DNA of 62,757 bases. Origin: Acidobacteriota bacterium (GTDB lineage: Bacteria > Acidobacteriota > Terriglobia > Terriglobales > Acidobacteriaceae). The stretch covers positions 1 to 62,757 of the forward strand of contig QHZY01000001.1 in assembly GCA_003224855.1 (NCBI GenBank). The letters are read 5' to 3'. Position numbers and translations under genes: made by a program. The notes beneath the pieces are model-generated. The model saw nothing but the letters and a program-made list of their open reading frames with translations. It made no database searches and had not been told where the DNA came from. Within the stretch, counting starts at the first letter, position 1. Each line of letters begins with the position of its first letter. Of this stretch, positions 1 to 62,757 are shown in pieces.

Positions 1-1
1 T

Positions 2-1891
2 TCGAACTTTCAGAAGACGATTGCAACTGCGAATAACCGTCCTGTGAACGATGCGAACGATGCGTTTATCGGATATGACCAGGGGGACGGAAATCCGGCA
101 AACATTGGAATTACGCTGGGTGCACCGAAGAGTGTTTCGCAATACATCGGGAACGTGGGAGATGGAACGAACTGGCTGGAGCGGCTGACCACCAGTTCGA
201 AAGAGTTCAAGACGAACGTGCAGATGGATGGCGCGCTCACGGTAGCCGGCTCCATTCAGGCGAGCCAGTTTGTTTCAACCAGCAGCGGTCCGTGGAGTTT
301 GAGCGGAGGCTTTGGAACGCTGAGCCCGGCGATTTCCGTAAAATCGCTGATGGGATTTGGCCCCAATGGAAAACTGGAAGTTTCAGAAAACGGGGGAGCG
401 CTGGTGGAGGTTGCGAAGGTGGACGTCACCGGAAATTTCAGTGGGAATGCCACCACCGCAAGCGCGCTGGCGCAGCCCCCGACGCAGTGCACGGGAAGCT
501 TCATGACCGGGATTCAGGCGAACGGAAACGCCATCTGCAGCACGGCGGACGTGATGCAACTGGCGGAGACTACGGCGCCAACCGGCTTGCCGAATTATGG
601 ATTGTTCTGGTTCGACGCGAGTTGTCATTGTCCGAAGGTGATCAGCAACAACGGGCAAGCGGTACAACTTGGGCTGACGAATGTGTTCAACGCAGATGCG
701 AATACGCTTGAGGAATATAACGGAACCAATCCGCAGGGGCTGCGAGTTTATGGAACGCGCACCGATGCTTCGAACTATGAGCGAATAGGATTCAAGTGGG
801 ACAACACCGATGGATACTTTGCGGTGGCGAGCGAGAACGCTGGAACCGGCAGCCAGCGCGGGATCGGCTTCCTGATCGGGAGCACGGTACGCTGGTCAAT
901 CGACACAGCGTCGGTACTGAAGCCGTTCACGGACAACGCATTCAACATAGGATCGAGTTCGTTGCGGCCGAAAACAATATACGCAGGAACATCGGTGGAT
1001 ATCACGGGAACAGGCGCGCTCACGTTTGAGCCATGCAATGACTCGAGCACGGGCACGTCACTCAATTTTCTGGCCAAGTGGAACGGAACGAATCCATCAT
1101 GCGCTGTTAAGGCGGGGACGGGTGACACCGATGGCGTGATTGGAATTGTGAGTGGCGGAAGCGGGACCAGCGGAAATGCAGTGGTGACCTACCGAGGATA
1201 TGCGCAGTGTAGTTTCGATGGCGGGACCACGGCGGCCGATTACGTGATCGCGAGCACATCGAATGCCGCAGATTGCCGTGATGCAGGCAGTTCGAGACCG
1301 AGCGGCGTGCAGGTGATTGGGAGAGTGTTGAGCTCGAATGTTGCGGCAGGAACCTACACCGTGTTTGTCGGCATGGAGCCGGCGAGTCCAATGGCGACCA
1401 GCCAGGTGCCGTGGTTTACACAGCCTTCGGCGAGCGGAGCGGTTTCGTTTTTAACGTCGTCGAATGTGGCCAAACTCTATGGAGTGCTGTACAGCATTCC
1501 AGTGCCGATGACGACAACGCAGGTCACGTACAACGTACAGACAGTCGACAATACTTCGAACAACTACGATATCGGGCTTTATAACAGCTCCGGAGCGCTG
1601 GTGGCGCATGTGGGAACCACGGCGGGAACAGCATTTGCGGGATCGACGGGATGGAAGACGCTGAGCTGGGCTTCTTCGGCAACGATCAAGCAAGGCAAGT
1701 ATTACCTGGCGATCACAACCAATTGTACGAGCTCGTGCGCGCAGTTGATTGGGAGCTCGACCGGGGTGGGGTTCACATTTGCAGGCGCCGTGCAGCAGAG
1801 TGTGACAACGGGTGGGACTCTGCCGGCGACGATTACGATTCCGAGTGATGCGTACACCGCGACCACCGTGCCGACGTGGAGTGTGCAGTGA
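2..1891 (+). CDS. Phage tail-fibre-like / exported structural protein, 5' truncated by window edge
   Basis: The frame is open from the first base of the window, so the gene starts to the left and the GTG at 44 is probably internal. At least 615 residues are visible. The protein is rich in Gly, Ser, Thr and Asn and has no transmembrane segment in the visible part. It has the low-complexity beta-rich character of tail fibres and of exported acidobacterial structural proteins. The last 150 residues look like a beta-sandwich. It lies upstream, on the same strand, of a terminase-portal-capsid cluster, so a tail-fibre or receptor-binding role is likely but inferred. No enzymatic motif was recognised. 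Its stop is followed by about 200 bases of short repeats. Confidence 0.5.
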   Translation, partial: SNFQKTIATANNRPVNDANDAFIGYDQGDGNPANIGITLGAPKSVSQYIGNVGDGTNWLERLTTSSKEFKTNVQMDGALTVAGSIQASQFVSTSSGPWSLSGGFGTLSPAISVKSLMGFGPNGKLEVSENGGALVEVAKVDVTGNFSGNATTASALAQPPTQCTGSFMTGIQANGNAICSTADVMQLAETTAPTGLPNYGLFWFDASCHCPKVISNNGQAVQLGLTNVFNADANTLEEYNGTNPQGLRVYGTRTDASNYERIGFKWDNTDGYFAVASENAGTGSQRGIGFLIGSTVRWSIDTASVLKPFTDNAFNIGSSSLRPKTIYAGTSVDITGTGALTFEPCNDSSTGTSLNFLAKWNGTNPSCAVKAGTGDTDGVIGIVSGGSGTSGNAVVTYRGYAQCSFDGGTTAADYVIASTSNAADCRDAGSSRPSGVQVIGRVLSSNVAAGTYTVFVGMEPASPMATSQVPWFTQPSASGAVSFLTSSNVAKLYGVLYSIPVPMTTTQVTYNVQTVDNTSNNYDIGLYNSSGALVAHVGTTAGTAFAGSTGWKTLSWASSATIKQGKYYLAITTNCTSSCAQLIGSSTGVGFTFAGAVQQSVTTGGTLPATITIPSDAYTATTVPTWSVQ

Positions 1892-2000
1892 GTTGCGAGT
1901 TTTGAGTTGCGTTGCGAGTTCAGAGTTGCGAGTAGCGAGTTGTGAGTAGCGCGTTGCGAGAGCAAGTCAGTACTCAGTTCAGAGTTGTCTGTTCTCAGCT
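1892..2000. repeat. Degenerate GAGTTGCGAG / TCAGTTC short tandem repeats
   Basis: Between two + strand genes there is a run of imperfect copies of GAGTTGCGAGT-like units that grades into CAGTTCAGAGTTG and GTTCTCAG. No open frame is supported. Similar TCAGTTC units recur near 12172, 24013 and 33760. Confidence 0.7.
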
Positions 2001-2004
2001 CCGC

Positions 2005-2031
2005 AAATCTTAAAGCGCAGAGGACGCCGAG
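2005..2031 (+). repeat. CGCAGAG-type intergenic repeat, copy 1
   Basis: The segment contains AATCTTAAAGCGCAGAGG followed by ACGCCGAGG. It matches the same motif order seen near 4571, 7308, 9896, 15547 and 17273, and inverted near 45846 and 46749. Confidence 0.75.
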
Positions 2032-2057
2032 GGCGGCTGTCCAGTGAATATGAATCA

Positions 2058-2084
2058 GGCACGGCAAACGCCGTGCCCTTTTTA
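2058..2084 (+). terminator. Rho-independent terminator-like hairpin before the beta-helix gene
   Basis: GGCACGG (2058-2064) pairs perfectly with CCGTGCC (2071-2077) across a 6-base loop and is followed by CTTTTTA. It lies only 15 bases before the ATG at 2099, so it either ends the upstream transcript or attenuates the next gene. Confidence 0.55.
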
Positions 2085-2098
2085 TTGGAGCGAGAAGG

Positions 2099-4567
2099 AT
2101 GATCAGGCGAATTGCGGCAATGCTGCTTATGACGGGAGCGGCAATGGCGACGACCTACTACGTCGATCCGGCGGGAAGTAATGCGAACGATGGGCTTTCG
2201 CCGCAGACGGCGTGGCGGACGCTCTTGAAAGTTGGGATTTCGACATTCCAGCCGGGCGACCAGATTCTTTTTAAACGCGATGCGGTGTGGAACGAGTGGC
2301 TGACGCCGCTTTCGAGCGGCACGGCGGGAAATCCGATCAAGTTCGATGCGTATGGAAATGGCAGGCCGCCGGAGTTTACCGGGCGTTATCAAACAAAGAT
2401 TTCGGACTGGACGAATACTTCGGGGAGTGTATGGCAAGCGACGCTGAATGCAACGCAGGCGATCTCACAATTGAAGTTCGTGCAGTTCGGAACGATCTGG
2501 GGCAATGCACAGACTGCGCAGAATCTTCTTGCTCATGACCGCGACTGGTACTACGACGCGAATACTCAAATCTTGTATGTTTACGCGTCGAGCGGCAATC
2601 CAGTGACGCGGTATGGGTTGGTGAGTCCGATGATTTTGAGCGGACAGTCGCTGATCAATATAAATGGCGTGAGCTGGCTGGAGATTCAGCACATCAAGCT
2701 GGACTGGTATGACGCTTACGGCGTGCAGGTGCAGGGGGCGAGTGATCATCTATGGCTGGCGAATATGCTGGCCGACAGCCAGGTTCCGAACGGTACCGTG
2801 CCGATCGGATTTTATGTGCATCCGACGGGAACGCCGGCAGACATTCATTTGTACAACACGGATTCGCACAGAAATTACGTGGGGTACAGGTTTGATGGGG
2901 CGGCGTCGGCAGTCGAATTGAAGAATTGCCGCGCATTCGTGAACCGGACATACGGGCTGATGGATAACACCGGCTCGGTGACCTATGCCAACTGTCATTT
3001 TTATGCCAACAACATCGCCACCGGAATTTCGACCGATATAACCGGGGCGCCGATTGATGGGGGAGGGAATCTTGCGGCCGACACGCCTCCGAATGTCCGC
3101 GGGTTCCTGAGTTATCCGGCGCGCATCACTGTGACTTATGACGATCCGGGGTTGGTCGACGGATCACATCAGTTCATTCAGTCTTTATTGCCCATCTTTC
3201 AGGCGAAGAGCGTTCCGCTGAGTATCGCGGTGGTGACCGGTTATGACCTGTCGCAGCAACTGGTGGACACGTTTCAGGGGTGGAACGATGCGGGATGGGA
3301 CGTGAACAGCCACTCGGCATCACATCAGTACTTCACGTTTCCGAATGCATTCACGGTGCAGTACACCGGGACGGCGGCCTCGAGTGTGACATTGTCAATC
3401 GCGAATAAGCATTTAACAGTGACCGCGCCGGGTGATCCGAATGGGCAGGTGGATTGGGATTTGAGTTCGTCAGGGACGGACCTGGTTGCGAGCGGGCTGG
3501 ATACGCTGGGCGGAATCATTTTTACCTTGAACCAGCGCGGGGTGTTTTCGGTGAGCGCCGATCCGAATATGAAGAGCGCGGTGAAGAGTGAGGATCTGGC
3601 GGACGTAACAGCGCAGGACATCAAGGCCGCTGCCTACACACTGACGATGGAGAAAAGCAGATTGATGGCTGACGAGTTGGGATGGGCGAAGAAGTGGATG
3701 AATGCGAACCTGGTTGGATTGGGCGGGCACCACTCTGTCACGCTGAACTGGAACCCGCCCGGTTCTGGTCCCACACCGAGTTCATATCGCGTTTATAGAG
3801 GAGCAGTTTCAGGCGGGCCGTATCAGTTACTGACCGAAGTAGTGCAGCCGCAATATGTGGACCATGCGGTGAATCCACAACAGACCTGGTTTTATGTGAC
3901 TACGTCGGTGGCGAACGGGACGGAGTCGGGGTTCTCGAATGAAGTACCGGCGACGGTGCCGGGGCAGTGGGTGTATGTGTATCCGGGAAGTTTTGAGGAT
4001 AGTTCGACCGAGACGATCGCGGCCGCGGCGGGCTACGCGGGAGCGCGAGGATCAGCTTCGATGCAGCCGGGGCCGAGTGCGGCCACGGTGCTAGGTAGTG
4101 GAGTGAATATCCAAAACATTCTGAGCCAGGGAGTGGTACCTAACTTTCAGAATCTGAGCGACGCCCAACTGACGAATAAGGTGAGGGCGCTGGTGTTCAA
4201 GTCGGGAGTGTGGGGTGTGCCGATCGGAATCTTCTTCCATATGAATGAGCTGGCGCCGCACCAGGTGGGCGTGCTGCTGGATGCGCTAAAGGAATCGGGC
4301 GCGACGCTGATGACGAATACACAGTTGGTGGAGTATCTAAGCGGAGCGCAGCCGGATGTGGGGACAACTTATTTTGCGGATGCAGCGACGGGAGATCCGC
4401 CTGATTTCCGGCCTTCGATGACGTCAGTAACAACTGATCAGGGAACGAGCGTGGGAACAGAGTTCAAGTATGACTTGATGGGAGTTGATCAGACGCAGTT
4501 CGGGGGGGCGTGGGATGTGGGAGCGTTTGTATTGGTGCCGGAGATGCTGGGGCGGGCGAGGCCGTAG
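2099..4567 (+). CDS. Exported beta-helix / split polysaccharide-deacetylase-like protein with fibronectin III insert
   Basis: The 822-residue product starts with a signal peptide (about residues 1-18). Residues 20-330 resemble a right-handed parallel beta-helix of the kind found in tailspikes and pectin-acting enzymes. From about residue 342 a NodB-like deacetylase fold is recognisable by TYDDP (about 346-350) and HSASH (about 403-407), the Asp and His-x-x-x-His metal motifs. A fibronectin type III-like domain (about 545-620) interrupts it, and deacetylase-like sequence resumes with YVYPGSFED. GAGAAGG precedes the ATG. A polysaccharide-depolymerising or deacetylating role at the cell or particle surface is inferred. 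The neighbouring phage genes suggest a tailspike-like function, but the signal peptide is unusual for a virion protein. Confidence 0.6.
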   Translation: MIRRIAAMLLMTGAAMATTYYVDPAGSNANDGLSPQTAWRTLLKVGISTFQPGDQILFKRDAVWNEWLTPLSSGTAGNPIKFDAYGNGRPPEFTGRYQTKISDWTNTSGSVWQATLNATQAISQLKFVQFGTIWGNAQTAQNLLAHDRDWYYDANTQILYVYASSGNPVTRYGLVSPMILSGQSLININGVSWLEIQHIKLDWYDAYGVQVQGASDHLWLANMLADSQVPNGTVPIGFYVHPTGTPADIHLYNTDSHRNYVGYRFDGAASAVELKNCRAFVNRTYGLMDNTGSVTYANCHFYANNIATGISTDITGAPIDGGGNLAADTPPNVRGFLSYPARITVTYDDPGLVDGSHQFIQSLLPIFQAKSVPLSIAVVTGYDLSQQLVDTFQGWNDAGWDVNSHSASHQYFTFPNAFTVQYTGTAASSVTLSIANKHLTVTAPGDPNGQVDWDLSSSGTDLVASGLDTLGGIIFTLNQRGVFSVSADPNMKSAVKSEDLADVTAQDIKAAAYTLTMEKSRLMADELGWAKKWMNANLVGLGGHHSVTLNWNPPGSGPTPSSYRVYRGAVSGGPYQLLTEVVQPQYVDHAVNPQQTWFYVTTSVANGTESGFSNEVPATVPGQWVYVYPGSFEDSSTETIAAAAGYAGARGSASMQPGPSAATVLGSGVNIQNILSQGVVPNFQNLSDAQLTNKVRALVFKSGVWGVPIGIFFHMNELAPHQVGVLLDALKESGATLMTNTQLVEYLSGAQPDVGTTYFADAATGDPPDFRPSMTSVTTDQGTSVGTEFKYDLMGVDQTQFGGAWDVGAFVLVPEMLGRARP

Positions 4568-4569
4568 TT

Positions 4570-4610
4570 CGGGGAACGCGGAGAAAGACCGCGGAGGACG
4601 CGGAGAAAAC
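4570..4610 (+). repeat. CGCGGAG-type intergenic repeat, copy 2
   Basis: GGGGAACGCGGAGAAAG and CCGCGGAGGACGCGGAG follow the stop at 4567 in the same motif order as the other copies. Confidence 0.75.
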
Positions 4611-4714
4611 AGCTTGCTGGTGGCGGATGCGGATAGATGAAGCGTGCGGTGGAACCTGCACGGATTGATGGTTGCTTTCAGGAGACGAATCAGCAGTTTT
4701 TCAGATGTGATCCT

Positions 4715-7279
4715 ATGAAAATTCTTGGGGTGATTTTGGCGGCGATAAGCGCTGCGTGGGGGCAGTCTGCCTATTCGGGGTTGAGCACGAGCGCGGGAGC
4801 CGCGACCTGGCCGACGGCTGCAACAACGGTCGCGTGCGGGCCGCCGAATTACGCATGTTCAAGATCGGATACGACGACCTTTGTGTTGTCGAACACGAAT
4901 CCGGGAACGAAACATCCGCCCCTGCTGGCGGCAGCGGGGCAATCGACGGCGTGCGGCGGCGGACAGTGCTGGGGAGGAAAGCTGGGCGCAGGAGTAGTGG
5001 CGAGCGATCCGGACAACCTGGGAACACTGGCTTTTTACAATAACAACCGCATGCTGCGGGTGACGGACTACGCGACCGACGTTGCGGGTCGAAGTTACTT
5101 CACAGACTCGTCGGCCGAGTTGCCGCAGATCAATCTGGATGGAACGGCATTCCGCATTCTGGAGAAGTCGAATGCGTGCATGTATTCATTCGACCGGTCA
5201 ATCTGGAATTCGGTTAGTTGCGCAGCGGGCGCGACCAATTGCCAGGCAGCAAGGAAGCAATTTTGCGTAGTGGGGTCGAATCCAATCCCGTCCAGTTTTG
5301 TGTTCGGCACAACCGCGACTGATGCGCTGGCGATGTACGTGTTCAATGACAACTCACAGAGAATTGAGCGCTGGCTGCTGAACAAGGCGGCGAATCCGTG
5401 GTCGGTTGCGATCGATCAGAATTGGCCGACTGCCGGCGCGAATGGAGCGGATGTGACGGCCAACTGTTTGCGATCGTTGATGACGCCCTGGGCGACGTTC
5501 GGCGGGTTTGCGGTAAACGGCGACAGCACGCGGTTCACGGCCGAGATCCGAGAGTTTGATGGGGCGCAGAACGAGGGCGGGCTGATTGTGGTTTTCGACA
5601 AGACCAAAGGTTGCAAGTATTTAAACCTACGGCGCGGCGTAGCCACGGACTGGAATGGGACAACGGAACATGCGGTATCGGTGAGCGGCCTCTCGCCGCT
5701 GGGACCGCCTTCGGCAGCTGCAGCGACTGCGGTGCAGGGGGGCAGCCTGATTTCGGGACACACGTATGCGGTGCAGTACTCCTACACGTTGAGGAACCCT
5801 AATGGGGTGAGCGATCCGACGCCAGCCGACATCGGCGAGACAAACGGATCGGCGATCACGACCGTCGCGATGTCATGCAGCGGATGTAATGCGATTGCGC
5901 TGCCTGCGCCGGGCACACCGGCAGTCAGCGCCAATGGGATGCAGATTGATCCTACGGGATACAACGTGTTTGCGTGCGACCGAACCGCGAATCCGGGATG
6001 CACGCCGACGATGCAGACCGTGGATGGCGCACCACAGCCGGCGGGGGATTTGACATGCACGGTTGCGGCGGGAAATTCCGGAACAAATTTTACGTACACC
6101 TATTATGTAGCGGCGAGAAGCATGCCGGGCCTGAGCAGTTCGAGCAACGACGTGAGCTGCACGTTGCAAACAGCAGCAGCGATCGGCAACAGTCTTCCGA
6201 ATACGGTGATCTTTAACGGATCGCTCAGCGCTGATGCGGCGTTCCCGACCACGATGGTGTATGAAGTTTTCCGGAATGCAAGGGACTCGCGAGTGTTGCG
6301 GAGCGGAAGCGCAGCAACTGCGGATTTCACGTGCACAGGCACGGTTCCGAATACAACGTGCACCTTCACTGATAAAGGCAGCCTGGGGCCGCGGGCGGTA
6401 GTTCTGGAAAGCGTGAACGGCACCGGTAATGGCGCACAGCTCAGTTTGCTGAGCATGGGTGGGGTGCAAGCGTACTCCGGCCTGCAGGCGACATCGGGAG
6501 ATTCAACACACAATGCCAAGCTCGATTTGAGCGGCGGCCCGGTGGTAATCACGGGTACCGCCATAGGAGAGAACCTGGGGGTGCTGGCGGGCAAAACGAT
6601 TGCGTTCTGGTATCCGGATGAAACGGCGAGCTGTAATCCGGCGGTGCAGACCTGCCCGCTGAATCCGCTCATGGTAATTCCCTGCCCGACGCTGTGCGGC
6701 GGACATCGGGTCGATGGTTACGGCGTGGAGTTGCGTGAGCCTGCAAGCAGCAGCCCGCTGGATTTTCGTTTCGCGGCACCGGAAGAAAATACGACGCTGG
6801 TAAAAGCGGTCGATGACACGGGTTGCGCTAACGATGCGAATTGCCGGCACTTCTCACAACATTTGAGCTGGGCCAATGCGGCCCCCGGGTTGCCGTACAA
6901 GCCGCCATTCACCGGGACATACACCAGCATCCTGCCGGCAGGAGCGGGCGCCGGGCACTGGCCAACCGGGCTTTATTCAGGGGAGTTGTTGACGATTCCG
7001 ATGGATGCCGGCAAGCGGCCTACGCGGATGGGAATGCTTTACAGCAATGGAGACAGCGGCGGGCTTTTTTTTGGAACTCCGCGGTGCGCAGTGGCGCCGC
7101 TGGGAGATTATGCGCTGTGCTCGAGCAATTACCAGTACTGGAACACCAACCCGGATGGGAGCGCGGGGTACGGCGGTTTCGGGGATGGGAATGGAAATCA
7201 GACGTGCGATCCGACGCTGAATCCGAATACCTCGACCAGCGGGTGCAGGATTGACGTGATTTTGTTTGAGTTGAGGTGA
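4715..7279 (+). CDS. Large exported Cys-rich protein of unknown function
   Basis: I place the start at the ATG at 4715, where a clear signal peptide (MKILGVILAAISAAWGQ) begins; a longer frame to 4637 lacks one. The mature protein of about 835 residues is rich in Gly, Ser, Thr and Cys, with many paired cysteines suggesting disulfides. Stretches near residues 370-480 and 480-560 look like immunoglobulin or fibronectin-like beta domains. I do not recognise a family. It sits between the beta-helix protein and the terminase on the same strand, with repeat-filled gaps on both sides. It could be a surface protein carried as cargo by the phage-like cluster or an ordinary host secreted protein. Confidence 0.5.
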   Translation: MKILGVILAAISAAWGQSAYSGLSTSAGAATWPTAATTVACGPPNYACSRSDTTTFVLSNTNPGTKHPPLLAAAGQSTACGGGQCWGGKLGAGVVASDPDNLGTLAFYNNNRMLRVTDYATDVAGRSYFTDSSAELPQINLDGTAFRILEKSNACMYSFDRSIWNSVSCAAGATNCQAARKQFCVVGSNPIPSSFVFGTTATDALAMYVFNDNSQRIERWLLNKAANPWSVAIDQNWPTAGANGADVTANCLRSLMTPWATFGGFAVNGDSTRFTAEIREFDGAQNEGGLIVVFDKTKGCKYLNLRRGVATDWNGTTEHAVSVSGLSPLGPPSAAAATAVQGGSLISGHTYAVQYSYTLRNPNGVSDPTPADIGETNGSAITTVAMSCSGCNAIALPAPGTPAVSANGMQIDPTGYNVFACDRTANPGCTPTMQTVDGAPQPAGDLTCTVAAGNSGTNFTYTYYVAARSMPGLSSSSNDVSCTLQTAAAIGNSLPNTVIFNGSLSADAAFPTTMVYEVFRNARDSRVLRSGSAATADFTCTGTVPNTTCTFTDKGSLGPRAVVLESVNGTGNGAQLSLLSMGGVQAYSGLQATSGDSTHNAKLDLSGGPVVITGTAIGENLGVLAGKTIAFWYPDETASCNPAVQTCPLNPLMVIPCPTLCGGHRVDGYGVELREPASSSPLDFRFAAPEENTTLVKAVDDTGCANDANCRHFSQHLSWANAAPGLPYKPPFTGTYTSILPAGAGAGHWPTGLYSGELLTIPMDAGKRPTRMGMLYSNGDSGGLFFGTPRCAVAPLGDYALCSSNYQYWNTNPDGSAGYGGFGDGNGNQTCDPTLNPNTSTSGCRIDVILFELR

Positions 7280-7283
7280 AGGA

Positions 7284-7347
7284 AAGACCACAAAGAAACA
7301 CAAAAACTTAAGCGCAGAGTTCGCGGAGAAACACCGGCAGAGGACGC
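7284..7347 (+). repeat. CGCAGAG-type intergenic repeat, copy 3
   Basis: GAAAGACCACAAAGAAAC is followed by AACTTAAGCGCAGAG, TTCGCGGAGAAAC and GGCAGAGGACGC. It fills the gap before the terminase gene together with a GCTCGGGATGACATTG element near 7400, which resembles another dispersed repeat (see 13310, 36968 and 51765). Confidence 0.75.
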
Positions 7348-7450
7348 ATGAAGTGGATTTATGGTACGCGCAAGACCCCTCAGCCCCGCGAACAAAGCGC
7401 TTGGCTCGGGATGACATTGAATCAGCTGCGGAGTTTTGCTGAGTACATAG

Positions 7451-9001
7451 ATGGTGGTCAAGATTATGACAAGTGATTTGGGGTTACTGACGAATTTCGG
7501 GAAACAACTGCAACGGAGAGTGGGCGAGAGTGACGAGGAACTGCGCGACCGACTGATTGAGAGTTTGTGCAAGGTGCGAAGCAAGAGGCGGAGCCTGGTG
7601 CTGCTCAAGCCGAACCGGGCGCAGCGTGAATACTCGCGCAGATGCACGAAGCGCAACATCGTTCTGAAGGCGCGGCAGCTGGGAATCACGACTTACGTGG
7701 CGGCACGCTTTTTTATGCAGACGATCACGCAGCCGGGGACCACGACGGTGCAGGTGGCGCATAACCAGGAATCAGCTGAAGAGATTTTTCAGATTGTGCG
7801 TCGTTTTCGGGAGCACCTGCCTGAGACGATGCTGGAAGGCGTGCTGGTGACTTCGCGCGCGAACGTCCGGCAAATCGTGCTCCCGAAGCTTGATAGCGAG
7901 TATCGGGTGGCAACGGCAGCGGACCCGAATGCGGGGCGCGGGATGACCATCCATAACTTACATTGCTCGGAGGTCGCCCGCTGGCCCCGCGATGGGGCGG
8001 AAACGCTGACGTCGTTGCGGGCGGCAGTTCCCGAGGATGGCGAGATCGTGCTGGAGTCGACACCGAATGGCGCCGGGGGATTTTTCTACGACGAATGGCA
8101 ACGGGCGGAGGAGACAGGATACACGCGGCATTTTTTTCCCTGGTGGTTGGGCGGGGAATATGCAGATCAGAAGGCCGACATTCTGGCGGAGTCTTACACG
8201 GAAGAAGAGCGAAGGCTGGTGGAGTCGCATGGACTGACATCGGCCCAAATTGCATGGAGACGAAATAATCGCGCGCAGCACCGTACGCTTGCGGCGCAGG
8301 AGTTTGCGGAAGATCCGGACACTTGTTTTCTGGCCTCGGGCGAGTGCATTTTTGATCTGGACTCGATTGAGGAAGGGCTGAAGGAATGCGGCGAGCCGAT
8401 CGAATCGCACGATAACGGAAGAATGCTGATGTGGCTGCCGCCACATGGAGACAAGCAGTACATTGTGGGAGTGGATCCCGCGGGCGGGGGATCAGAAGGT
8501 GATTACTCTTGCGCGCAGGTGATCGAGCGAAGAACCGCGATGCACTGTGCGGAGTTGCATGGGCATTTTTCTCCCCGAGAGCTGGCTAACCGGCTGGCCG
8601 CATTGGGGGAGGCTTATAACGGAGCGCTGCTGGCGGTGGAAAGAAACAATCACGGTTATGGCGTGCTGGCGCACTTGCGAGCCTCCGGTTATCAGAATGT
8701 GTATCGAGAAGGTGGCCAGGAGGGGTGGTTGACCTCGGCTTTGAGCCGGCCGGCGATGATCGAGAACCTGGCGGCGGTGCTGGCGCTGGCACCGAGACTG
8801 TTCCGGAGCCGGAGAGTTTTGAACGAGTGCCGAACCTTTGTGAGGCATGCGGATGGAAGCTCGTCGGCAACCAGCGGGACGCATGATGACTGCGTGATGG
8901 CGATGGCGGTGGCGATGGCGGTGAGACGGGAGGTAGCGGGTAAATCTTCAGGCTTGTGGGAATGTTCACTCGTCACAGACAGAGGGTTGGAAGTGGGGTA
9001 G
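7451..9001 (+). CDS. Phage terminase large subunit
   Basis: The 516-residue protein has the two-domain layout of a DNA-packaging motor. The ATPase domain carries a terminase-type Walker A (VLKARQLGITT, about residues 71-81) and an acidic motif in LHCSEVARWP. The C-terminal RNase H-like nuclease is marked by VGVDPAGG (Asp about 342), AVERNNHG (Glu about 397) and HDDCVMAMA (about 478-485). All expected catalytic acids are present, so the enzyme looks intact. The start is ATG 7451 or ATG 7466, which has a better GGTGG upstream. It heads the head-morphogenesis cluster. No small terminase gene was recognised nearby. Confidence 0.88.
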   Translation: MVVKIMTSDLGLLTNFGKQLQRRVGESDEELRDRLIESLCKVRSKRRSLVLLKPNRAQREYSRRCTKRNIVLKARQLGITTYVAARFFMQTITQPGTTTVQVAHNQESAEEIFQIVRRFREHLPETMLEGVLVTSRANVRQIVLPKLDSEYRVATAADPNAGRGMTIHNLHCSEVARWPRDGAETLTSLRAAVPEDGEIVLESTPNGAGGFFYDEWQRAEETGYTRHFFPWWLGGEYADQKADILAESYTEEERRLVESHGLTSAQIAWRRNNRAQHRTLAAQEFAEDPDTCFLASGECIFDLDSIEEGLKECGEPIESHDNGRMLMWLPPHGDKQYIVGVDPAGGGSEGDYSCAQVIERRTAMHCAELHGHFSPRELANRLAALGEAYNGALLAVERNNHGYGVLAHLRASGYQNVYREGGQEGWLTSALSRPAMIENLAAVLALAPRLFRSRRVLNECRTFVRHADGSSSATSGTHDDCVMAMAVAMAVRREVAGKSSGLWECSLVTDRGLEVG

Positions 9002-9002
9002 G

Positions 9003-9056
9003 GTGGCGCGAGGTCGAGCTGCGCTCGACCTGGACAGCCGAGGGCGGCTGCCCCTA
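9003..9056. repeat. Palindromic (REP-like) repeat
   Basis: AGGTCGAG-CTGCG-CTCGACCT is a perfect 8-bp stem, followed by CAGCCG-AGGG-CGGCTG and GCCCCTACG. The GAGGGCGGCTG part also occurs near 2028. It lies in the 75-base gap between the terminase and the HipA-like gene. Confidence 0.7.
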
Positions 9057-9076
9057 CGTGAACAGTTTAAAAGTGA

Positions 9077-9883
9077 ATGGCGGTCGTGGCCGTACAACAC
9101 GTAAGAAGGATGAGGGGCGGGGCGCAAGGGCACCTGATGCGCTGCTCGGATGGGAATTTTTATGTTGTGAAGTTCAGGAACAATCCGCAACATCTGCGGG
9201 TGCTGGCGAATGAGTTGCTGGCGACGCGACTGAGCGAGGCGGCGGGTTTGCCGGTGGCGGCCGCGCAAGTAGTTGAGGTCGGAGACTGGCTGGTAGAGCA
9301 TACGCCGGAACTGAACATTCAGCTGGCAGGGTCCACAATAAGATGCCAGCCAGGACTGCAGTTTGGATCGCGATACGCGGTGAGTCCGCTGGAAGGACAG
9401 GTATTTGATTATCTGCCGATAGGGATGCTGGAAAGGGTGCGAAATCTTGAGTCGTTTGCGGGGATGCTGGCTATCGACAAATGGATGGGGAATGCGAATG
9501 GCCGGCAGGCGGCGTTCTGGAGGAAGATGCGCGAGCGGCGATACACGGTCACGTTCATCGATCAGGGATATTGTTTTAATGCAGGAGAGTGGACGTTTCC
9601 GGATTATCCGTTGCGCGGGGTGTACGCACGCAATGAAGTGTATGCGACGGTGCAGGGTTGGGAGCAATTCGAGCCGTGGCTGGCGCGAGTGGAAGGCATG
9701 CAGGAACAAGTAATGTGGCAAGCGGCCGAGGAAGTTCCTCCGGAGTGGTATGGAGGAGAGTGGGACGAGTTGGAGAAACTGATCTGTGAACTGCTGAGGC
9801 GGCGTGCCAGAGTAAGAGAGTTGATTGTGGCGTTCAGGAATTCGCCGCGAAGGCCGTTTCCGGAGTGGAGGGACGCGGCGTAG
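9077..9883 (+). CDS. HipA-like kinase family protein (HipA_2 type)
   Basis: The 268-residue protein resembles the compact HipA-like kinases that are usually encoded beside a DUF3037 protein. The N-terminus (VQHVRRMRGGAQGHLMRC) and YVVKFRNN with a candidate ATP-binding Lys at residue 32 fit that family. The catalytic-loop region reads DKWMGNANGRQAAF (about 134-147), and the metal-binding Asp is in FIDQGYCFN (Asp 162). In HipA the loop Asp is catalytic; here the matching position appears to be Asn, so activity is uncertain. It sits between the terminase and portal genes, 90 bases before the DUF3037 gene. It may be a toxin-like or regulatory cargo pair rather than a virion component. GTG 9086 is an alternative start. 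Confidence 0.72.
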   Translation: MAVVAVQHVRRMRGGAQGHLMRCSDGNFYVVKFRNNPQHLRVLANELLATRLSEAAGLPVAAAQVVEVGDWLVEHTPELNIQLAGSTIRCQPGLQFGSRYAVSPLEGQVFDYLPIGMLERVRNLESFAGMLAIDKWMGNANGRQAAFWRKMRERRYTVTFIDQGYCFNAGEWTFPDYPLRGVYARNEVYATVQGWEQFEPWLARVEGMQEQVMWQAAEEVPPEWYGGEWDELEKLICELLRRRARVRELIVAFRNSPRRPFPEWRDAA

Positions 9884-9895
9884 TTCAAAGTGTTG

Positions 9896-9941
9896 AAACC
9901 CAGAGTGCGCAGAGAAATGCCGCCGAGTACGCGGAGAAAAC
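9896..9941 (+). repeat. CGCAGAG/CGCGGAG intergenic repeat, copy 4
   Basis: AAACCCAGAGTGCGCAGAG, TGCCGCCGAGTACGCGGAG and AAAAC fill most of the gap between the HipA-like and DUF3037 genes. Confidence 0.75.
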
Positions 9942-9973
9942 CGATCGGGGATGGATGGGGTGTAATGGGGTGA

Positions 9974-10774
9974 ATGGCTGAAATGAAACAGCTGGAATTC
10001 TTTTTGCTGCGGTATGTGCCGGACGCGGTGAAGGGGGAGTTTATCAATTTCGGAGTTGTCCTGTTGGAGCCCGGCGGCGGGGGAGAGATCCGGCTGCTGA
10101 AAGATTGGCGACGGCTGTTATGCGCCGACCCGGATGCCGACCTCGAATGGCTGCAGGCGATGGAAAAAGATATCCGCGACGAGGTGAAGAGCGCGGTGGG
10201 TCGCGAAGAGTTCTTGAGAAAGATGCAGGATTCGTTTTCAAATTCAGTACAGCTATCGGCGATGCAGGGAGTGACCTCAGAAAATATGGAAGCAGCATTG
10301 CATGACCTCGAGTCTCTCTATCTGAAGACTATCCGCACTCCGGCGCTGAAATACGATGTAGCGGGAAGGCGCAGGCTGGTGGCGCTGGCGGAAGGCGAAT
10401 TCAAGAAAGCGGATGTACTCGGCCTGATCGTACGAAATTTTGATGTTGCAAGATATACCAAGCCAGGCGATCCGCAGAGATTTGATTTTGGATGGTCAGT
10501 GGGAAAAGAGTTCAGGTTTTTGCAGGCGGTCTCGGTAAAGAAGAACATCGAACAAGGAGTGTTGCTGGCGGCGAGATTTCCGGAGATCAGGAAAGCGATT
10601 TTCGCGAAAGACGGGGTCCAGTCGAAAATCACCGCTTTGATAGAGGAAGGTGTGGAGCAGCGGGATGAGATCGGATTCGTATTGGGGATGATGAGGGAGG
10701 CGGAGATCAGAGTAGCCATGGAGAGCGAGATGCCGGCAATCGCCCAGGAGGTCAGGACGGAACTGAGGGTGTAA
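9974..10774 (+). CDS. DUF3037 family protein
   Basis: The 266-residue protein begins with the family-typical LEFFLLRYVPDAVKGEFINFGVV-like pattern (about residues 7-28), where proteins of this family repeatedly show 'RY-P-E-NIGVVL'. The middle and C-terminal parts are helical. It is partnered with the HipA-like gene upstream, an arrangement seen repeatedly in bacteria, which suggests a two-component unit whose mechanism is not established. Start ATG 9974 follows GGGGTGA. A terminator hairpin follows, separating the pair from the portal gene. No signal peptide or membrane segment is present. Confidence 0.78.
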   Translation: MAEMKQLEFFLLRYVPDAVKGEFINFGVVLLEPGGGGEIRLLKDWRRLLCADPDADLEWLQAMEKDIRDEVKSAVGREEFLRKMQDSFSNSVQLSAMQGVTSENMEAALHDLESLYLKTIRTPALKYDVAGRRRLVALAEGEFKKADVLGLIVRNFDVARYTKPGDPQRFDFGWSVGKEFRFLQAVSVKKNIEQGVLLAARFPEIRKAIFAKDGVQSKITALIEEGVEQRDEIGFVLGMMREAEIRVAMESEMPAIAQEVRTELRV

Positions 10775-10804
10775 GGAAATCTAGAGCGTCGCGGATGAGA
10801 TGAG

Positions 10805-10829
10805 GCACAGCGCAGGCTGTGCTTTTTTC
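10805..10829 (+). terminator. Rho-independent terminator after the HipA-like/DUF3037 pair
   Basis: GCACAGC (10805-10811) pairs with GCTGTGC (10816-10822) across GCAG and is followed by six T residues. Confidence 0.7.
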
Positions 10830-10870
10830 TTTTGGCTATCAGCGGGCGAAAGTTGTTGCCACGGTTTTTC

Positions 10871-10888
10871 GCGGGCAAGGGCGCCCGC
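10871..10888. repeat. Short GC-rich palindrome (REP-like)
   Basis: GCGGGC pairs with GCCCGC across a 6-base loop, 30 bases before the portal start. A related palindrome lies at 60902-60921. Confidence 0.5.
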
Positions 10889-10917
10889 GGCACACACAGA
10901 GATAAGAGAAAACAATT

Positions 10918-12123
10918 ATGAGCATACGAGAAAAGTTGAGCGGCGCAATGCGCCGGATGGCAGGGGTGTCGCTGGCCGGAGGACGCGAGGGCAAAAGGAG
11001 AACCGTGCCGCTGCCCTCCATCCTGAATACTTACGGACCGCGGCCGGAGGTGTATCCGAAACTGTCGCCGATGAACTTGCGGCGATTCGCGGAGACGCCG
11101 GTAGCGCGGAAGGCTATCAACACGATTAAAGACCGCATTGCCGGTATGCGCTGGCAGGTGCAGCTCAGGGCCGGCTCCGGAACAGAGCCGGCGGATGCGG
11201 AGCAACGGATCAGGTATCTGACCCAGAACTTTAATTCGCCCAATAATGAGGACTCATTCCGCTCGCTGGCGGAACAGGTGCTTGAGGACATTATTGTGGG
11301 CGGATTCGGCGCGATCGAGATGGAGAGCACCGGTGATCCGCAGAAACCGCTGCTGCTCTGGCCGGTAGATGGCGCAACCATTCGAATCAAGGGAGATTGG
11401 GACGGAGCGCCTGGTTCCGCTCGTTATGTGCAGGTGACGAACCGCTATGGCGGGCAGGAACCAGTAGCGCTGGCAGACGACGAGCTGATGTACATCCGGC
11501 TAAATCCGAGAACGCACACGCCGTTTGGCTTGGGGCGGCTGGAGGTGGCATTTGAAACCATCAATTCGTTCCTGGGCGCGCATCGGTTCGCGGCACGGCT
11601 GGCGTCGAATTCGGTGGTGGAGTATGCGCTGTGGCTGCAGGGCTTGACGGCGGAACATCACGAGCGCCTGATTCGCTGGTGGCAGGACGAGATTGAGGGA
11701 ACAGGGCGGGTTCCAATCCTGACTTTCGATACCAAGCCGGAAGTGCTGCGGTTCGGGGGAGGAACGGATGCGGATTTGCGATTGCAATGGCAGGAGTTCC
11801 TGCTGCGAATTATCGCGGATGCGTTTGATCTGCCGCCGCAGGCGCTTGGACTGGAGCGGGATGTAAATCGCTCGACCGCAAGCGAAATGACAGACCACGC
11901 GTTCCAGCACGCGATCGTGCCGACTGCGAGATTGCTGGCGGAACATCTGACGCGGGATGCGATTGCGAAGAAACTCGGATGGCACGATCTGGAATTCGTG
12001 TTTCTCGATATGGACACCAGTGGAAGCGCGCTGGAGCAGGCGCAGGTGCAAGAGATTCTGCTAAGGAACGGTGTGGTGACAGTGAACGAGGTAAGAAAAA
12101 TGCGGGGCTTGGCGACGTTGTGA
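10918..12123 (+). CDS. Phage portal protein
   Basis: The 401-residue product matches HK97-type portals. A variable N-terminus is followed by SPMNLRRFAETPVARKAINTIKDRIAG (about residues 44-70), the typical portal helix, and then EQVLEDIIVGGFGAIEME (about 117-134) and the clip/stem region. A conserved DLPPQALGLERDVNRSTASE stretch (about 303-322) is characteristic. It would form the dodecameric ring at the capsid vertex through which DNA is packaged. Length fits the family (380-450). The ATG follows a purine-rich AGATAAGAG. It is separated from its terminase by the HipA-like/DUF3037 insert, which is unusual because the two are normally adjacent. Confidence 0.85.
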   Translation: MSIREKLSGAMRRMAGVSLAGGREGKRRTVPLPSILNTYGPRPEVYPKLSPMNLRRFAETPVARKAINTIKDRIAGMRWQVQLRAGSGTEPADAEQRIRYLTQNFNSPNNEDSFRSLAEQVLEDIIVGGFGAIEMESTGDPQKPLLLWPVDGATIRIKGDWDGAPGSARYVQVTNRYGGQEPVALADDELMYIRLNPRTHTPFGLGRLEVAFETINSFLGAHRFAARLASNSVVEYALWLQGLTAEHHERLIRWWQDEIEGTGRVPILTFDTKPEVLRFGGGTDADLRLQWQEFLLRIIADAFDLPPQALGLERDVNRSTASEMTDHAFQHAIVPTARLLAEHLTRDAIAKKLGWHDLEFVFLDMDTSGSALEQAQVQEILLRNGVVTVNEVRKMRGLATL

Positions 12124-12170
12124 GTGCGTTCGCGAAAAGCGAAACGCGAGATGCGATTTGCGAAAACAAC

Positions 12171-12222
12171 CGGTTCTCAGGCCTCAGTTCTCAGTTCTCA
12201 GTTCTTGGTTCTTGGTAACTAA
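12171..12222. repeat. TCAGTTC / TTGGTTC short tandem repeats
   Basis: GTTCTCAGGCCTCAG and then TCTCAGTTCTCAG and TTCTTGGTTCTTGG repeat between the portal and protease-like genes. No open frame is present. Confidence 0.65.
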
Positions 12223-12249
12223 TTTTGGAGCGTTCACAGGAGAGTGATT

Positions 12250-12789
12250 GTGGAAACGAGTCTTGATCTGGAAGCGATGGCGCTGCAGATGCCATATGTG
12301 GCGAAACATCCGAACCGAACGGAGTTTCATGGTGTGTTGACGCTGGTGGACTCGGTTTCGGACCGGGCGCCTTCGGGAGCGCGCGGGCATCGGGTAATGC
12401 TGACCAAGAAGGCGGCGGAAGAGGCATTGCCGTCACTGCTGGGAATGGCGCTCGACTATTCGCCGAGCCTGGACCGGCATGACATGCAACGAAAAGTGGG
12501 CGTGATCACACGGGCCGACATTGTGGGCAGAAAGCTGCAGGTCGGAGGACATCTGTTCGAGAAAGATTTCCCGGAGATCGTGGAAGAAGTGAGGCGGAGC
12601 CAGCGGAGAGAGTTGTTGTCAGAACCGGGAATGACTGGCGAACTGCTGGGAATGTCGTACGAAGTCACCAACACCAGTGTTGCAGATTCACGGAGCAGCG
12701 TCTGGATGCTGACGCGGGTGACGTTTACGGGCGCTGCGATCCTTAAACGGGAGAAGGCAGCATACCGAGATACACGGATCGAGTTGTGA
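12250..12789 (+). CDS. Capsid maturation protease-like (prohead protease candidate)
   Basis: About 179 residues lie between portal and scaffold genes, where the prohead protease normally sits. FHGVLTLVDSVSD near the start, then MALDYSPSLDRHDMQRKVGVIT, VGGHLFEKDFPEI and ELLGMSYEVTNTSV resemble capsid protease-fold proteins that contain 'GVI' and 'GMS-E' strands. I cannot place a full catalytic triad, so protease activity is inferred from position and partial motifs. Two GTG codons can start it (12244, 12250). AGGAG at 12238-12242 gives the better spacing to 12250. Confidence 0.55.
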   Translation: METSLDLEAMALQMPYVAKHPNRTEFHGVLTLVDSVSDRAPSGARGHRVMLTKKAAEEALPSLLGMALDYSPSLDRHDMQRKVGVITRADIVGRKLQVGGHLFEKDFPEIVEEVRRSQRRELLSEPGMTGELLGMSYEVTNTSVADSRSSVWMLTRVTFTGAAILKREKAAYRDTRIEL

Positions 12790-12844
12790 GCTTGAGACCG
12801 GAAATGCGTTCGTGAAGCACGCAGGAAAATATACGGGAGGAACA

Positions 12845-13261
12845 ATGAACGAAGAATTGTCACGGCAGATGATTGAAACAGCAGACAGGCTGGCGGGAGC
12901 AGCGGATTCACTGAACCGTGTTCTAGACAGGCTGGACGCGCAACAGGAAGCCTTGAATACCAGGGTAGACCGGATTGTAGCGGCAGTGGAAGAAAGCGAG
13001 CAGGAGGGCGATCTCGAGAGTATGCGCAAGTTGCAGGAGCGAGTGGCCGAACTGGAGAAGAACAACAGTGATCTGAAGGCGCAGGCGGTAAGGGTTGCGC
13101 GAAAGACCTTGTCGCCGGCAGTTTCAGCGTTGTTGGGAAAAGAGTACGAGAGTGTGGACAAGATGGATGCCGCAAAGCTGGACCGCGCGCTTAAGACTCT
13201 AAGCGTGGAGCAGCGGATCGCGGTAAAGGCGGAGATGGCAAGGGCCGGGATGATTGAGTAA
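12845..13261 (+). CDS. Scaffold-like coiled-coil protein
   Basis: ATG 12845 is preceded by GGGAGG at good spacing, so I prefer it to the longer frame from 12812. The 138-residue product is almost entirely charged helix: residues 1-75 carry heptad-like Leu/Val/Ile spacing (LNRVLDRLDAQQEALNTRV, LQERVAELEKNNSDL). Residues 90-138 form a compact basic tail. Size, helicity and position directly before the major capsid gene suggest a capsid scaffold or an assembly chaperone. No sequence family was recognised. Confidence 0.5.
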   Translation: MNEELSRQMIETADRLAGAADSLNRVLDRLDAQQEALNTRVDRIVAAVEESEQEGDLESMRKLQERVAELEKNNSDLKAQAVRVARKTLSPAVSALLGKEYESVDKMDAAKLDRALKTLSVEQRIAVKAEMARAGMIE

Positions 13262-13352
13262 CTGATCGGGAGAGACGCGCCAGATTCCTGGCTCCGCGAA
13301 AAAAAGCGCGGGTGCTCGGGATGAGCGAGTTTGCGGGAGACATTTCGGATTG

Positions 13353-13382
13353 AAGGCGCGACCAAGTCGCGCCTTTTGTTTT
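13353..13382 (+). terminator. Strong terminator-like hairpin upstream of the capsid gene
   Basis: AAGGCGCGAC (13353-13362) pairs perfectly over 10 bp with GTCGCGCCTT (13366-13375) with a CAA loop and a T-rich tail. It lies 31 bases before the ATG at 13413, so it ends the upstream transcript or protects the 5' end of a separate capsid mRNA. Confidence 0.65.
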
Positions 13383-13412
13383 GGAGTAAATCACAAATCT
13401 TGAGGAGACAAC

Positions 13413-14384
13413 ATGAAAGCACAATTCATTGATCTGCACGCGGCGGCGGATTTTATCGGGCCAGGCGCGTTGGAGGTCAATCGCTATCAAACGGAAATCA
13501 CAGACATCGTGCGGCGGCGTGGGGCGTTCGGGCAAAGAATCAAGCAGGTACCGGCGACCGGACATCCTTCACGGTTCTTTGAGCAGACCACGATCAACGC
13601 GCCCAGCGCGGCAACAGCCTTCGTCGATCAACGAAATATTGTGGCGACCGTGGGCAGTCCAACCAGAGTGGAGCGCAGCGTGCCGTTGAAAGCGCTGGTT
13701 TCACAGATCAACTACAACCTGTTCGACCTGGAAGTGGGCGCACAGCAGAGCCAGTTCGCGTTTCTGCAGGCCAAGGACCTGGCGGATTCAGTAGAAGGCC
13801 TGCTGCGTACGCATGATGTGGCGTTGTGGAACGGCAACGACACATCACTGAGCGCGCCGGCCACGACCCAGTACTTCGGCGCGATCGGACAGATTCAGGG
13901 CGGCGGAAGCACACATACCGTGCAGACGACCGAGAGCATCGTGGATGGGATCAAGGGCGTGATCGCATCGATGGTGGCGAATTCGTCTTTCGAAGCGCGG
14001 CCGAGCGCGATCTATGCGAACCCGGTCCTGCTCGATCTGATTGACCGCGAACTCAAGACCGAGTTCAACGTGGTGCTGTCGACGACCGAGATCACAGGCG
14101 GGGTGCGAGTGAAGAGCCTTTCGACCCAGGCGGGCGAGCTTCCGCTGATTCCCGAATGGGCGCTGGGTTTCACCGGCACTCCTGGAAGCGGGACGGCGGT
14201 GCTGCCCTGCTACATCGTCTCGGAAGACATGATCGAGTATCACTGGCTGACCGATCAGAATCCACGGGCGTTCCAGCTGGGGCTGCAGGGAGCACTGGCA
14301 TCGCAGATGGTGGTGGTGAAGTTCGGCGGCATCGTGGTGAAGGGCGCGTCTTACGCGCACTACGAAGTAAAAGTGAACCGGTAA
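13413..14384 (+). CDS. Major capsid protein (HK97-like fold predicted)
   Basis: The 323-residue protein has an Ala-rich N-terminus, a mid-region rich in beta strands and a C-terminal section (WLTDQNPRAFQLGLQGALASQMVVVKFGGIVVKG, about 277-310) typical of phage major capsid proteins. DVALWNGNDTSL (about 136-147) corresponds to the loop-rich region. The SD AGGAG precedes ATG by 7 bases, the best ribosome site in the cluster, as expected for the most abundant virion protein. It follows protease-like and scaffold-like genes and precedes connector candidates, the standard siphophage order. Confidence 0.78.
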   Translation: MKAQFIDLHAAADFIGPGALEVNRYQTEITDIVRRRGAFGQRIKQVPATGHPSRFFEQTTINAPSAATAFVDQRNIVATVGSPTRVERSVPLKALVSQINYNLFDLEVGAQQSQFAFLQAKDLADSVEGLLRTHDVALWNGNDTSLSAPATTQYFGAIGQIQGGGSTHTVQTTESIVDGIKGVIASMVANSSFEARPSAIYANPVLLDLIDRELKTEFNVVLSTTEITGGVRVKSLSTQAGELPLIPEWALGFTGTPGSGTAVLPCYIVSEDMIEYHWLTDQNPRAFQLGLQGALASQMVVVKFGGIVVKGASYAHYEVKVNR

Positions 14385-14399
14385 GAGCGGCTGCCGGTG

Positions 14400-14476
14400 A
14401 TTTGTTGCGGGTTGTTGGCTATTGGTCATTGGTCATTGGTTATTGGTTGTTGGCCAGTGACCAATAGCCATTGGTT
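14400..14476. repeat. ATTGGTCATTGGT hexamer repeats
   Basis: Copies of ATTGGT/GTTGGC units run through the 113-base gap after the capsid gene. CCAATAGCCATTGGT at the end is an inverted partner of GGCTATTGG near 14417, so the region can fold into a long imperfect hairpin. Confidence 0.65.
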
Positions 14477-14497
14477 TTATGTGGAATGGAAACCTCT

Positions 14498-15124
14498 ATG
14501 AACTATCTATCACCATCAGAATATGAATCTTTCGGATTGGAAGCGACCACGCCGGCAGCGCTGATTCTGGCCGCGTCGTCAGTTATCGATTCGCACTGTC
14601 GCAGGGCGACGCTGGGAGTGGCGCAGTACGACGAACGGCTGCGCATCCAGGCGGGACGCAACGTGGTTCGAGTCACTTACATACCGCTGGCGATTGTAAC
14701 GCCGGCGACCAGCGCCATTGTCTCGGCCCGGGGACGTTATGCGGTCCCGCGCAGAGGCGAATGGCCGTTTGACGATTTGAGTTCAGATGTGGCGTTGATG
14801 TTCGGCTTGCCAGGAACCTGGAACACCATTGATCCGGCATCGATCGATGCGTTCGCCGATACCGGAGAGCTGACGCTGCCGGTAAATGCGATTGGGCTTG
14901 GTTATAGCGAGATCGAACTGGTGTACACGGCGGGGCTGCCGGTGATACCGGACGGGGTGAAGGTGGCGTGCGCACAAGTGGTGCGCAATGCGCAGGCGAC
15001 ACCGGCACTGAACGTGAAGGCAGAACGAATCGATCATCTGCGACTCGACTACTTCGCTGACACGCTGCTTGACCAGACGGTACGGTCGCTGCTTCAGCCG
15101 TACGTCGCACAGAAGGTGGGCTAG
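14498..15124 (+). CDS. Head-tail connector candidate
   Basis: I choose ATG 14498 (GGAATGG upstream) over TTG 14471 and ATG 14486, giving 208 residues. The opening YLSPSEYESFGLEATTPAALILAASSVIDSHCRR is a helix-rich segment like that of gp6-type head-tail adaptors, which begin with 'T--EYL-LP-E--IE--L-AA---IE---'. The remainder is beta-rich, with a helical C-terminus. Position right after the major capsid gene supports an adaptor on the portal ring. No catalytic motif is visible. Its stop lies 2 bases before the next start. Confidence 0.5.
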   Translation: MNYLSPSEYESFGLEATTPAALILAASSVIDSHCRRATLGVAQYDERLRIQAGRNVVRVTYIPLAIVTPATSAIVSARGRYAVPRRGEWPFDDLSSDVALMFGLPGTWNTIDPASIDAFADTGELTLPVNAIGLGYSEIELVYTAGLPVIPDGVKVACAQVVRNAQATPALNVKAERIDHLRLDYFADTLLDQTVRSLLQPYVAQKVG

Positions 15125-15126
15125 CC

Positions 15127-15531
15127 ATGACGCAGATATTCGGTACAGCAATACAACGAGCTGCTGAGGCGATGATGCGGGCGCTTGGCGGATCGGAAAT
15201 CAGTTTGTTATTGCCGATTCTGCTGATGCCAGATGATCCGGGTGCACAACTTGGGCTGGTGGACCCAGGCGTCGAGGAAGTGAGGCTCTCTCCGGTAGTG
15301 ATACGCAACCTGCCGACGGAGAGTGCAGGACCGCGGCGACGACTGGAATTTCTTATTCCGGCGACCATCGTGGCTGTGGAGCTTCGAGACAGGAACGTGG
15401 CCTCGGCGCAGGCGTTGTTTGGGGGAGCGCTGGGGATTAATTACGACAATGAGTTGTTTCACATGGAGAGTTTTCTGCCGGAGTACTTTGGCGGGATGAC
15501 TTATCTGTACCGGGTGATGGCGGTGGAGTGA
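15127..15531 (+). CDS. Small phage head-tail joining candidate, hypothetical
   Basis: The 134-residue protein starts 2 bases after the connector-like gene, so translation is probably coupled. It is a mixed alpha/beta protein without membrane or signal segments. SLLLPILLMPDDPGAQLGLVDP and the mid-region strand LEFLIPATIVAVELRDR are distinctive but match no family I know. From gene order it could be a head-closure or neck protein. Confidence 0.45.
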   Translation: MTQIFGTAIQRAAEAMMRALGGSEISLLLPILLMPDDPGAQLGLVDPGVEEVRLSPVVIRNLPTESAGPRRRLEFLIPATIVAVELRDRNVASAQALFGGALGINYDNELFHMESFLPEYFGGMTYLYRVMAVE

Positions 15532-15545
15532 GTTTTGTAAAAGGC

Positions 15546-15597
15546 TAAATCTTAAACGCAGAGCACGCAGAGTAAGGCCGCGGAGGGCGCAGAGAAG
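15546..15597 (+). repeat. CGCAGAG intergenic repeat, copy 5
   Basis: AAATCTTAAACGCAGAGC, ACGCAGAGTAAGGCCGCGG and AGGGCGCAGAG follow the stop at 15531. A second subtype, TTACCACGATCGATACGAAG, follows at 15624-15650. The 216-base gap holds no other feature. Confidence 0.75.
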
Positions 15598-15747
15598 GGC
15601 CCGGCCTGGAGCGAACAGCAACGTTACCACGATCGATACGAAGGTATACGAAGGAAGCCCTGAGGGCGAAGAGGAAGCGCCGCAGAGAGATTACAGTTTG
15701 CTGGCGGACAGGAATCCACGCCCCACACGGGCAAGGGTGAATACACA

Positions 15748-16281
15748 ATGCAATTTGCGAAGGACAGTTTCTACATGGCACTCCGGGACAGGCTGGCGTC
15801 ATTGAATCCGCAGCGAACGGTGACCGTCAATGGAGTCAGCAGGCCGGCGGTGATAGTCGCAGAGAACGAGGTGGTGGTTCCAGTGGAGCCGTTGCCGGAC
15901 ACGTTTTACATCGAATGGGGAGCAGCGCAGTTTGTCACTGAGCCGCGAGGCAGCCGGGCGCTGCTGGGAATGGACTGCACAATTTCGCATCACACGTTTG
16001 GAACGGTTGAAAGCGGAGTTGATCGCGGACGCACGCTGGCTGAGCTCGATATGGAGTTGAGCGCGATCTGCCAGCCGCCAAAAACGGCAAAGCAGGATTT
16101 TTCGCAGACTCCCAGCGTGGATTCGGGAACGAATGTTTTCTGGACAATGCCGCAGCTTGGAGCAGTTTCCGGCAGCCTGGGAGCAAAGCAGGAGACACTG
16201 CCGGCGAAGAGCCAATCCACGCGACTGGAAAGGCGCGCGCAACTGAAAGTGTATTTCTTTTCTGAGGGGAGTTCGCTATGA
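15748..16281 (+). CDS. Tail-completion / tail-terminator candidate
   Basis: The 177-residue protein opens with a helix (FAKDSFYMALRDRLASLNPQR) followed by beta strands, as in minor tail-completion proteins that begin 'I---L-A-LA---P---V'. A WGAAQFVTEPRGSRALLGMDC stretch lies near residues 56-77. Its TGA overlaps the start of the next gene by 4 bases (ATGA), so the two are translationally coupled. Position between neck and tail-tube candidates supports the call. No family was firmly recognised. Confidence 0.45.
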   Translation: MQFAKDSFYMALRDRLASLNPQRTVTVNGVSRPAVIVAENEVVVPVEPLPDTFYIEWGAAQFVTEPRGSRALLGMDCTISHHTFGTVESGVDRGRTLAELDMELSAICQPPKTAKQDFSQTPSVDSGTNVFWTMPQLGAVSGSLGAKQETLPAKSQSTRLERRAQLKVYFFSEGSSL

Positions 16282-17261
16282 GCACGACGCCGCTGCGACC
16301 GGCAATGGTTCCGGTCAGCAGACGTATGCGGGCGTACTTCGCGCCTCTTGATCGAAACAGTGGAACCCCGGCAATGTTTGATCCGAGCAAGCATGCCGCA
16401 GGGTTTCAACTCGATGCTCCGCCTGCGCCATGGGTCGACCTGGGGTGGGTTGAAAATGTTCAACGATCGAATCTGACAACCGGCACTCCCCTGACAGCGG
16501 GCCCGCGAGGAGTTGCAGTCGGGCAGTTTCGTGGACCGCTACAGGCGAGAGTGGAGTTTGAGTTCCGGGAGTGGGGCAAGCTGCAGATGGCGCTGGCCAA
16601 CGGATCGGAACAGATGAACGTGCTGGCGAGTGATCCGAATGCTGACGCGCAGGCATCGGGCGGAAACGCAGTTGCGGCGATTGCGGTGCTGGGGGGATCC
16701 ACCGCGAGTGAGATCGTGCTGGGCATGGGAGCGGTGGACAGTTTCAATGCGGGTGATCTGGTGGCCGTGGATGTGGATTACCAGCAGCAGACTGGATACG
16801 TTGGCAACGGGATCAGTGCGGCTTATGTGAATGATCCGGTGGATGTGAACCGGGATGCGAACTACGTTCGAAGAGTGACGTTCAATGTGGGGCGGGTCGC
16901 GCAGAAAACTGCGACATCATTGGTGTTGGCGCAAGCGTTGCTGGGCGGGGCTCCGGTGACTGGATCCGGAGCGCAGAAGGTACTGGGATTTGTGGATCGG
17001 GAGATGGGTGGGTTCTTTCAGGATTGGTCGGGAATGTTGGTGGCGGAAGAAGACTCGGGTGGGCGGATCTATTTTTATTATCCGCATTTGAGTCCGGTGA
17101 GTGCGGCGAGCGAGGAAGCGAAGGTCGAGATTGCTGGTGGGATCACGGCTCTGGCTTTGAAAGCCAGTTTCTTAGCCATGGGACATCGGGATGAGAATGA
17201 TGGGCAGATGGTGATCTGTTATCGAAGTTATTTTCCGGCGACGATGGCGGGAGTGTATTAG
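16278..17261 (+). CDS. Tail-tube (major tail protein) candidate
   Basis: The 327-residue protein is beta-rich with no membrane segments. WVDLGWVENVQRSN (about 54-67) and the repeated small strands with Gly/Ala/Val content suit a tail-tube or structural tail protein. It overlaps the preceding gene by ATGA. A major tail protein is expected here in siphophage order, before the tape measure gene. Alternatively it could be a second structural protein, because no tape measure follows. Confidence 0.48.
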   Translation: MSTTPLRPAMVPVSRRMRAYFAPLDRNSGTPAMFDPSKHAAGFQLDAPPAPWVDLGWVENVQRSNLTTGTPLTAGPRGVAVGQFRGPLQARVEFEFREWGKLQMALANGSEQMNVLASDPNADAQASGGNAVAAIAVLGGSTASEIVLGMGAVDSFNAGDLVAVDVDYQQQTGYVGNGISAAYVNDPVDVNRDANYVRRVTFNVGRVAQKTATSLVLAQALLGGAPVTGSGAQKVLGFVDREMGGFFQDWSGMLVAEEDSGGRIYFYYPHLSPVSAASEEAKVEIAGGITALALKASFLAMGHRDENDGQMVICYRSYFPATMAGVY

Positions 17262-17267
17262 GCAGCA

Positions 17268-17425
17268 GACAATTTTAAAACGCAGAGAGTGTCCGAGGTC
17301 GCGGAGAGATCTTTCTTACCACGAGCGACACGAAGGGACGCGAAAGAAGGTCCGCTACATTCGAGCGATACACAAATCTTAAAGCGCTGAGGACGCAGAG
17401 ACACACCGCAGAGGTCGCGGAGAGA
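17268..17425 (+). repeat. Composite of three short-repeat copies in the tape-measure position
   Basis: The block holds AAAACGCAGAGAGTGTCC with GGTCGCGGAGAG, then TTACCACGAGCGACACGAAG, then AAATCTTAAAGCGCTGAGG with ACGCAGAGACACACCGCAG and GGTCGCGGAGAG. No coding frame is credible in 17262-17540. Confidence 0.78.
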
Positions 17426-17540
17426 AGCCGCGCCAGATGACAACATCAACAGACGTGGTTGGAGCTGCTATCAAGCGGCGGGCGGGCAGGAGTGTCCGCG
17501 CCACGCAGCAACGCGACACAAAGAGGCCATTGAACGAAAG

Positions 17541-19874
17541 ATGAAACTACTAATCGACAACTTCGATGGGCAGGGTACGCGCGATTACACGGCAGCGATA
17601 GATGCCGCAAAGTCGCCGCGCGTACTTCGCAGGCTGAACCAGCCGAGTGAGATGATCTGGAGCCTGGTGGGGGACGATCCGAGCTTCGTGGTGCCATCTT
17701 CAGGAGCTCGCGTACAACTTCAGCGCGCGAATGGAACAGATGTTTTCACCGGATATCTCGCGAGCGCTCCGGAGTTCGATTACCTGGGATGGGGCCATCG
17801 CGGGCCGGTGTATCGATACAACCTGGTGGCGGTGAGCGATGAGACGATCCTGGACAGAAAGCGGCTACCCAACCGCTCCCCTTTTGTGAACCGGAGCGCG
17901 GGTGATGCGCTCCGGCAGCTGGCCAATGATGCTTTGCCCGAGGGGTTCGACAGCAGCGCGATGCAGGATGTGGGGCCGCTGCTCTCGTACGATTCTGACG
18001 CCAAGAAAACGTGGTCCGAAAATGCGGCATTGATAGCTTTGCAGGCGCGCGCGAGTTATCGAGCGCAGGGAAACGCGATCAGTTTCGAAAGTGTTGGATC
18101 GCTGGTACACAGCTTAAATGAAACCGACCAGACGTTTTGCCCTGAAGGGCTGAGCTTACACAAAGAGAACAGGTTTGCGAATGATCTAACGATATTAGGG
18201 GAGATTGAACCGCAAGCTCACGTCAAAGATTATTTCATCGGAAATGGAGTCAGCTCGCGTTTCTTCCTGTCGGAAACACCGTTTGTCAGGCGGCGGCAAT
18301 TGGTGGCCAGTGATGAGTTCACGGGAAGCTCACTCGATCGAACGCGATGGACGCTGATTGATCCGTCAGCTGTGGTTTCGGTAAGCAACGGAAAACTGTT
18401 GATTGCCGGCGGAAATGGGGACGATGGCGGAACGGTGGTGCTTTTTCAGGAGCAGATTGAAGCAGGCGGCGCGATGGTGCTGCAGCATGGCGACTTCAGC
18501 TTCAGCGGCCCATCGCATGGGATTGCCGGCGGTTTGTACGCGGGCGGGATCAGCGCGGCGCACTGTGTAGCGGGATTCCTGATTACAGCGAATGCATCGA
18601 ACTCGACCATACAGCCGATTATTAATGGAGCGGCCGCGGGCAGTTCGATGACCACGAGCAGTGGACATCATTATGTATTGACCACGCGATTTTATGCGGA
18701 CGAAAACTATCGCAGACAACAGATGTTTTATTCGCAGGAGCATCCGGGAGGCGTGGGCGGCGGAAGTATCAGTGCTGCGGTGAGACTGGTGCTGGAACTG
18801 CATGACATTGATCCAGGAAATCCGGCCAGCCAGGTTGCGGGCTCAGTTGTGCTGTATGACGGAGTGCTCTCAAATGCGCCGCGGTACTGCCAGTATGCGC
18901 TGATCAACGCGATTGACCTGAATTGCGGAATTACTTTCATGCGCATGTTGAGAGAAGTGGATGTGGAAGTCCGCAGCGCCAGGCCGGGAGAGAATTTTCG
19001 TTCGCGGCTGCTGGGCTCGCGGGTGGATGGGGCAGAGTGCACGGTGACATCCAGCGGAGTGCTGGACTTCTTCTCGCATTATGTCCCGGTTCTGAATGAG
19101 GCGATCCAGGTCCGTTACAGGACAAGCGGACGAGCGGCGGCGCGAGTTCAGGATGCGGCCAGCATGTCAGCGCTGCAATCGGTAAATGATGATGGAACGC
19201 GCGGCAAGGCAGTGCGATTAAAGTTGCCCGCTGCCAGAACCTCGGCCGATTGCGAGAATGCGGCGGTGCTGCTACTACAGCAGGCGGCGAGCACAGCGTG
19301 GAAAGGCGAGTACAAATGCTGGAGTGATTTTCTGCCAGGCGATGCGGCGGATGTGTTTCCGGGAGAGGCGGTCGAGATCGACGCGCCCTCGCGAGGCGGG
19401 CAGGTCTGGGCGATCGTACGAGAAGTCGAGGCAAGCGTACGCGACCTCAGCGGAGAACATGCCGAGTACACGATCCGATTCGCAAACGATCTGGCGAGCC
19501 CGGTCGCATTCGAGTTTGAGACCGGACAAGCAGGGATTCCGGCGAGCCTGAAGACGGTCGCGCTGACAAACGTTGGAAGTAATTACCTGCCTGACCTGAC
19601 GCGCGCGGAAATCGTCCAGGCGACTTCGAGCAGCGTGACAATTGATTGCGGAACGGCGCCGATTGCGGGGGGCGCGATAGAAATCCGGTGGAGCGACAGT
19701 GGATGGGGCCCGGACAACGATCGCAACCTGATTGGCAGGTTTTCGACACAGACGATTTCGGTGCCCCGGTTGGGCGAGGTGCAGAGTTTCTTTGTTAAGC
19801 AATACGACGGATCATCGCCGGCAAAATATTCCCGTAACGCAACGGCGTTACACATTGACGTGCCCTTATCATGA
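17541..19874 (+). CDS. Tail hub / tail-tip protein with lectin-like insert
   Basis: The 777-residue protein starts with a hub-like beta domain (LLIDNFDGQGTRDYTAAIDAAKSP) of the type that caps a tail tube. FTGYLASAPEFDY and YRYNLVAVSDETILDRKR follow the 'tail-hub' pattern. Residues about 255-430 look like an inserted concanavalin/LamG-like domain beginning DEFTGSSLDRTRWT. The C-terminal 150 residues form a fibronectin III-like module (TVALTNVGSNYLPDL onward). It probably binds host-surface glycans at the tail tip. It follows a repeat-filled gap where a tape measure gene would be expected, and overlaps the next gene by ATGA. Confidence 0.55.
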   Translation: MKLLIDNFDGQGTRDYTAAIDAAKSPRVLRRLNQPSEMIWSLVGDDPSFVVPSSGARVQLQRANGTDVFTGYLASAPEFDYLGWGHRGPVYRYNLVAVSDETILDRKRLPNRSPFVNRSAGDALRQLANDALPEGFDSSAMQDVGPLLSYDSDAKKTWSENAALIALQARASYRAQGNAISFESVGSLVHSLNETDQTFCPEGLSLHKENRFANDLTILGEIEPQAHVKDYFIGNGVSSRFFLSETPFVRRRQLVASDEFTGSSLDRTRWTLIDPSAVVSVSNGKLLIAGGNGDDGGTVVLFQEQIEAGGAMVLQHGDFSFSGPSHGIAGGLYAGGISAAHCVAGFLITANASNSTIQPIINGAAAGSSMTTSSGHHYVLTTRFYADENYRRQQMFYSQEHPGGVGGGSISAAVRLVLELHDIDPGNPASQVAGSVVLYDGVLSNAPRYCQYALINAIDLNCGITFMRMLREVDVEVRSARPGENFRSRLLGSRVDGAECTVTSSGVLDFFSHYVPVLNEAIQVRYRTSGRAAARVQDAASMSALQSVNDDGTRGKAVRLKLPAARTSADCENAAVLLLQQAASTAWKGEYKCWSDFLPGDAADVFPGEAVEIDAPSRGGQVWAIVREVEASVRDLSGEHAEYTIRFANDLASPVAFEFETGQAGIPASLKTVALTNVGSNYLPDLTRAEIVQATSSSVTIDCGTAPIAGGAIEIRWSDSGWGPDNDRNLIGRFSTQTISVPRLGEVQSFFVKQYDGSSPAKYSRNATALHIDVPLS

Positions 19875-20164
19875 CGAATTACAAAAATGAAATTTCGGAG
19901 AGGCCGAGGCAGGCGCTGGTGGTGCGGGTCCCGGACAGCGATTTCCACAGCGAAGTGCTGGAGCGGTTATCACGGCTCGAGACCAAGATGGATATGCTGA
20001 CGGGCAGTACGCAACCGGGGCGAATGAAAGCTGCGGAAGACAGGATCCGCCTGCTCGAGCATTCCGATATACGTCGCGGAGTGTACGACCGGATTGTGAA
20101 CGCGGTGATCTCGGTGGGGATCAGCGTAGCGATTGCGCTGCATGAGAGATGGCTGGGGAAATAG
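19871..20164 (+). CDS. Small holin-like membrane protein
   Basis: The 97-residue protein has a charged coiled-coil-like middle (VLERLSRLETKMDML, about 29-43) and one C-terminal transmembrane helix (about 75-91) ending in a basic tail. This is the layout of XhlA/Bhl-type phage haemolysin-holin accessory proteins. Its ATG overlaps the hub gene stop. No endolysin follows, so lysis function is unproven. Its stop lies 2 bases from the convergent stop of the alkyltransferase-like gene, marking the boundary with host genes. Confidence 0.55.
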   Translation: MTNYKNEISERPRQALVVRVPDSDFHSEVLERLSRLETKMDMLTGSTQPGRMKAAEDRIRLLEHSDIRRGVYDRIVNAVISVGISVAIALHERWLGK

Positions 20165-20166
20165 GG

Positions 20167-20502
20167 TCAGCGGGGCGATCTTTTCGCGAACTTGTGCTCG
20201 TGGCGTTTCATGTCGACGCGCCGACCCCGGAAAGTGACGCGTTCACTTTCGAGGCGAAGGCGCTGTTCAATGGAGTGATCTCCGCGCAGCTTGATCTCCC
20301 CGCCCGCGCCCAAGATGCGATGCCAGGGCAAACCAATGGAAGTGTGCAGAGTCCTGGCCACCAGTCTTGCGCCGCTGCGCAGACCAGCGGCGCGCGCAAT
20401 GGAGCCATAGGTGGCGACTTTGCCATGCGGGACGGAGCGAATGAGGGCCAGGATCTTTTGCCGGGTTCTATCGGCGGCTGACTTCCCCACCCTGGCGGTC
20501 AC
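20167..20502 (-). CDS. Alkyltransferase-like (ATL) DNA repair protein
   Basis: The 111-residue product is only the DNA-binding half of O6-alkylguanine-DNA alkyltransferase. VPHGKVATYGSIARAAG (about 24-40) contains the helix-turn-helix and Tyr, and ARLVARTL carries the Arg finger. The active-site motif that is PCHR in the enzyme reads PWHR (59-62), with Trp in place of the alkyl-accepting Cys. ATL proteins with this change bind alkylated guanine and hand the lesion to nucleotide excision repair. GTG 20502 lies 8 bases after the STAS gene stop, so the two form an operon. Confidence 0.88.
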   Translation of the reverse strand: MTARVGKSAADRTRQKILALIRSVPHGKVATYGSIARAAGLRSGARLVARTLHTSIGLPWHRILGAGGEIKLRGDHSIEQRLRLESERVTFRGRRVDMKRHEHKFAKRSPR

Positions 20503-20510
20503 GACAAGAA

Positions 20511-20867
20511 TCAGGCGGCCGCGCCCTTTTTGAACGAATCGACCGCATCCTGCTCGCTGTCGTACACCTCAAAGACCGTGACCAGCTTGGTCACTTGCAG
20601 CAAGTCACCGACCCGCTGGGTAAGGTTGGCAAGCTTCACGGCGCCCCCCCCGTTCTGGGCAGTGGTATAGAGAGCGACCAAAGTTCCCAGCCCGCCGCTA
20701 TCGATGTAGCTGATGCCAGCGAGATTGAGCACGACGTGCGAAGTCTGAGCCAGAAGCTTCTTCACGGTGTCACGCAACAAGCCCGACTCTTCGCCGAAAA
20801 CAATTCTTCCATTACAGTCAACGATGGTCACGCCATCGATCACGCGGGTGCTAAGTTTGAGTTGCAT
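20511..20867 (-). CDS. STAS-domain anti-sigma-factor antagonist
   Basis: ATG 20867 with AGGAGG at ideal spacing is preferred to the longer frame upstream. The 118-residue protein is one STAS domain: VTIVDCNGRIVFGEES, VVLNLAGISYIDSGGLGTLV and a C-terminal amphipathic helix (FEVYDSEQDAVDSF). Ser57 in the IDSGGLG motif is the expected phosphorylation site of SpoIIAA/RsbV-type antagonists. Such proteins release a sigma factor when dephosphorylated. No partner kinase is adjacent. It is transcribed with the ATL gene. Confidence 0.88.
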   Translation of the reverse strand: MQLKLSTRVIDGVTIVDCNGRIVFGEESGLLRDTVKKLLAQTSHVVLNLAGISYIDSGGLGTLVALYTTAQNGGGAVKLANLTQRVGDLLQVTKLVTVFEVYDSEQDAVDSFKKGAAA

Positions 20868-21005
20868 CTCGGGGACCTCCTGAGGGTGCTCGGCCATGAA
20901 CGCCGGATGAACAGAGTATCCCTGGAAGGCCGAGGATGCAAGGGGAAGGCAGGCAGGGCCGCGTGGTGAGGCGGTGGGGAAGGAAGCGCGGCGGCCCGTC
21001 TCACG

Positions 21006-21011
21006 TATAAT
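21006..21011 (+). promoter_or_regulatory. Possible -10 box for dnaX
   Basis: A perfect TATAAT lies 14 bases before the dnaX ATG. No clear -35 hexamer is seen at the expected distance (20983-20988 reads GAAGCG), so confidence is low. If used, the leader would be only a few bases. Confidence 0.3.
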
Positions 21012-21025
21012 CAAGACTTCCGTTC

Positions 21026-22801
21026 ATGAGTTACCAGGTTCTGGCACGCAAATACCGTCCCCAGAAGTTCTCCGAAGTCATAGGCCAGGAGCATGTTACC
21101 CGCACGCTGAAGAACGCGATCGAGCAGGGGCGAACCGCCCACGGCTACATTTTCAGCGGACATCGGGGCATCGGGAAGACCACGATCGCGCGCATTCTGG
21201 CGATGGCGTTGAACTGCCGTTCCGCGGACAAGCCAGTCGCGGAACCTTGCGGAATCTGCGAGTCATGTACCGAGATACGCGCCGGCAATGCTGTGGACGT
21301 GATTGAAATTGACGCGGCCACGAATCGCGGTATTGATGAAATCCGCGAACTGCGCGAGGCGGCACGATACCGGCCGGCACGTGACCGCTTCAAGATTTAT
21401 ATTCTCGACGAAGCGCACCAGATCACGGATGCAGCTTTCAACGCGCTGCTCAAGACCCTGGAGGAGCCGCCGGGCCATGTGATCTTCATGATGGCAACGA
21501 CCCAGCCGGAGGACATCCCACAGACGATTCGCTCACGTTGCCAGCACTTCAGTTTTCGCGCCGTAGGTTTCGAACAAATCATGGGACAGTTGCGGGACCT
21601 GATGGGGCGCGAAAAGATCGAAGCCGAAGAAGATGCTTTGGCGCTGGTGGCAGAGGCGGGCGACGGCTCGATGCGGGACGCGCTTTCGATTCTGGACCAG
21701 GCGATCGCTTCGAGCAGCGGCAAGTTAACGGCAGAGGAAGTACGCAATCTTATCGGCTCGGCTCCGGCAGCGGCTCTGGAAGAAGTGATGGAGGCGGTTG
21801 CGCAGAGCAGCAGCGAGCAGGTGCTGAGACTGGTCGACCGCCTAATCAGCGAAGGACACAGCCCGGTGCATTTTGCGCGGCAGCTGGTGCGATTTCTGCG
21901 CAATGTAACGGTGGCGAAAGTGGCGGGAACAGAATCGAGTTTGCTGCAGATTTCAAGCGATGAGCGGCGGCGGGTGGGACGGGTGGCGGAGCGATTCGGC
22001 GAAGAAGACCTGGCGCGGCATTTTCAGATCATGCTTCGCACGCACGCTGAACTGGGATACCGCCAGGAGCAGCGCTTCCACCTCGAACTCGGATTGCTGA
22101 AGATGGCGCATGCGCAGAGGCTGGTTCCACTGGAGGAGTTGCTGGGCAACGTCTCGGGAGCGCCGAGGGCAACGTCAAAGCCCGCTCCGGTTGCGGAGAT
22201 CAAGCGACCTGAAGCTTCCAGGCCGAGCGCGGTTTCGCCTTTTGCCGCGGATGCGGCGCGCAAGAACCGATCAAACCCGGAGCTCTCGACTGAATCCGTT
22301 ACTTCAGTGGCAACGGCGCCGGCGGTAGTCTTTGGATCGTCGGCTCCGGCTGCCGCACCGCAGCGCGCGCCAGAACCCGCGCCGGAACCGAAAATAGCGC
22401 TTGCTCCGGAGCCAGTGAGCGAAGCGGATTTACGCGCCACCGTTCTGCAGGCGATTGCCTCATCCGGCCAACGGATGCTGCTCAACATGCTGGAAGCGGG
22501 CGAGTGGAAAGTAGAAGGCAGCGAGCTAATTATCAAAGTCGCTTCTTCCCCGGCGGTGATCGACATGTCACTGAGCAACGACGCGCGGCGGATGATTACC
22601 GCATCTGCAAGCACGGCGCTGGGACGTCCAATAAAGCTCAGGGTGCTTCCGGGCGGAACAGCGCAGGCTGCACCATCGACTGCTTCAGCGAGCAACGGCG
22701 GCGGACGCAGCCGGGCGGAGCAGGACCCGGTGGTACGGCGCATGAAAGAGAAGTTCGGCGCAGAAATACGGACCATAATCGATTATCGCGAGAAGCGTTA
22801 G
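21026..22801 (+). CDS. dnaX: DNA polymerase III subunits gamma/tau
   Basis: The 591-residue clamp-loader subunit starts MSYQVLARKYRPQKFSEVIGQEHV, as expected. Walker A is GHRGIGKTT (45-53), the zinc module Cys residues lie in PCGICESC, Walker B is in IYILDEAHQI and the SRC motif in IRSRCQHF. The C-terminal 200 residues are Ala/Pro-rich linker followed by a tau-like region (AIASSGQRMLLNMLEAGEW onward). It loads the beta clamp on DNA. Followed by ybaB and recR at short spacing, the widespread dnaX-ybaB-recR operon. Confidence 0.95.
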   Translation: MSYQVLARKYRPQKFSEVIGQEHVTRTLKNAIEQGRTAHGYIFSGHRGIGKTTIARILAMALNCRSADKPVAEPCGICESCTEIRAGNAVDVIEIDAATNRGIDEIRELREAARYRPARDRFKIYILDEAHQITDAAFNALLKTLEEPPGHVIFMMATTQPEDIPQTIRSRCQHFSFRAVGFEQIMGQLRDLMGREKIEAEEDALALVAEAGDGSMRDALSILDQAIASSSGKLTAEEVRNLIGSAPAAALEEVMEAVAQSSSEQVLRLVDRLISEGHSPVHFARQLVRFLRNVTVAKVAGTESSLLQISSDERRRVGRVAERFGEEDLARHFQIMLRTHAELGYRQEQRFHLELGLLKMAHAQRLVPLEELLGNVSGAPRATSKPAPVAEIKRPEASRPSAVSPFAADAARKNRSNPELSTESVTSVATAPAVVFGSSAPAAAPQRAPEPAPEPKIALAPEPVSEADLRATVLQAIASSGQRMLLNMLEAGEWKVEGSELIIKVASSPAVIDMSLSNDARRMITASASTALGRPIKLRVLPGGTAQAAPSTASASNGGGRSRAEQDPVVRRMKEKFGAEIRTIIDYREKR

Positions 22802-22821
22802 GGTTTTCAGAGAGGCACGCA

Positions 22822-23124
22822 ATGGCATTCAATATTCAGGAACTCATGTCGCAGGCCAAGCAGCAGTATGAAGGCTTGCAGAAGAAGATGCAGGAGACAG
22901 TTGTAGAGGGCTCGTCGGGCGGCGGCACGGTGCTGGTGAAAATGGACGGGCGCAAGCAGGTGCTCGGGATCAAGATCGATCCGGAAGCGGTGAAGGCGGG
23001 CGACATCGAGATGCTGCAGGACCTGATCACGGCGGCGGTCAACGGCGCAGGACAAAAGGTTGATGAAGCGGTGCAATCCTCAATGGGCGGGATGCTCGGC
23101 GGCATGAACATCCCGGGCCTCTGA
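22822..23124 (+). CDS. ybaB: YbaB/EbfC-family nucleoid-associated protein
   Basis: I start at ATG 22822, 20 bases after dnaX; longer frames overlap dnaX and are not credible. The 100-residue protein has the YbaB pattern: a helix ([22 protein letters not shown]), a strand pair ([24 protein letters not shown]), and a helical tail ending in a Gly/Met-rich segment. It binds DNA as a dimer and works in replication-recombination contexts. Operon position between dnaX and recR supports the call. Confidence 0.92.
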
Positions 23125-23132
23125 GGAGAGAA

Positions 23133-23732
23133 ATGTCTCGTTTCGCCGAGCCGATGTCGCGGCTGATTGAGGAACTCAAGAAACTGCCGGGCATCGGCAG
23201 CAAGAACGCGCAGCGGCTGGCGTTTCATATTCTTCGCTCCAGCGATGAGGATGCCGACCTGCTGGCAGCAGCAGTGCGGGATGTAAAGGCGAACCTCAGA
23301 CTCTGCTCCACCTGCAACAACATTACGGACGTGGATCCGTGCGTGTATTGCAGCAGCGCCACTCGCAATCAGCGGCTGGTATGCGTACTGGAAGAACCGA
23401 CCAACATTGCTGCTATCGAGAAGACCAAGCACTTCAATGGCGTGTATCACGTGCTGCACGGATCGATCTCTCCGCTGCACGGGGTGGGGCCGGAGCAGCT
23501 GCGGATCGCGAATCTGATGCGGCGAGTGGAAAGCGGAGGGGTGGACGAGGTGATTCTGGCTACGAATCCCACGGTGGAAGGCGAAGCGACGGCTACTTAC
23601 CTCTCTGGACAGCTGCGCCGGACCGGCCTGAAGGTGACGAGGATCGCGATGGGAATTCCGGTTGGAAGTGACATCGAGTACGCCGACGAAATCACCATGC
23701 TGAAAGCTATGGAAGGGCGGCGAGAGCTTTAG
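23133..23732 (+). CDS. recR: Recombination mediator RecR
   Basis: The 199-residue protein shows all RecR parts: a helix-hairpin-helix ([20 protein letters not shown]), a four-Cys zinc finger (Cys58, 61, 70, 73), a Toprim domain starting VCVLEEPTN and the C-terminal [20 protein letters not shown] Walker-B-like motif. With RecF/RecO it helps load RecA on gaps coated with SSB. It starts 8 bases after ybaB. Confidence 0.95.
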
Positions 23733-24052
23733 ACGTGTGAAAAGGTTTTCCCTTTCCGGGCAAGGCGAAGGGATCTGGCCGTATCATCACATTCAGTCCT
23801 ATCAGCAACTTACAAGCTATACTTCACAAAATACTTTTGGCATCGGAACTGCAATATTCCGAGCATATCCTTGCTCTCCGTTTTTAGAGCTGGTGCGAGG
23901 AAGTGAAAAAAACGCTAGTCGCGCCAGCCAGCGCCGCGCTAGATGTAACCGCATCTCGACCGACGCCACGAACCGGGCCAACCAGCCCGGTTTGCTTTTT
24001 AGGGGCGGCATTTTCAGTTGTCAATTATCCAGATGGCGGTTGTCAGTTACTG
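23733..24052. other. 320-base intergenic region with a possible small transcript
   Basis: No gene is supported. TATACT at 23818-23823 could be a -10 box. A well-formed terminator hairpin ends at 24000, so a transcript of about 170 bases is possible between them. A GTG frame at 23903 (GAGGAA just upstream) reads through the hairpin and is not convincing. TCAGTTGTCA repeats appear at 24013-24050. Confidence 0.4.
23971..24000 (+). terminator. Rho-independent terminator
   Basis: AACCGGGC (23971-23978) pairs with GCCCGGTT (23985-23992) across a 6-base loop, followed by TGCTTTTT. It lies about 240 bases past recR, far for a simple operon terminator, which raises the possibility of a separate small transcript. 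Confidence 0.7.
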
Positions 24053-24607
24053 CTATCGAGACATGACGGGGCGGTTCAGATAGTGGTTGGGTTCGGATTC
24101 GGTGGGCTCGACGCCTTGCGGCAGCAGGCCGCCGTTGTAGGCGGCTATGCGGTTCTTCCATTTCAGGAAATCGGTGATGGTCTGCGGTTCGATTCGGACC
24201 TCCACCCGGCGCAGGCTGGCGAGCAGCATGTTCATCTCGTGGCGCAACCCCGCTGCGGTTCGCAGCCTGCGATCGGAGGGATGCACGAGCTGAACTTTTT
24301 TGCCCCAGATCTCGAGCAATCCCCATCCGGCAGTGAGCTCCGAGACAGAGATCATTCCGCGAGGAGTGAAATAGAAACGTTCACAGCCAAGTGCGGATTG
24401 CGGTTTTCTGCGGAATGGTTTTTCGCGATCAATCAGAAAATCTGAACGAGAGACTTTGCATTCCACCAGCACGGAGTGGCAGGAACCCTTCCATCCGATG
24501 GCGTCGGGGACTTCTCCACTGACGCAAGCCTGCTCGGAAAGCACCACCCCGCAGCGGTAACTTCTCAGCCATGCGACCGCACGTTCAACCATTTGCCGGT
24601 GTTCCAT
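24053..24607 (-). CDS. MmcB-like / restriction-endonuclease-fold DNA-associated protein
   Basis: The 184-residue product starts at MEHRQMVERAVAWLRSYR. SGEVPDAIGWKG and HSVLVECKVSRSDFLIDREKPFRR (about 41-66) carry the Asp and Glu-x-Lys of a PD-(D/E)xK nuclease core. GWGLLEIWGKKVQLVHPS follows. I recognise this as a common small bacterial family related to MmcB-type or VRR-like nucleases. The frame continues upstream without a stop into the decayed CHAD-HD gene, giving one 619-codon frame, but homologous proteins in my memory begin at this Met. No strong SD is visible, so expression may depend on readthrough from upstream. Confidence 0.65.
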   Translation of the reverse strand: MEHRQMVERAVAWLRSYRCGVVLSEQACVSGEVPDAIGWKGSCHSVLVECKVSRSDFLIDREKPFRRKPQSALGCERFYFTPRGMISVSELTAGWGLLEIWGKKVQLVHPSDRRLRTAAGLRHEMNMLLASLRRVEVRIEPQTITDFLKWKNRIAAYNGGLLPQGVEPTESEPNHYLNRPVMSR

Positions 24608-24663
24608 ACCGCTCAGGTGTAAATGATCTTTGAGCCGGGAGGAAAGTAACTTGGCAGCTACTA

Positions 24664-25912
24664 CTACGAAGCGCGCCGCAGTGGCGGCTTTCGCAGCGGC
24701 TGAATGTAGACCGGATTCCGGCAGGCAAGTTCCAGAACATGGCGAGCGCGCGATACCTGCATGGCAATGGCGTGAGCAGGAAGATAGCCATCGGGTTTGC
24801 CATTCGCGCGCGCTCCAGCCCAGCGGCGGCCGGGTTTTACGTACTAAGCGATACGCGGTCTTGTGGGGGTTCTGCTTTGCACCCGCATCCGACACCTGAT
24901 GGAGGATGGCGGCGGTGAAGAGTATCCTGCGCTCTTTAAGAGCAGCCGGCTTCCATGCTGTAGCGTTGACCAGGCCGTCATAGAGCTGAAGGGCCAACTG
25001 CGCTACGTGGCGGGAATGGCGAATATTACCATCGCGAAATGCCGCCCACAGTCGCAGTCGATGAATACCGGCAGCTTCGGCGTCTTTGCCTTTAGGTAAC
25101 GCTTCGCGCCAGACCCGCCAAAGTGAGGCAGGCCCGGAAGTACTGGCGACGTACTCTGATATCCGGCTCTGTTTTTCTTTTTCAACGATCTGCTGCCAGC
25201 GGGCTTCGTCCGCCTGGTCTGCAAACGCGCCACTCTCAAGCAGAGCCGCCTGGAGCACATCAAGGTCATGCACTTCGCCCAGAATGTCCTGGGCATGTTT
25301 CAGGCCTTCCTTCCAGTGCCGGTGATGTTCCGGGAGAAAGTTCTCGACTACATAGCGAAGGCGTTTGATCCCAATGCGCAGGCTATGCAGAGCGTGCGGT
25401 GTGGGGCTGCGCATCGCCTTGCGATGGAGCGCATAGGCTTCGGTCCAACGCTCGAGCGCAAGATGCTGATAAACGATGCTGCCCGGTTTGAGGCGAGCGG
25501 CGCGTGCGGAAAGGTGAGCGATCCAGCGCCTCCATTGCTTGCGGTCGAACTGGGCGAGCGCCTGGGCAGCGTCAGCTTTTGCGCTTTCCTCGCGCTGGGA
25601 TAAAAACTGGAGCAGCCGCGCCCGTGCCAGGTCATCCGGGGGAGCAAGCTTCTCTGCCCATTCCTGCATCACTTGCAGGTCGCGCAGGGCGCCCAGGCTG
25701 GCGAACAGCTGCTTCCCGGCCCGCTTCATTTCTTGCCATGCAGGATCGGGATCGATGGCCATGACGCCGTCGGCCATGGAGCGGCAGCGCCGCAGTGCCA
25801 CGCGCAGATCGTGCACAGGATCGACCGCGAGATCGCGGGCGGCGGCGGCGCACTCGCGCAAGACGCGCTGCATCCAGTATTTAAGGCCGACAGATTGCGA
25901 AGCAGGTTTCAT
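24664..25912 (-). pseudogene. CHAD-domain + HD (Ppx C-terminal-like) protein, internally deleted and frameshifted
   Basis: Residues 1-280 of the frame are a good CHAD domain (VHDLRVALRRCRS and LHSLRIGIKRLRYVVENF), which binds polyphosphate. An HD domain of exopolyphosphatase C-terminal type follows (RHSRHVAQLALQLYDGL). Its metal motif LLHD is altered to ILHQVSDAG and HHK to PHK. After PPLGWSARE the family should continue about 85 residues. Instead the sequence jumps to the terminal element in the +1 frame (DGYLPAHAIAMQVSRARHVLE, then PVYIQPLRK), which ends at TAG 24664-24666. The original frame runs on into the next gene. I conclude that an internal deletion with loss of frame occurred. The CHAD part could still be made. 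Confidence 0.65.
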
Positions 25913-26094
25913 GGAAGGGTGCGTTCTGTAAGCCTCGGACAGCGGATTACCTCGGTAATGTGCGTGGTCACGCGGTTCAGCATTACTCTTAGGCCGTATC
26001 TGAGTTCCAGGAGCAGCATATCCTCACCACCGATACAACCAAGAGTGGACGAATCGCGTCCGCGCGGGCGTTTGTTCACAGCCTGAACATCCTG

Positions 26095-28716
26095 GTGAAG
26101 TATGTCCGCCTTTACGGGTTCGATCACAAGCGGACCGAAGCCCAGTTTGAAATTACATGGAACGAACTGCAGCAAGGATTGCCGAAAGGCAGTGAGGGCA
26201 GTTTCCTGCTGGGAGTTTCCGAAAACAAGCTGCTGATGGATGGAATTCCGCTGGAGAGCGGGCAAGCGGAGCGCAGCTTTGCGCAACTGCTCAACACCGC
26301 CGGCCTGGCCAGTATCCATTTTTCCAACCATATCACGGTAGAAGAGTTTGCCCGCCTGGTGCGGGCATTCGCCACGGGTGGATCGCGGGCCCAGGACGTT
26401 GCCAAAAATATAAAGAGCACGTTTGGCGATAGCAAGACGGCTTCGATCCGCATCAACGAAGTTAAATTTGTGGCGGCTGATCCCTCCACCGGCGAAATCA
26501 GCATCGCCGCTCAGATCGCTGCCCAATCCCTTGGCCCGGAATTCAAGGAATGGCTGAATGATCCGCAAAAATTATTGCAGTTGATTGCCGCTGCAGAAGG
26601 CGCGAAGTCGGGCGGCGGACCGGCGCAAGCGGGTGGCGCGCCGGTCGGTGCAGTTCCCAATGTTCCGACCACAGCCGGTGTAATGGCGGTGACTGAGGGC
26701 GGCAGCCCATGGATGGGCGGCACGGTTCCATTGCAGGAGGAGGAAGTGATACAGGCGATCCGCTTGCTTACTCGTTTCGGGCAGGTAGGCGGCGATCCCG
26801 ACGGCAATCCAGAGTCACTCAAGAAGGAACTGAGCGCGGTTGATGACAACACCAAGATCAACCTGCAGCAACTGCTGGCGGGTCTTGCGGCTAATGCCAC
26901 GAACGAGCCCGAAACACCGTTGCTGATGAAAGCCGCGGAGCATATGGCGATCCGCTTCGCGCTTGACCGTTTCCAGAAGGGCGAAGTGAAAGTCAACGCA
27001 GTGCACCAGATGATGGAGCACATGAGCCGTCAGATGGACACGCTGCGCCAGATCCTGAAGCTCCAGGAAGACAAGATGAGCAAGGCGGGAATGCTGGTGG
27101 AATCGCACGCCGACATTCTCGACCGCCTATTCTGGGCGGAAGTGCCGGAGGCGGGGAAGAAAAGCGTGCTGATGTCGCATGAGGCTCCGTGCGTTCCGCC
27201 ACGCAATATCCGGCAGTTCCTGGAGACACTGCTGGGCCGTAATGAAAAGGCTTCAGTGGCAGCGATCCTGACCAATTATTGCGGGTGCCTGCAGGCGAAA
27301 GATCCCGAGGCGCGTCGTAAGACGGCCACCGGTTTGAGCCAGTTGGCGGACCTGATTGCAGCCGGCGGCAGCGAACTGATGACGGCCTCAATCAACAGAA
27401 TCGGCCAGGCCATAGCGGCGGAATCCGATCCCGAGATGCAGAGCATGCTGGGAGCGGCTTTCGTCCGGCTTAGTTCGGAAGCCAGCAGCAACAAGCAGTA
27501 CAGCGCGCTGGCTGAACTGTGCCGCACGCTGGACCGGGTTTCGGACGCTCGGCCGATATTGGCGCAGGAATTACGTCCGCGCATCGGGGTGGAGAACCGC
27601 TTGCCTGAGTTGATTGAGGACGCAGTACGCAGCACACAGATTGCGCCCGATCTTCTTACGGTTTTGCGGCACACTTCGCAGGCGGCGGTTGAACATCTTG
27701 CCGATCGCTTTTTCCGGTGCATGCGGCGCGAGGAATGCGACCGCATGGTGGACATTGTTAAAGAACTTGGCCCCTCGGCGCTGCAGCAATTGCGGGAAAT
27801 GCTACGCACAGGCCAGCCTCGACATGCTGCAGCAGTGGTCGGACTACTGAGCCGCCTGGATGTTCCCAGCATGCTGGAGCTTCTGCCGGCAAGGTTGCCG
27901 GAGTGGAACCGGTTCTATCACGACCTAGTGGTGCGCCAGGTGGCTTATGGAGCTGCGCATGATCGCGGGCGCTCGCTGCTGGAATTGCTAGAGATTCTCG
28001 ATCCGCTGGTGATTCCACAGGCGATTGATGAAATCGGCATGAGCGGCGATCGCAGTGCAGTTCCGCCGCTGATGGTTATCGCGGAAGCGGGAGAAGCACA
28101 AGGGCGTTCTCCGTTGCTGCAGTTGAAAGCGGTGGAGTCGCTGGGCCGGCTGCGGGAGACAGATGCCGTGCCGGTTCTACGCAGCCTGCTGGAAGCGAAG
28201 AAGATGTGGAAGTGGACGCAGCACCGCGAGCTGCGCATCGCAGCCGCGCAAGCGCTGACTAAGATCGATCCGCGTTACGGCAGCCAGATCATGGCTGACA
28301 GCGGCCTGGAGCCGGCAGAACTTGCCATCGCGCCGCTCGATGCTGCGCCGGCTTGCCCGTGGGTCCGGCAGCGCCGCTATGAACGCATCGTATTGCGAAA
28401 AACGGTTTCGGCTGTGATCAGCAGTTCGTGGGGAAAATCGAGTATTACGGTTCGGGAACTCAGCCTGGGCGGCGGCATGGGCACGAAAGAAGACAACCTG
28501 CGCGTCGGTTCGGAAGCCAACATTGAACTTTCAACCGGTGTGCGCAAGGTTCGTGGACAGGTCCTGCTGCGCCGCGCAAGGGTGAACGAAGTCGGGTTTG
28601 AAATCGTGAATACCGATCTTGAAGGGCGCTACCGGTTGCGCAGGCTGCTGATCGACTCCATGGAGAACTCCGCGCCCAATACGCACCTTGGAGACTGGGA
28701 AGGCCAGAGAAAGTAG
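26095..28716 (+). CDS. Large helical-repeat protein with C-terminal PilZ domain
   Basis: The 873-residue frame from GTG 26095 is mostly HEAT-like helical repeats, with a Gly/Pro/Ala-rich linker near 160-210. The last 110 residues are a PilZ domain: QRRYERIVLR (the RxxxR motif, near 759) and the D/NxSxxG-like ELSLGG near 785, so c-di-GMP binding is plausible. Codons upstream of the GTG, back to a TAG at 25990, continue the protein sense (RIASARAFVHSLNIL). The true N-terminus is therefore probably near 26020, although no ATG, GTG or TTG is available there. It is divergent from the CHAD gene and convergent with atpE. Function unknown; surface motility or secretion signalling is inferred. Confidence 0.7.
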   Translation: MKYVRLYGFDHKRTEAQFEITWNELQQGLPKGSEGSFLLGVSENKLLMDGIPLESGQAERSFAQLLNTAGLASIHFSNHITVEEFARLVRAFATGGSRAQDVAKNIKSTFGDSKTASIRINEVKFVAADPSTGEISIAAQIAAQSLGPEFKEWLNDPQKLLQLIAAAEGAKSGGGPAQAGGAPVGAVPNVPTTAGVMAVTEGGSPWMGGTVPLQEEEVIQAIRLLTRFGQVGGDPDGNPESLKKELSAVDDNTKINLQQLLAGLAANATNEPETPLLMKAAEHMAIRFALDRFQKGEVKVNAVHQMMEHMSRQMDTLRQILKLQEDKMSKAGMLVESHADILDRLFWAEVPEAGKKSVLMSHEAPCVPPRNIRQFLETLLGRNEKASVAAILTNYCGCLQAKDPEARRKTATGLSQLADLIAAGGSELMTASINRIGQAIAAESDPEMQSMLGAAFVRLSSEASSNKQYSALAELCRTLDRVSDARPILAQELRPRIGVENRLPELIEDAVRSTQIAPDLLTVLRHTSQAAVEHLADRFFRCMRREECDRMVDIVKELGPSALQQLREMLRTGQPRHAAAVVGLLSRLDVPSMLELLPARLPEWNRFYHDLVVRQVAYGAAHDRGRSLLELLEILDPLVIPQAIDEIGMSGDRSAVPPLMVIAEAGEAQGRSPLLQLKAVESLGRLRETDAVPVLRSLLEAKKMWKWTQHRELRIAAAQALTKIDPRYGSQIMADSGLEPAELAIAPLDAAPACPWVRQRRYERIVLRKTVSAVISSSWGKSSITVRELSLGGGMGTKEDNLRVGSEANIELSTGVRKVRGQVLLRRARVNEVGFEIVNTDLEGRYRLRRLLIDSMENSAPNTHLGDWEGQRK

Positions 28717-28742
28717 TAGTTCGCGGGTCACTGAAAAAAGAC

Positions 28743-28769
28743 AAAGCCTCTGCCAGAGCAGAGGCTTTT
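28743..28769. terminator. Bidirectional terminator between the PilZ gene and atpE
   Basis: AAAGCCTCTGC (28743-28753) pairs perfectly over 11 bp with GCAGAGGCTTT (28758-28768) across CAGA. T residues on the right and A residues on the left allow it to serve both convergent operons. Confidence 0.85.
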
Positions 28770-28781
28770 GAATTCGTGGCT

Positions 28782-29090
28782 TTACTTCACTTTGGCAAAA
28801 ATTATGACCAGGGTATAGAGCGCCAGTGATTCGATCAGCGCCAGACCCAGAATGAGCGCCAGCTGAATTCCCGGACGCGCGGCCGGGTTGCGTGCCAGCC
28901 CTTCCGCGGCTGCAGCCGTTGCTTTGGCCTGCGCCAGCCCGCAAACGGCAGAGGCGATCGCCATGGAAAATCCCGCGGTGATCGCGACCCAGTTCACTCC
29001 ACCTCCCGCTGCTTCCCCGCCCTGCGCGAATGCAGGGACAGCAAAGCTCAGCACCGACAACGCCATGAACAGATTGCTCAGTTTACGCAT
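28782..29090 (-). CDS. atpE: ATP synthase F0 subunit c
   Basis: The 102-residue proteolipid has an N-terminal signal-like segment (about 1-22, PAFAQ) and then two transmembrane helices joined by the polar loop LARNPAARPG. The ion-binding residue is Glu87. Gln54 on the first helix, Ser88 and Tyr92 occupy the positions of the sodium-coordinating set of Ilyobacter/Propionigenium c subunits (Gln32, Glu65, Ser66, Tyr70; identical spacing of 33 between Gln and Glu). Sodium use is possible but unproven. It is the last gene of the nuo-atp block and is followed by a terminator. Confidence 0.93.
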   Translation of the reverse strand: MRKLSNLFMALSVLSFAVPAFAQGGEAAGGGVNWVAITAGFSMAIASAVCGLAQAKATAAAAEGLARNPAARPGIQLALILGLALIESLALYTLVIIFAKVK

Positions 29091-29179
29091 GCTTCTTTCT
29101 CCTCACATGAATTGCCGCCAGTGGGTGGTTGACGTCATCCTGGTGCAGACGCCCTCACGCTGAACGGCGACACTCTTCT

Positions 29180-29911
29180 TTAGTGCTCCTCTGCGACAGC
29201 GCCGGCAAGATACACGGTGGTCAGCAGAACGAAAATGTAAGCCTGCAGAAATGAAACGCCGATATGAAGACCAAGAAAGATAATGGGAATTCCAAGCGGG
29301 ACCAGAGAGAAGAAAACCAGCGTGACCATGTCACCCGCAAACATGTTGGCAAAAAGACGGATGGTAAGAGACAAGACGCGGGCGAGATGGCTGATAATCT
29401 CGATGGGAATCATGAGTGGCGCCAGCAGAGGCATGGGCCCGGCGAAGTGCTTCAGATATGAAATGCCGGCATGCCTGAAGCCCTGCGCCTGGTAGTAAAA
29501 GAAAGCCACAATCGCGCAGCCCAAAGGGACGATCGGCTCCGCGGTGGGCGACATAAATCCAGGAATCACGCCCATCAGGTTGCAGATTAGAATGAAAAAT
29601 GCCAGCGCCACCAGGAAGGGGGTGTAGGCTTCGCTGTGATGGCCGATAATCTCGTCACTCTGCCCCTGGATAAAGTTGTGAGCCCCTTCGAAGATGTGCT
29701 GCAATGCGCCCGGCTTATCAACCGAGAGGCGCGAGCGCACGATCAGGAAAAGCAACAGAAGAAGAAGAACAACCAGCAACTGCATGGCGGCCGCATTTGA
29801 AATCGGCGTTTCCGGGTGCTGCACGTGGACATGCAGCGCCTGCAGCATGGAATTCACCGGCCCGCCCAACGCGCGATTTAGAATCTGGGTAAACCAGAGT
29901 TGCTCAGTCAT
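29180..29911 (-). CDS. atpB: ATP synthase F0 subunit a
   Basis: The 243-residue membrane protein has five to six hydrophobic helices. The essential Arg is in SLTIRLFANMFAGD (Arg185), facing the c-ring. NLMGVIPGF and the C-terminal VLLTTVYLAGAVAEEH are typical. It forms the ion channel between membrane and rotor. It starts 27 bases after atpI and precedes atpE. Confidence 0.95.
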   Translation of the reverse strand: MTEQLWFTQILNRALGGPVNSMLQALHVHVQHPETPISNAAAMQLLVVLLLLLLFLIVRSRLSVDKPGALQHIFEGAHNFIQGQSDEIIGHHSEAYTPFLVALAFFILICNLMGVIPGFMSPTAEPIVPLGCAIVAFFYYQAQGFRHAGISYLKHFAGPMPLLAPLMIPIEIISHLARVLSLTIRLFANMFAGDMVTLVFFSLVPLGIPIIFLGLHIGVSFLQAYIFVLLTTVYLAGAVAEEH

Positions 29912-29938
29912 AACTCAGCTTTTTCCAAGTTTCCGGGA

Positions 29939-30385
29939 TCACACTCCGCGCGCCAGCGCGGCATACGCCTCATAGGCGACTTCGCACGCGATGGCTGCTA
30001 CTGGCAGGAAAAGACCGGCAAACAGCCCGTAAACGCTCGCGGGAGAAACAGTAAAGATAACATAGGCGGCAACGGCCATCAAAACGTAGCGAACCAGAAA
30101 GCGCAGCACAATTCCGCGGCTCGACTGGCGCGATCCTGCCTCGGTAACCCGCTCCGCGAATGCGGCAACGCCGCGCTCCAGCCAGTGAAAATTCAAGTAC
30201 GAAACCGCGCACCCGCCCAGAAATCCCAGCGCGATGCGCCCGTTGAATTGAAGCAGGGCGAAAATCGTGAACAAGACTGCCAGCAAAATCATGGCCCGCG
30301 AAATCCGGCGCACGGCCCCCGCATAGAAGATCTCAGGATTCGCCTGGTGTGAGTTCGTGTCCCTGGTGGTTGAGTTGCCTTGCAC
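29939..30385 (-). CDS. atpI: ATP synthase subunit I (AtpI)-like
   Basis: I start at GTG 30385, four bases after the atpZ stop; a longer frame to 30451 overlaps atpZ. The 148-residue protein has four hydrophobic helices (RAMILLAVLFTIFALLQF; ALGFLGGCAVSYLNF; FLVRYVLMAVAAYVIF; VYGLFAGLFLPVAAIACE). This is the layout of AtpI proteins, which help assemble the c-ring. The position before atpB is canonical. Confidence 0.78.
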   Translation of the reverse strand: MQGNSTTRDTNSHQANPEIFYAGAVRRISRAMILLAVLFTIFALLQFNGRIALGFLGGCAVSYLNFHWLERGVAAFAERVTEAGSRQSSRGIVLRFLVRYVLMAVAAYVIFTVSPASVYGLFAGLFLPVAAIACEVAYEAYAALARGV

Positions 30386-30389
30386 GGCA

Positions 30390-30620
30390 TTACTCTTTTG
30401 TAGATTTGATAGCTGTGCGAATGAGCTCCACGAATCCGGCAATGATTCCAAGGATCAGTCCGACGAGATAGAGCCAGGTGGTGTGCAGCCAGCGGTCGAG
30501 CGCGAGCCCGATCAGCCATCCGGCAACGGTTGCGGCGGGAAAGATGAATGCCAGCTGGCTGTAGTTTGCCAACAGCACCCACATGTTCTTGCCTTCGGGT
30601 TTGTCGTCCGGTGTGGACAC
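30390..30620 (-). CDS. atpZ: AtpZ/F0F1-associated small membrane protein
   Basis: About 76 residues from GTG 30620, with TTG 30626 as an alternative overlapping the nuoN stop. Two helices flank GWLIGLALDRWLHTTWLYLVGLILGIIAGFVELIR, with the conserved 'GLALDRWL' and 'GLILGIIAGF' elements of AtpZ. In other bacteria it forms a Mg/Ca uptake channel with AtpI. Overlap with nuoN suggests coupled expression of complex I and F0 genes. Confidence 0.8.
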   Translation of the reverse strand: MSTPDDKPEGKNMWVLLANYSQLAFIFPAATVAGWLIGLALDRWLHTTWLYLVGLILGIIAGFVELIRTAIKSTKE

Positions 30621-30622
30621 AA

Positions 30623-32155
30623 TCAATGAGTCAGGCCGGCAACTAACGCGCTCTGCGCCAGTCCCAGCGACCAGTTTACGGTGCGGATGAAGGGTTCGGG
30701 ATAGATACCGATGAAGACGGTGGCGAAGGCGGCGATCCCAAGACCGGCGCGCATGCCCCAACTTAGCGGGAGGCGCGTCTTATCGATGGCTTCGCGCATG
30801 AAGATGTAGTTGGCAATCTTCATGTAGTAATACAGGCCAAATACGGCGTAGATGACGGCCAGCGACGCCAGCGCGTAATGTCCGGTTTCGATCAGGCTCA
30901 GGAAAATGAAATACTTGCCGTAAAAGCCCGCGAGCGGCGGTATTCCCGCGAGCGAAAGCAGGAACAGGAGCATCAAGACGGATTCGGTTGGCGCGCGATA
31001 GTAAAGCCCGGCAATGTCATCGAGTTCGTCACCAATAACGTTCCGCTGCCGCAAAGATGCGATCACGCCAAACGCCCCGAGATTCATGAAGGTATAAACC
31101 AGCAGGTACATCAGGATGCCGCGAATGCCATCCACTGAGACTTGCGTGGTGGTGCCTGCTACCAGGCCCAGCAGCATGTATCCGACGTGTGCGATGGAAG
31201 AGTAGGCCAGCAGCCGCTTCATGTTGCTTTGGGTCAAAGCGGCGAGGTTGGCGGCCGTCATGCTGGCGATGGAGACGAAAATAAATAACGGCACATACAC
31301 GCTGCGCAACGGACCAAGCCCGATCAGCACGATACGAAGAAGCATGGCCCAGGCGGCGGCCTTCACTGCGACTGACATGAATCCGGCAATGCTGGTGGGA
31401 GCGCCTTCATAGGCGTCCGGCGCCCATTGGTGAAATGGCACGGCAGCGATCTTGAACAGCAATCCGGTGGCGGTGGTCAGAAGCGCAATGACCATGATGG
31501 GACCGGGATGCCCGTTGCCGGAGGCCATTCGCTGCTGCAAGCCCTGGGCAATGCCGATCAGGTTGGTTTGTCCGGTCAGGCCGTAGAGCAGCGACAAACC
31601 GTAGGCGAAAATTCCCGAGGAGAAGGCTCCCAGCAGCAGGTATTTCAGCGCGGCTTCATTCGACCGGCGATTGGTGCGCAGGAAACCCACCAGAACGTAA
31701 GTAGAGATGGCCATCAGCTCCAGGCCGATAAAGATGAGAACCACATCCAGCCCGGCAGCCATGCACATCATTCCGACGACCGAGAAAAGAATCAGCGCAT
31801 AATATTCGCCGTGATTCTCCTGCTCGATTTCGAGATAGCGGACTGAAAGAAGAATCGAAATAGCGGCAGCGGCCAGGAACAGATACCAGAAATAGAGCGC
31901 GTATCTGTCGATGAGCATCGAGTTACTGTAGGCAAGCAGACCCGATCCGCCTGAGAGACGTAGAGCTTTCTGCGAGCGGAAGACGATTGCCCCGGTGGAA
32001 AAAGCAATGCCGACCAACGCAGTGACTGCGTTCATCCACTTCCACCGCTTTGGGGTGACCAGGTCAATCAGCAGAATCCCAAGTGCGAAAAGCGTGAGCA
32101 GGATAATTGGCAGCGACATAATATAGTCGGCCAAATTGAACGGAGGCGTGGTCAT
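30623..32155 (-). CDS. nuoN: NADH-quinone oxidoreductase subunit N
   Basis: The 510-residue antiporter-like membrane subunit has about 14 hydrophobic helices. The conserved lysine/glutamate helices appear as LLFIGLELMAISTYVLVGF, AAVPFHQWAPDAYEGAPTS and LLAYSSIAHVGYMLLG. It is one of the proton-pumping modules of complex I. It starts 1 base after nuoM and ends overlapping the atpZ start region. Confidence 0.95.
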   Translation of the reverse strand: MTTPPFNLADYIMSLPIILLTLFALGILLIDLVTPKRWKWMNAVTALVGIAFSTGAIVFRSQKALRLSGGSGLLAYSNSMLIDRYALYFWYLFLAAAAISILLSVRYLEIEQENHGEYYALILFSVVGMMCMAAGLDVVLIFIGLELMAISTYVLVGFLRTNRRSNEAALKYLLLGAFSSGIFAYGLSLLYGLTGQTNLIGIAQGLQQRMASGNGHPGPIMVIALLTTATGLLFKIAAVPFHQWAPDAYEGAPTSIAGFMSVAVKAAAWAMLLRIVLIGLGPLRSVYVPLFIFVSIASMTAANLAALTQSNMKRLLAYSSIAHVGYMLLGLVAGTTTQVSVDGIRGILMYLLVYTFMNLGAFGVIASLRQRNVIGDELDDIAGLYYRAPTESVLMLLFLLSLAGIPPLAGFYGKYFIFLSLIETGHYALASLAVIYAVFGLYYYMKIANYIFMREAIDKTRLPLSWGMRAGLGIAAFATVFIGIYPEPFIRTVNWSLGLAQSALVAGLTH

Positions 32156-32156
32156 G

Positions 32157-33749
32157 CTAATTCCCTGCTCCGGCTTTTTCCGGGGTCACATGGGTTGGAG
32201 TGTCGTAGGCGCGCATCATGCCATTGGGCCGCCGGACGGTCTGCACGAGCTGGTTTACCGGCGTCTCCAGGATCTCAAAGAACGGTTTGGGATAAAGCCC
32301 GATCCATAGCGCCATGATGACGAGCGGCGCGAAGGTCAAGAGCTCACGCGGAGTGAGATCGTGCAGCTTTTCATTTTTCGGATTGGTGACGGTACCGAAG
32401 AACACTCTTTGATAGAGCCACAACAGATAGGCCGCGGCCAGCACCACACCGGGGATGGCCCAGGCGGCCCAGCGCCAGTTTTCAATGAAAGTACCCTGCA
32501 GAATGGTGAACTCGCCCACAAAACCGTTCAGCAACGGCAGCCCCATCGACGAAAGAAACATGATCATGGTGATGGTGGCGTAAACGGGCATGACGTTGGA
32601 GATGCCGCCGTACTCGGCGATCTCGCGGGTGTGCCGGCGCTCATACAAGATGCCGACGATCAAGAACAGCGCGCCGGTGGAAATGCCATGATTGATCTGC
32701 TGCAGCACTGATCCGCTCAGGCCCGGGCCGTTGAGCGCAAAAATTCCCAGCGTACAGAAGCCCAGATGACTGACGGACGAATACGCCACCAGCTTCTTCA
32801 TGTCTTTCTGCATCAGCGACACGAGCGCGCCGTAAACGATACCTATGATCGAAAGCGCAATCATCCAGCCGCGCACTTTGGGGTGCATGGCGACATCGGG
32901 AAAGAATGGCAGCGCAAAGCGAATGAAGCCGTATGTTCCCATCTTCAGCAGAACGCCGGCCAGAATGACAGAACCGGCAGTCGGAGCTTCTACGTGCGCG
33001 TCGGGCAGCCAGGTGTGAAACGGGAACATTGGAACTTTGATGGCGAACGCCAGCGCGAATGCGCAGAACAGCAGGATGGCGTAAGTTGCCCCGTAGGCGG
33101 GATCGTGGAAGATTCCGGGCGCAGTCTTGTAAAGCGCTTCGATGCTGAAGGTGTAGGTTCCGGTCTGGTGATAGTTATAGAAATAGAGGAACAGCACAGC
33201 CAGCAGCATCAGAACGGAGCCGAACAGGGTGTACAGGAAGAACTTGATTGCGGCGTAAAGTTTTTTTGGCCCGCCCCAGATGCCGATCAGCAGATACATG
33301 GGGACCAGCATGGCTTCCCAGAAAACAAAGAACAGGAAGAAGTCGAGCGCCATGAAAACGCCCAGCATTCCTGTCTGCAACACCAGAAACCAGATGTAGT
33401 ATTCCTTGACGCGATTCTCGATGGCGGTCCACGACGACAGAATGGAAATCCACCCCAGCAGGGTGGTCAGCATGATGAGCAGGAACGAGATGCCGTCGAT
33501 GCCGAGGACATAACCAGCGCCGATGGATGGAATCCAGTTATTGGCCACGCCTTCCACGAATTTGAAGCCCGGCTCGGCGCGCACTGCCCAGAACAGCGGC
33601 ACCAGTGGGATCGAAACCAGCAGCCCGGCCAGCGCGAAGATGTTCGCGATCCAGCGGATGGCCTCTTTGTTTTCCTTCGGGATAAACAAAAGGACAAGCG
33701 CGCCGACCAGCGGCGTGAAAAGAATGATGGTGAGAATGTGACTCTGCAT
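32157..33749 (-). CDS. nuoM: NADH-quinone oxidoreductase subunit M
   Basis: The 530-residue antiporter-like subunit shows VFWEAMLVPMYLLIGIWGG, with the key Glu, and KVPMFPFHTWLPDAHVEAPT and MKKLVAYSSVSHLGFCTLG. It pumps protons in the distal membrane arm. A long opposite-strand open frame here is a codon-bias shadow. It is preceded by 53 bases that contain TCAGTTG repeats after nuoL. Confidence 0.95.
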   Translation of the reverse strand: MQSHILTIILFTPLVGALVLLFIPKENKEAIRWIANIFALAGLLVSIPLVPLFWAVRAEPGFKFVEGVANNWIPSIGAGYVLGIDGISFLLIMLTTLLGWISILSSWTAIENRVKEYYIWFLVLQTGMLGVFMALDFFLFFVFWEAMLVPMYLLIGIWGGPKKLYAAIKFFLYTLFGSVLMLLAVLFLYFYNYHQTGTYTFSIEALYKTAPGIFHDPAYGATYAILLFCAFALAFAIKVPMFPFHTWLPDAHVEAPTAGSVILAGVLLKMGTYGFIRFALPFFPDVAMHPKVRGWMIALSIIGIVYGALVSLMQKDMKKLVAYSSVSHLGFCTLGIFALNGPGLSGSVLQQINHGISTGALFLIVGILYERRHTREIAEYGGISNVMPVYATITMIMFLSSMGLPLLNGFVGEFTILQGTFIENWRWAAWAIPGVVLAAAYLLWLYQRVFFGTVTNPKNEKLHDLTPRELLTFAPLVIMALWIGLYPKPFFEILETPVNQLVQTVRRPNGMMRAYDTPTHVTPEKAGAGN

Positions 33750-33757
33750 AAAGGGGA

Positions 33758-33795
33758 GTTTCCAGTTGTCAGTTGCTGGTTCTCAGTTCCCAGAG
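33758..33795. repeat. CAGTTGTCAGTTG / TCTCAGTTCCCAG short repeats between nuoL and nuoM
   Basis: These are the same TCAGTT-type units as near 1970 and 12180, here inside an operon. Confidence 0.6.
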
Positions 33796-33802
33796 AACCC
33801 GA

Positions 33803-35953
<2,151 letters not shown>

Positions 35954-35973
35954 TCGTCAGTAAGAAACTCACG

Positions 35974-36279
35974 TTACCACTTCAGCAAATCAATCTCATC
36001 CACGTTCACGGTCTCTTTGTTTCGAAAGAAAGCGATCAGAATGCCCAATCCGACTGCCGCCTCTGCAGCAGCGTCAGTAATGATAAAAATAGAAAAGACT
36101 TGACCGTGCAGCCCCCAGATCCGCGAGAAGGCCACCAGGTTCAAGTTGACGGCGTTCAGAATAAGCTCGATCGACATCAGGATGATCACGACGTTGCGGC
36201 GGGTCAGCACGCCGATCACACCCAGCACAAAAAGCGCGGCTGCGATTACCAGATAGTGCAATGTGCCGATTGGAGCCAT
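35974..36279 (-). CDS. nuoK: NADH-quinone oxidoreductase subunit K
   Basis: The 101-residue membrane subunit has three helices. Conserved Glu residues lie in [17 protein letters not shown] (about 35-51) and [15 protein letters not shown]. It is part of the proton path of complex I. Its ATG abuts the nuoJ stop. Confidence 0.95.
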
Positions 36280-36789
36280 TTAAATTCTCTTCTTTGCCAT
36301 CACTACCGCCCCGATGATCGCCACCAGCAACAGCAGCGACGCGATCTCGAAGGCGAACATGTAATTGCCATAAAGATAATTCGCGATCTCCTGAGTGTTG
36401 CTGGTTTCTGGCGGAATCATCACCCGCTCGGGGAAGATCCCCTTGCCTTTCAGGTAAACCGCAACGAATAGCCCGCCAAGCGCCAGCGCAGAAACTAGCC
36501 CGACGACCCACAGTTTGCTGAACTGTTCCTCTTTTAGCGACTGCTCAATCGAAACCAGCATGATCACGAACAGGAACAACACCATGATTCCGCCGGCATA
36601 AAGAATGATCTGCACACCAGCCACGAACGGCGCGTAGAGCATCAGGTACAGTCCGGCTTGACCAATCAAAGCCAGAATCAGCGCGAGAGCCGAATGCACG
36701 GCGTTGCGCCGGGTGATGACCAACAGGCCGCTGATCACGGTCACCGCGGAGAGAAAATAGAAAAAGAATGTTGTGGCTACCGGCTGCAT
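36280..36789 (-). CDS. nuoJ: NADH-quinone oxidoreductase subunit J
   Basis: The 169-residue membrane subunit has five helices; NAVHSALALILALIGQAGLYLML and LYAGGIMVLFLFVIML are characteristic. It contacts NuoK and NuoH. Upstream on this strand, where nuoI is normally found, lie 219 non-coding bases full of repeats. Confidence 0.93.
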   Translation of the reverse strand: MQPVATTFFFYFLSAVTVISGLLVITRRNAVHSALALILALIGQAGLYLMLYAPFVAGVQIILYAGGIMVLFLFVIMLVSIEQSLKEEQFSKLWVVGLVSALALGGLFVAVYLKGKGIFPERVMIPPETSNTQEIANYLYGNYMFAFEIASLLLLVAIIGAVVMAKKRI

Positions 36790-37008
36790 TGCTTTGCTGT
36801 AAACCCTCAGGGGCTAAAGCCCAATCAATTTCCGCCTAAACGGCACGACCGAAGCGGCGCCTTTCCGAAACCCTAGAACACAATCGTCGGGCTAAACGGC
36901 ATGCGGAAGCCGTGCCCCTTCAGAGCGTGTTCACGAGAAGAGCATTCAGTGCATCCTTCAGTGGATCCTAATGTCCGACACTTCGTTTCGCTCAAAATGA
37001 CATCACTG
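36790..37008. repeat. Repeat-rich spacer where nuoI is normally found
   Basis: The 219-base gap carries three recognisable dispersed-repeat types. They are CCCTCAGGGGCTAAAGCCC (near 36803), a palindrome GGCATG-N6-CCGTGCC (near 36898), and a GTCCGACACTTCG-type element ending in AAATGACATC (near 36970-37003). No frame for a ferredoxin-like NuoI is present. Confidence 0.7.
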
Positions 37009-38265
37009 CTAAAAGACGATCCCGGATACTGCTGTCAGAATCAGCACGCCCAATCCTATCGGCAGCAGCACTTTCCATCCAACTTTCATTAACTGATCGA
37101 AGCGATAACGCGGAAACGTGCCGCGATACCAGATGTACAAGTACATGAACCCTGCAACCTTAACCACGAACCAGTACACATCCTGAATGCGATCACGCAC
37201 CGGCGGCGCGAACAATGCAAGGCCGATCAGCGCCAGCACGGCTCCAAATCCTGCCAGGCCGATGGTTTGCACTCGAAAATAGGGGTGCTTTGGCATGCGC
37301 GCCACGCTGTAGAACGTGATCGCCGCCAAAAACATGAAAGTGATCCCCGGGAATAACGAGAACACAAGGTCCCACGTCTCTCCCGTCAGGGCATGCGGAA
37401 ACGGCCGCAACCACCCGCCCAGCCACAGCGTGACTGCGATTGACGAAACCGCAATCATGGCTGAATACTCGGCGAGGAAAAACAACGACCAGCGAAACCC
37501 TGAATACTCAGTATGAAATCCCGCGGTCAGTTCTGATTCTGCTTCCGGCAAATCAAATGGCGCGCGATTGGTCTCAGCCACCATCGCCACCGCGAACACA
37601 AAAAAGGCGATCAGCCCCAGCGGAAAAAATTTGAAGATGAACCAGGTCTGCTGCGCTTCCTGTGCCTGCACCAGTCCGATCCTGCTGAGGGTGCCGGTCC
37701 CCTCCGCGTTCAGGCTGCTCATCAGGACCGCTGAAACCACTGCCAGTCCCATTGCGATCTCGTATGAAACCATCTGCGCGCTGGAGCGCAAAGCGCCGAT
37801 CAGCGGATAGTGCGAATTCGACGCCCATCCTGCCGTTACCACTCCCAGTACGCTTAGCGACGACACGCCCAGCATGAAGAGCACGCCAATATTCATGTCG
37901 GTCACGGCGTGAGTCGGACCGAACGGAACAACAATGAAAACCGTGAAAGCGGTCCACACCACGATCAGCGGCGCCAGCCAGAAGACCAGGGGATCAGCTT
38001 CGGAGGGTAGTATGTCTTCTTTCAGAAGCAGCTTGATGGCGTCGGCCACCGGCTGCAAGAGGCCGTGCGGTCCCACGCGCATAGGGCCAAGACGAATCTG
38101 CATGTGCGCCAAAATCTTGCGCTCCAGCCAGTTCATGGCAATCACCGCTACCGAAAGACCCGCGAAGATCGCAATAATGTAAACCAATGCCCAGAAGAAA
38201 TTACCCGCTTCACCGGGCGTAACGTGGACTGTATCGCTCAGATAGGAGTTGATGTAATCGAGCAT
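37009..38265 (-). CDS. nuoH: NADH-quinone oxidoreductase subunit H
   Basis: The 418-residue membrane subunit carries the quinone-site loop signatures WLERKILAHMQIRLGPMRVGPHG and AETNRAPFDLPEAESELTAGFHTEYSG. It couples the redox arm to the pumps. It is longer than typical NuoH (about 330-350), mainly through loops near 110-140 and 195-215. The start codon overlaps the nuoD stop by one base, so no nuoE, nuoF or nuoG lies between. Confidence 0.96.
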   Translation of the reverse strand: MLDYINSYLSDTVHVTPGEAGNFFWALVYIIAIFAGLSVAVIAMNWLERKILAHMQIRLGPMRVGPHGLLQPVADAIKLLLKEDILPSEADPLVFWLAPLIVVWTAFTVFIVVPFGPTHAVTDMNIGVLFMLGVSSLSVLGVVTAGWASNSHYPLIGALRSSAQMVSYEIAMGLAVVSAVLMSSLNAEGTGTLSRIGLVQAQEAQQTWFIFKFFPLGLIAFFVFAVAMVAETNRAPFDLPEAESELTAGFHTEYSGFRWSLFFLAEYSAMIAVSSIAVTLWLGGWLRPFPHALTGETWDLVFSLFPGITFMFLAAITFYSVARMPKHPYFRVQTIGLAGFGAVLALIGLALFAPPVRDRIQDVYWFVVKVAGFMYLYIWYRGTFPRYRFDQLMKVGWKVLLPIGLGVLILTAVSGIVF

Positions 38266-39419
38266 TACCGGTCCACCTCGCCCAGCACAATGTCGAGTGT
38301 CCCGATCACCGCGACCACATCGGCCACCAGCTGGCCGCGCACCATCTGGTCAAGCGCCTGAAGGTTTACAAACGAAGGCGGCCGTACGCGCACGCGATAG
38401 GGCTGGGTGGACCCATCGCTCACGATGAAATATCCCAGCTCGCCTTTAGGCGCCTCGATGGAGTGATAGATTTCGCCTACAGCAGGCTTAATCACCTTTG
38501 GGACTTTGGCCATAATCGGCCCTTCAGGAATTTTTCCTACGGCCTGGTCGATAATCCTCAGCGACTGCCGCATTTCCTGCATGCGGACGAGATATCGATC
38601 GTAGGTGTCGCCATTGGTGCCGGTGGGAATATCGAAATCGAATTCCTTATACGCCGCGTAAGGCTGCGCTTTGCGCAGGTCCCACTGCACGCCGCTCGCA
38701 CGAAGAACCGGCCCGGTTACACCCAATGCCTTGCAATCGTCGGCTGTGATGTAACCCACCTTCTTGGTGCGCTCCACCCAAATCCGATTGGTGGTGAGAA
38801 GCTCTTCGTACTCGTCAATTTTGGGCGCGACAAATTTCAGAAACCTGGTCACATCCTGTTCAAAGCCGTCATAGGTTTCGTAAAGGCAGCCGCCGATGCG
38901 AAACGCGTGCGTGGTAAGCCGTGCCCCACAATATTTTTCAAAGATTTTGAGAATCTCTTCCCGATCGCGAAACGTATAAAACAGGGGCGTAATAGCCCCG
39001 ATATCGAGCGCGTGCGTTCCCAACCAGAGCATGTGGCTGGCCAACCGGTTCAACTCGGTCAGGATCACTCGAATGTAATTCGCGCGCGGCGGAGCTTCGA
39101 CGTTCATCAACTTCTCAACCGCCTCGCAATAGCCCAAGCCGTTCGAGACCGCGGCTACGTAGTCCATCCGGTCCACGTAGGGATTGAACATGGTGTAGGT
39201 GCGGTGCTCGGCAATCTTCTCGACGCCCCGGTGCAGATAACCGATCACGCACTCGGTTCCCAGCACTTTTTCACCATCGAGCTTCAGGATCACGCGCAGC
39301 ACACCGTGGGTGGCTGGATGCTGCGGCCCCATGTTGATGATCAGTTCGTTGGAATCAAGGAAAGTCTGGTCGGTTTCCCCAAGTTCCAGGTGAGAAAGAA
39401 ATTTCGTGGCGTCCGGCAT
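38265..39419 (-). CDS. nuoD: NADH-quinone oxidoreductase subunit D
   Basis: The 384-residue 49-kDa subunit starts near [14 protein letters not shown]. It contains [34 protein letters not shown] and a C-terminus typical of the family ending in VLGEVDR. It forms part of the quinone pocket with NuoB. Its usual partner gene nuoB is missing from the cluster. A 477-codon open frame on the opposite strand over nuoC and nuoD is a shadow. Confidence 0.96.
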
Positions 39420-39422
39420 CTT

Positions 39423-40136
39423 CTATTGGCCGCTCTCGATCCCCAGGTTGATCTGTACCCACTCATTGTCCTGCTGAATGATGCCATAGTCCTTGCGCAA
39501 AGGATGTCCCTTCCATCCGTCGGGAAGCAAAATGCGCTTCAGATCGGGATGGCCATCGAACCTGATTCCGAACATGTCATAGACTTCGCGCTCCAGCCAG
39601 TTGGCGGTCGGCCAGATGGAAAAAGAACTGGGAACTACCTGGCCATCGACGATTTCGGTCTTCACGCGGATGCGCTCATTCTTTGCAAACGAATAGAGAA
39701 TCCAGATGACCTCAAAAGCCTTTTCTTTCTCCGGATAGTGGAGCGCGGTGATGTCCACACAGTAATCAAACTGCTCCTGATCGCGCAGCAGGCGCAGCAA
39801 CTCAGGAATCAGCGACGAATCCACAACCATGTAGTTCTGCCCGAGATAGGTGCTGGCCTCACGGATGCCCGATCCGTACTGCCGCGTCAAACGTGAAACC
39901 ATCTCGGAATGCCACTCTGTCGCCGCCGGTCCGACCGGTTTAGCGGGAGCAGCTTCGTGGTGCGCGGGTGCGGAACCTGTTGCCACAGAACCAGGCGCGC
40001 CAGGATTCGCGGGCGCAGCCGGATCGCCCGGCTTTTTGGCTGGAACCGGTTCCACCGAAGGGGGATTCGGCTTTCCCTGCGAGTCCTTCGGCTCGCCACT
40101 GGGAGGCGGCGCCGGCGCTTTCGTCTCGTCTGCCAT
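39423..40136 (-). CDS. nuoC: NADH-quinone oxidoreductase subunit C with Pro/Ala-rich N-terminal extension
   Basis: From ATG 40136 the protein has 237 residues. Residues 1-75 are a Pro/Ala/Gly/Lys low-complexity stretch not found in standard NuoC. The conserved domain then begins near [14 protein letters not shown]. The signature [25 protein letters not shown] and HPLRKDYG are intact. It is the 30-kDa peripheral-arm subunit. GTG 40169 is an alternative start. Confidence 0.92.
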
Positions 40137-40492
40137 GTGTGGAGCGTGCCAACGCTTTTCCGCAGGCACTTGGGAAGAACGTTAACTTCTAACAGCTTGC
40201 AAACACGGTGTCAACGGGAGGTCACGGTTCGGTAGTGCCTCAGCTTGAAATTTCCAGGCTGACGACTTTGTTGCTTGCGTTCTTTTCGTGCTTGGAGGTA
40301 CATGCGCGTTCTAAGGGATGGCCTGTTTCTGAGTAACCAAATAGCTTTTGCCCTTTATCCAGCCAAGGGCAAGTACAAGCAAACCAAGAAAGATAAGGGC
40401 CATGCCACTGATTTGTCATGTCCGCTTACTGAACGCCCCCAACCCTCCCCGCTTCGGTGCCTTTAGGCTCCAGACATCGCTTCAGTCCGGGC
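40137..40492. other. 356-base non-coding gap upstream of nuoC
   Basis: No credible gene is visible; the open frames here lack SDs and familiar composition. AAGTACAAGC and AACCAAGAAAG AT-richer stretches lie near 40371-40400. A repeat copy CCGGGCCTACGC begins at 40487 and overlaps the stop of the PH-like gene. Confidence 0.5.
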
Positions 40493-40498
40493 CTACGC
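40487..40498. repeat. 12-mer CCGGGCCTACGC, copy flanking the PH-like gene (downstream side)
   Basis: Identical to 40848-40859. It contains the TAG stop of the PH-like gene on the - strand. Confidence 0.6.
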
Positions 40499-40795
40499 TC
40501 GCTGATACTCTTCAATCAAGTCTCTGATTCGCTGTGCGTCTGCTTTGCGGTGCCCGTGACTGGTGATCGGCTCAGATCCGCCGGAGGAATCAATCCGAAT
40601 TTCGGACCAGAAGACGCCGGTGGAAATTTGCACTGAAGCTACTTTGCCCATGGCGATGCTCTCTTCGGTTTGACCGAACAGGCGAGGCTTCACGCGCACT
40701 ACATGCTGTGGTGTAACTATTATGCGGGTCGGGAACAAGCGATTGCCGCGAGTAAATCGGCTGGCAATGAAGGTCTCAGGACTGGTCTGAGTCAT
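40493..40795 (-). CDS. Bacterial PH-domain-like small protein
   Basis: The 100-residue protein starts at ATG 40795; the preceding TTG 40798 is unlikely. FIASRFTRGNRLFPTRIIVTPQHVVRVKPRLFG and ESIAMGKVASVQISTGVFWSEIRIDSSGG give seven alternating strands. The terminal helix ADAQRIRDLIEEY completes a PH-like fold often seen as 'bPH'. It lies between nuoA and nuoC, the normal nuoB position, and is bounded by two copies of a 12-base repeat. A role in complex I is not implied. Confidence 0.6.
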   Translation of the reverse strand: MTQTSPETFIASRFTRGNRLFPTRIIVTPQHVVRVKPRLFGQTEESIAMGKVASVQISTGVFWSEIRIDSSGGSEPITSHGHRKADAQRIRDLIEEYQRA

Positions 40796-40832
40796 CAACG
40801 CACCACGTAGGGGTGGGTCTTGAACCCGTCCG

Positions 40833-40859
40833 CCCGGATCGAAGATCCGGGCCTACGCA
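40833..40859. repeat. Palindrome plus second copy of the flanking 12-mer
   Basis: CCCGGATC-GAA-GATCCGGG (40833-40851) is a perfect 8-bp stem; the overlapping CCGGGCCTACGC at 40848-40859 repeats 40487-40498. Confidence 0.65.
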
Positions 40860-40865
40860 GATCTG

Positions 40866-41222
40866 CTATACCCACTCGAGTGCGCCTTTTTTCCAGATCC
40901 AGATATAGCCCACGATCAGAATGATCAGAAAGACCAGCATCTCGACCAGTCCGTACATGCCGAGGGCTTTGAACCGCACCGCCCAGGGAAACAGAAAAAT
41001 TGTCTCCACATCGAACACCACGAACAAAATTGCAACGATGTAGAAACGCACAGTGTAGCGGCCCCGCGAGCTGTCCAACGGATCAATGCCGCATTCATAG
41101 GGCATCAGCTTGGACTTGCTGGGATTGTCCGGGCGCACCAGTTTGGCAGCCAGCAGGGTAATCGGAATCAGGATTCCGATAAATGCAATGAAGATGAAGA
41201 TGGGTACGTAGTTCTGGGGCAT
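40866..41222 (-). CDS. nuoA: NADH-quinone oxidoreductase subunit A
   Basis: The 118-residue membrane subunit has three helices and the signature LMPYECGIDPLDSSRGRYTVRFYIVAILFVVFDVETIFLFPWA. It anchors the quinone-site loop beside NuoH and NuoD. It is the first gene of the block, 7 bases after the DUF3617 gene stop. The next gene on the strand is the PH-like gene instead of nuoB. Confidence 0.95.
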   Translation of the reverse strand: MPQNYVPIFIFIAFIGILIPITLLAAKLVRPDNPSKSKLMPYECGIDPLDSSRGRYTVRFYIVAILFVVFDVETIFLFPWAVRFKALGMYGLVEMLVFLIILIVGYIWIWKKGALEWV

Positions 41223-41229
41223 CTCGGGC

Positions 41230-41757
41230 CTATTCTACATTCCCGCAGCTCGAACTGAGCCACTTCGATTTAAACGTCAAATCTATGTTCATGGAATTGC
41301 CGCCGCCGCTTGATGTCATATGAATAGTGCCGTTGGCTGTCTCCGGGTCGGGTGAATCAACCTTGATGGTGCCATTCATTTTGATGCCCGTGGCATTGCT
41401 GCAATCCAACTTCGCATCGATCTTGCGTGCGGTGGCGCTCAAAATATTGCGCGTGCAATGCATTTCCTTGTCGTCCTCAAACAGGAAATACTTTTCCAGT
41501 TTTTCCTTAGTCAAACAAGAACGGTGTGTTTCCGCTTTGGGCTGGCCCGAGCGGCCCTTCATGCGCTCTTCAAACTTGGCGCGCTGTTCGGGCGTAAGCC
41601 TGTCCAGCATCTCCTGCGGGATCGGCGGGGCTCCGGCGGAGGTGTGTGTTGAGGTGGTTTCCCACAGACCAAGCTTGACATCCATTGGAATCGTGTCGGC
41701 AGCAACCGCCATGTAGGCAGCAAAGAACAGCATGAACATCGCAGATGTGACGCGCAT
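41230..41757 (-). CDS. DUF3617 family exported protein
   Basis: ATG 41757 has GGAGG at good spacing. The 175-residue protein has a signal peptide (about 1-20, cleaved near VAADT) and the pattern KLGLWETTSTHTSAG with CLTKEKLEKY, plus four Cys that could pair. This matches the DUF3617 family of small exported proteins of unknown function, common in acidobacteria and proteobacteria. Upstream of nuoA on the same strand, but its relation to complex I is probably only positional. Confidence 0.8.
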   Translation of the reverse strand: MRVTSAMFMLFFAAYMAVAADTIPMDVKLGLWETTSTHTSAGAPPIPQEMLDRLTPEQRAKFEERMKGRSGQPKAETHRSCLTKEKLEKYFLFEDDKEMHCTRNILSATARKIDAKLDCSNATGIKMNGTIKVDSPDPETANGTIHMTSSGGGNSMNIDLTFKSKWLSSSCGNVE

Positions 41758-41833
41758 AGCACCTCCCAAACGCGACGAAAATGGTACACCAGCTCTGGCC
41801 AAGTGGGAGCAAACTTTTCTTGTGAAGCTTGGG

Positions 41834-42274
41834 CTACAGCGCCGAGCGCTCAGGGCTATGCTCAGCGGCGGCTAAATTGTCCGGCAGCAGGAACGCCTTG
41901 TGGGCCAGGTCTGATTTGAGAGTCGAAGGCTTGTAATAGAGCTGCAGCACTCCATTCTTCCACCGCAGGAGATCGGAGTTTTCTACTGCAAACTCTTCCC
42001 ATTTTCCCTGGTCGCCAAAACGCAGACGCCGTTCCTGGATCAAAAGCAGATACGCCCAGGTTATTGTCTGGTGATAGAGGTCAGGCTTCCCATGCGCGAT
42101 AGCGAAACGTCGCAGCGCGCACGAGAATTTCTCGATCGCCTCAAGAAGCGGCATTTCGCATAAATACGCGTACGCGACCCTGACGTGATCGGCGTGGTGA
42201 AGACCCTCTGGCCCGACCTCGCCTCGCTCGAACTGCTCTACCAACTTCGAATTGCAGATCTCATCCTTGTTCAT
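41834..42274 (-). CDS. Conserved hypothetical protein, partner of RHH-like gene
   Basis: The 146-residue protein begins at ATG 42274, which overlaps the RHH-like gene by 14 bases. HHADHVRVAYAYLCEMPLLEAIEKFSCALRRFA and YHQTITWAYLLLIQERR are helical. I recall related small proteins in many soil bacteria with an HxxHxxxA-like start, of unknown function. The overlap implies coupled translation. A toxin- or effector-like role next to a DNA-binding partner is possible but untested. Its start sits inside a CGCAAAG-type repeat. Confidence 0.6.
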   Translation of the reverse strand: MNKDEICNSKLVEQFERGEVGPEGLHHADHVRVAYAYLCEMPLLEAIEKFSCALRRFAIAHGKPDLYHQTITWAYLLLIQERRLRFGDQGKWEEFAVENSDLLRWKNGVLQLYYKPSTLKSDLAHKAFLLPDNLAAAEHSPERSAL

Positions 42275-42572
42275 GGCGTGCTTTGCGCTTCTTTGCGGCC
42301 TTTGCGGTTGATGCTTTTGCGCTGCCCCTCTGCACACTCTCTTGCATCCGGTGACTGACGGTCGCATCCAGGTTGAGGCCATAAACTTTCTTCAGTTCCC
42401 GGATGCGGGCCAGCGACTCCTGACTGAACGGCGTCTTGCCTTCAAACGCATGCAGGACGATTCCTTCCAGCAGGTCACCCAAGGTCATGTCGCGATACTC
42501 CGCAAACGCCTTGAGCACTTTCACCAGTCGCTTTTCCATGCGTACACCGGTCTGCACCCGTTCGACAATCAT
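42261..42572 (-). CDS. Ribbon-helix-helix-like protein
   Basis: The 103-residue protein opens MIVERVQTGVRMEKRLVKVLKAFAEYRDMTLGDLLEGIVLHAF, resembling an RHH motif (strand, two helices) in its first 50 residues. The basic tail (STAKAAKKRKARH) is written by a CGCAAAG repeat. The start codon lies inside a cluster of GGTAC/GTACC palindromes, an obvious place for self-repression. No SD is visible upstream, so the start may be leaderless or at ATG 42539. DNA-binding function is inferred. Confidence 0.6.
   Translation of the reverse strand: MIVERVQTGVRMEKRLVKVLKAFAEYRDMTLGDLLEGIVLHAFEGKTPFSQESLARIRELKKVYGLNLDATVSHRMQESVQRGSAKASTAKAAKKRKARHEQG
42271..42309 (-). repeat. CGCAAAG-type repeat overlapping two coding regions
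   Basis: On the - strand it reads ACCGCAAAGGCCGCAAAG then AAGCGCAAAGCACGCC. It encodes the basic C-terminus of the RHH-like protein and reaches the start codon of the next gene. Confidence 0.6.
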
Positions 42573-42594
42573 GGTACCATTGTACCATGGTACT
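42570..42594. promoter_or_regulatory. Palindromic operator candidate over the RHH-like start codon
   Basis: TGGTACCA (42572-42579) is an 8-bp palindrome and GTACCATGGTAC (42582-42593) a perfect 12-bp palindrome. Together they form repeated GGTAC half-sites across the ATG. This is the pattern expected for a multi-dimer RHH operator. Confidence 0.55.
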
Positions 42595-42626
42595 AGAGAG
42601 AACTGGGAAGATTTCCATCGACTGGC

Positions 42627-43112
42627 TTAGCGCTGGATTACCGGAGCGTGCACGGCATGAGCGTAGTCCTCGGCGGTGGTTACATAGCATGCAAGCGGCG
42701 TACGCCGGCGCTCCAGATTCATGATGGCCGAATCTGATGCATAGCGCAGACCTCCGTACTCGGTCATCTGCAGCAGGGTCTCATCGCAACTCGGATCGCG
42801 CAGGGCGCGCAACTCGTGCAACGTCGAGTACTCGAATCCGGTTTCGGAAAGCCGGGGCTGATAGGGAAGAAACCCGTAAACCAGCTTCACCAGGGACAAC
42901 TCTCCCGGGCTGAGCTCCTTTTCGGCCACAAAAACCTCTTCGCTTGAAAAGAACGACGACCGCGGATGCGTCCAGGCCAGCGCGACCAGCCGAATCTTCA
43001 TGTGCTCCTTCTTGGTCGCACCCCATCGCAGCTCGGCTGCTGCCGGGTTCATGCCACTCGCACCCAACAGCGCCAGCAAAGTGATCATCAGTCGGAGAAG
43101 AATCGGTTTCAT
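42627..43112 (-). CDS. Exported hypothetical protein
   Basis: I choose ATG 43112, where a signal peptide begins (MKPILLRLMITLLALLGASG). The mature protein of about 135 residues contains two Cys, at CDETLL and LACYVT. SSEEVFVAEKELSPGELSLVKLVYGF is helical. No family was recognised. It is monocistronic by appearance, lying between the RHH pair and the repeat protein, all on the - strand. No SD is visible at either candidate start. Confidence 0.5.
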   Translation of the reverse strand: MKPILLRLMITLLALLGASGMNPAAAELRWGATKKEHMKIRLVALAWTHPRSSFFSSEEVFVAEKELSPGELSLVKLVYGFLPYQPRLSETGFEYSTLHELRALRDPSCDETLLQMTEYGGLRYASDSAIMNLERRRTPLACYVTTAEDYAHAVHAPVIQR

Positions 43113-43217
43113 GGGTAATCGTGGGAGAAACTCTGGGTTACACCCGGGAGGAAGTGGCTGACTTGCGCTCCTTTCAATATAAACCAAGCGCCGGGCCGAC
43201 TCCACGAATCCAGGCAC

Positions 43218-43245
43218 AAAAAAGAGAGGCGACTTGCGCCTCCCT
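43218..43245 (-). terminator. Rho-independent terminator of the four-repeat protein gene
   Basis: GAGGCG (43226-43231) pairs with CGCCTC (43237-43242), and a run of six A lies at 43218-43223, giving a U tract on the - strand transcript. Confidence 0.7.
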
Positions 43246-43268
43246 TTGTACATAACTGAAACAGTTTC

Positions 43269-44225
43269 TTACCGCCGAAGGGCGATCCCCGGGCTTGCAA
43301 TCTGCTCATAGGGGATATCTGCCGGAATGCCGTTGCGCCCCATGATCTCCTGCATTTTGTGAATGTCTTTCGGAATATCGTCGCGATCGCCTTTGTCCTG
43401 GTCCTTCACCCACTTCGCATACGCTTCATCAAACTCGTGCTGATCGTGTTCCGAAAGCCGGCCTTGCCAACGTCCGTAGCCAGAATAAGCCGCCCCTGCG
43501 GAAACTCCACCAGGATAAGGACCGGCATCGCTGTTGCTGGCAATCTCCGCAAAGTGAACGCTGGATGGAATATTGTTGCGCGCCATGATCTCCTGCATCT
43601 TGCCTTCATCGCGCGCGATGTCGTCTCGGTCATTCTTGCGCGTATCGTCCACCCATTTGGCATACCACTTGTCAAAATCACTCTGCTCTGACGCCGAAAG
43701 CCGGCCTCGCCACTGCGGAGCTGGAGGCGCATACGTCCGCTCCTGATAGCTCCCGCCCTGATAGCTCTGCGACGCCACCCGCTCAAACGGAACATCTACC
43801 GCAATCCGGTAGCGCGCCATGATTTCCTGCATGTGCCGCACGTCGCTGTCAATACCATCCCGGTCATTGTTACGGGTATCTTCGATCCAGCGCGTGTAGT
43901 AGCGATCGAACTCGGCCTGGTCCTCTGCGGAAAGCCGCTCCGAAGCATAGGTGGATCCGTTGCCATAAACCTGCGCGCCTCCCGTGCTCGCGACGCGATC
44001 GAACGGCACATCGGACGGAATATTGTTGTGCGCCATAATCTCCTGCATATGGCGCAGGTCGCTGGCGATGTCATCGCGATCGTTACGGCGCGTGTCATCC
44101 ACCCATTTCTTGTAGTACTTATCGAACTCTCTTTGGTCGTCCGCCGATAGTCTGCCCGCCCATTGTGCAAACGATGGCAGGCCAAGCGCGGCCAACAAAA
44201 TCAGCATTGCGAAAAACCTGTTCAT
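43269..44225 (-). CDS. Exported protein with four 59-residue repeats
   Basis: From ATG 44225 the protein has 318 residues with a signal peptide (1-21, ending SFAQ). Four repeats follow at about 22-80, 96-152, 172-230 and 253-311. Each reads W-GRLSA-DQ-EFD-YY-KWVDDTR-NDRDDI--D---MQEIMARN-IP-DVPF--IAS. Linkers of 15-22 residues are Gly/Ser/Tyr-rich. The acidic NDRDDI segment could bind a metal ion. I do not recognise the family; it may be a lineage-specific envelope repeat. A terminator follows, and the gene is divergent from the permease. Confidence 0.7.
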   Translation of the reverse strand: MNRFFAMLILLAALGLPSFAQWAGRLSADDQREFDKYYKKWVDDTRRNDRDDIASDLRHMQEIMAHNNIPSDVPFDRVASTGGAQVYGNGSTYASERLSAEDQAEFDRYYTRWIEDTRNNDRDGIDSDVRHMQEIMARYRIAVDVPFERVASQSYQGGSYQERTYAPPAPQWRGRLSASEQSDFDKWYAKWVDDTRKNDRDDIARDEGKMQEIMARNNIPSSVHFAEIASNSDAGPYPGGVSAGAAYSGYGRWQGRLSEHDQHEFDEAYAKWVKDQDKGDRDDIPKDIHKMQEIMGRNGIPADIPYEQIASPGIALRR

Positions 44226-44402
44226 GGTCTCAGCCTCCAATTTGGACACTTTCGATAGAGACTGAGACGTCGCAGGTATGCGCGCAGTTGGCCCCGCGAC
44301 GCCTACAGTAAATGCTTTAGACGATTCTGTGGATCGTATCTTGGTGTGTCACAACCGTTAATTTGACTTCAGCCTTGTACCATGCCAGAGTAGCCGCTTC
44401 TT

Positions 44403-45782
44403 TTGGCCACCGCTTCCGAAACCACTCTGCCTCGCGCACTCGGGCTCCGCGATCTGGTTCTCGCGCAAATCCTCTATCTCACTATCCCGGAATTCTTCGG
44501 CACGGCCGCCAAAGCCGGGGCATATCAGTTTGTCCTCTGGTCGATTGCGATTCTTCTCTTTTATGTTCCGGAAGCGATTATCGTATCCCGCCTTAATCGT
44601 CTGTTCCCGCTTGAAGGCGGAATGTACGAGTGGGCCCGGCTCGCTTTCGGCGATCGCATCGGGTTTCTGGTCGCCTGGAATCTGTGGCTCTATGTCGTCG
44701 TTTACATGGCCATGGCCGGCCTGCTGGCGACCAGTTTTGTCGCCTATGCTATCGGCCCGGGCGCAACCTGGATGACAGGCAACAAACTCTTAACCGTGAC
44801 CACCTGCGCCGTTCTCATTTGTGGGTTGGTTTTCGTGGCCCGGCTCGGATTGGGCGTCGGGAAATGGATCACTAATACCGGCAGCGCTCTTACTGTCTTG
44901 ACCATCGCAACTCTGATCGCTATGCCCTTCGTCCATGTCTGGCGAGGGACGCTCGCAAGCTATCGCCCGCTCACCCTGGCAGTTCCCCCGGTCAGTATTT
45001 TCAGCCTGAGCGTATTCAGCAAGATGACTTTCGGTGCGCTGTGCGGCTTTGAATTCGTGGCCATCTTTGCCGGAGAGTGCCGCGACCCGGAACGCAACCT
45101 TCCGCGCTCGGTCCTGATTTCTGCACCTGTGATCGCCCTGCTCTACGTGCTCGGCACCAGCGCGATCCTTGCGTTCGTTCCCACCGCTCAGGTGGACGTA
45201 GTAGCCGCCATTCCGCAGGCAATGACCGCCGCCTTCCGGGGCTTCTCCATCGCCAAATTCATCCTGCCGATCTGTGTTGTTGCCCTGCTCACCAATTACG
45301 TTTCCACCTTCAACATCAATTTCAGCGGCGCCGCTCGCCTGCCGATGGTTGCGGGATGGGACCACTTGCTGCCGGCCTGGTTCACTCGCCTTCATCCGAA
45401 ATATAAAACTCCCGTGAACTCGATTCTGTTTGCCGGAGTCATCGCGCTCTCGGCAAGCATGGCGGTAATGATCGGAGTGAAGGAGCAGGAAGCGTTTGAG
45501 TTGCTGCTGATATGGGCCTTTACATTTTATGCCACCGCGTATCTGGTAATGTTCGCCATTCCGTTGTTCGCTGGCCGGCGATTAAGTAGTACATTCAGTT
45601 GGAAGCTGCGCGCGGCAGCTGTATTAGGACTTCTCGTTACTCTGCTTTACATCGTGCTCTCAGTGTTTCCGATCATCGATGTGCCCAGCCCCCTCGAATA
45701 CGCAATGAAAACCGGAGCGGTAATCATCATTGCGAATGTCGGCGGCGTGCTGCTGTATCGAGTCGGCCAGCAGAAAAGCTGA
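44403..45782 (+). CDS. APC-family amino acid permease
   Basis: The 459-residue protein has about 12 transmembrane helices and no signal peptide. GAYQFVLWSIAILLFYVPEAIIVSRLNRLFPLEGGMYEWARLAFG is the typical first-helix region with the GGMYEW substrate-site segment, and CGFEFVAIFAGECRDPERNLPRSV matches helix 6-7 of APC transporters. The only start in frame is TTG 44403, 9 bases after an in-frame TAG. Substrate cannot be read; the neighbouring dimethylargininase gene suggests arginine-related compounds, but only weakly. Confidence 0.8.
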   Translation: MATASETTLPRALGLRDLVLAQILYLTIPEFFGTAAKAGAYQFVLWSIAILLFYVPEAIIVSRLNRLFPLEGGMYEWARLAFGDRIGFLVAWNLWLYVVVYMAMAGLLATSFVAYAIGPGATWMTGNKLLTVTTCAVLICGLVFVARLGLGVGKWITNTGSALTVLTIATLIAMPFVHVWRGTLASYRPLTLAVPPVSIFSLSVFSKMTFGALCGFEFVAIFAGECRDPERNLPRSVLISAPVIALLYVLGTSAILAFVPTAQVDVVAAIPQAMTAAFRGFSIAKFILPICVVALLTNYVSTFNINFSGAARLPMVAGWDHLLPAWFTRLHPKYKTPVNSILFAGVIALSASMAVMIGVKEQEAFELLLIWAFTFYATAYLVMFAIPLFAGRRLSSTFSWKLRAAAVLGLLVTLLYIVLSVFPIIDVPSPLEYAMKTGAVIIIANVGGVLLYRVGQQKS

Positions 45783-45845
45783 ATTCAAGCATTTTCCTTG
45801 CTGGTTTGATCTTTATTGATAAAACTCAGGATTGATCATCTCCAG

Positions 45846-45887
45846 GCTCTCTGCGGCCTTTCTTGGCGAACTCAGCGCTTTAAGATT
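45846..45887 (-). repeat. CGCAGAG-type intergenic repeat, inverted copy
   Basis: On the - strand it reads AAATCTTAAAGCGCTGAG, TTCGCCAAG and GGCCGCAGAGAG, in the same order as the + strand copies at 2005 and 17372. Confidence 0.75.
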
Positions 45888-45892
45888 TGGAT

Positions 45893-46669
45893 TTACGATT
45901 CTTCAAACAACAAGCTCAGGCACGTCAGCCCCGCCTCGGCCTTCATGAACTCAGACATGTTCAGCGTGCGCACGTTCAATCCACGGCCCTCGAGCGCCGA
46001 TTTCAATTTCGGAAATCCTTCGATCATGCATACTGTTCCGTTTATTGGCAGGAGATCGCCGCCCATCCACTCCTCCGGCGAAATCTCCACCACGTCATAG
46101 TTCGCGAAAACAGAAACGTCCATCCTCGTGGGATCAGCCACCACCGTTCGATCGTTCGCAGCCGTGCAAACGCTCTTCATATGAAGCGCGCCTGGTGTGG
46201 GCACCGCTGTCACTGTGTAACCATAAGGCGCGACCAATTTCCTTAGTGCCCCCACCCCTTCCACATTTGTTCGCTGGGTGAGCCCGACGTAAAGATTTCT
46301 GCCGATCCGCAGCACGTCTCCGCCTTCGAGCGTTGCCGGCGGCTCAATCTTCACGGTCTTCCGAAACTTCTCGATGGTCGATACCACGCCCCGCACTTCC
46401 GCGCGGCGGGCCGTGCTGCCGGGATGAGTAATCACCGCAATCTCATCCAGCACCAGGGCGGTATCTTCGATGAAGCAGCAATCCGGGCAACTATCGTCGG
46501 CGGGAATCTGAATCACTTCATAGCCCATCGATTGCAGCATCTCTTCATACGCCCGATGCTGCTGCTTCATCTTCTGAACATCAATCGGCACACGGTCGAT
46601 AAACGACACTTCACAGCGATCGATGCTCGCCGAAATGCCACGTGTAAGCGCAATCTTTCTTTTCGTCAT
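45893..46669 (-). CDS. ddaH: N(G),N(G)-dimethylarginine dimethylaminohydrolase
   Basis: The 258-residue amidinotransferase-fold enzyme hydrolyses dimethyl- or monomethylarginine to citrulline. The catalytic set is in place: Glu115 in LEGGDVL, His163 in GALHMKS and Cys250 in AGLTCLSLLF, matching Glu114/His162/Cys249 of the Pseudomonas enzyme. FIEDTALV carries the substrate-binding Asp. It is convergent with the permease and divergent from lysS. Confidence 0.93.
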   Translation of the reverse strand: MTKRKIALTRGISASIDRCEVSFIDRVPIDVQKMKQQHRAYEEMLQSMGYEVIQIPADDSCPDCCFIEDTALVLDEIAVITHPGSTARRAEVRGVVSTIEKFRKTVKIEPPATLEGGDVLRIGRNLYVGLTQRTNVEGVGALRKLVAPYGYTVTAVPTPGALHMKSVCTAANDRTVVADPTRMDVSVFANYDVVEISPEEWMGGDLLPINGTVCMIEGFPKLKSALEGRGLNVRTLNMSEFMKAEAGLTCLSLLFEES

Positions 46670-46748
46670 GGCCCCAAATTATACGTGCTGCCTATCCACC
46701 TTCTCGCGCTTGTTTATAATCCAGAAACCAGCAGCGGGGCCGCTCACC

Positions 46749-46806
46749 GATTTTCTTGGCGAACTCTGAGCGGTTTCTTCTGCGCTCTCTGCGTTTTACG
46801 ATTTCG
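46749..46806 (-). repeat. CGCAGAG-type intergenic repeat, second inverted copy
   Basis: On the - strand it reads GTAAAACGCAGAGAGCGCAG, GAAACCGCTCAGAG and TTCGCCAAGAAAATCGG, immediately upstream of lysS. Confidence 0.75.
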
Positions 46807-46824
46807 AGATAATTAAGGAAGCCC

Positions 46825-48369
46825 TTGGCCTTCGACGAAAACATTTACAAACTGCGCCTCGATAAGCTGAACCAGATTGAAGCTCTCGGCCAGCCCGCTT
46901 ACCCAACCCGATACGAATATACCCACACTGTTCCACAGATTCTGGCGGAGTACAGCGACAAGACTGCCGAGCAACTTGAGAACCCGCGCGTCAACCTCCG
47001 CGTCGCGGGCCGCATCATGGCCATTCGCCTAATGGGCAAAGCCGGGTTCGCGCACCTTCAGCAGGCGGGCGAGAAGCTGCAGATTTATGTGAAGAAAGAC
47101 GCCGTGGGCGACAAAGGCTTCGAACTTTACAAACTGTTTGATCTCGGCGATCACATTGGCGTCAGCGGATACCTCTTCCGCACCAGGACTGGCGAGTTGA
47201 CGGTCCACGTTGAAGAAATCACTTTTTTATCTAAAGATCTTCTTCCGCTCCCTGAAAAATGGCACGGTCTCACCGACGTCGAACTCCGCTATCGGCAGCG
47301 TTATGTTGACCTGGTAGTGAACCCGGAAGTTCGCGAAGTCTTTTTGAAACGCAGCAGGCTGGTGCAGTCCATGCGCCGCTTCATGGATTCCCACGAGTTC
47401 ATCGAAGTCGAGACTCCCATGATGCAGCCCATCGCCGGCGGAGCTGTGGCCCGGCCGTTCGTCACTCACCACAACACGCTCGACATGAATCTGTACCTGC
47501 GCATTGCGCCCGAGCTTTATCTGAAACGACTCACAGTTGGCGGGTTCGACCGCGTGTATGAGATTAATCGCAACTTCCGTAACGAGGGTCTGGGCTGGAG
47601 ATGGAATCCGGAGTTCACCATGCTCGAAGCCTACATGGCCTACACCAATTACCGCGGCATTATGGACCTGACCCAGCAGCTCATCATTCAGGCGGCCCAG
47701 GATGTAAATGGCACGACCAAATCGAAGTGGGGAGACGCAGAAATCGATTGGGCAGAATCAAACTGGCGCCGATTGACCATGCGCGAAGCCATCATTCAAT
47801 TCTGGCCGGAGAGCGCGGGAGCCAAGCCAGAGATGTCCGATTTCGCGTCGCATGAATCGGTTGCGAAGCTGGTGCAGCGTTTCAACGCCGGCCATGCGCA
47901 CATCGCCTATGACCCCAACGAACCTGGCGGCAAGGCCATTGCTGCTCTGTTCGAAGCCGTAGGCGAAGAGCATCTCAGGCAGCCGACCATCATTTACGAA
48001 TTCCCGACCGCGGTGTCGCCGCTTTCGAAACAGAAACCGGACGAACCCGACTGGACCGAGCGCTGGGAAATTTATGCCGGACAAATGGAAATTGCCAACG
48101 GCTTCAGCGAGCTCAACGATCCTGAAGACCAGCGCCGCCGCTTCGAACAGCAGCTCGCCGAACGCGAGCGCGGCGACGAAGAAGCTCATCAGATGGACGA
48201 AGACTATATTCGCGCCCTCTCCTACGGCATGCCGCCCGCCGGAGGTGTCGGAGTTGGCGTTGACCGCCTGGCCATGCTGCTAACCGACTCGCACACCATC
48301 CGCGACGTAATACTGTTTCCTCTGCTGCGACCGGAAAAGAAAGGCGACGAAGAGCCGCCCTCCGCATAA
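46825..48369 (+). CDS. lysS: Lysyl-tRNA synthetase, class II
   Basis: The 514-residue enzyme starts at TTG 46825 with AAGGA upstream. An OB-fold anticodon domain (about 55-150) is followed by motif 1 (RQRYVDLVVNPEVREVFLKRSRL), motif 2 (RNEGLGWRWNPEFTMLE) and motif 3 (GVGVGVDRLAMLL onward). In Escherichia motif 2 reads RNEGISVRHNPEFT, so the usually conserved Ser-x-x-His is Gly-x-x-Trp here. All other residues look normal. It attaches lysine to tRNA-Lys. A repeat copy occupies most of its upstream region. Confidence 0.95.
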   Translation: MAFDENIYKLRLDKLNQIEALGQPAYPTRYEYTHTVPQILAEYSDKTAEQLENPRVNLRVAGRIMAIRLMGKAGFAHLQQAGEKLQIYVKKDAVGDKGFELYKLFDLGDHIGVSGYLFRTRTGELTVHVEEITFLSKDLLPLPEKWHGLTDVELRYRQRYVDLVVNPEVREVFLKRSRLVQSMRRFMDSHEFIEVETPMMQPIAGGAVARPFVTHHNTLDMNLYLRIAPELYLKRLTVGGFDRVYEINRNFRNEGLGWRWNPEFTMLEAYMAYTNYRGIMDLTQQLIIQAAQDVNGTTKSKWGDAEIDWAESNWRRLTMREAIIQFWPESAGAKPEMSDFASHESVAKLVQRFNAGHAHIAYDPNEPGGKAIAALFEAVGEEHLRQPTIIYEFPTAVSPLSKQKPDEPDWTERWEIYAGQMEIANGFSELNDPEDQRRRFEQQLAERERGDEEAHQMDEDYIRALSYGMPPAGGVGVGVDRLAMLLTDSHTIRDVILFPLLRPEKKGDEEPPSA

Positions 48370-48470
48370 TTCCAGCTGCAACCATCTGAGTAGTGAATCC
48401 TGCTGTGCACTAGAAACAGTGCAGCATCGATCCTACAATCCCGGCAGATGTTTGGGCCAAAGCTTTAAGC

Positions 48471-48517
48471 AGCGCTATCGTAGCTCCTTATGCCTCCTGA
48501 GCTGGGTCGATAGCGCT
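48471..48517. terminator. Long perfect-stem hairpin between convergent lysS and FAD gene
   Basis: AGCGCTATCG (48471-48480) pairs with CGATAGCGCT (48508-48517). An inner TAGCTC/GAGCT pairing extends the stem, with a loop CTTATGCCTCCT. No good U tract follows, though CTGTTTT lies 2 bases past the stem. It probably terminates or insulates both convergent genes. Confidence 0.5.
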
Positions 48518-48526
48518 TTGCTGTTT

Positions 48527-49933
48527 TCAGTGGGGGACAAGCGCGTCTTCCGGCGCCAGCCTTGAAGCGAGGCTCTCTGCCAGATTTAATGCCTGCACTC
48601 GAATTTCGGGAACGGCTGTGGTTTCCCACAAATGTCCGCGGCGTGCCGGACCCAGCGCAAACAGCGACTCGGAAATCTTGCCATCCGCACTGATCAACGC
48701 GCCATCATCGTTTACATCGAGCCCGAGAAACAATGGATCAGGGCGTGCGTATCCCTGCGACAGCAGCGAGCGAATGAAGGGATCGTCGATCCGTCGGCAG
48801 TCGTTCTCAGATCCCGTACAGTTGATGACCCGGTCAACGCGTAACAAGTGTTGCCGACCGGTATGACGTTCGCGGAAGGTGACTTCGGCAAAAGCCTTTT
48901 TCTCAGCGTATCCGGTGACTCGCCCGGCGCAGATTCGAACCTGATGGTCACGCACCAGGTCGGCGAGCACATCGGCTATTTCCGGCGCGATGCGATGGCG
49001 ATGCACTTCCCAGTAGGCGCGGGCATGACGCAGAAAGCGCCGCTGTTCTTCGATGGGCAACGATTGCCAGATGTCCTGTGTCACTGGACGCAGCGCATCG
49101 ATCACCGTGCGCCAATTGATTCCCGCTTCGCGCGCCTGTTTGACCTCAGCACGTATCACTCGCATGAGCCCACGCGTGGTACGGGGCGCGCGCCGGTTCC
49201 AGAATTGCGGCCAGGATTTCGTCGGCTGAAAACGTTGCGGCAGCAGACCGTGACGGGAAACGATGTAGATGTGTCCCCGAAAGTGGCGCGACTTGAGCGC
49301 CATGGTGAGATCAACGCTGGTAAGGCCGGAACCGATCAGCAGCACCGAACCGGTTTGCGAAAGGTCTTCAAGCGTGCCTCTTGACCACGCAAAGGGAAAA
49401 TAGCGGCGGCTGGACACATTAAGCCCGGGCAGCCTGGGACTGGCCGGGGGAAAGTTCCCGGTGGCCGCCACTACCGCATTTGCCGGCAGAACGCGGCCGC
49501 TCGCGCAATGCACATGCCAGTGATCGTCCTCGCGCGCCAGGCCGCAAGCCGCATCTTTGATCCAGGAAAAACGTTCCGGATCACCTTCTGCAATTGCCGC
49601 ATCCAGAAACCAGCCAACATAGTCGCCGAAAACGGTGCGTGCAAGAAAGCTGCGCGGCTGCACCGATGCGTCGTAATACTTGCGCGTCCATTTCAGAAAG
49701 TGATCCGGAACCTCGGCTAGCAGGCTCATGTTTCCTGCGGGAACATTCAGCAGATGGAACCGCGCCTGCGCACTGTAAGCCACGCCCCGGCCGGGAGCGA
49801 AAGCTTTTTCGACCACTGCGACGCGCAATGCCGGCCACAGCCGCAGCAAATGCGCAGCCAGGCTTCCGCCACTGAAGCCGCCGCCCACGATCACCACGTG
49901 AAAACTATTTGCCGACAACTGAGGCTCCGACAC
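48527..49933 (-). CDS. FAD/NAD(P)-binding protein (NAD_binding_9 type)
   Basis: The 468-residue protein has an N-terminal FAD motif VVIVGGGFSGGSLAAHLL (about 13-30), YSAQARFHLLNVPAGNMSLLAEVPDHFLKW typical of this subfamily, and a second nucleotide motif LLIGSGLTSVDLTMAL. The C-terminus has NCTGSENDCR and FALGPARRGHLWETTAVPEIR. Related proteins act as hydroxylases or dehydrogenases on small substrates, but the substrate is unknown. It starts 40 bases after the porin and may be the last gene of the sulfate operon. Confidence 0.75.
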   Translation of the reverse strand: MSEPQLSANSFHVVIVGGGFSGGSLAAHLLRLWPALRVAVVEKAFAPGRGVAYSAQARFHLLNVPAGNMSLLAEVPDHFLKWTRKYYDASVQPRSFLARTVFGDYVGWFLDAAIAEGDPERFSWIKDAACGLAREDDHWHVHCASGRVLPANAVVAATGNFPPASPRLPGLNVSSRRYFPFAWSRGTLEDLSQTGSVLLIGSGLTSVDLTMALKSRHFRGHIYIVSRHGLLPQRFQPTKSWPQFWNRRAPRTTRGLMRVIRAEVKQAREAGINWRTVIDALRPVTQDIWQSLPIEEQRRFLRHARAYWEVHRHRIAPEIADVLADLVRDHQVRICAGRVTGYAEKKAFAEVTFRERHTGRQHLLRVDRVINCTGSENDCRRIDDPFIRSLLSQGYARPDPLFLGLDVNDDGALISADGKISESLFALGPARRGHLWETTAVPEIRVQALNLAESLASRLAPEDALVPH

Positions 49934-49973
49934 AATAAAGAGTGGCGCGGGCCCGAAAACCAGCGCCTACCCA

Positions 49974-51689
49974 TCAGAAAGAATAAATCAGATCAAACTG
50001 AAAACGATTCAAGTATGGTTCCTGCTGACCTGCCTTGGTAACTGTCTTCTGGGCCAGAGCAGCGTTGTTTTCCAGAGCCGAATTCAGCACACGTCCATGC
50101 CACCAGGTGACACTGGCAGTGGTGTTGGAGCGCAGACGCCACAAAGCGTACACGCGGTTCTGAATCAGGTTCGTCGGTGTGCGCTGATCGCTTTCAGCAA
50201 ACGATGCCAGCACCGCATCCTGTTCCTGCCGCAGCCATGCGTAGCCGATCTGCAGGTCGTTCCTCTTTTTCTGCTGGCCCACACTGAAGTCAAATCCGTA
50301 CTCCTTGTTCTGCGGACCGAGATCAGAGAGAAGCTTGCCGCTGGAATCGAGCGGCGGCGCGGTCGCGTCAAGATTCTGCAAGTATTCGGCAATCAGGTTG
50401 ATCGGCCAGCGCTCCGCTCCGGTGCTGATCTGGTTGTTGAGGATGAAATCAGCGTAGTTGAATCCGGAGTAGAAATGCGCTTTGCCAGCGGCGTCGACAA
50501 ATGTTGCGTTGGTCATGCCGTTGGGCGCAAACGGGCAAGGTGGAAATGAGGAGCCGTTGCGAACCTTCTGGCAGCCAGGACCTTCACCCGGAACCGGAAA
50601 TGGACCGGCTGGCGTGGTGCCTCCCGCGCCAGTCGTGGTGGCCTGGACCGCGAAAGCGCTTGATTGCAACAGGGCGTCGGGGCGGTTCCATTTCAGAGTC
50701 AGGAATGACGGCGTTGTTGTCCACGGACCGAACTTCAATTTCGCTGAGACCTGTGCGCCGAAGGCATACGAATCCTGTCCGGAGATGGCAGCGCTGGGAA
50801 CGCTGACATTCGATTCATTAAACAACAACTGAATTCCTTGAATGGTGACGTTCTTCACGAGTTTCGACTTCAGATCGAACGAGAACTTTTCGTTGAAGCC
50901 TTCTGGATTCAGGTCAGGATCGCCAGTGACCGAAGTGCGTTGCCACTGATAGGCGAACTTTCCCGCAGTCAAAGAAATCCACTTGTGCATGATCGGATTG
51001 TAGGTGATGTAACCGCGATCGAGGCCGATGGTCTTGCGGTCGAAGTTGTTGGTGAAGGTCTCATTGGTGGTTGTGGGATCACCCAGAGAACCAGTGGCCA
51101 GATAAATTCCGCCCGTGAAATCTTCGTTCAGCTTGCCTTCAAATCCGAAACGCACGCGAACCCGGGCGCGGTTGCGATCGGCGAATCCGGGAACGTCCTG
51201 GAACAAGCTCTCGCCGCGCAACCGAATGTCGCCATTGAAGCGAAAACGGCCAAGAATATCCTGCAATGCACTGATGCGCTTGTCTTCGTCCTGGGTCTTG
51301 GTGCTGACCAGAGCCAGACTGCTTTTGGTCTCGCCGGCGCTGGTGCCTGCCTGGGTGGCGAGGATCTTCGCTTCCGTGGCCGATTGCTCCGCTTGAGTGG
51401 CTGCGCTTTGTGCCTGGTCTGCGCTCGCCTGAACCTGTCGAGCGGAATCGCTGGCCCGTTGACTGGCGTCGAGTAATTGCCGAAGCTGCGCTTTGAGGTC
51501 ATCCATCTGCTGGCGCTGGGCTTCCATTTGTTGTTGCTGGGCTGCAAGTGCGTCGCGCAGCTGTTGGATTTCTATTGCGGTGACGGGTTTGGGTTTCACC
51601 TTGGAGCCCTGTCCGAATGCGGCGACAGAGCAGACAAACAAAATGAGGGAGAGCTTCACAGCCAGAGTGGCTTTGGTTTGGAAATACAT
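49974..51689 (-). CDS. Putative porin with N-terminal coiled coil
   Basis: From ATG 51689 (GGAG upstream) the protein has 571 residues. A signal peptide is followed by a long Gln/Ala-rich coiled coil (about 40-120), then a beta-barrel of alternating aromatic strands (FNGDIRLRGESLF; VRFGFEGKLNEDFTGGIYL; DLIYSF at the C-terminus ending in Phe). This matches the 'putative porin' family of acidobacteria and related phyla. Adjacent to cysA, it may admit sulfate or sulfonates through the outer membrane; this is inferred from the operon. The coiled coil could span the periplasm. Confidence 0.8.
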   Translation of the reverse strand: MYFQTKATLAVKLSLILFVCSVAAFGQGSKVKPKPVTAIEIQQLRDALAAQQQQMEAQRQQMDDLKAQLRQLLDASQRASDSARQVQASADQAQSAATQAEQSATEAKILATQAGTSAGETKSSLALVSTKTQDEDKRISALQDILGRFRFNGDIRLRGESLFQDVPGFADRNRARVRVRFGFEGKLNEDFTGGIYLATGSLGDPTTTNETFTNNFDRKTIGLDRGYITYNPIMHKWISLTAGKFAYQWQRTSVTGDPDLNPEGFNEKFSFDLKSKLVKNVTIQGIQLLFNESNVSVPSAAISGQDSYAFGAQVSAKLKFGPWTTTPSFLTLKWNRPDALLQSSAFAVQATTTGAGGTTPAGPFPVPGEGPGCQKVRNGSSFPPCPFAPNGMTNATFVDAAGKAHFYSGFNYADFILNNQISTGAERWPINLIAEYLQNLDATAPPLDSSGKLLSDLGPQNKEYGFDFSVGQQKKRNDLQIGYAWLRQEQDAVLASFAESDQRTPTNLIQNRVYALWRLRSNTTASVTWWHGRVLNSALENNAALAQKTVTKAGQQEPYLNRFQFDLIYSF

Positions 51690-51793
51690 GACTAACTCCA
51701 TAAATTTAGTGGATTTAAGAAGCATAAAACTTCGTCGGGAGTTCTTGGCACGCGAAGAATCGGCTTTCTCAGGATGACATCGTTATCAGTGCG

Positions 51794-52828
51794 TCACGAT
51801 GCGCGGCGCGTTTCGAACACTCGAACGTCTTTCGGGATCACGTACACTGCGTCGTCTTTGATCAACTGCAGCGCGCGATAGCGCTCCTGGGAAACCTGGA
51901 TGTGCACAGGATCTCCCCACTCAGTGATGACGTCCACTTTCACCAGCGGCCCGGCGGCGTTGATGTGCTTGATGTGCGCACGGAAGTGGCTTCCTCCGTT
52001 CGGTTCGCGATCAATTTCGAGCAGGTGTGGGCGCACGTACACAACCTGTCCAGTCGCCTTCCCGTGAATCACGGGCTGCCCCTCGTCCATGCGACCGTGA
52101 AACAAATTCACGTTGCCGAGAAAGTTGTAAACAAACGGCGACGCCGGATGATTGTAAACGTCGTCGGGCGAGCCGATCTGTTCGATGCGGCCCTGGTTCA
52201 TCACCACAACCTGGTCCGCAACTTCAAGAGCTTCTTCCTGGTCGTGAGTAACGAATACGCTGGTGATGTGGATTTCGTCATGCAACTGGCGCAGCCACCG
52301 GCGCAGCTCCTGGCGCACTTTGGCATCGAGCGACCCGAAGGGCTCATCCAGCAAAAGAACGCTGGGTTCGACGGCCAGTGCGCGTGCCAATGCGACACGC
52401 TGGCGCTGCCCTCCGGAGAGCTGTGAGGGATAACGCTGTGCGAGATTTTCAAGCTGAATGAGTCTTAACAGCTCGTGGACCTTGGACCGGATCGCGGCTT
52501 CCGCAGGCCGAAACTGGCGTGGGCGGACGCGCAACCCGAAAGCAATATTTTCGAACACGTTCATGTGGCGAAACAACGCGTAGTGCTGAAACACGAAACC
52601 GACGCGGCGCTCACGAGCGCTTTGTTCGGTTATGTCGGCGCCATCGAAGCTCACATGGCCGGTATCGGCGAATTCGAGTCCGGCGATGATGCGCAGGAGA
52701 GTGGTTTTGCCCGAGCCGGAGGGACCGAGCAGCGCAACCAGTTCTCCTGATGGGATCTCGAGGTTGATGTTGCTGAGCGCGTTGAAGGTTCCAAATCGCT
52801 TGCTGACTTTGCTAACTTCGATGCTCAT
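51794..52828 (-). CDS. cysA: Sulfate/thiosulfate ABC transporter ATP-binding protein
   Basis: I start at ATG 52828, whose ATGA overlaps the cysW stop. The 344-residue ATPase shows Walker [10 protein letters not shown], the signature [15 protein letters not shown], Walker [13 protein letters not shown] and H-loop [11 protein letters not shown]. The C-terminal regulatory TOBE-like domain has [12 protein letters not shown]. It energises the CysTW permease. It is the fourth transporter gene in the operon. Confidence 0.93.
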
Positions 52829-53751
52829 AAAAGAAATCCTTGGTGATCGGGCGTTAGGTCTCGGCCATGCGGTTGGCTGTTCTCTTGCTTTGCTTTCCAT
52901 TCCACCGCCGATTTGGCGATGAGAGTCACCAGGGCCAGCAACGCCAAAAGCGATGCCACCGCGAACGCAGCCTGGAACTGGTACTCGTTGTAAAGAATTT
53001 CAATGTGCAAAGGCATGGTGTTGGTGCGTCCGCGAATGTGGCCGGACACCACCGACACTGCGCCAAATTCGCCCATAGCGCGTGCATTGCAGAGAATGAC
53101 GCCGTAGAGCAATCCCCACTTGATATTGGGCAAGGTGACGCGCCAAAAAGTTTGCCAGCCACTGGCGCCTAAAGTCAGGGCTGCTTCTTCCTCTTCAATG
53201 CCCTGTGCCTGAATGAGCGGAATCAGTTCGCGGGCGACGAAGGGAAAGGTTACGAAGATGGTTGCCAGGACAATGCCCGGCACTGCGAAGATGATCTTGA
53301 TATCGTGCGCGGCCAGCCAGGGACCGAGTAGGCCTTGCAATCCAAAAAGTAGTACGTAAATCAGGCCGGAGACCACCGGCGAGACCGAGAACGGAAGATC
53401 GATCAACGTGACCAGAAGGCTTTTGCCCAGGAAATCAAACTTGGCGATGGCCCAGGAAGCGGCGATGCCGAAGATAAGGTTCAATGGAACGGCGATCCCA
53501 GCGGCCAACAGAGTCAGCCTGATGGCAGAGAGTGCGTCTGGCTCACGAAAAGCGGCGAAGTAAGTGGATAGTCCTTTGGACAGAGCTGACGTGAACACGA
53601 TCGCGAGCGGCATGAACAAGAAGAAAACCAGGAATAGAAAAGCAACAAAAATCAGGGTCCAGCGCACAAGGCGCGATTCGCTGGTTGCGACTCTGGCGCG
53701 AGCGGCGAGTTGTGCCGATCCTATTAAATGAAGTGAGATGGAGGCCGCCAT
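52825..53751 (-). CDS. cysW: Sulfate ABC transporter permease CysW
   Basis: The 308-residue membrane protein has six predicted helices after a basic N-terminus. The EAA loop is [30 protein letters not shown], which contacts Cys[35 protein letters not shown] is the CysW signature. It starts 8 bases after cysT and ends overlapping cysA. Confidence 0.94.
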
Positions 53752-53759
53752 AAGTCAGT

Positions 53760-54647
53760 TCATGCCTCCGCGTAAACGGGCGCGTGCAGCGCCTCGCCTT
53801 CGACGACTTCGGGCGTGCCGCCAGAGTGATGGTGCCGCGAGCTCCACTTCTGCAGCAGATTGATGGCAAGCAGCATGGTGAACGAGAACACCAGCATTAC
53901 AACGGCGATAGCAGTGGCGCCGGCGTAGTCGTATTGTTCGAGCTTGGTAATGATCAGAAGTGGAGTAATTTCGGTCTTCATCGGCATGTTGCCGGAGATG
54001 AAGACCACCGATCCGTATTCGCCGATGGCCCGGGCGAACGCCATGGTGAACCCGGTCAGCGCAGCCGGCGCAACAGAAGGCAGGATCACCCGGCTGAAGG
54101 TCTGCCATCGATTAGCGCCCAGGCTAGCCGCGGCTTCTTCCATTTCTTTGTCGAGATCTTCGAGCACCGGCTGAACGGTGCGTACAACGAATGGCAATCC
54201 AATGAAGGTGAGCGCGATAACCACGCCCAGGGGCGAGTACGCGGCTTTGATTCCGATTGAATCAAGGTAACGGCCGACCCATCCATGAGTGGAATAAATC
54301 GTAGTAAGCGCAATGCCGGCCACTGCGGTGGGCAGAGCGAAGGGAAGATCAACCATGGAATCAAAAATCTTCTTGCCAGGAAAGTTGTAGCGGACCAGCA
54401 CCCACGCCAGCAGCATCCCAAAAAACAGATTGATGAGTGCAGCGATCAAGGACGCGCCGAACGTCAAGCGATACGATGCCAGCGCGCGCGGGGAAGTTAC
54501 GATGTGCCAGAATGCAGCCCAGCTGAGCGATGAGGCTTTCAAAAACGTGGCCGACAGTGGGATGAGCACGATCAGGCTGAGATAAGTCAGCGTAAAACCG
54601 AGCGTGAGACCGAATCCGGGAAGAATGCTGCGCTGCTTGAAAGTCAT
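53760..54647 (-). CDS. cysT: Sulfate ABC transporter permease CysT
   Basis: The 295-residue membrane protein has six predicted helices. The EAA loop is [30 protein letters not shown], and [45 protein letters not shown] is the CysT/CysU pattern. It lies 2 bases after the binding-protein gene. Confidence 0.94.
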
Positions 54648-54649
54648 AG

Positions 54650-55648
54650 CTATTGCGGTTGGTAGATTTGATCGAACAGTCCGCCATCGGCGAAGTGGAT
54701 CTTATTAGTCTTCTGCCAGTCGCCGATAATTTCAGCGAGGGTGAACAGCTTTACTTTCGGAAACTGGTTGCCGTATTTCCTGGCGACCGCCTCCGAACGC
54801 GGACGGTAGTAGCGCTTTGCGGCTATCTCCTGACCTTCCGGGCTATACAAATACTCGAGGTACGCCTGCGCCACGGCACGCGTCCCTTTTTTGTCTGCGA
54901 CTTTGTCAACCAAGCTGACGGTCGGCTCGCAGAGGATACTGATCGAGGGCACGACAATGTCGAATTTGTCCTGCCCCAGGTCCTTAGCACCCAGAAGGAC
55001 TTCGTTCTCCCAGGCAATGAGCACGTCACCCATGCCACGTTCGACGAATGTGGTAGTTGCTCCGCGGGCGCCAGAGTCGAGTACAGGAACATTCTTGTAG
55101 AGCTTCGACATGAATTCTTTGGCTTTGTTCTCATCGCCGCCGTTCTTTTTGAACGCATAGCCCCATGCGCCGAGATAATTCCAGCGCGCTCCGCCGGAGG
55201 TCTTGGGATTGGGGGTGATAATGGCAATACCCGGACGAACCAGGTCGTCCCAATCTTTGATCTGTTTGGGATTTCCCTTCCTGACCAGAAAAATAATGGT
55301 TGAGGTGTAAGGAGAACTGTTGTTGGGCAGGCGCGACTGCCAGTTCGCAGGCAGCAGGTGCGCTCTTTCGGAGATAGCGTCGATATCGTAGGCAAGCGCA
55401 AGCGTGACCACGTCGGCCTCGAGACCGTCGATGACAGCCCGGGCCTGCTTGCTGGATCCACCGTGCGATTGTTGGATGTTGACCGTCTGACCCGATTTGG
55501 CCTTCCAATATCTCGCGAAGGCAGCGTTGTAATCCTGATAAAGCTCGCGAGTGGGGTCATAGGAGACATTGAGCAGAGTGACGTTCTGGGCGGCGCTCGA
55601 TAGTGAAAGAGCGAACAAAAGGGCCAGCATCAGCGAAACTCGCTTCAT
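54650..55648 (-). CDS. sbp: Sulfate-binding protein
   Basis: The 332-residue periplasmic protein has a signal peptide (1-20, SSAAQ). [24 protein letters not shown] and [31 protein letters not shown] are the classic sulfate-binding protein signatures. The sulfate pocket residues sit in the Ser-rich HGGSS loop and in [16 protein letters not shown]. It delivers sulfate to CysTWA. Its ATG overlaps the regulator stop by 4 bases. Confidence 0.95.
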
Positions 55649-56133
55649 TTCTCTCCTCGGGCAATCAGGCTCATCGGAATAACATCAGCGTCCGTCTTTC
55701 TCTTCCGCTTTTTGGACTGCGAGGTGCGGCCGTCAACGATGTCGGCAAGGGTGGTGTTTTCGAGAATTTTTGCGGCGGCGTCGCGCACATCGAGAAATAC
55801 CTTGTATAGAGCACGGTGCTCGACGTCACTGTCGATAAGGTCTCGGAGCTGCTCGGCGTCGCCAAAAGGGGCGAGCGGACCGTCGATGAGGCGAATAATC
55901 TCGCTGAGGCGAATCTCTGACGATGCGCGGCGCAACTGATAGCCGCCTTTTGCCCCGCGAACACTCTCGACAATCCGGGCATTTTTCAGTTCAAGCAGGA
56001 TCAGTTCGAGGAATTTCTCGGGGAGGCCTTCTTCGTAGGCGATATCGCGAATACGGATCGCGCCCTGATTGGAATGACGGGCGAGGGCCATGAGGGCTTG
56101 CAGAGCATAAAGACCTTTCTGGGAGATCTTCAT
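55645..56133 (-). CDS. Rrf2-family regulator without cysteines
   Basis: The 162-residue winged-helix protein starts [21 protein letters not shown] with the Rrf2 DNA-binding helix [41 protein letters not shown] count no Cys in it, so it cannot carry the Fe-S cluster of IscR or NsrR. It resembles CymR, the cysteine-metabolism repressor of Firmicutes, which is also cluster-free. It lies first in the sulfate operon with an ATGA overlap to sbp, so it is probably an autoregulated sulfur sensor. Its C-terminus is basic (KSKKRKRK). Confidence 0.85.
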
Positions 56134-56152
56134 AGGCCAATAGTACCATAAT

Positions 56153-56171
56153 GTCTATTCTATTAATAGAC
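56153..56171. promoter_or_regulatory. Inverted repeat upstream of the Rrf2-sulfate operon
   Basis: GTCTATT and AATAGAC form a perfect 7-bp inverted repeat with a CTATT spacer, 20 bases upstream of the regulator start. It is a strong candidate binding site for the Rrf2 protein. Confidence 0.6.
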
Positions 56172-56299
56172 TTTATTGGGATGGTAGATAAGGAAGTGGT
56201 CTCAGAAACTTCGAGAATTTCGTGCTAGAGATCTACTGAACACCGCAAAATGCTGGCCAGGCAGTCCTTTTCAATCACCAAGCACAGGAAGGTGCAATA

Positions 56300-57058
56300 T
56301 CAAACGAAGCGGGCGATCTGAATGGTAATGTTGTCGGGACCGCCGCGCGCTTTGGCTATGTCGATCAGAGATTGACAGGCACGTTGGGGGTCGAGATCCA
56401 GGGCTTGTTTACAGATCTCATCGTCGGAGACCTGGCTCCACAACCCGTCAGTGCAGAGAATTAAAGTCGATCCGGGTGTTGCAGTTAACGGTTGCTCAGG
56501 AAGTTCCGCGGAAACGCTCTGCCCTGCCCCGAGCGCGGCCGTGAGGATATGCCGTTGCGGGTGGGTTTCAGCTTCGCCAGGCTGAAGCAGTCCGTTTTCT
56601 ATCAGCCGGCCAACGTAGGAATGGTCGCGGGTCAGTCGCCGGATGCCGCTGCTGTCCGCCAGATAAAGCCGGCTATCGCCAACGTGGGCGTAATAGACCT
56701 TATCCCGGAGGATTGCGGCGGTGACGCAAGTAGTGCCCATTCCATGAAACTCAGGATGGCGCGAAGCATAATCCTGAATACTGCGGTGGGCGATGCTGAA
56801 TCCCTGGTCGAGCCAGTCATGCGGATCGCCTTCGGATGCTTCCACATAAACGTGCTCGATAGTCTCAATGGCGATGCGGCTGGCTTCCTGGCCGCCCTCG
56901 TAACCGCCCATACCGTCGGCAATTAATAACAAGCGGCCTTTACGGGCAAAGAGCTCGTCACTCGCAGCTTCCCAGTATGCGAACCGGTCTTCATTATTCT
57001 CACGCTCACAACCGACGTCGGTAAGACCGGCATAAGCAATCCCGGGCCGAAATTTCAT
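56300..57058 (-). CDS. PP2C-type serine/threonine phosphatase
   Basis: From ATG 57058 (GAGGTGAA upstream) the protein has 252 residues. PP2C motifs are present in order: GLTDVGCERENNEDRF, LLLIADGMGGYEGG, MGTTCVTAAI, AHVGDSRLYL, LTRDHSYV, LILCTDGLW and GGPDNITIQIARF. The metal-binding Asp residues are intact. It would reverse Ser/Thr phosphorylation by Hanks-type kinases such as the one at the right edge of the window. It is a single-gene unit. Confidence 0.93.
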   Translation of the reverse strand: MKFRPGIAYAGLTDVGCERENNEDRFAYWEAASDELFARKGRLLLIADGMGGYEGGQEASRIAIETIEHVYVEASEGDPHDWLDQGFSIAHRSIQDYASRHPEFHGMGTTCVTAAILRDKVYYAHVGDSRLYLADSSGIRRLTRDHSYVGRLIENGLLQPGEAETHPQRHILTAALGAGQSVSAELPEQPLTATPGSTLILCTDGLWSQVSDDEICKQALDLDPQRACQSLIDIAKARGGPDNITIQIARFV

Positions 57059-57173
57059 TTCACCTCGAATTTGCAGAAGCGTGGCCACAAAACGCTCGAT
57101 TATACAGAAACAAAGCTATTGCAAATGTCGGCTTCTTGATTTTCCGGTTTCCAGAACGCTCAGCGATCGATCT

Positions 57174-57341
57174 CTAAGACTCCTCATCTTGGTGTGTATC
57201 GAGATGACTATGCACAAGTTTCAGTTCACCCTTGCGCTGCCCTAACTCGTTGTTCAATGCCTCCACCAGCCGCAGCAGTCGTCCGGCATCAGTTTCCCTC
57301 ATGATCGCTTCGCACAGCTCTCTCCATCTTGGTTCGTTCAT
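57174..57341 (-). CDS. Small helical hypothetical protein
   Basis: The start is ATG 57341 (GGAG upstream, 55 residues) or ATG 57398 (74 residues). EPRWRELCEAIMRETDAGRLLRLVEALNNELGQRKG forms two amphipathic helices. Short acidobacterial proteins of this type, with 'W-ELCE-A--E-D---L--LV', are common but uncharacterised. It stands alone between the phosphatase and the sigma factor genes. Confidence 0.5.
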   Translation of the reverse strand: MNEPRWRELCEAIMRETDAGRLLRLVEALNNELGQRKGELKLVHSHLDTHQDEES

Positions 57342-57645
57342 GGCGCTCCGATGTTGCTCTATTTTTGTCGCGAAAGAGAATTGCATTTGATCTGCCACAA
57401 TGGAAATTCATTAACTTACAGGGGTTCATTAGAAATATTGTGAGAATTGTTCTTTCAACGGCGAAAGAAATTCCTAGATGACGAACTGTATCGCCGCAGG
57501 CAAAAACCATTAGGTCGCAAATTGAGCCTGCAGGAACAGCACCGCTTTGGAGTTGCCTTTTCTGGAAAAGAAATTAAACTGCGCGCGTAACTTTCCGGCC
57601 CCTTTGCCGCATTCATTCATTGAAGGCGCATTCGCGGAGCATCTA

Positions 57646-58167
57646 TTGAAGGCCGTCGCCAACGAAAACGATGAACAGGCACAGGTCGAAGCAGCGCAGA
57701 CCGATCCTGCGCGCTTTGAAGAGCTTTACGAAGCCAATTTCGATCGGGTATACGCGTTCGTCGCACGCAGAACCGCCAACCGTGAGCTAGCGCAAGACCT
57801 GACGTCGGAAGTTTTTCAGCGCGCACTGGCTGGGCTGGAAGGATTCAAATGGCAAGGTATGCCGTTTGTGGCATGGTGCATAGGAATTGCGCGGAATGTG
57901 CTGGCGCAACATGCGTATCGAAGTCCGGCAGAGTGCGTATTGCCGGATCTTGGCGCCGATGACGGCGCAGAGCGGCGAACCATGATGCTGCAGGCGATCG
58001 ATTCATTGCCTGATGATCAGAAGCAAGTGATCGTACGACGATTTTTTCAACAGCGCAGCATGCGCGAAATCGCGCAGGAACTGGGGCGCAGCGAAGGTGC
58101 GGTAAAGCAGTTGCAACTGAGGGCATTGAGGAAGCTGCGGGATTTTTTGAGGAGCAAATATGAATGA
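57646..58167 (+). CDS. ECF-type RNA polymerase sigma factor
   Basis: I prefer TTG 57646 (GGAG 6 bases upstream), giving 173 residues; TTG 57547 is an alternative. Region 2 is FEELYEANFDRVYAFVARRTANRELAQDLTSEVFQRAL with the DLTSEVF motif. Region 4 is DSLPDDQKQVIVRRFFQQRSMREIAQELGRSEGAVKQLQLRALRKLR. The next gene overlaps its end by 8 bases and is a TonB-type membrane protein that probably acts as its anti-sigma or signal partner. Confidence 0.88.
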   Translation: MKAVANENDEQAQVEAAQTDPARFEELYEANFDRVYAFVARRTANRELAQDLTSEVFQRALAGLEGFKWQGMPFVAWCIGIARNVLAQHAYRSPAECVLPDLGADDGAERRTMMLQAIDSLPDDQKQVIVRRFFQQRSMREIAQELGRSEGAVKQLQLRALRKLRDFLRSKYE

Positions 58168-59233
58168 CCAAATTCTTGCGGAAGAACTCGATAAGGAAAT
58201 TGAGGAAATGCTGGCGCACTCACGCCTGATTGGGCAGAGAGGTTCCCCCGAAGCGCAAGACCTGGCAAAGATCGCGAGTGAGTTGCGTCTGGCTGCTGAA
58301 CCTTCATACCGGGCCGATCTCAAGGCGCGGCTGGCCGCGCAGATCAAGCGCAAAGGGGAGCGTAAGACAACCCCGCTGCTACTGGCGATACCCCAGCCCG
58401 CGCGTATTCTGCCGACTCTGTTTGGCGAAGGTTATGGGAGCTACCCGATCCAGCGACGGAATTTTGCGACTTCAGTGGGGATTCATTGTGCGGTCGCAGT
58501 GCTGGTGATTGCGGGAAGCATGTGGACGGCCCGCCGAGTTCAGAAAATTGCGGCGAACAAAATGCTGACCCTAGTTCCGACCGAGGGATACGCGTTGCCG
58601 GCGGCGCTTACGCTGAGTCGCGGCGGTGGCGGAGGCGGCGATCGCGACGTGCTACAGGCTTCGAAAGGCAGCCTGCCAAAGTTCGCGATGCAACAGATTA
58701 CGCCGCCGACAATCGTGGTCCGGAATGACAGTCCTAAGTTGACCGCCGACCCAACCGTGGTAGGAGCGCCCTCACTGACCATGCCGGCAACAAGTCAGGT
58801 TGGGGATCCATTGTCAGCGGTCTTGGGGCCAGCTTCGAACGGCACAGGTTCGCGCGGCGGAATTGGAACCGGAATCGGCGGCGGAATCGGGACCGGCTCT
58901 GGACCGGGAGTCGGCGAGGGCCGGGGTGGCGGCATGGGCGGAGGGATCTTCCGCGTGGGCGGAGGCGTTAGTGCACCACGTCCGATTTTTGATCCTGATC
59001 CGGAATTTTCTGAAGAAGCGCGCGCCGCGAAGTATCAGGGGAAGGTGTTGCTGTGGGTGGTAATCGGGGCCGACGGTCGTCCGAGAGATATGCGAGTACA
59101 ACGCTCTCTCGGCATGGGCCTGGATGAAAAAGCGCTTGCCGCAGTGAAGACCTGGCGATTTGAGCCGGCGATGAAGGATGGCCATCCGGTGGCGGTGCAG
59201 GTGAACATTGAGGTGAGTTTCAGGCTGTACTGA
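58160..59233 (+). CDS. Membrane protein with N-terminal cytoplasmic domain and TonB C-terminal domain
   Basis: The 357-residue protein has a helical N-terminal segment without zinc ligands (about 1-97), one transmembrane helix (about 102-122), a periplasmic region with a Gly-rich stretch (about 225-265), and a TonB C-terminal domain (PDPEFSEEARAAKYQGKVLLWVVIGADGRPRDMRV and KTWRFEPAMKDGHPVAVQVNIEVSF). It overlaps the ECF sigma gene by 8 bases. The topology of a cytoplasmic domain, membrane span and TonB domain suggests an anti-sigma factor that senses an outer-membrane interaction. Alternatively it may be a plain TonB with an atypical N-terminus. Confidence 0.75.
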   Translation: MNDQILAEELDKEIEEMLAHSRLIGQRGSPEAQDLAKIASELRLAAEPSYRADLKARLAAQIKRKGERKTTPLLLAIPQPARILPTLFGEGYGSYPIQRRNFATSVGIHCAVAVLVIAGSMWTARRVQKIAANKMLTLVPTEGYALPAALTLSRGGGGGGDRDVLQASKGSLPKFAMQQITPPTIVVRNDSPKLTADPTVVGAPSLTMPATSQVGDPLSAVLGPASNGTGSRGGIGTGIGGGIGTGSGPGVGEGRGGGMGGGIFRVGGGVSAPRPIFDPDPEFSEEARAAKYQGKVLLWVVIGADGRPRDMRVQRSLGMGLDEKALAAVKTWRFEPAMKDGHPVAVQVNIEVSFRLY

Positions 59234-59252
59234 AAATGTGTTGGAATGATGG

Positions 59253-59960
59253 TCAGGCGCGACGTTCGAGGTCCTGCAAAACCAGGGCTTTCACCCCCGG
59301 AGGCAGGCGCGAGACGTTGAGTACTTCCATTACTTGGGGGGGCGACAAGGAACGCGCAAATTCCAGTGCGCGAACCAGCGGAGTTTTTTCCGCGCGCAAT
59401 AACGCGATACGGATGTCACGCCGTACTGACCACTTGGAATGATTGCAAACCGCACCGATCAGAGCTGCGGATGCGTCGAAACGTATCACGCTCTTGATGA
59501 TCGCGCCTTCGGTGAGGCGGGGATTTTCGAGAGCTGTGCGCATGACGCGCGCTTCGCGGTCCAGCAACAGCACAGCAGCCACCCGGCCAGAAGCACGCTT
59601 GGCCAGCGACAATTTTTCTCCTTCCGGCAGAGTCTCCATGCGATTGATCAGCGATTCTTCGGCAGCGATTTTGACGTCGGCCGGTACGGCCGGCGTAAGA
59701 GCCACGCGCATGAGGTCGAAGGTGAAGAGATGGCGGATCAGCGGGATCGAAACGTAACGAGGAGTGTGGGGATGAGTGCAGATTGCCAGCCTGATCTTGC
59801 GGCCTCTATTCACACCGGGGGTCTTGCTGATGCGCTCGATTTCTTCACCCGAAAGTGCTGAGTCTTTAAGCAGTGACAGTGCTTCGCGTTCAGTTCCAGA
59901 CGATGTGGGCTTTGGTGTACCCGCTGGTTGTGCTTCGGTGATCGATGCGCTAAGCGTCAT
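59253..59960 (-). CDS. Helical-repeat (HEAT-like) protein
   Basis: The 235-residue protein is all-helical after a Thr/Pro-rich N-terminus. RKIRLAICTHPHTPRYVSIPLIRHLFTFDLMRVALTP and SKWSVRRDIRIALLRAEKTPLVRALEFA recall HEAT or VHS-like repeats in acidobacterial proteins without known function. It overlaps the kinase gene by 11 bases, indicating coupled translation. It is convergent with the TonB gene. Confidence 0.55.
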   Translation of the reverse strand: MTLSASITEAQPAGTPKPTSSGTEREALSLLKDSALSGEEIERISKTPGVNRGRKIRLAICTHPHTPRYVSIPLIRHLFTFDLMRVALTPAVPADVKIAAEESLINRMETLPEGEKLSLAKRASGRVAAVLLLDREARVMRTALENPRLTEGAIIKSVIRFDASAALIGAVCNHSKWSVRRDIRIALLRAEKTPLVRALEFARSLSPPQVMEVLNVSRLPPGVKALVLQDLERRA

Positions 59961-60873
59961 GCAGATTTTCTGCCGCTCTACGTGCCAGGTCTAAGGCACC
60001 CAGAGCGGGATCGGCGATTTCGGCATTGATGGCTGCTTGCGGCCAGAGCAGGGCCAGTTGCTCTGCAAAAGCATCTCTCACCTGGGCACAGTGGCGAAAG
60101 ACCCCTCCGGACATGGCCACCTGTACGGTGCTCGCTGGTTCGAAAAGATTCGCAATCGCGATGCGAGCGAGCGTGGCGAGTTCGCTTCCGGCACCCGAAA
60201 GGATGGAACGCGCCAACGGCTCACCGTTGCCGGCTGCGAGAGTAATGATGGGCACGAGTGAGGCGAAGTCCGGCACTGGCGAAGCATTAGCAGCGACTAC
60301 CAGCGCATCGCGGGTCGGAAGATTCCAGGACTGAAGAATTTCAGCGAACAGTGGGCTTGACCGCTGGCTTTCATCGCTGGCGCGGAAGAGCGCGGCAATG
60401 GCGTTGCGACCGATCCAGGTACCCGAGCCTTCATCTGAAATGGCGTGACCCCAACCGCCGGCACGACCTAACCGCCCTGCCGCATCGCGTCCGTATGCGA
60501 TGGAGCCAGTACCCGAGATAACGATCACACCAGGGCGGTTACCCAGAGCGGCATGAAGCGCTATCTGGTTGTCGCCGACGATCTCTATGTAACAGTTGAG
60601 AACATGCTGCAGAAGATCGCGCAAGGGCTCGGTGATTTCGGTACGCCCAGCCCCGGCAAGTCCAATACAGATTGATGTGATTTGCGGGGGAGCGATCCCG
60701 GCGGCACCGCAGGCCTGTGTGATGGCAGCGAGTAGAGAGTCACGACACCTTTCAACACCAAGTCGAACAGGATTGGCTGGTCCTGAAACGCCGGTGCCAA
60801 GCACCGTGCCCTCATCGCCTGCCACACAGCGGGTCTTGCTGGCGCCGCCGTCGATGCCAAGGAAGTAGGACAC
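59950..60873 (-). CDS. BadF/BcrA-type ATPase, N-acetylglucosamine kinase-like
   Basis: From GTG 60873 the protein has 307 residues. FLGIDGGASKTRCV is the phosphate-1 motif of the ASKHA fold, and VISGTGSIAYGRD and AGGWGHAISDEGSGTWIG are the phosphate-2 and substrate segments of N-acetylglucosamine kinases. AMSGGVFRHC is the adenosine motif. It probably phosphorylates amino sugars from cell-wall turnover. A longer frame to 60927 would include a palindromic repeat and is rejected. It overlaps the next gene. Confidence 0.83.
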   Translation of the reverse strand: MSYFLGIDGGASKTRCVAGDEGTVLGTGVSGPANPVRLGVERCRDSLLAAITQACGAAGIAPPQITSICIGLAGAGRTEITEPLRDLLQHVLNCYIEIVGDNQIALHAALGNRPGVIVISGTGSIAYGRDAAGRLGRAGGWGHAISDEGSGTWIGRNAIAALFRASDESQRSSPLFAEILQSWNLPTRDALVVAANASPVPDFASLVPIITLAAGNGEPLARSILSGAGSELATLARIAIANLFEPASTVQVAMSGGVFRHCAQVRDAFAEQLALLWPQAAINAEIADPALGALDLARRAAENLHDA

Positions 60874-60901
60874 GGGTAAGTTTTTATCACGAGTGCTCAA
60901 A

Positions 60902-60921
60902 GCCGGGCGAGGACGCCCGGC
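60902..60921. repeat. GC-rich palindrome
   Basis: GCCGGGCG-AGGA-CGCCCGGC is a perfect 8-bp stem between two - strand genes, similar in type to 10871-10888. Confidence 0.6.
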
Positions 60922-60935
60922 CTCCACCGGCAGGT

Positions 60936-62757
60936 TTACTGCAGATGTTCGACTAAGAAGAGATCCGAAAGGTTGCGCACGTAGCCGAAGACGTAATGCT
61001 CTTCATCAGCTGCAAGAAGCGGAGCAGAGGAACCTGTTAAGCCGGCAACATCTGAGGCGCTGAAGGCCTTCCAAGGCGTCCGGACACCCGACTGCAGATG
61101 CAATCGTACAACCGCGCTTTCGGTCTCGGACCGAATGCCGATCAGCAGGCTCTGCCCGTCTTTCGTCCAACGTAAAGGAATATCGCCGGGTTTCGATCCA
61201 GCCACAAATTTCGGTTGTCCTCCCTCGACCGGCACCAAAGAAATCCCTTCATGAGAGAGGACGGCTAGTTGCGAGTTATCTGGCGACAGAGCGCGCGACG
61301 AACGCCCTACTGTGAAGCCTTCCGGAGTGATCGGGCGCGGAGTTCCGCCATCGATATTCGTAACGTAAATGCGCGAGCCATGGCCGGACTCATGCCCATC
61401 AAAAAAGAGCCGCTTCGAATCAGGCGAGAACATGCCGAAGTTGGGAAGAATGCTGCCTGTGGAGAGAACTCGTTGCTGCCCGACGCCAGTTGGAAGCAGC
61501 ACGAAGTCCGGCGGAGACAGATTCTGACGAAGCACCAGGGCGAATTTGAGATCAGGGGAAAGCGCTCGAGAGGTTCCCTGCCCCAGGCGAACCGCGGGCG
61601 CGCCGCTTGTATCCCGGGTGAAGACCGCGTATTCGCCACCTCCGGCTTCGCCGGCCTCGGTGAACAGCAGAACCTTGCCGTCTTCAGAGATGTCGGCAGG
61701 CACAGTCCAATCCTGCCAGCTGAGATCGCGCTGCTTGTTTTCTCCCGGTGCGAGGCCGATCGCGCCCGCCCGCATTGCGTCTCTGGAGATAAGAGCGCGG
61801 CCTCCGGGACCGGAATCGTGAAGCGTCAGAGTCCCAGGAGCGCTGAGCAGCTCGCGCTCTGCGCCGGAGAGGGTGACCCCCCGCAGAGATCGGCTAAAGC
61901 CGGTGGCGGTAGCGGTAAACCAGATTTCATCCGATGATCCCCAGGCCAAACCTACAGCGCTGGCGAAACGTTGCGTGAGGTCGGATTTCTTGCCATTTAA
62001 TGTGACTATGCTGACCGTGCCACCATCGTCTCCGAGCAGAGAGTGATCGATAAACGCAATCAGGTCCCCCTTCGTCGAAAATCGCGGATTGCTTATCCAA
62101 CCGGCGGTTTCATACAGGACCTTGCCGACCGGGTACTCAAGCCGGGATTTTCCTCCCACGTCGTGTACCACGGCAAGAGAGCTACCATCCGGCGCCCAAT
62201 CAGCATCCTCGACGTCATCCAACAGATCGCGGGGCGCGTCGGCTCCGATAGAAAGCTGGGCCAGGGTTCCAACGTAAGTGAAAGCATTATCGGCGACTCG
62301 AAAGTTGCGCAGGATTGCCATCTGGCCGGATGAAACCGAGACGATCTTGGTCTTAGCCAGCCCCAGATCACGCGATTCGGTCGAATTTGGTGAACTGATA
62401 AAGACGGCCTGCGGATTGCCTTCCCAGGCCGCGCTGTAAATTGCCGAGCGCGGATCGGGTGCGAAGCGGGCAGAAGTCAGGGCTCCACGCCGGAAAGTAA
62501 GTTCCCGGAAAGTCGGAATGGAGCGCAAGGTCCCACGCCGACCCAGAAAATATCCTGCGGCGCCCATAATGGCGAGGGCGATAAGCGCGGCTGCCATGAT
62601 CGCGAGCTTCCGGCTTTTTCGAGCTGGTTCTGGGAGTTTGACTCTCGAGCTGCTCTCAGGGATAGCCCTTATCGGGGCGTCCTCAACTACTGCGAGCTGA
62701 CGGGAAGACGAGGACTGGCGATCACGATTCAGGCGCTTCAAATCGGCGCGCATGTCG
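60936..62757 (-). CDS. C-terminal part of Ser/Thr protein kinase with TolB/WD40-like propeller (cut by right edge)
   Basis: The frame runs to the last base. The first visible residues, MRADLKRLNRDRQSS, are the typical end of the kinase domain in acidobacterial receptor-like kinases. A transmembrane helix (about residues 51-71) follows, then about 530 residues of beta-propeller with TolB/WD40-like blades (ADWAPDGSSLAVVHD, GMFSPDSKRLFFDG, RALSPDNSQLAVLSHEG). The propeller is likely periplasmic and the kinase cytoplasmic. The ligand is unknown. It is upstream, on the same strand, of the sugar-kinase gene. Confidence 0.85.
   Translation of the reverse strand, partial: DMRADLKRLNRDRQSSSSRQLAVVEDAPIRAIPESSSRVKLPEPARKSRKLAIMAAALIALAIMGAAGYFLGRRGTLRSIPTFRELTFRRGALTSARFAPDPRSAIYSAAWEGNPQAVFISSPNSTESRDLGLAKTKIVSVSSGQMAILRNFRVADNAFTYVGTLAQLSIGADAPRDLLDDVEDADWAPDGSSLAVVHDVGGKSRLEYPVGKVLYETAGWISNPRFSTKGDLIAFIDHSLLGDDGGTVSIVTLNGKKSDLTQRFASAVGLAWGSSDEIWFTATATGFSRSLRGVTLSGAERELLSAPGTLTLHDSGPGGRALISRDAMRAGAIGLAPGENKQRDLSWQDWTVPADISEDGKVLLFTEAGEAGGGEYAVFTRDTSGAPAVRLGQGTSRALSPDLKFALVLRQNLSPPDFVLLPTGVGQQRVLSTGSILPNFGMFSPDSKRLFFDGHESGHGSRIYVTNIDGGTPRPITPEGFTVGRSSRALSPDNSQLAVLSHEGISLVPVEGGQPKFVAGSKPGDIPLRWTKDGQSLLIGIRSETESAVVRLHLQSGVRTPWKAFSASDVAGLTGSSAPLLAADEEHYVFGYVRNLSDLFLVEHLQ

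Follow-up and report, generated by a model that had tools for sequence, protein, structure and literature searches.

A CHAD gene with an internal deletion and a reading frame that continues into the neighbouring MmcB-like nuclease gene

Results and Discussion

The window (i.e., the whole stretch of DNA analysed, 62,757 nt of an Acidobacteriota bacterium) carries on its reverse strand a CHAD gene, the second domain of which is broken by an internal deletion with frameshift, such that the frame continues into the following nuclease gene. The lesion is absent from the relatives, and both the CHAD sequence and the nuclease gene are intact. This supports the reading given by the first-pass annotation (internal deletion and frameshift with accidental fusion), and a deletion in this lineage, probably recent, together with the frameshift and a chance read-through into the nuclease gene, is very probably the correct explanation.

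Organization of the 619-residue reading frame

The fused frame of 619 residues is present as claimed and occupies positions 24053-25912 (-) as a single open reading frame. Its residues 1-370 correspond to a conserved Terriglobia protein, made up of a CHAD domain and, C-terminal to it, a PPX/GppA domain III-like domain (HD superfamily). In a search of whole genomes of the same GTDB family as the window, homologues of residues 1-372 are found at roughly 41-55% identity, and residues 433-617 are matched in relatives at roughly 60-68% as a separate gene. The named homologues of the CHAD-PPX-III protein are from MAGs of Terriglobia / Acidobacteriota. A contig scan with this intact family as query yielded 440 finds, and no relative was found when the window protein itself served as query.

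The CHAD domain (residues 17-224; 25241..25864, -) is intact, with its conserved columns within the family range and a match to Pfam PF05235 of 103.7 bits (curated cut-off 25.6), covering model positions 10-227 of 228; the same place scores 107.4 bits in the genome profile search. Both in sequence score and in the fold of an intact homologue it resembles known CHAD proteins (PF05235; CtCHAD 6qv7/6qva, RcCHAD 6qv5, PptA 6rn5), whereas the CHAD domain is here followed by a PPX-III-like domain, which is broken in the window. CHAD domains of other organisms bind polyphosphate with a basic pore and basic patches (PMC6537752), and the window gene is predicted to encode a polyphosphate-binding protein.

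Concerning the second domain, the part described earlier as the HD half of the protein is identified as a PPX/GppA domain III-like domain by two matches, one in fold and one in profile. For the modelled intact homologue L031 (pLDDT 91.4), residues 12-285 align with CHAD structures (6qv5, Z 18.7, rmsd 3.9, 253 residues; the model against 6qva, Z 17.9, rmsd 4.0, 270 residues), and residues 286-481 align with the C-terminal part of exopolyphosphatase (8jgt, Z 18.6, rmsd 2.1 A, 162 residues). The profile of the homologues matches the exopolyphosphatase C-terminal domain 8jgo with E=1.8e-24 at profile positions 295-449. The homologues thus share profile and fold with exopolyphosphatase/GppA domain III (PF21447; 8jgo, 1u6z, 3rf0), but in contrast to exopolyphosphatase/GppA the CHAD-PPX-III family lacks the actin-like catalytic domains I-II (e.g., L031, L038, and other loci), and in contrast to exopolyphosphatase domain III the window copy is missing its final two core helices and its hairpin.

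What is left of this domain in frame is its truncated N-terminal part (residues 291-370; 24803..25042, -), recognized by alignment with intact homologues, by the profile match, and by a weak, partial Ppx-GppA_III match at residues 296-358 (16.5 bits against a cut-off of 27.3; profile 16-77 of 177). A complete PPX/GppA domain III (PF21447) at the curated score is not found in the window protein, nor are the H...HD...D metal-site residues of the HD superfamily, since residues 338-339 are HQ and the deletion has taken out the segment containing RYHRG and LRLADAFD. The first-pass annotation was right that HQ replaces HD here, but its use as evidence of decay had to be rejected: an intact HD motif is absent in 30 of the 106 homologues (16 with HE, 6 with HN, others), i.e., the motif is only loosely kept across the family.

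Deletion and frameshift

Intact homologues, mostly about 480-530 residues long, continue in the alignment past PPLGWSARE with a segment of ~72 residues containing ARYHRGALP and LRLANAFD, followed by GYSPRD...AARHLLE...RRPV. The frame of the window departs from the family at E370, directly after PPLGWSARE, and the homologues align on through the site at which the window match ends, in agreement with the earlier claim that the family match stops there. The C-terminal element was likewise correctly placed in the +1 frame: it begins 13 nt past E370 and reads GYLPAHAIAMQVSRARHVLELACRNPVYIQPLRKPPLRRAS*, with GYLPAHAIAMQVSRARHVLELACRNPVYIQPLRK aligning to the corresponding element of the homologues. 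What remains here of the C-terminal helix and strand (24664..24801, -; GKPDGYLPAHAIAMQVSRARHVLELACRNPVYIQPLRKPPLRRAS* in the +1 frame) extends up to the old stop codon TAG at 24666-24664, the first of three (TAG TAG TAG, TAGTAGTAG, 24666-24658) that survive in the old frame and are now out of frame.

In the relatives, the spacer separating E370 from the G of 'GY' has a median length of 72 residues (216 nt; range 70-86), whereas in the window it measures 13 nt. From this spacing a net loss of ~203 nt (67-68 codons, about 68 residues) results at the junction 24802..24803 (-), and the shift is +1 because 203 is of the form 3n+2 (203 mod 3 = 2). The loss of frame stated earlier is thus confirmed, but the ~85 residues given for the loss are somewhat too many. 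Projected onto the L031 model, the deletion corresponds to residues 379-450, comprising most of helix 376-387, helix 406-425, and strands 436-441 and 444-449, such that the last two core helices and a beta hairpin are removed from the PPX-III-like domain. It is very unlikely that the truncated domain would still fold.

The downstream gene and the linker

The second gene within the frame (24053..24607, -) encodes an intact MmcB-like, PD-(D/E)XK nuclease-like protein of 184 aa, as indicated by identity, an invariant motif, start position, Pfam, and fold. Its ATG at 24607 coincides with the start position conserved among the relatives (MTH...), and the protein is 61-69% identical to all but one homologue. 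E25, PD34-35, E49, and K51 (the PD-(D/E)XK motif) are invariant in the 28 MmcB-like sequences. The label MmcB-like, proposed in the first-pass annotation, is only weakly backed by sequence: the window protein matches PF06319 with E = 0.023 and 14.8 bits, below the cut-off of 22, and 27 of the 28 family members match at E<=10 (best 5.1e-5). It is favoured by the predicted fold, which matches SPO1766 (PDB 3dnx) with E = 1.7e-7. The protein therefore shares fold and PD-(D/E)XK core with the MmcB-like putative DNA repair nucleases (PF06319; SPO1766, 3dnx), but, remaining below the Pfam cut-off, it is a distant member at best.

The broken gene and the nuclease gene are bridged by 65 out-of-frame codons without a stop (24608..24802, -). 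In composition-matched shuffles, this stretch of 195 nt is stop-free in the given frame in ~13% of cases, and an open read-through is accordingly unremarkable. The distance from the old stop codon to the nuclease ATG amounts to 56 nt in the window and to about 40-130 nt in most relatives.

Proposed history and alternative explanations

The ancestor would have possessed two neighbouring genes: the first encoded a CHAD and PPX-domain-III protein some 490 residues long, and the second, with its ATG 56 nt past the stop codon of the first, encoded the MmcB-like nuclease. A deletion of ~203 nt, which we infer to have been a single event, would then have taken the last two core helices and the hairpin from the PPX-III-like domain while causing the +1 frameshift; the old stop codon would thereby have come out of frame, and by chance no other stop would have closed the frame ahead of the nuclease gene. 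Expected products, if translation follows the sequence, would be a read-through protein of CHAD, junk, and nuclease, with a probably unstable middle part, and the normal nuclease from its own ATG.

The deletion is probably recent. With columns kept by 90% or more of the relatives counted as conserved, the window differs from the family at 7 of 104 CHAD sites (family median 3, up to 24), at 5 of the 22 sites in what is left of the HD half (median 0, maximum 7), and at two of the seven sites of the tail. The remaining HD part thus exhibits more departures than most relatives, if not the most, and the conservation of CHAD lies within the family range, for which reason the lesion looks recent and the CHAD domain may still work. 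Judged by these columns, strong signs of long decay appear to be absent from the CHAD and HD parts. Direct evidence of relaxed selection is weak. As read from branch length it was rejected, the window branch being of usual length for both CHAD-HD and nuclease, and the ratio of HD to CHAD mean divergence occupies a middling, unremarkable rank (12 of 34).

A possible, if rather doubtful, variant of this history is that CHAD works alone and that this lineage shed the PPX-III-like domain because selection on it was slight. Proteins consisting of a CHAD domain alone are known and bind polyP (PMC6537752), and the variant would agree with the normal conservation of CHAD beside an HD half with more departures than in most relatives, and with the variability of the HD motif across the family. 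In a settled short form, however, one would expect a stop codon soon after the deletion, which is lacking here, and the tail remnant is still recognizable, leaving little time for adaptation.

The comparison with relatives bears on the deletion as the preferred explanation and on the unlikely alternative of an assembly artefact. A deletion of this kind occurs in none of the 106 distinct homologues, and every one that is readable through the site retains the segment lost here; equally short homologues with the same frame, named earlier as grounds for abandoning the deletion, were thus found in 0 of 106. Four homologues align short: L176 runs off its contig, and in L045, L059, and L079 NN gaps lie at the break or close to it. 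Independent lesions in these three lineages were rejected on account of the gaps. According to the artefact explanation, a short stretch was skipped in contig building, and the organism itself carries an intact gene that is not joined to the nuclease gene. The draft genome consists of 274 contigs, the lesion is known from a single MAG, and the NN gaps in the three relatives demonstrate that apparent breaks of this same gene do come from assembly. The window, however, is without any N, the junction included, and the junction is ordinary contiguous sequence.

The NN scaffold gaps at or near the apparent CHAD-HD frame breaks in the other MAGs are situated at 2754 in L045, 1872 in L059, and 1356 in L079. 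Breaks of this type would be misread as pseudogenes.

Concerning the fusion, the MmcB-like gene lies downstream on the same strand in 52 of the 106 homologue loci, and none of these 52 adjacent pairs is fused; the genome search gave open frames of ~700 aa over both genes for several relatives, but a conserved fusion was rejected in view of a stop between the genes each time. The lack of fusions in relatives, together with a linker that is stop-free at chance level, supports the accidental nature of the fusion, as originally proposed. It is highly improbable that a functional fusion, i.e., a CHAD-anchored nuclease at polyphosphate granules, has replaced the two separate proteins. In its favour, no stop interrupts the frame across the two genes, the domains at either end are intact, and relatives often have these genes side by side; against this, fused homologues are absent, the nuclease keeps the position of its own start codon, and the linker is an out-of-frame reading of a recognizable coding remnant, with the chance of being stop-free mentioned above. 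That the read-through protein would be made and used as a CHAD-tethered PD-(D/E)XK nuclease at polyphosphate granules, created by a single deletion, is hardly credible.

The lesion is ordinary gene damage in one genome and not a new kind of protein. It constitutes a clean case of gene decay under way, in which a gene has undergone a deletion and a frameshift and become joined by accident to its neighbour, and automated annotation of the 619-aa frame would yield a false CHAD-nuclease fusion protein. A more useful by-product is the intact Terriglobia family that combines CHAD with an exopolyphosphatase domain III, often beside an MmcB-like nuclease gene; a literature search for the two terms CHAD domain and HD domain together gave a single paper, in which each is mentioned once.

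Genome context

According to the profile search, the same genome possesses a second CHAD gene (C245:34627-35253, 71.5 bits) near a PPX/GppA gene (C245:32969-33436, 97.4 bits), such that loss of the window gene could be tolerated. A third, weaker CHAD is found on C159. The surrounding cluster (L099, G000:C245:28000-40000) reads pstS, ppk, sixA, ppx, CHAD, pstC, pstA, pstB, phoU, with CHAD and PPX/GppA assigned by profile and the other names by eye from the translations. The PPX/GppA-like protein of this cluster (4865-6394 of L099, -) has, by eye, YEVGDY about where the HDVG motif stands, and the HD motif thus appears to be lost in this genome's own exopolyphosphatase-like protein as well.
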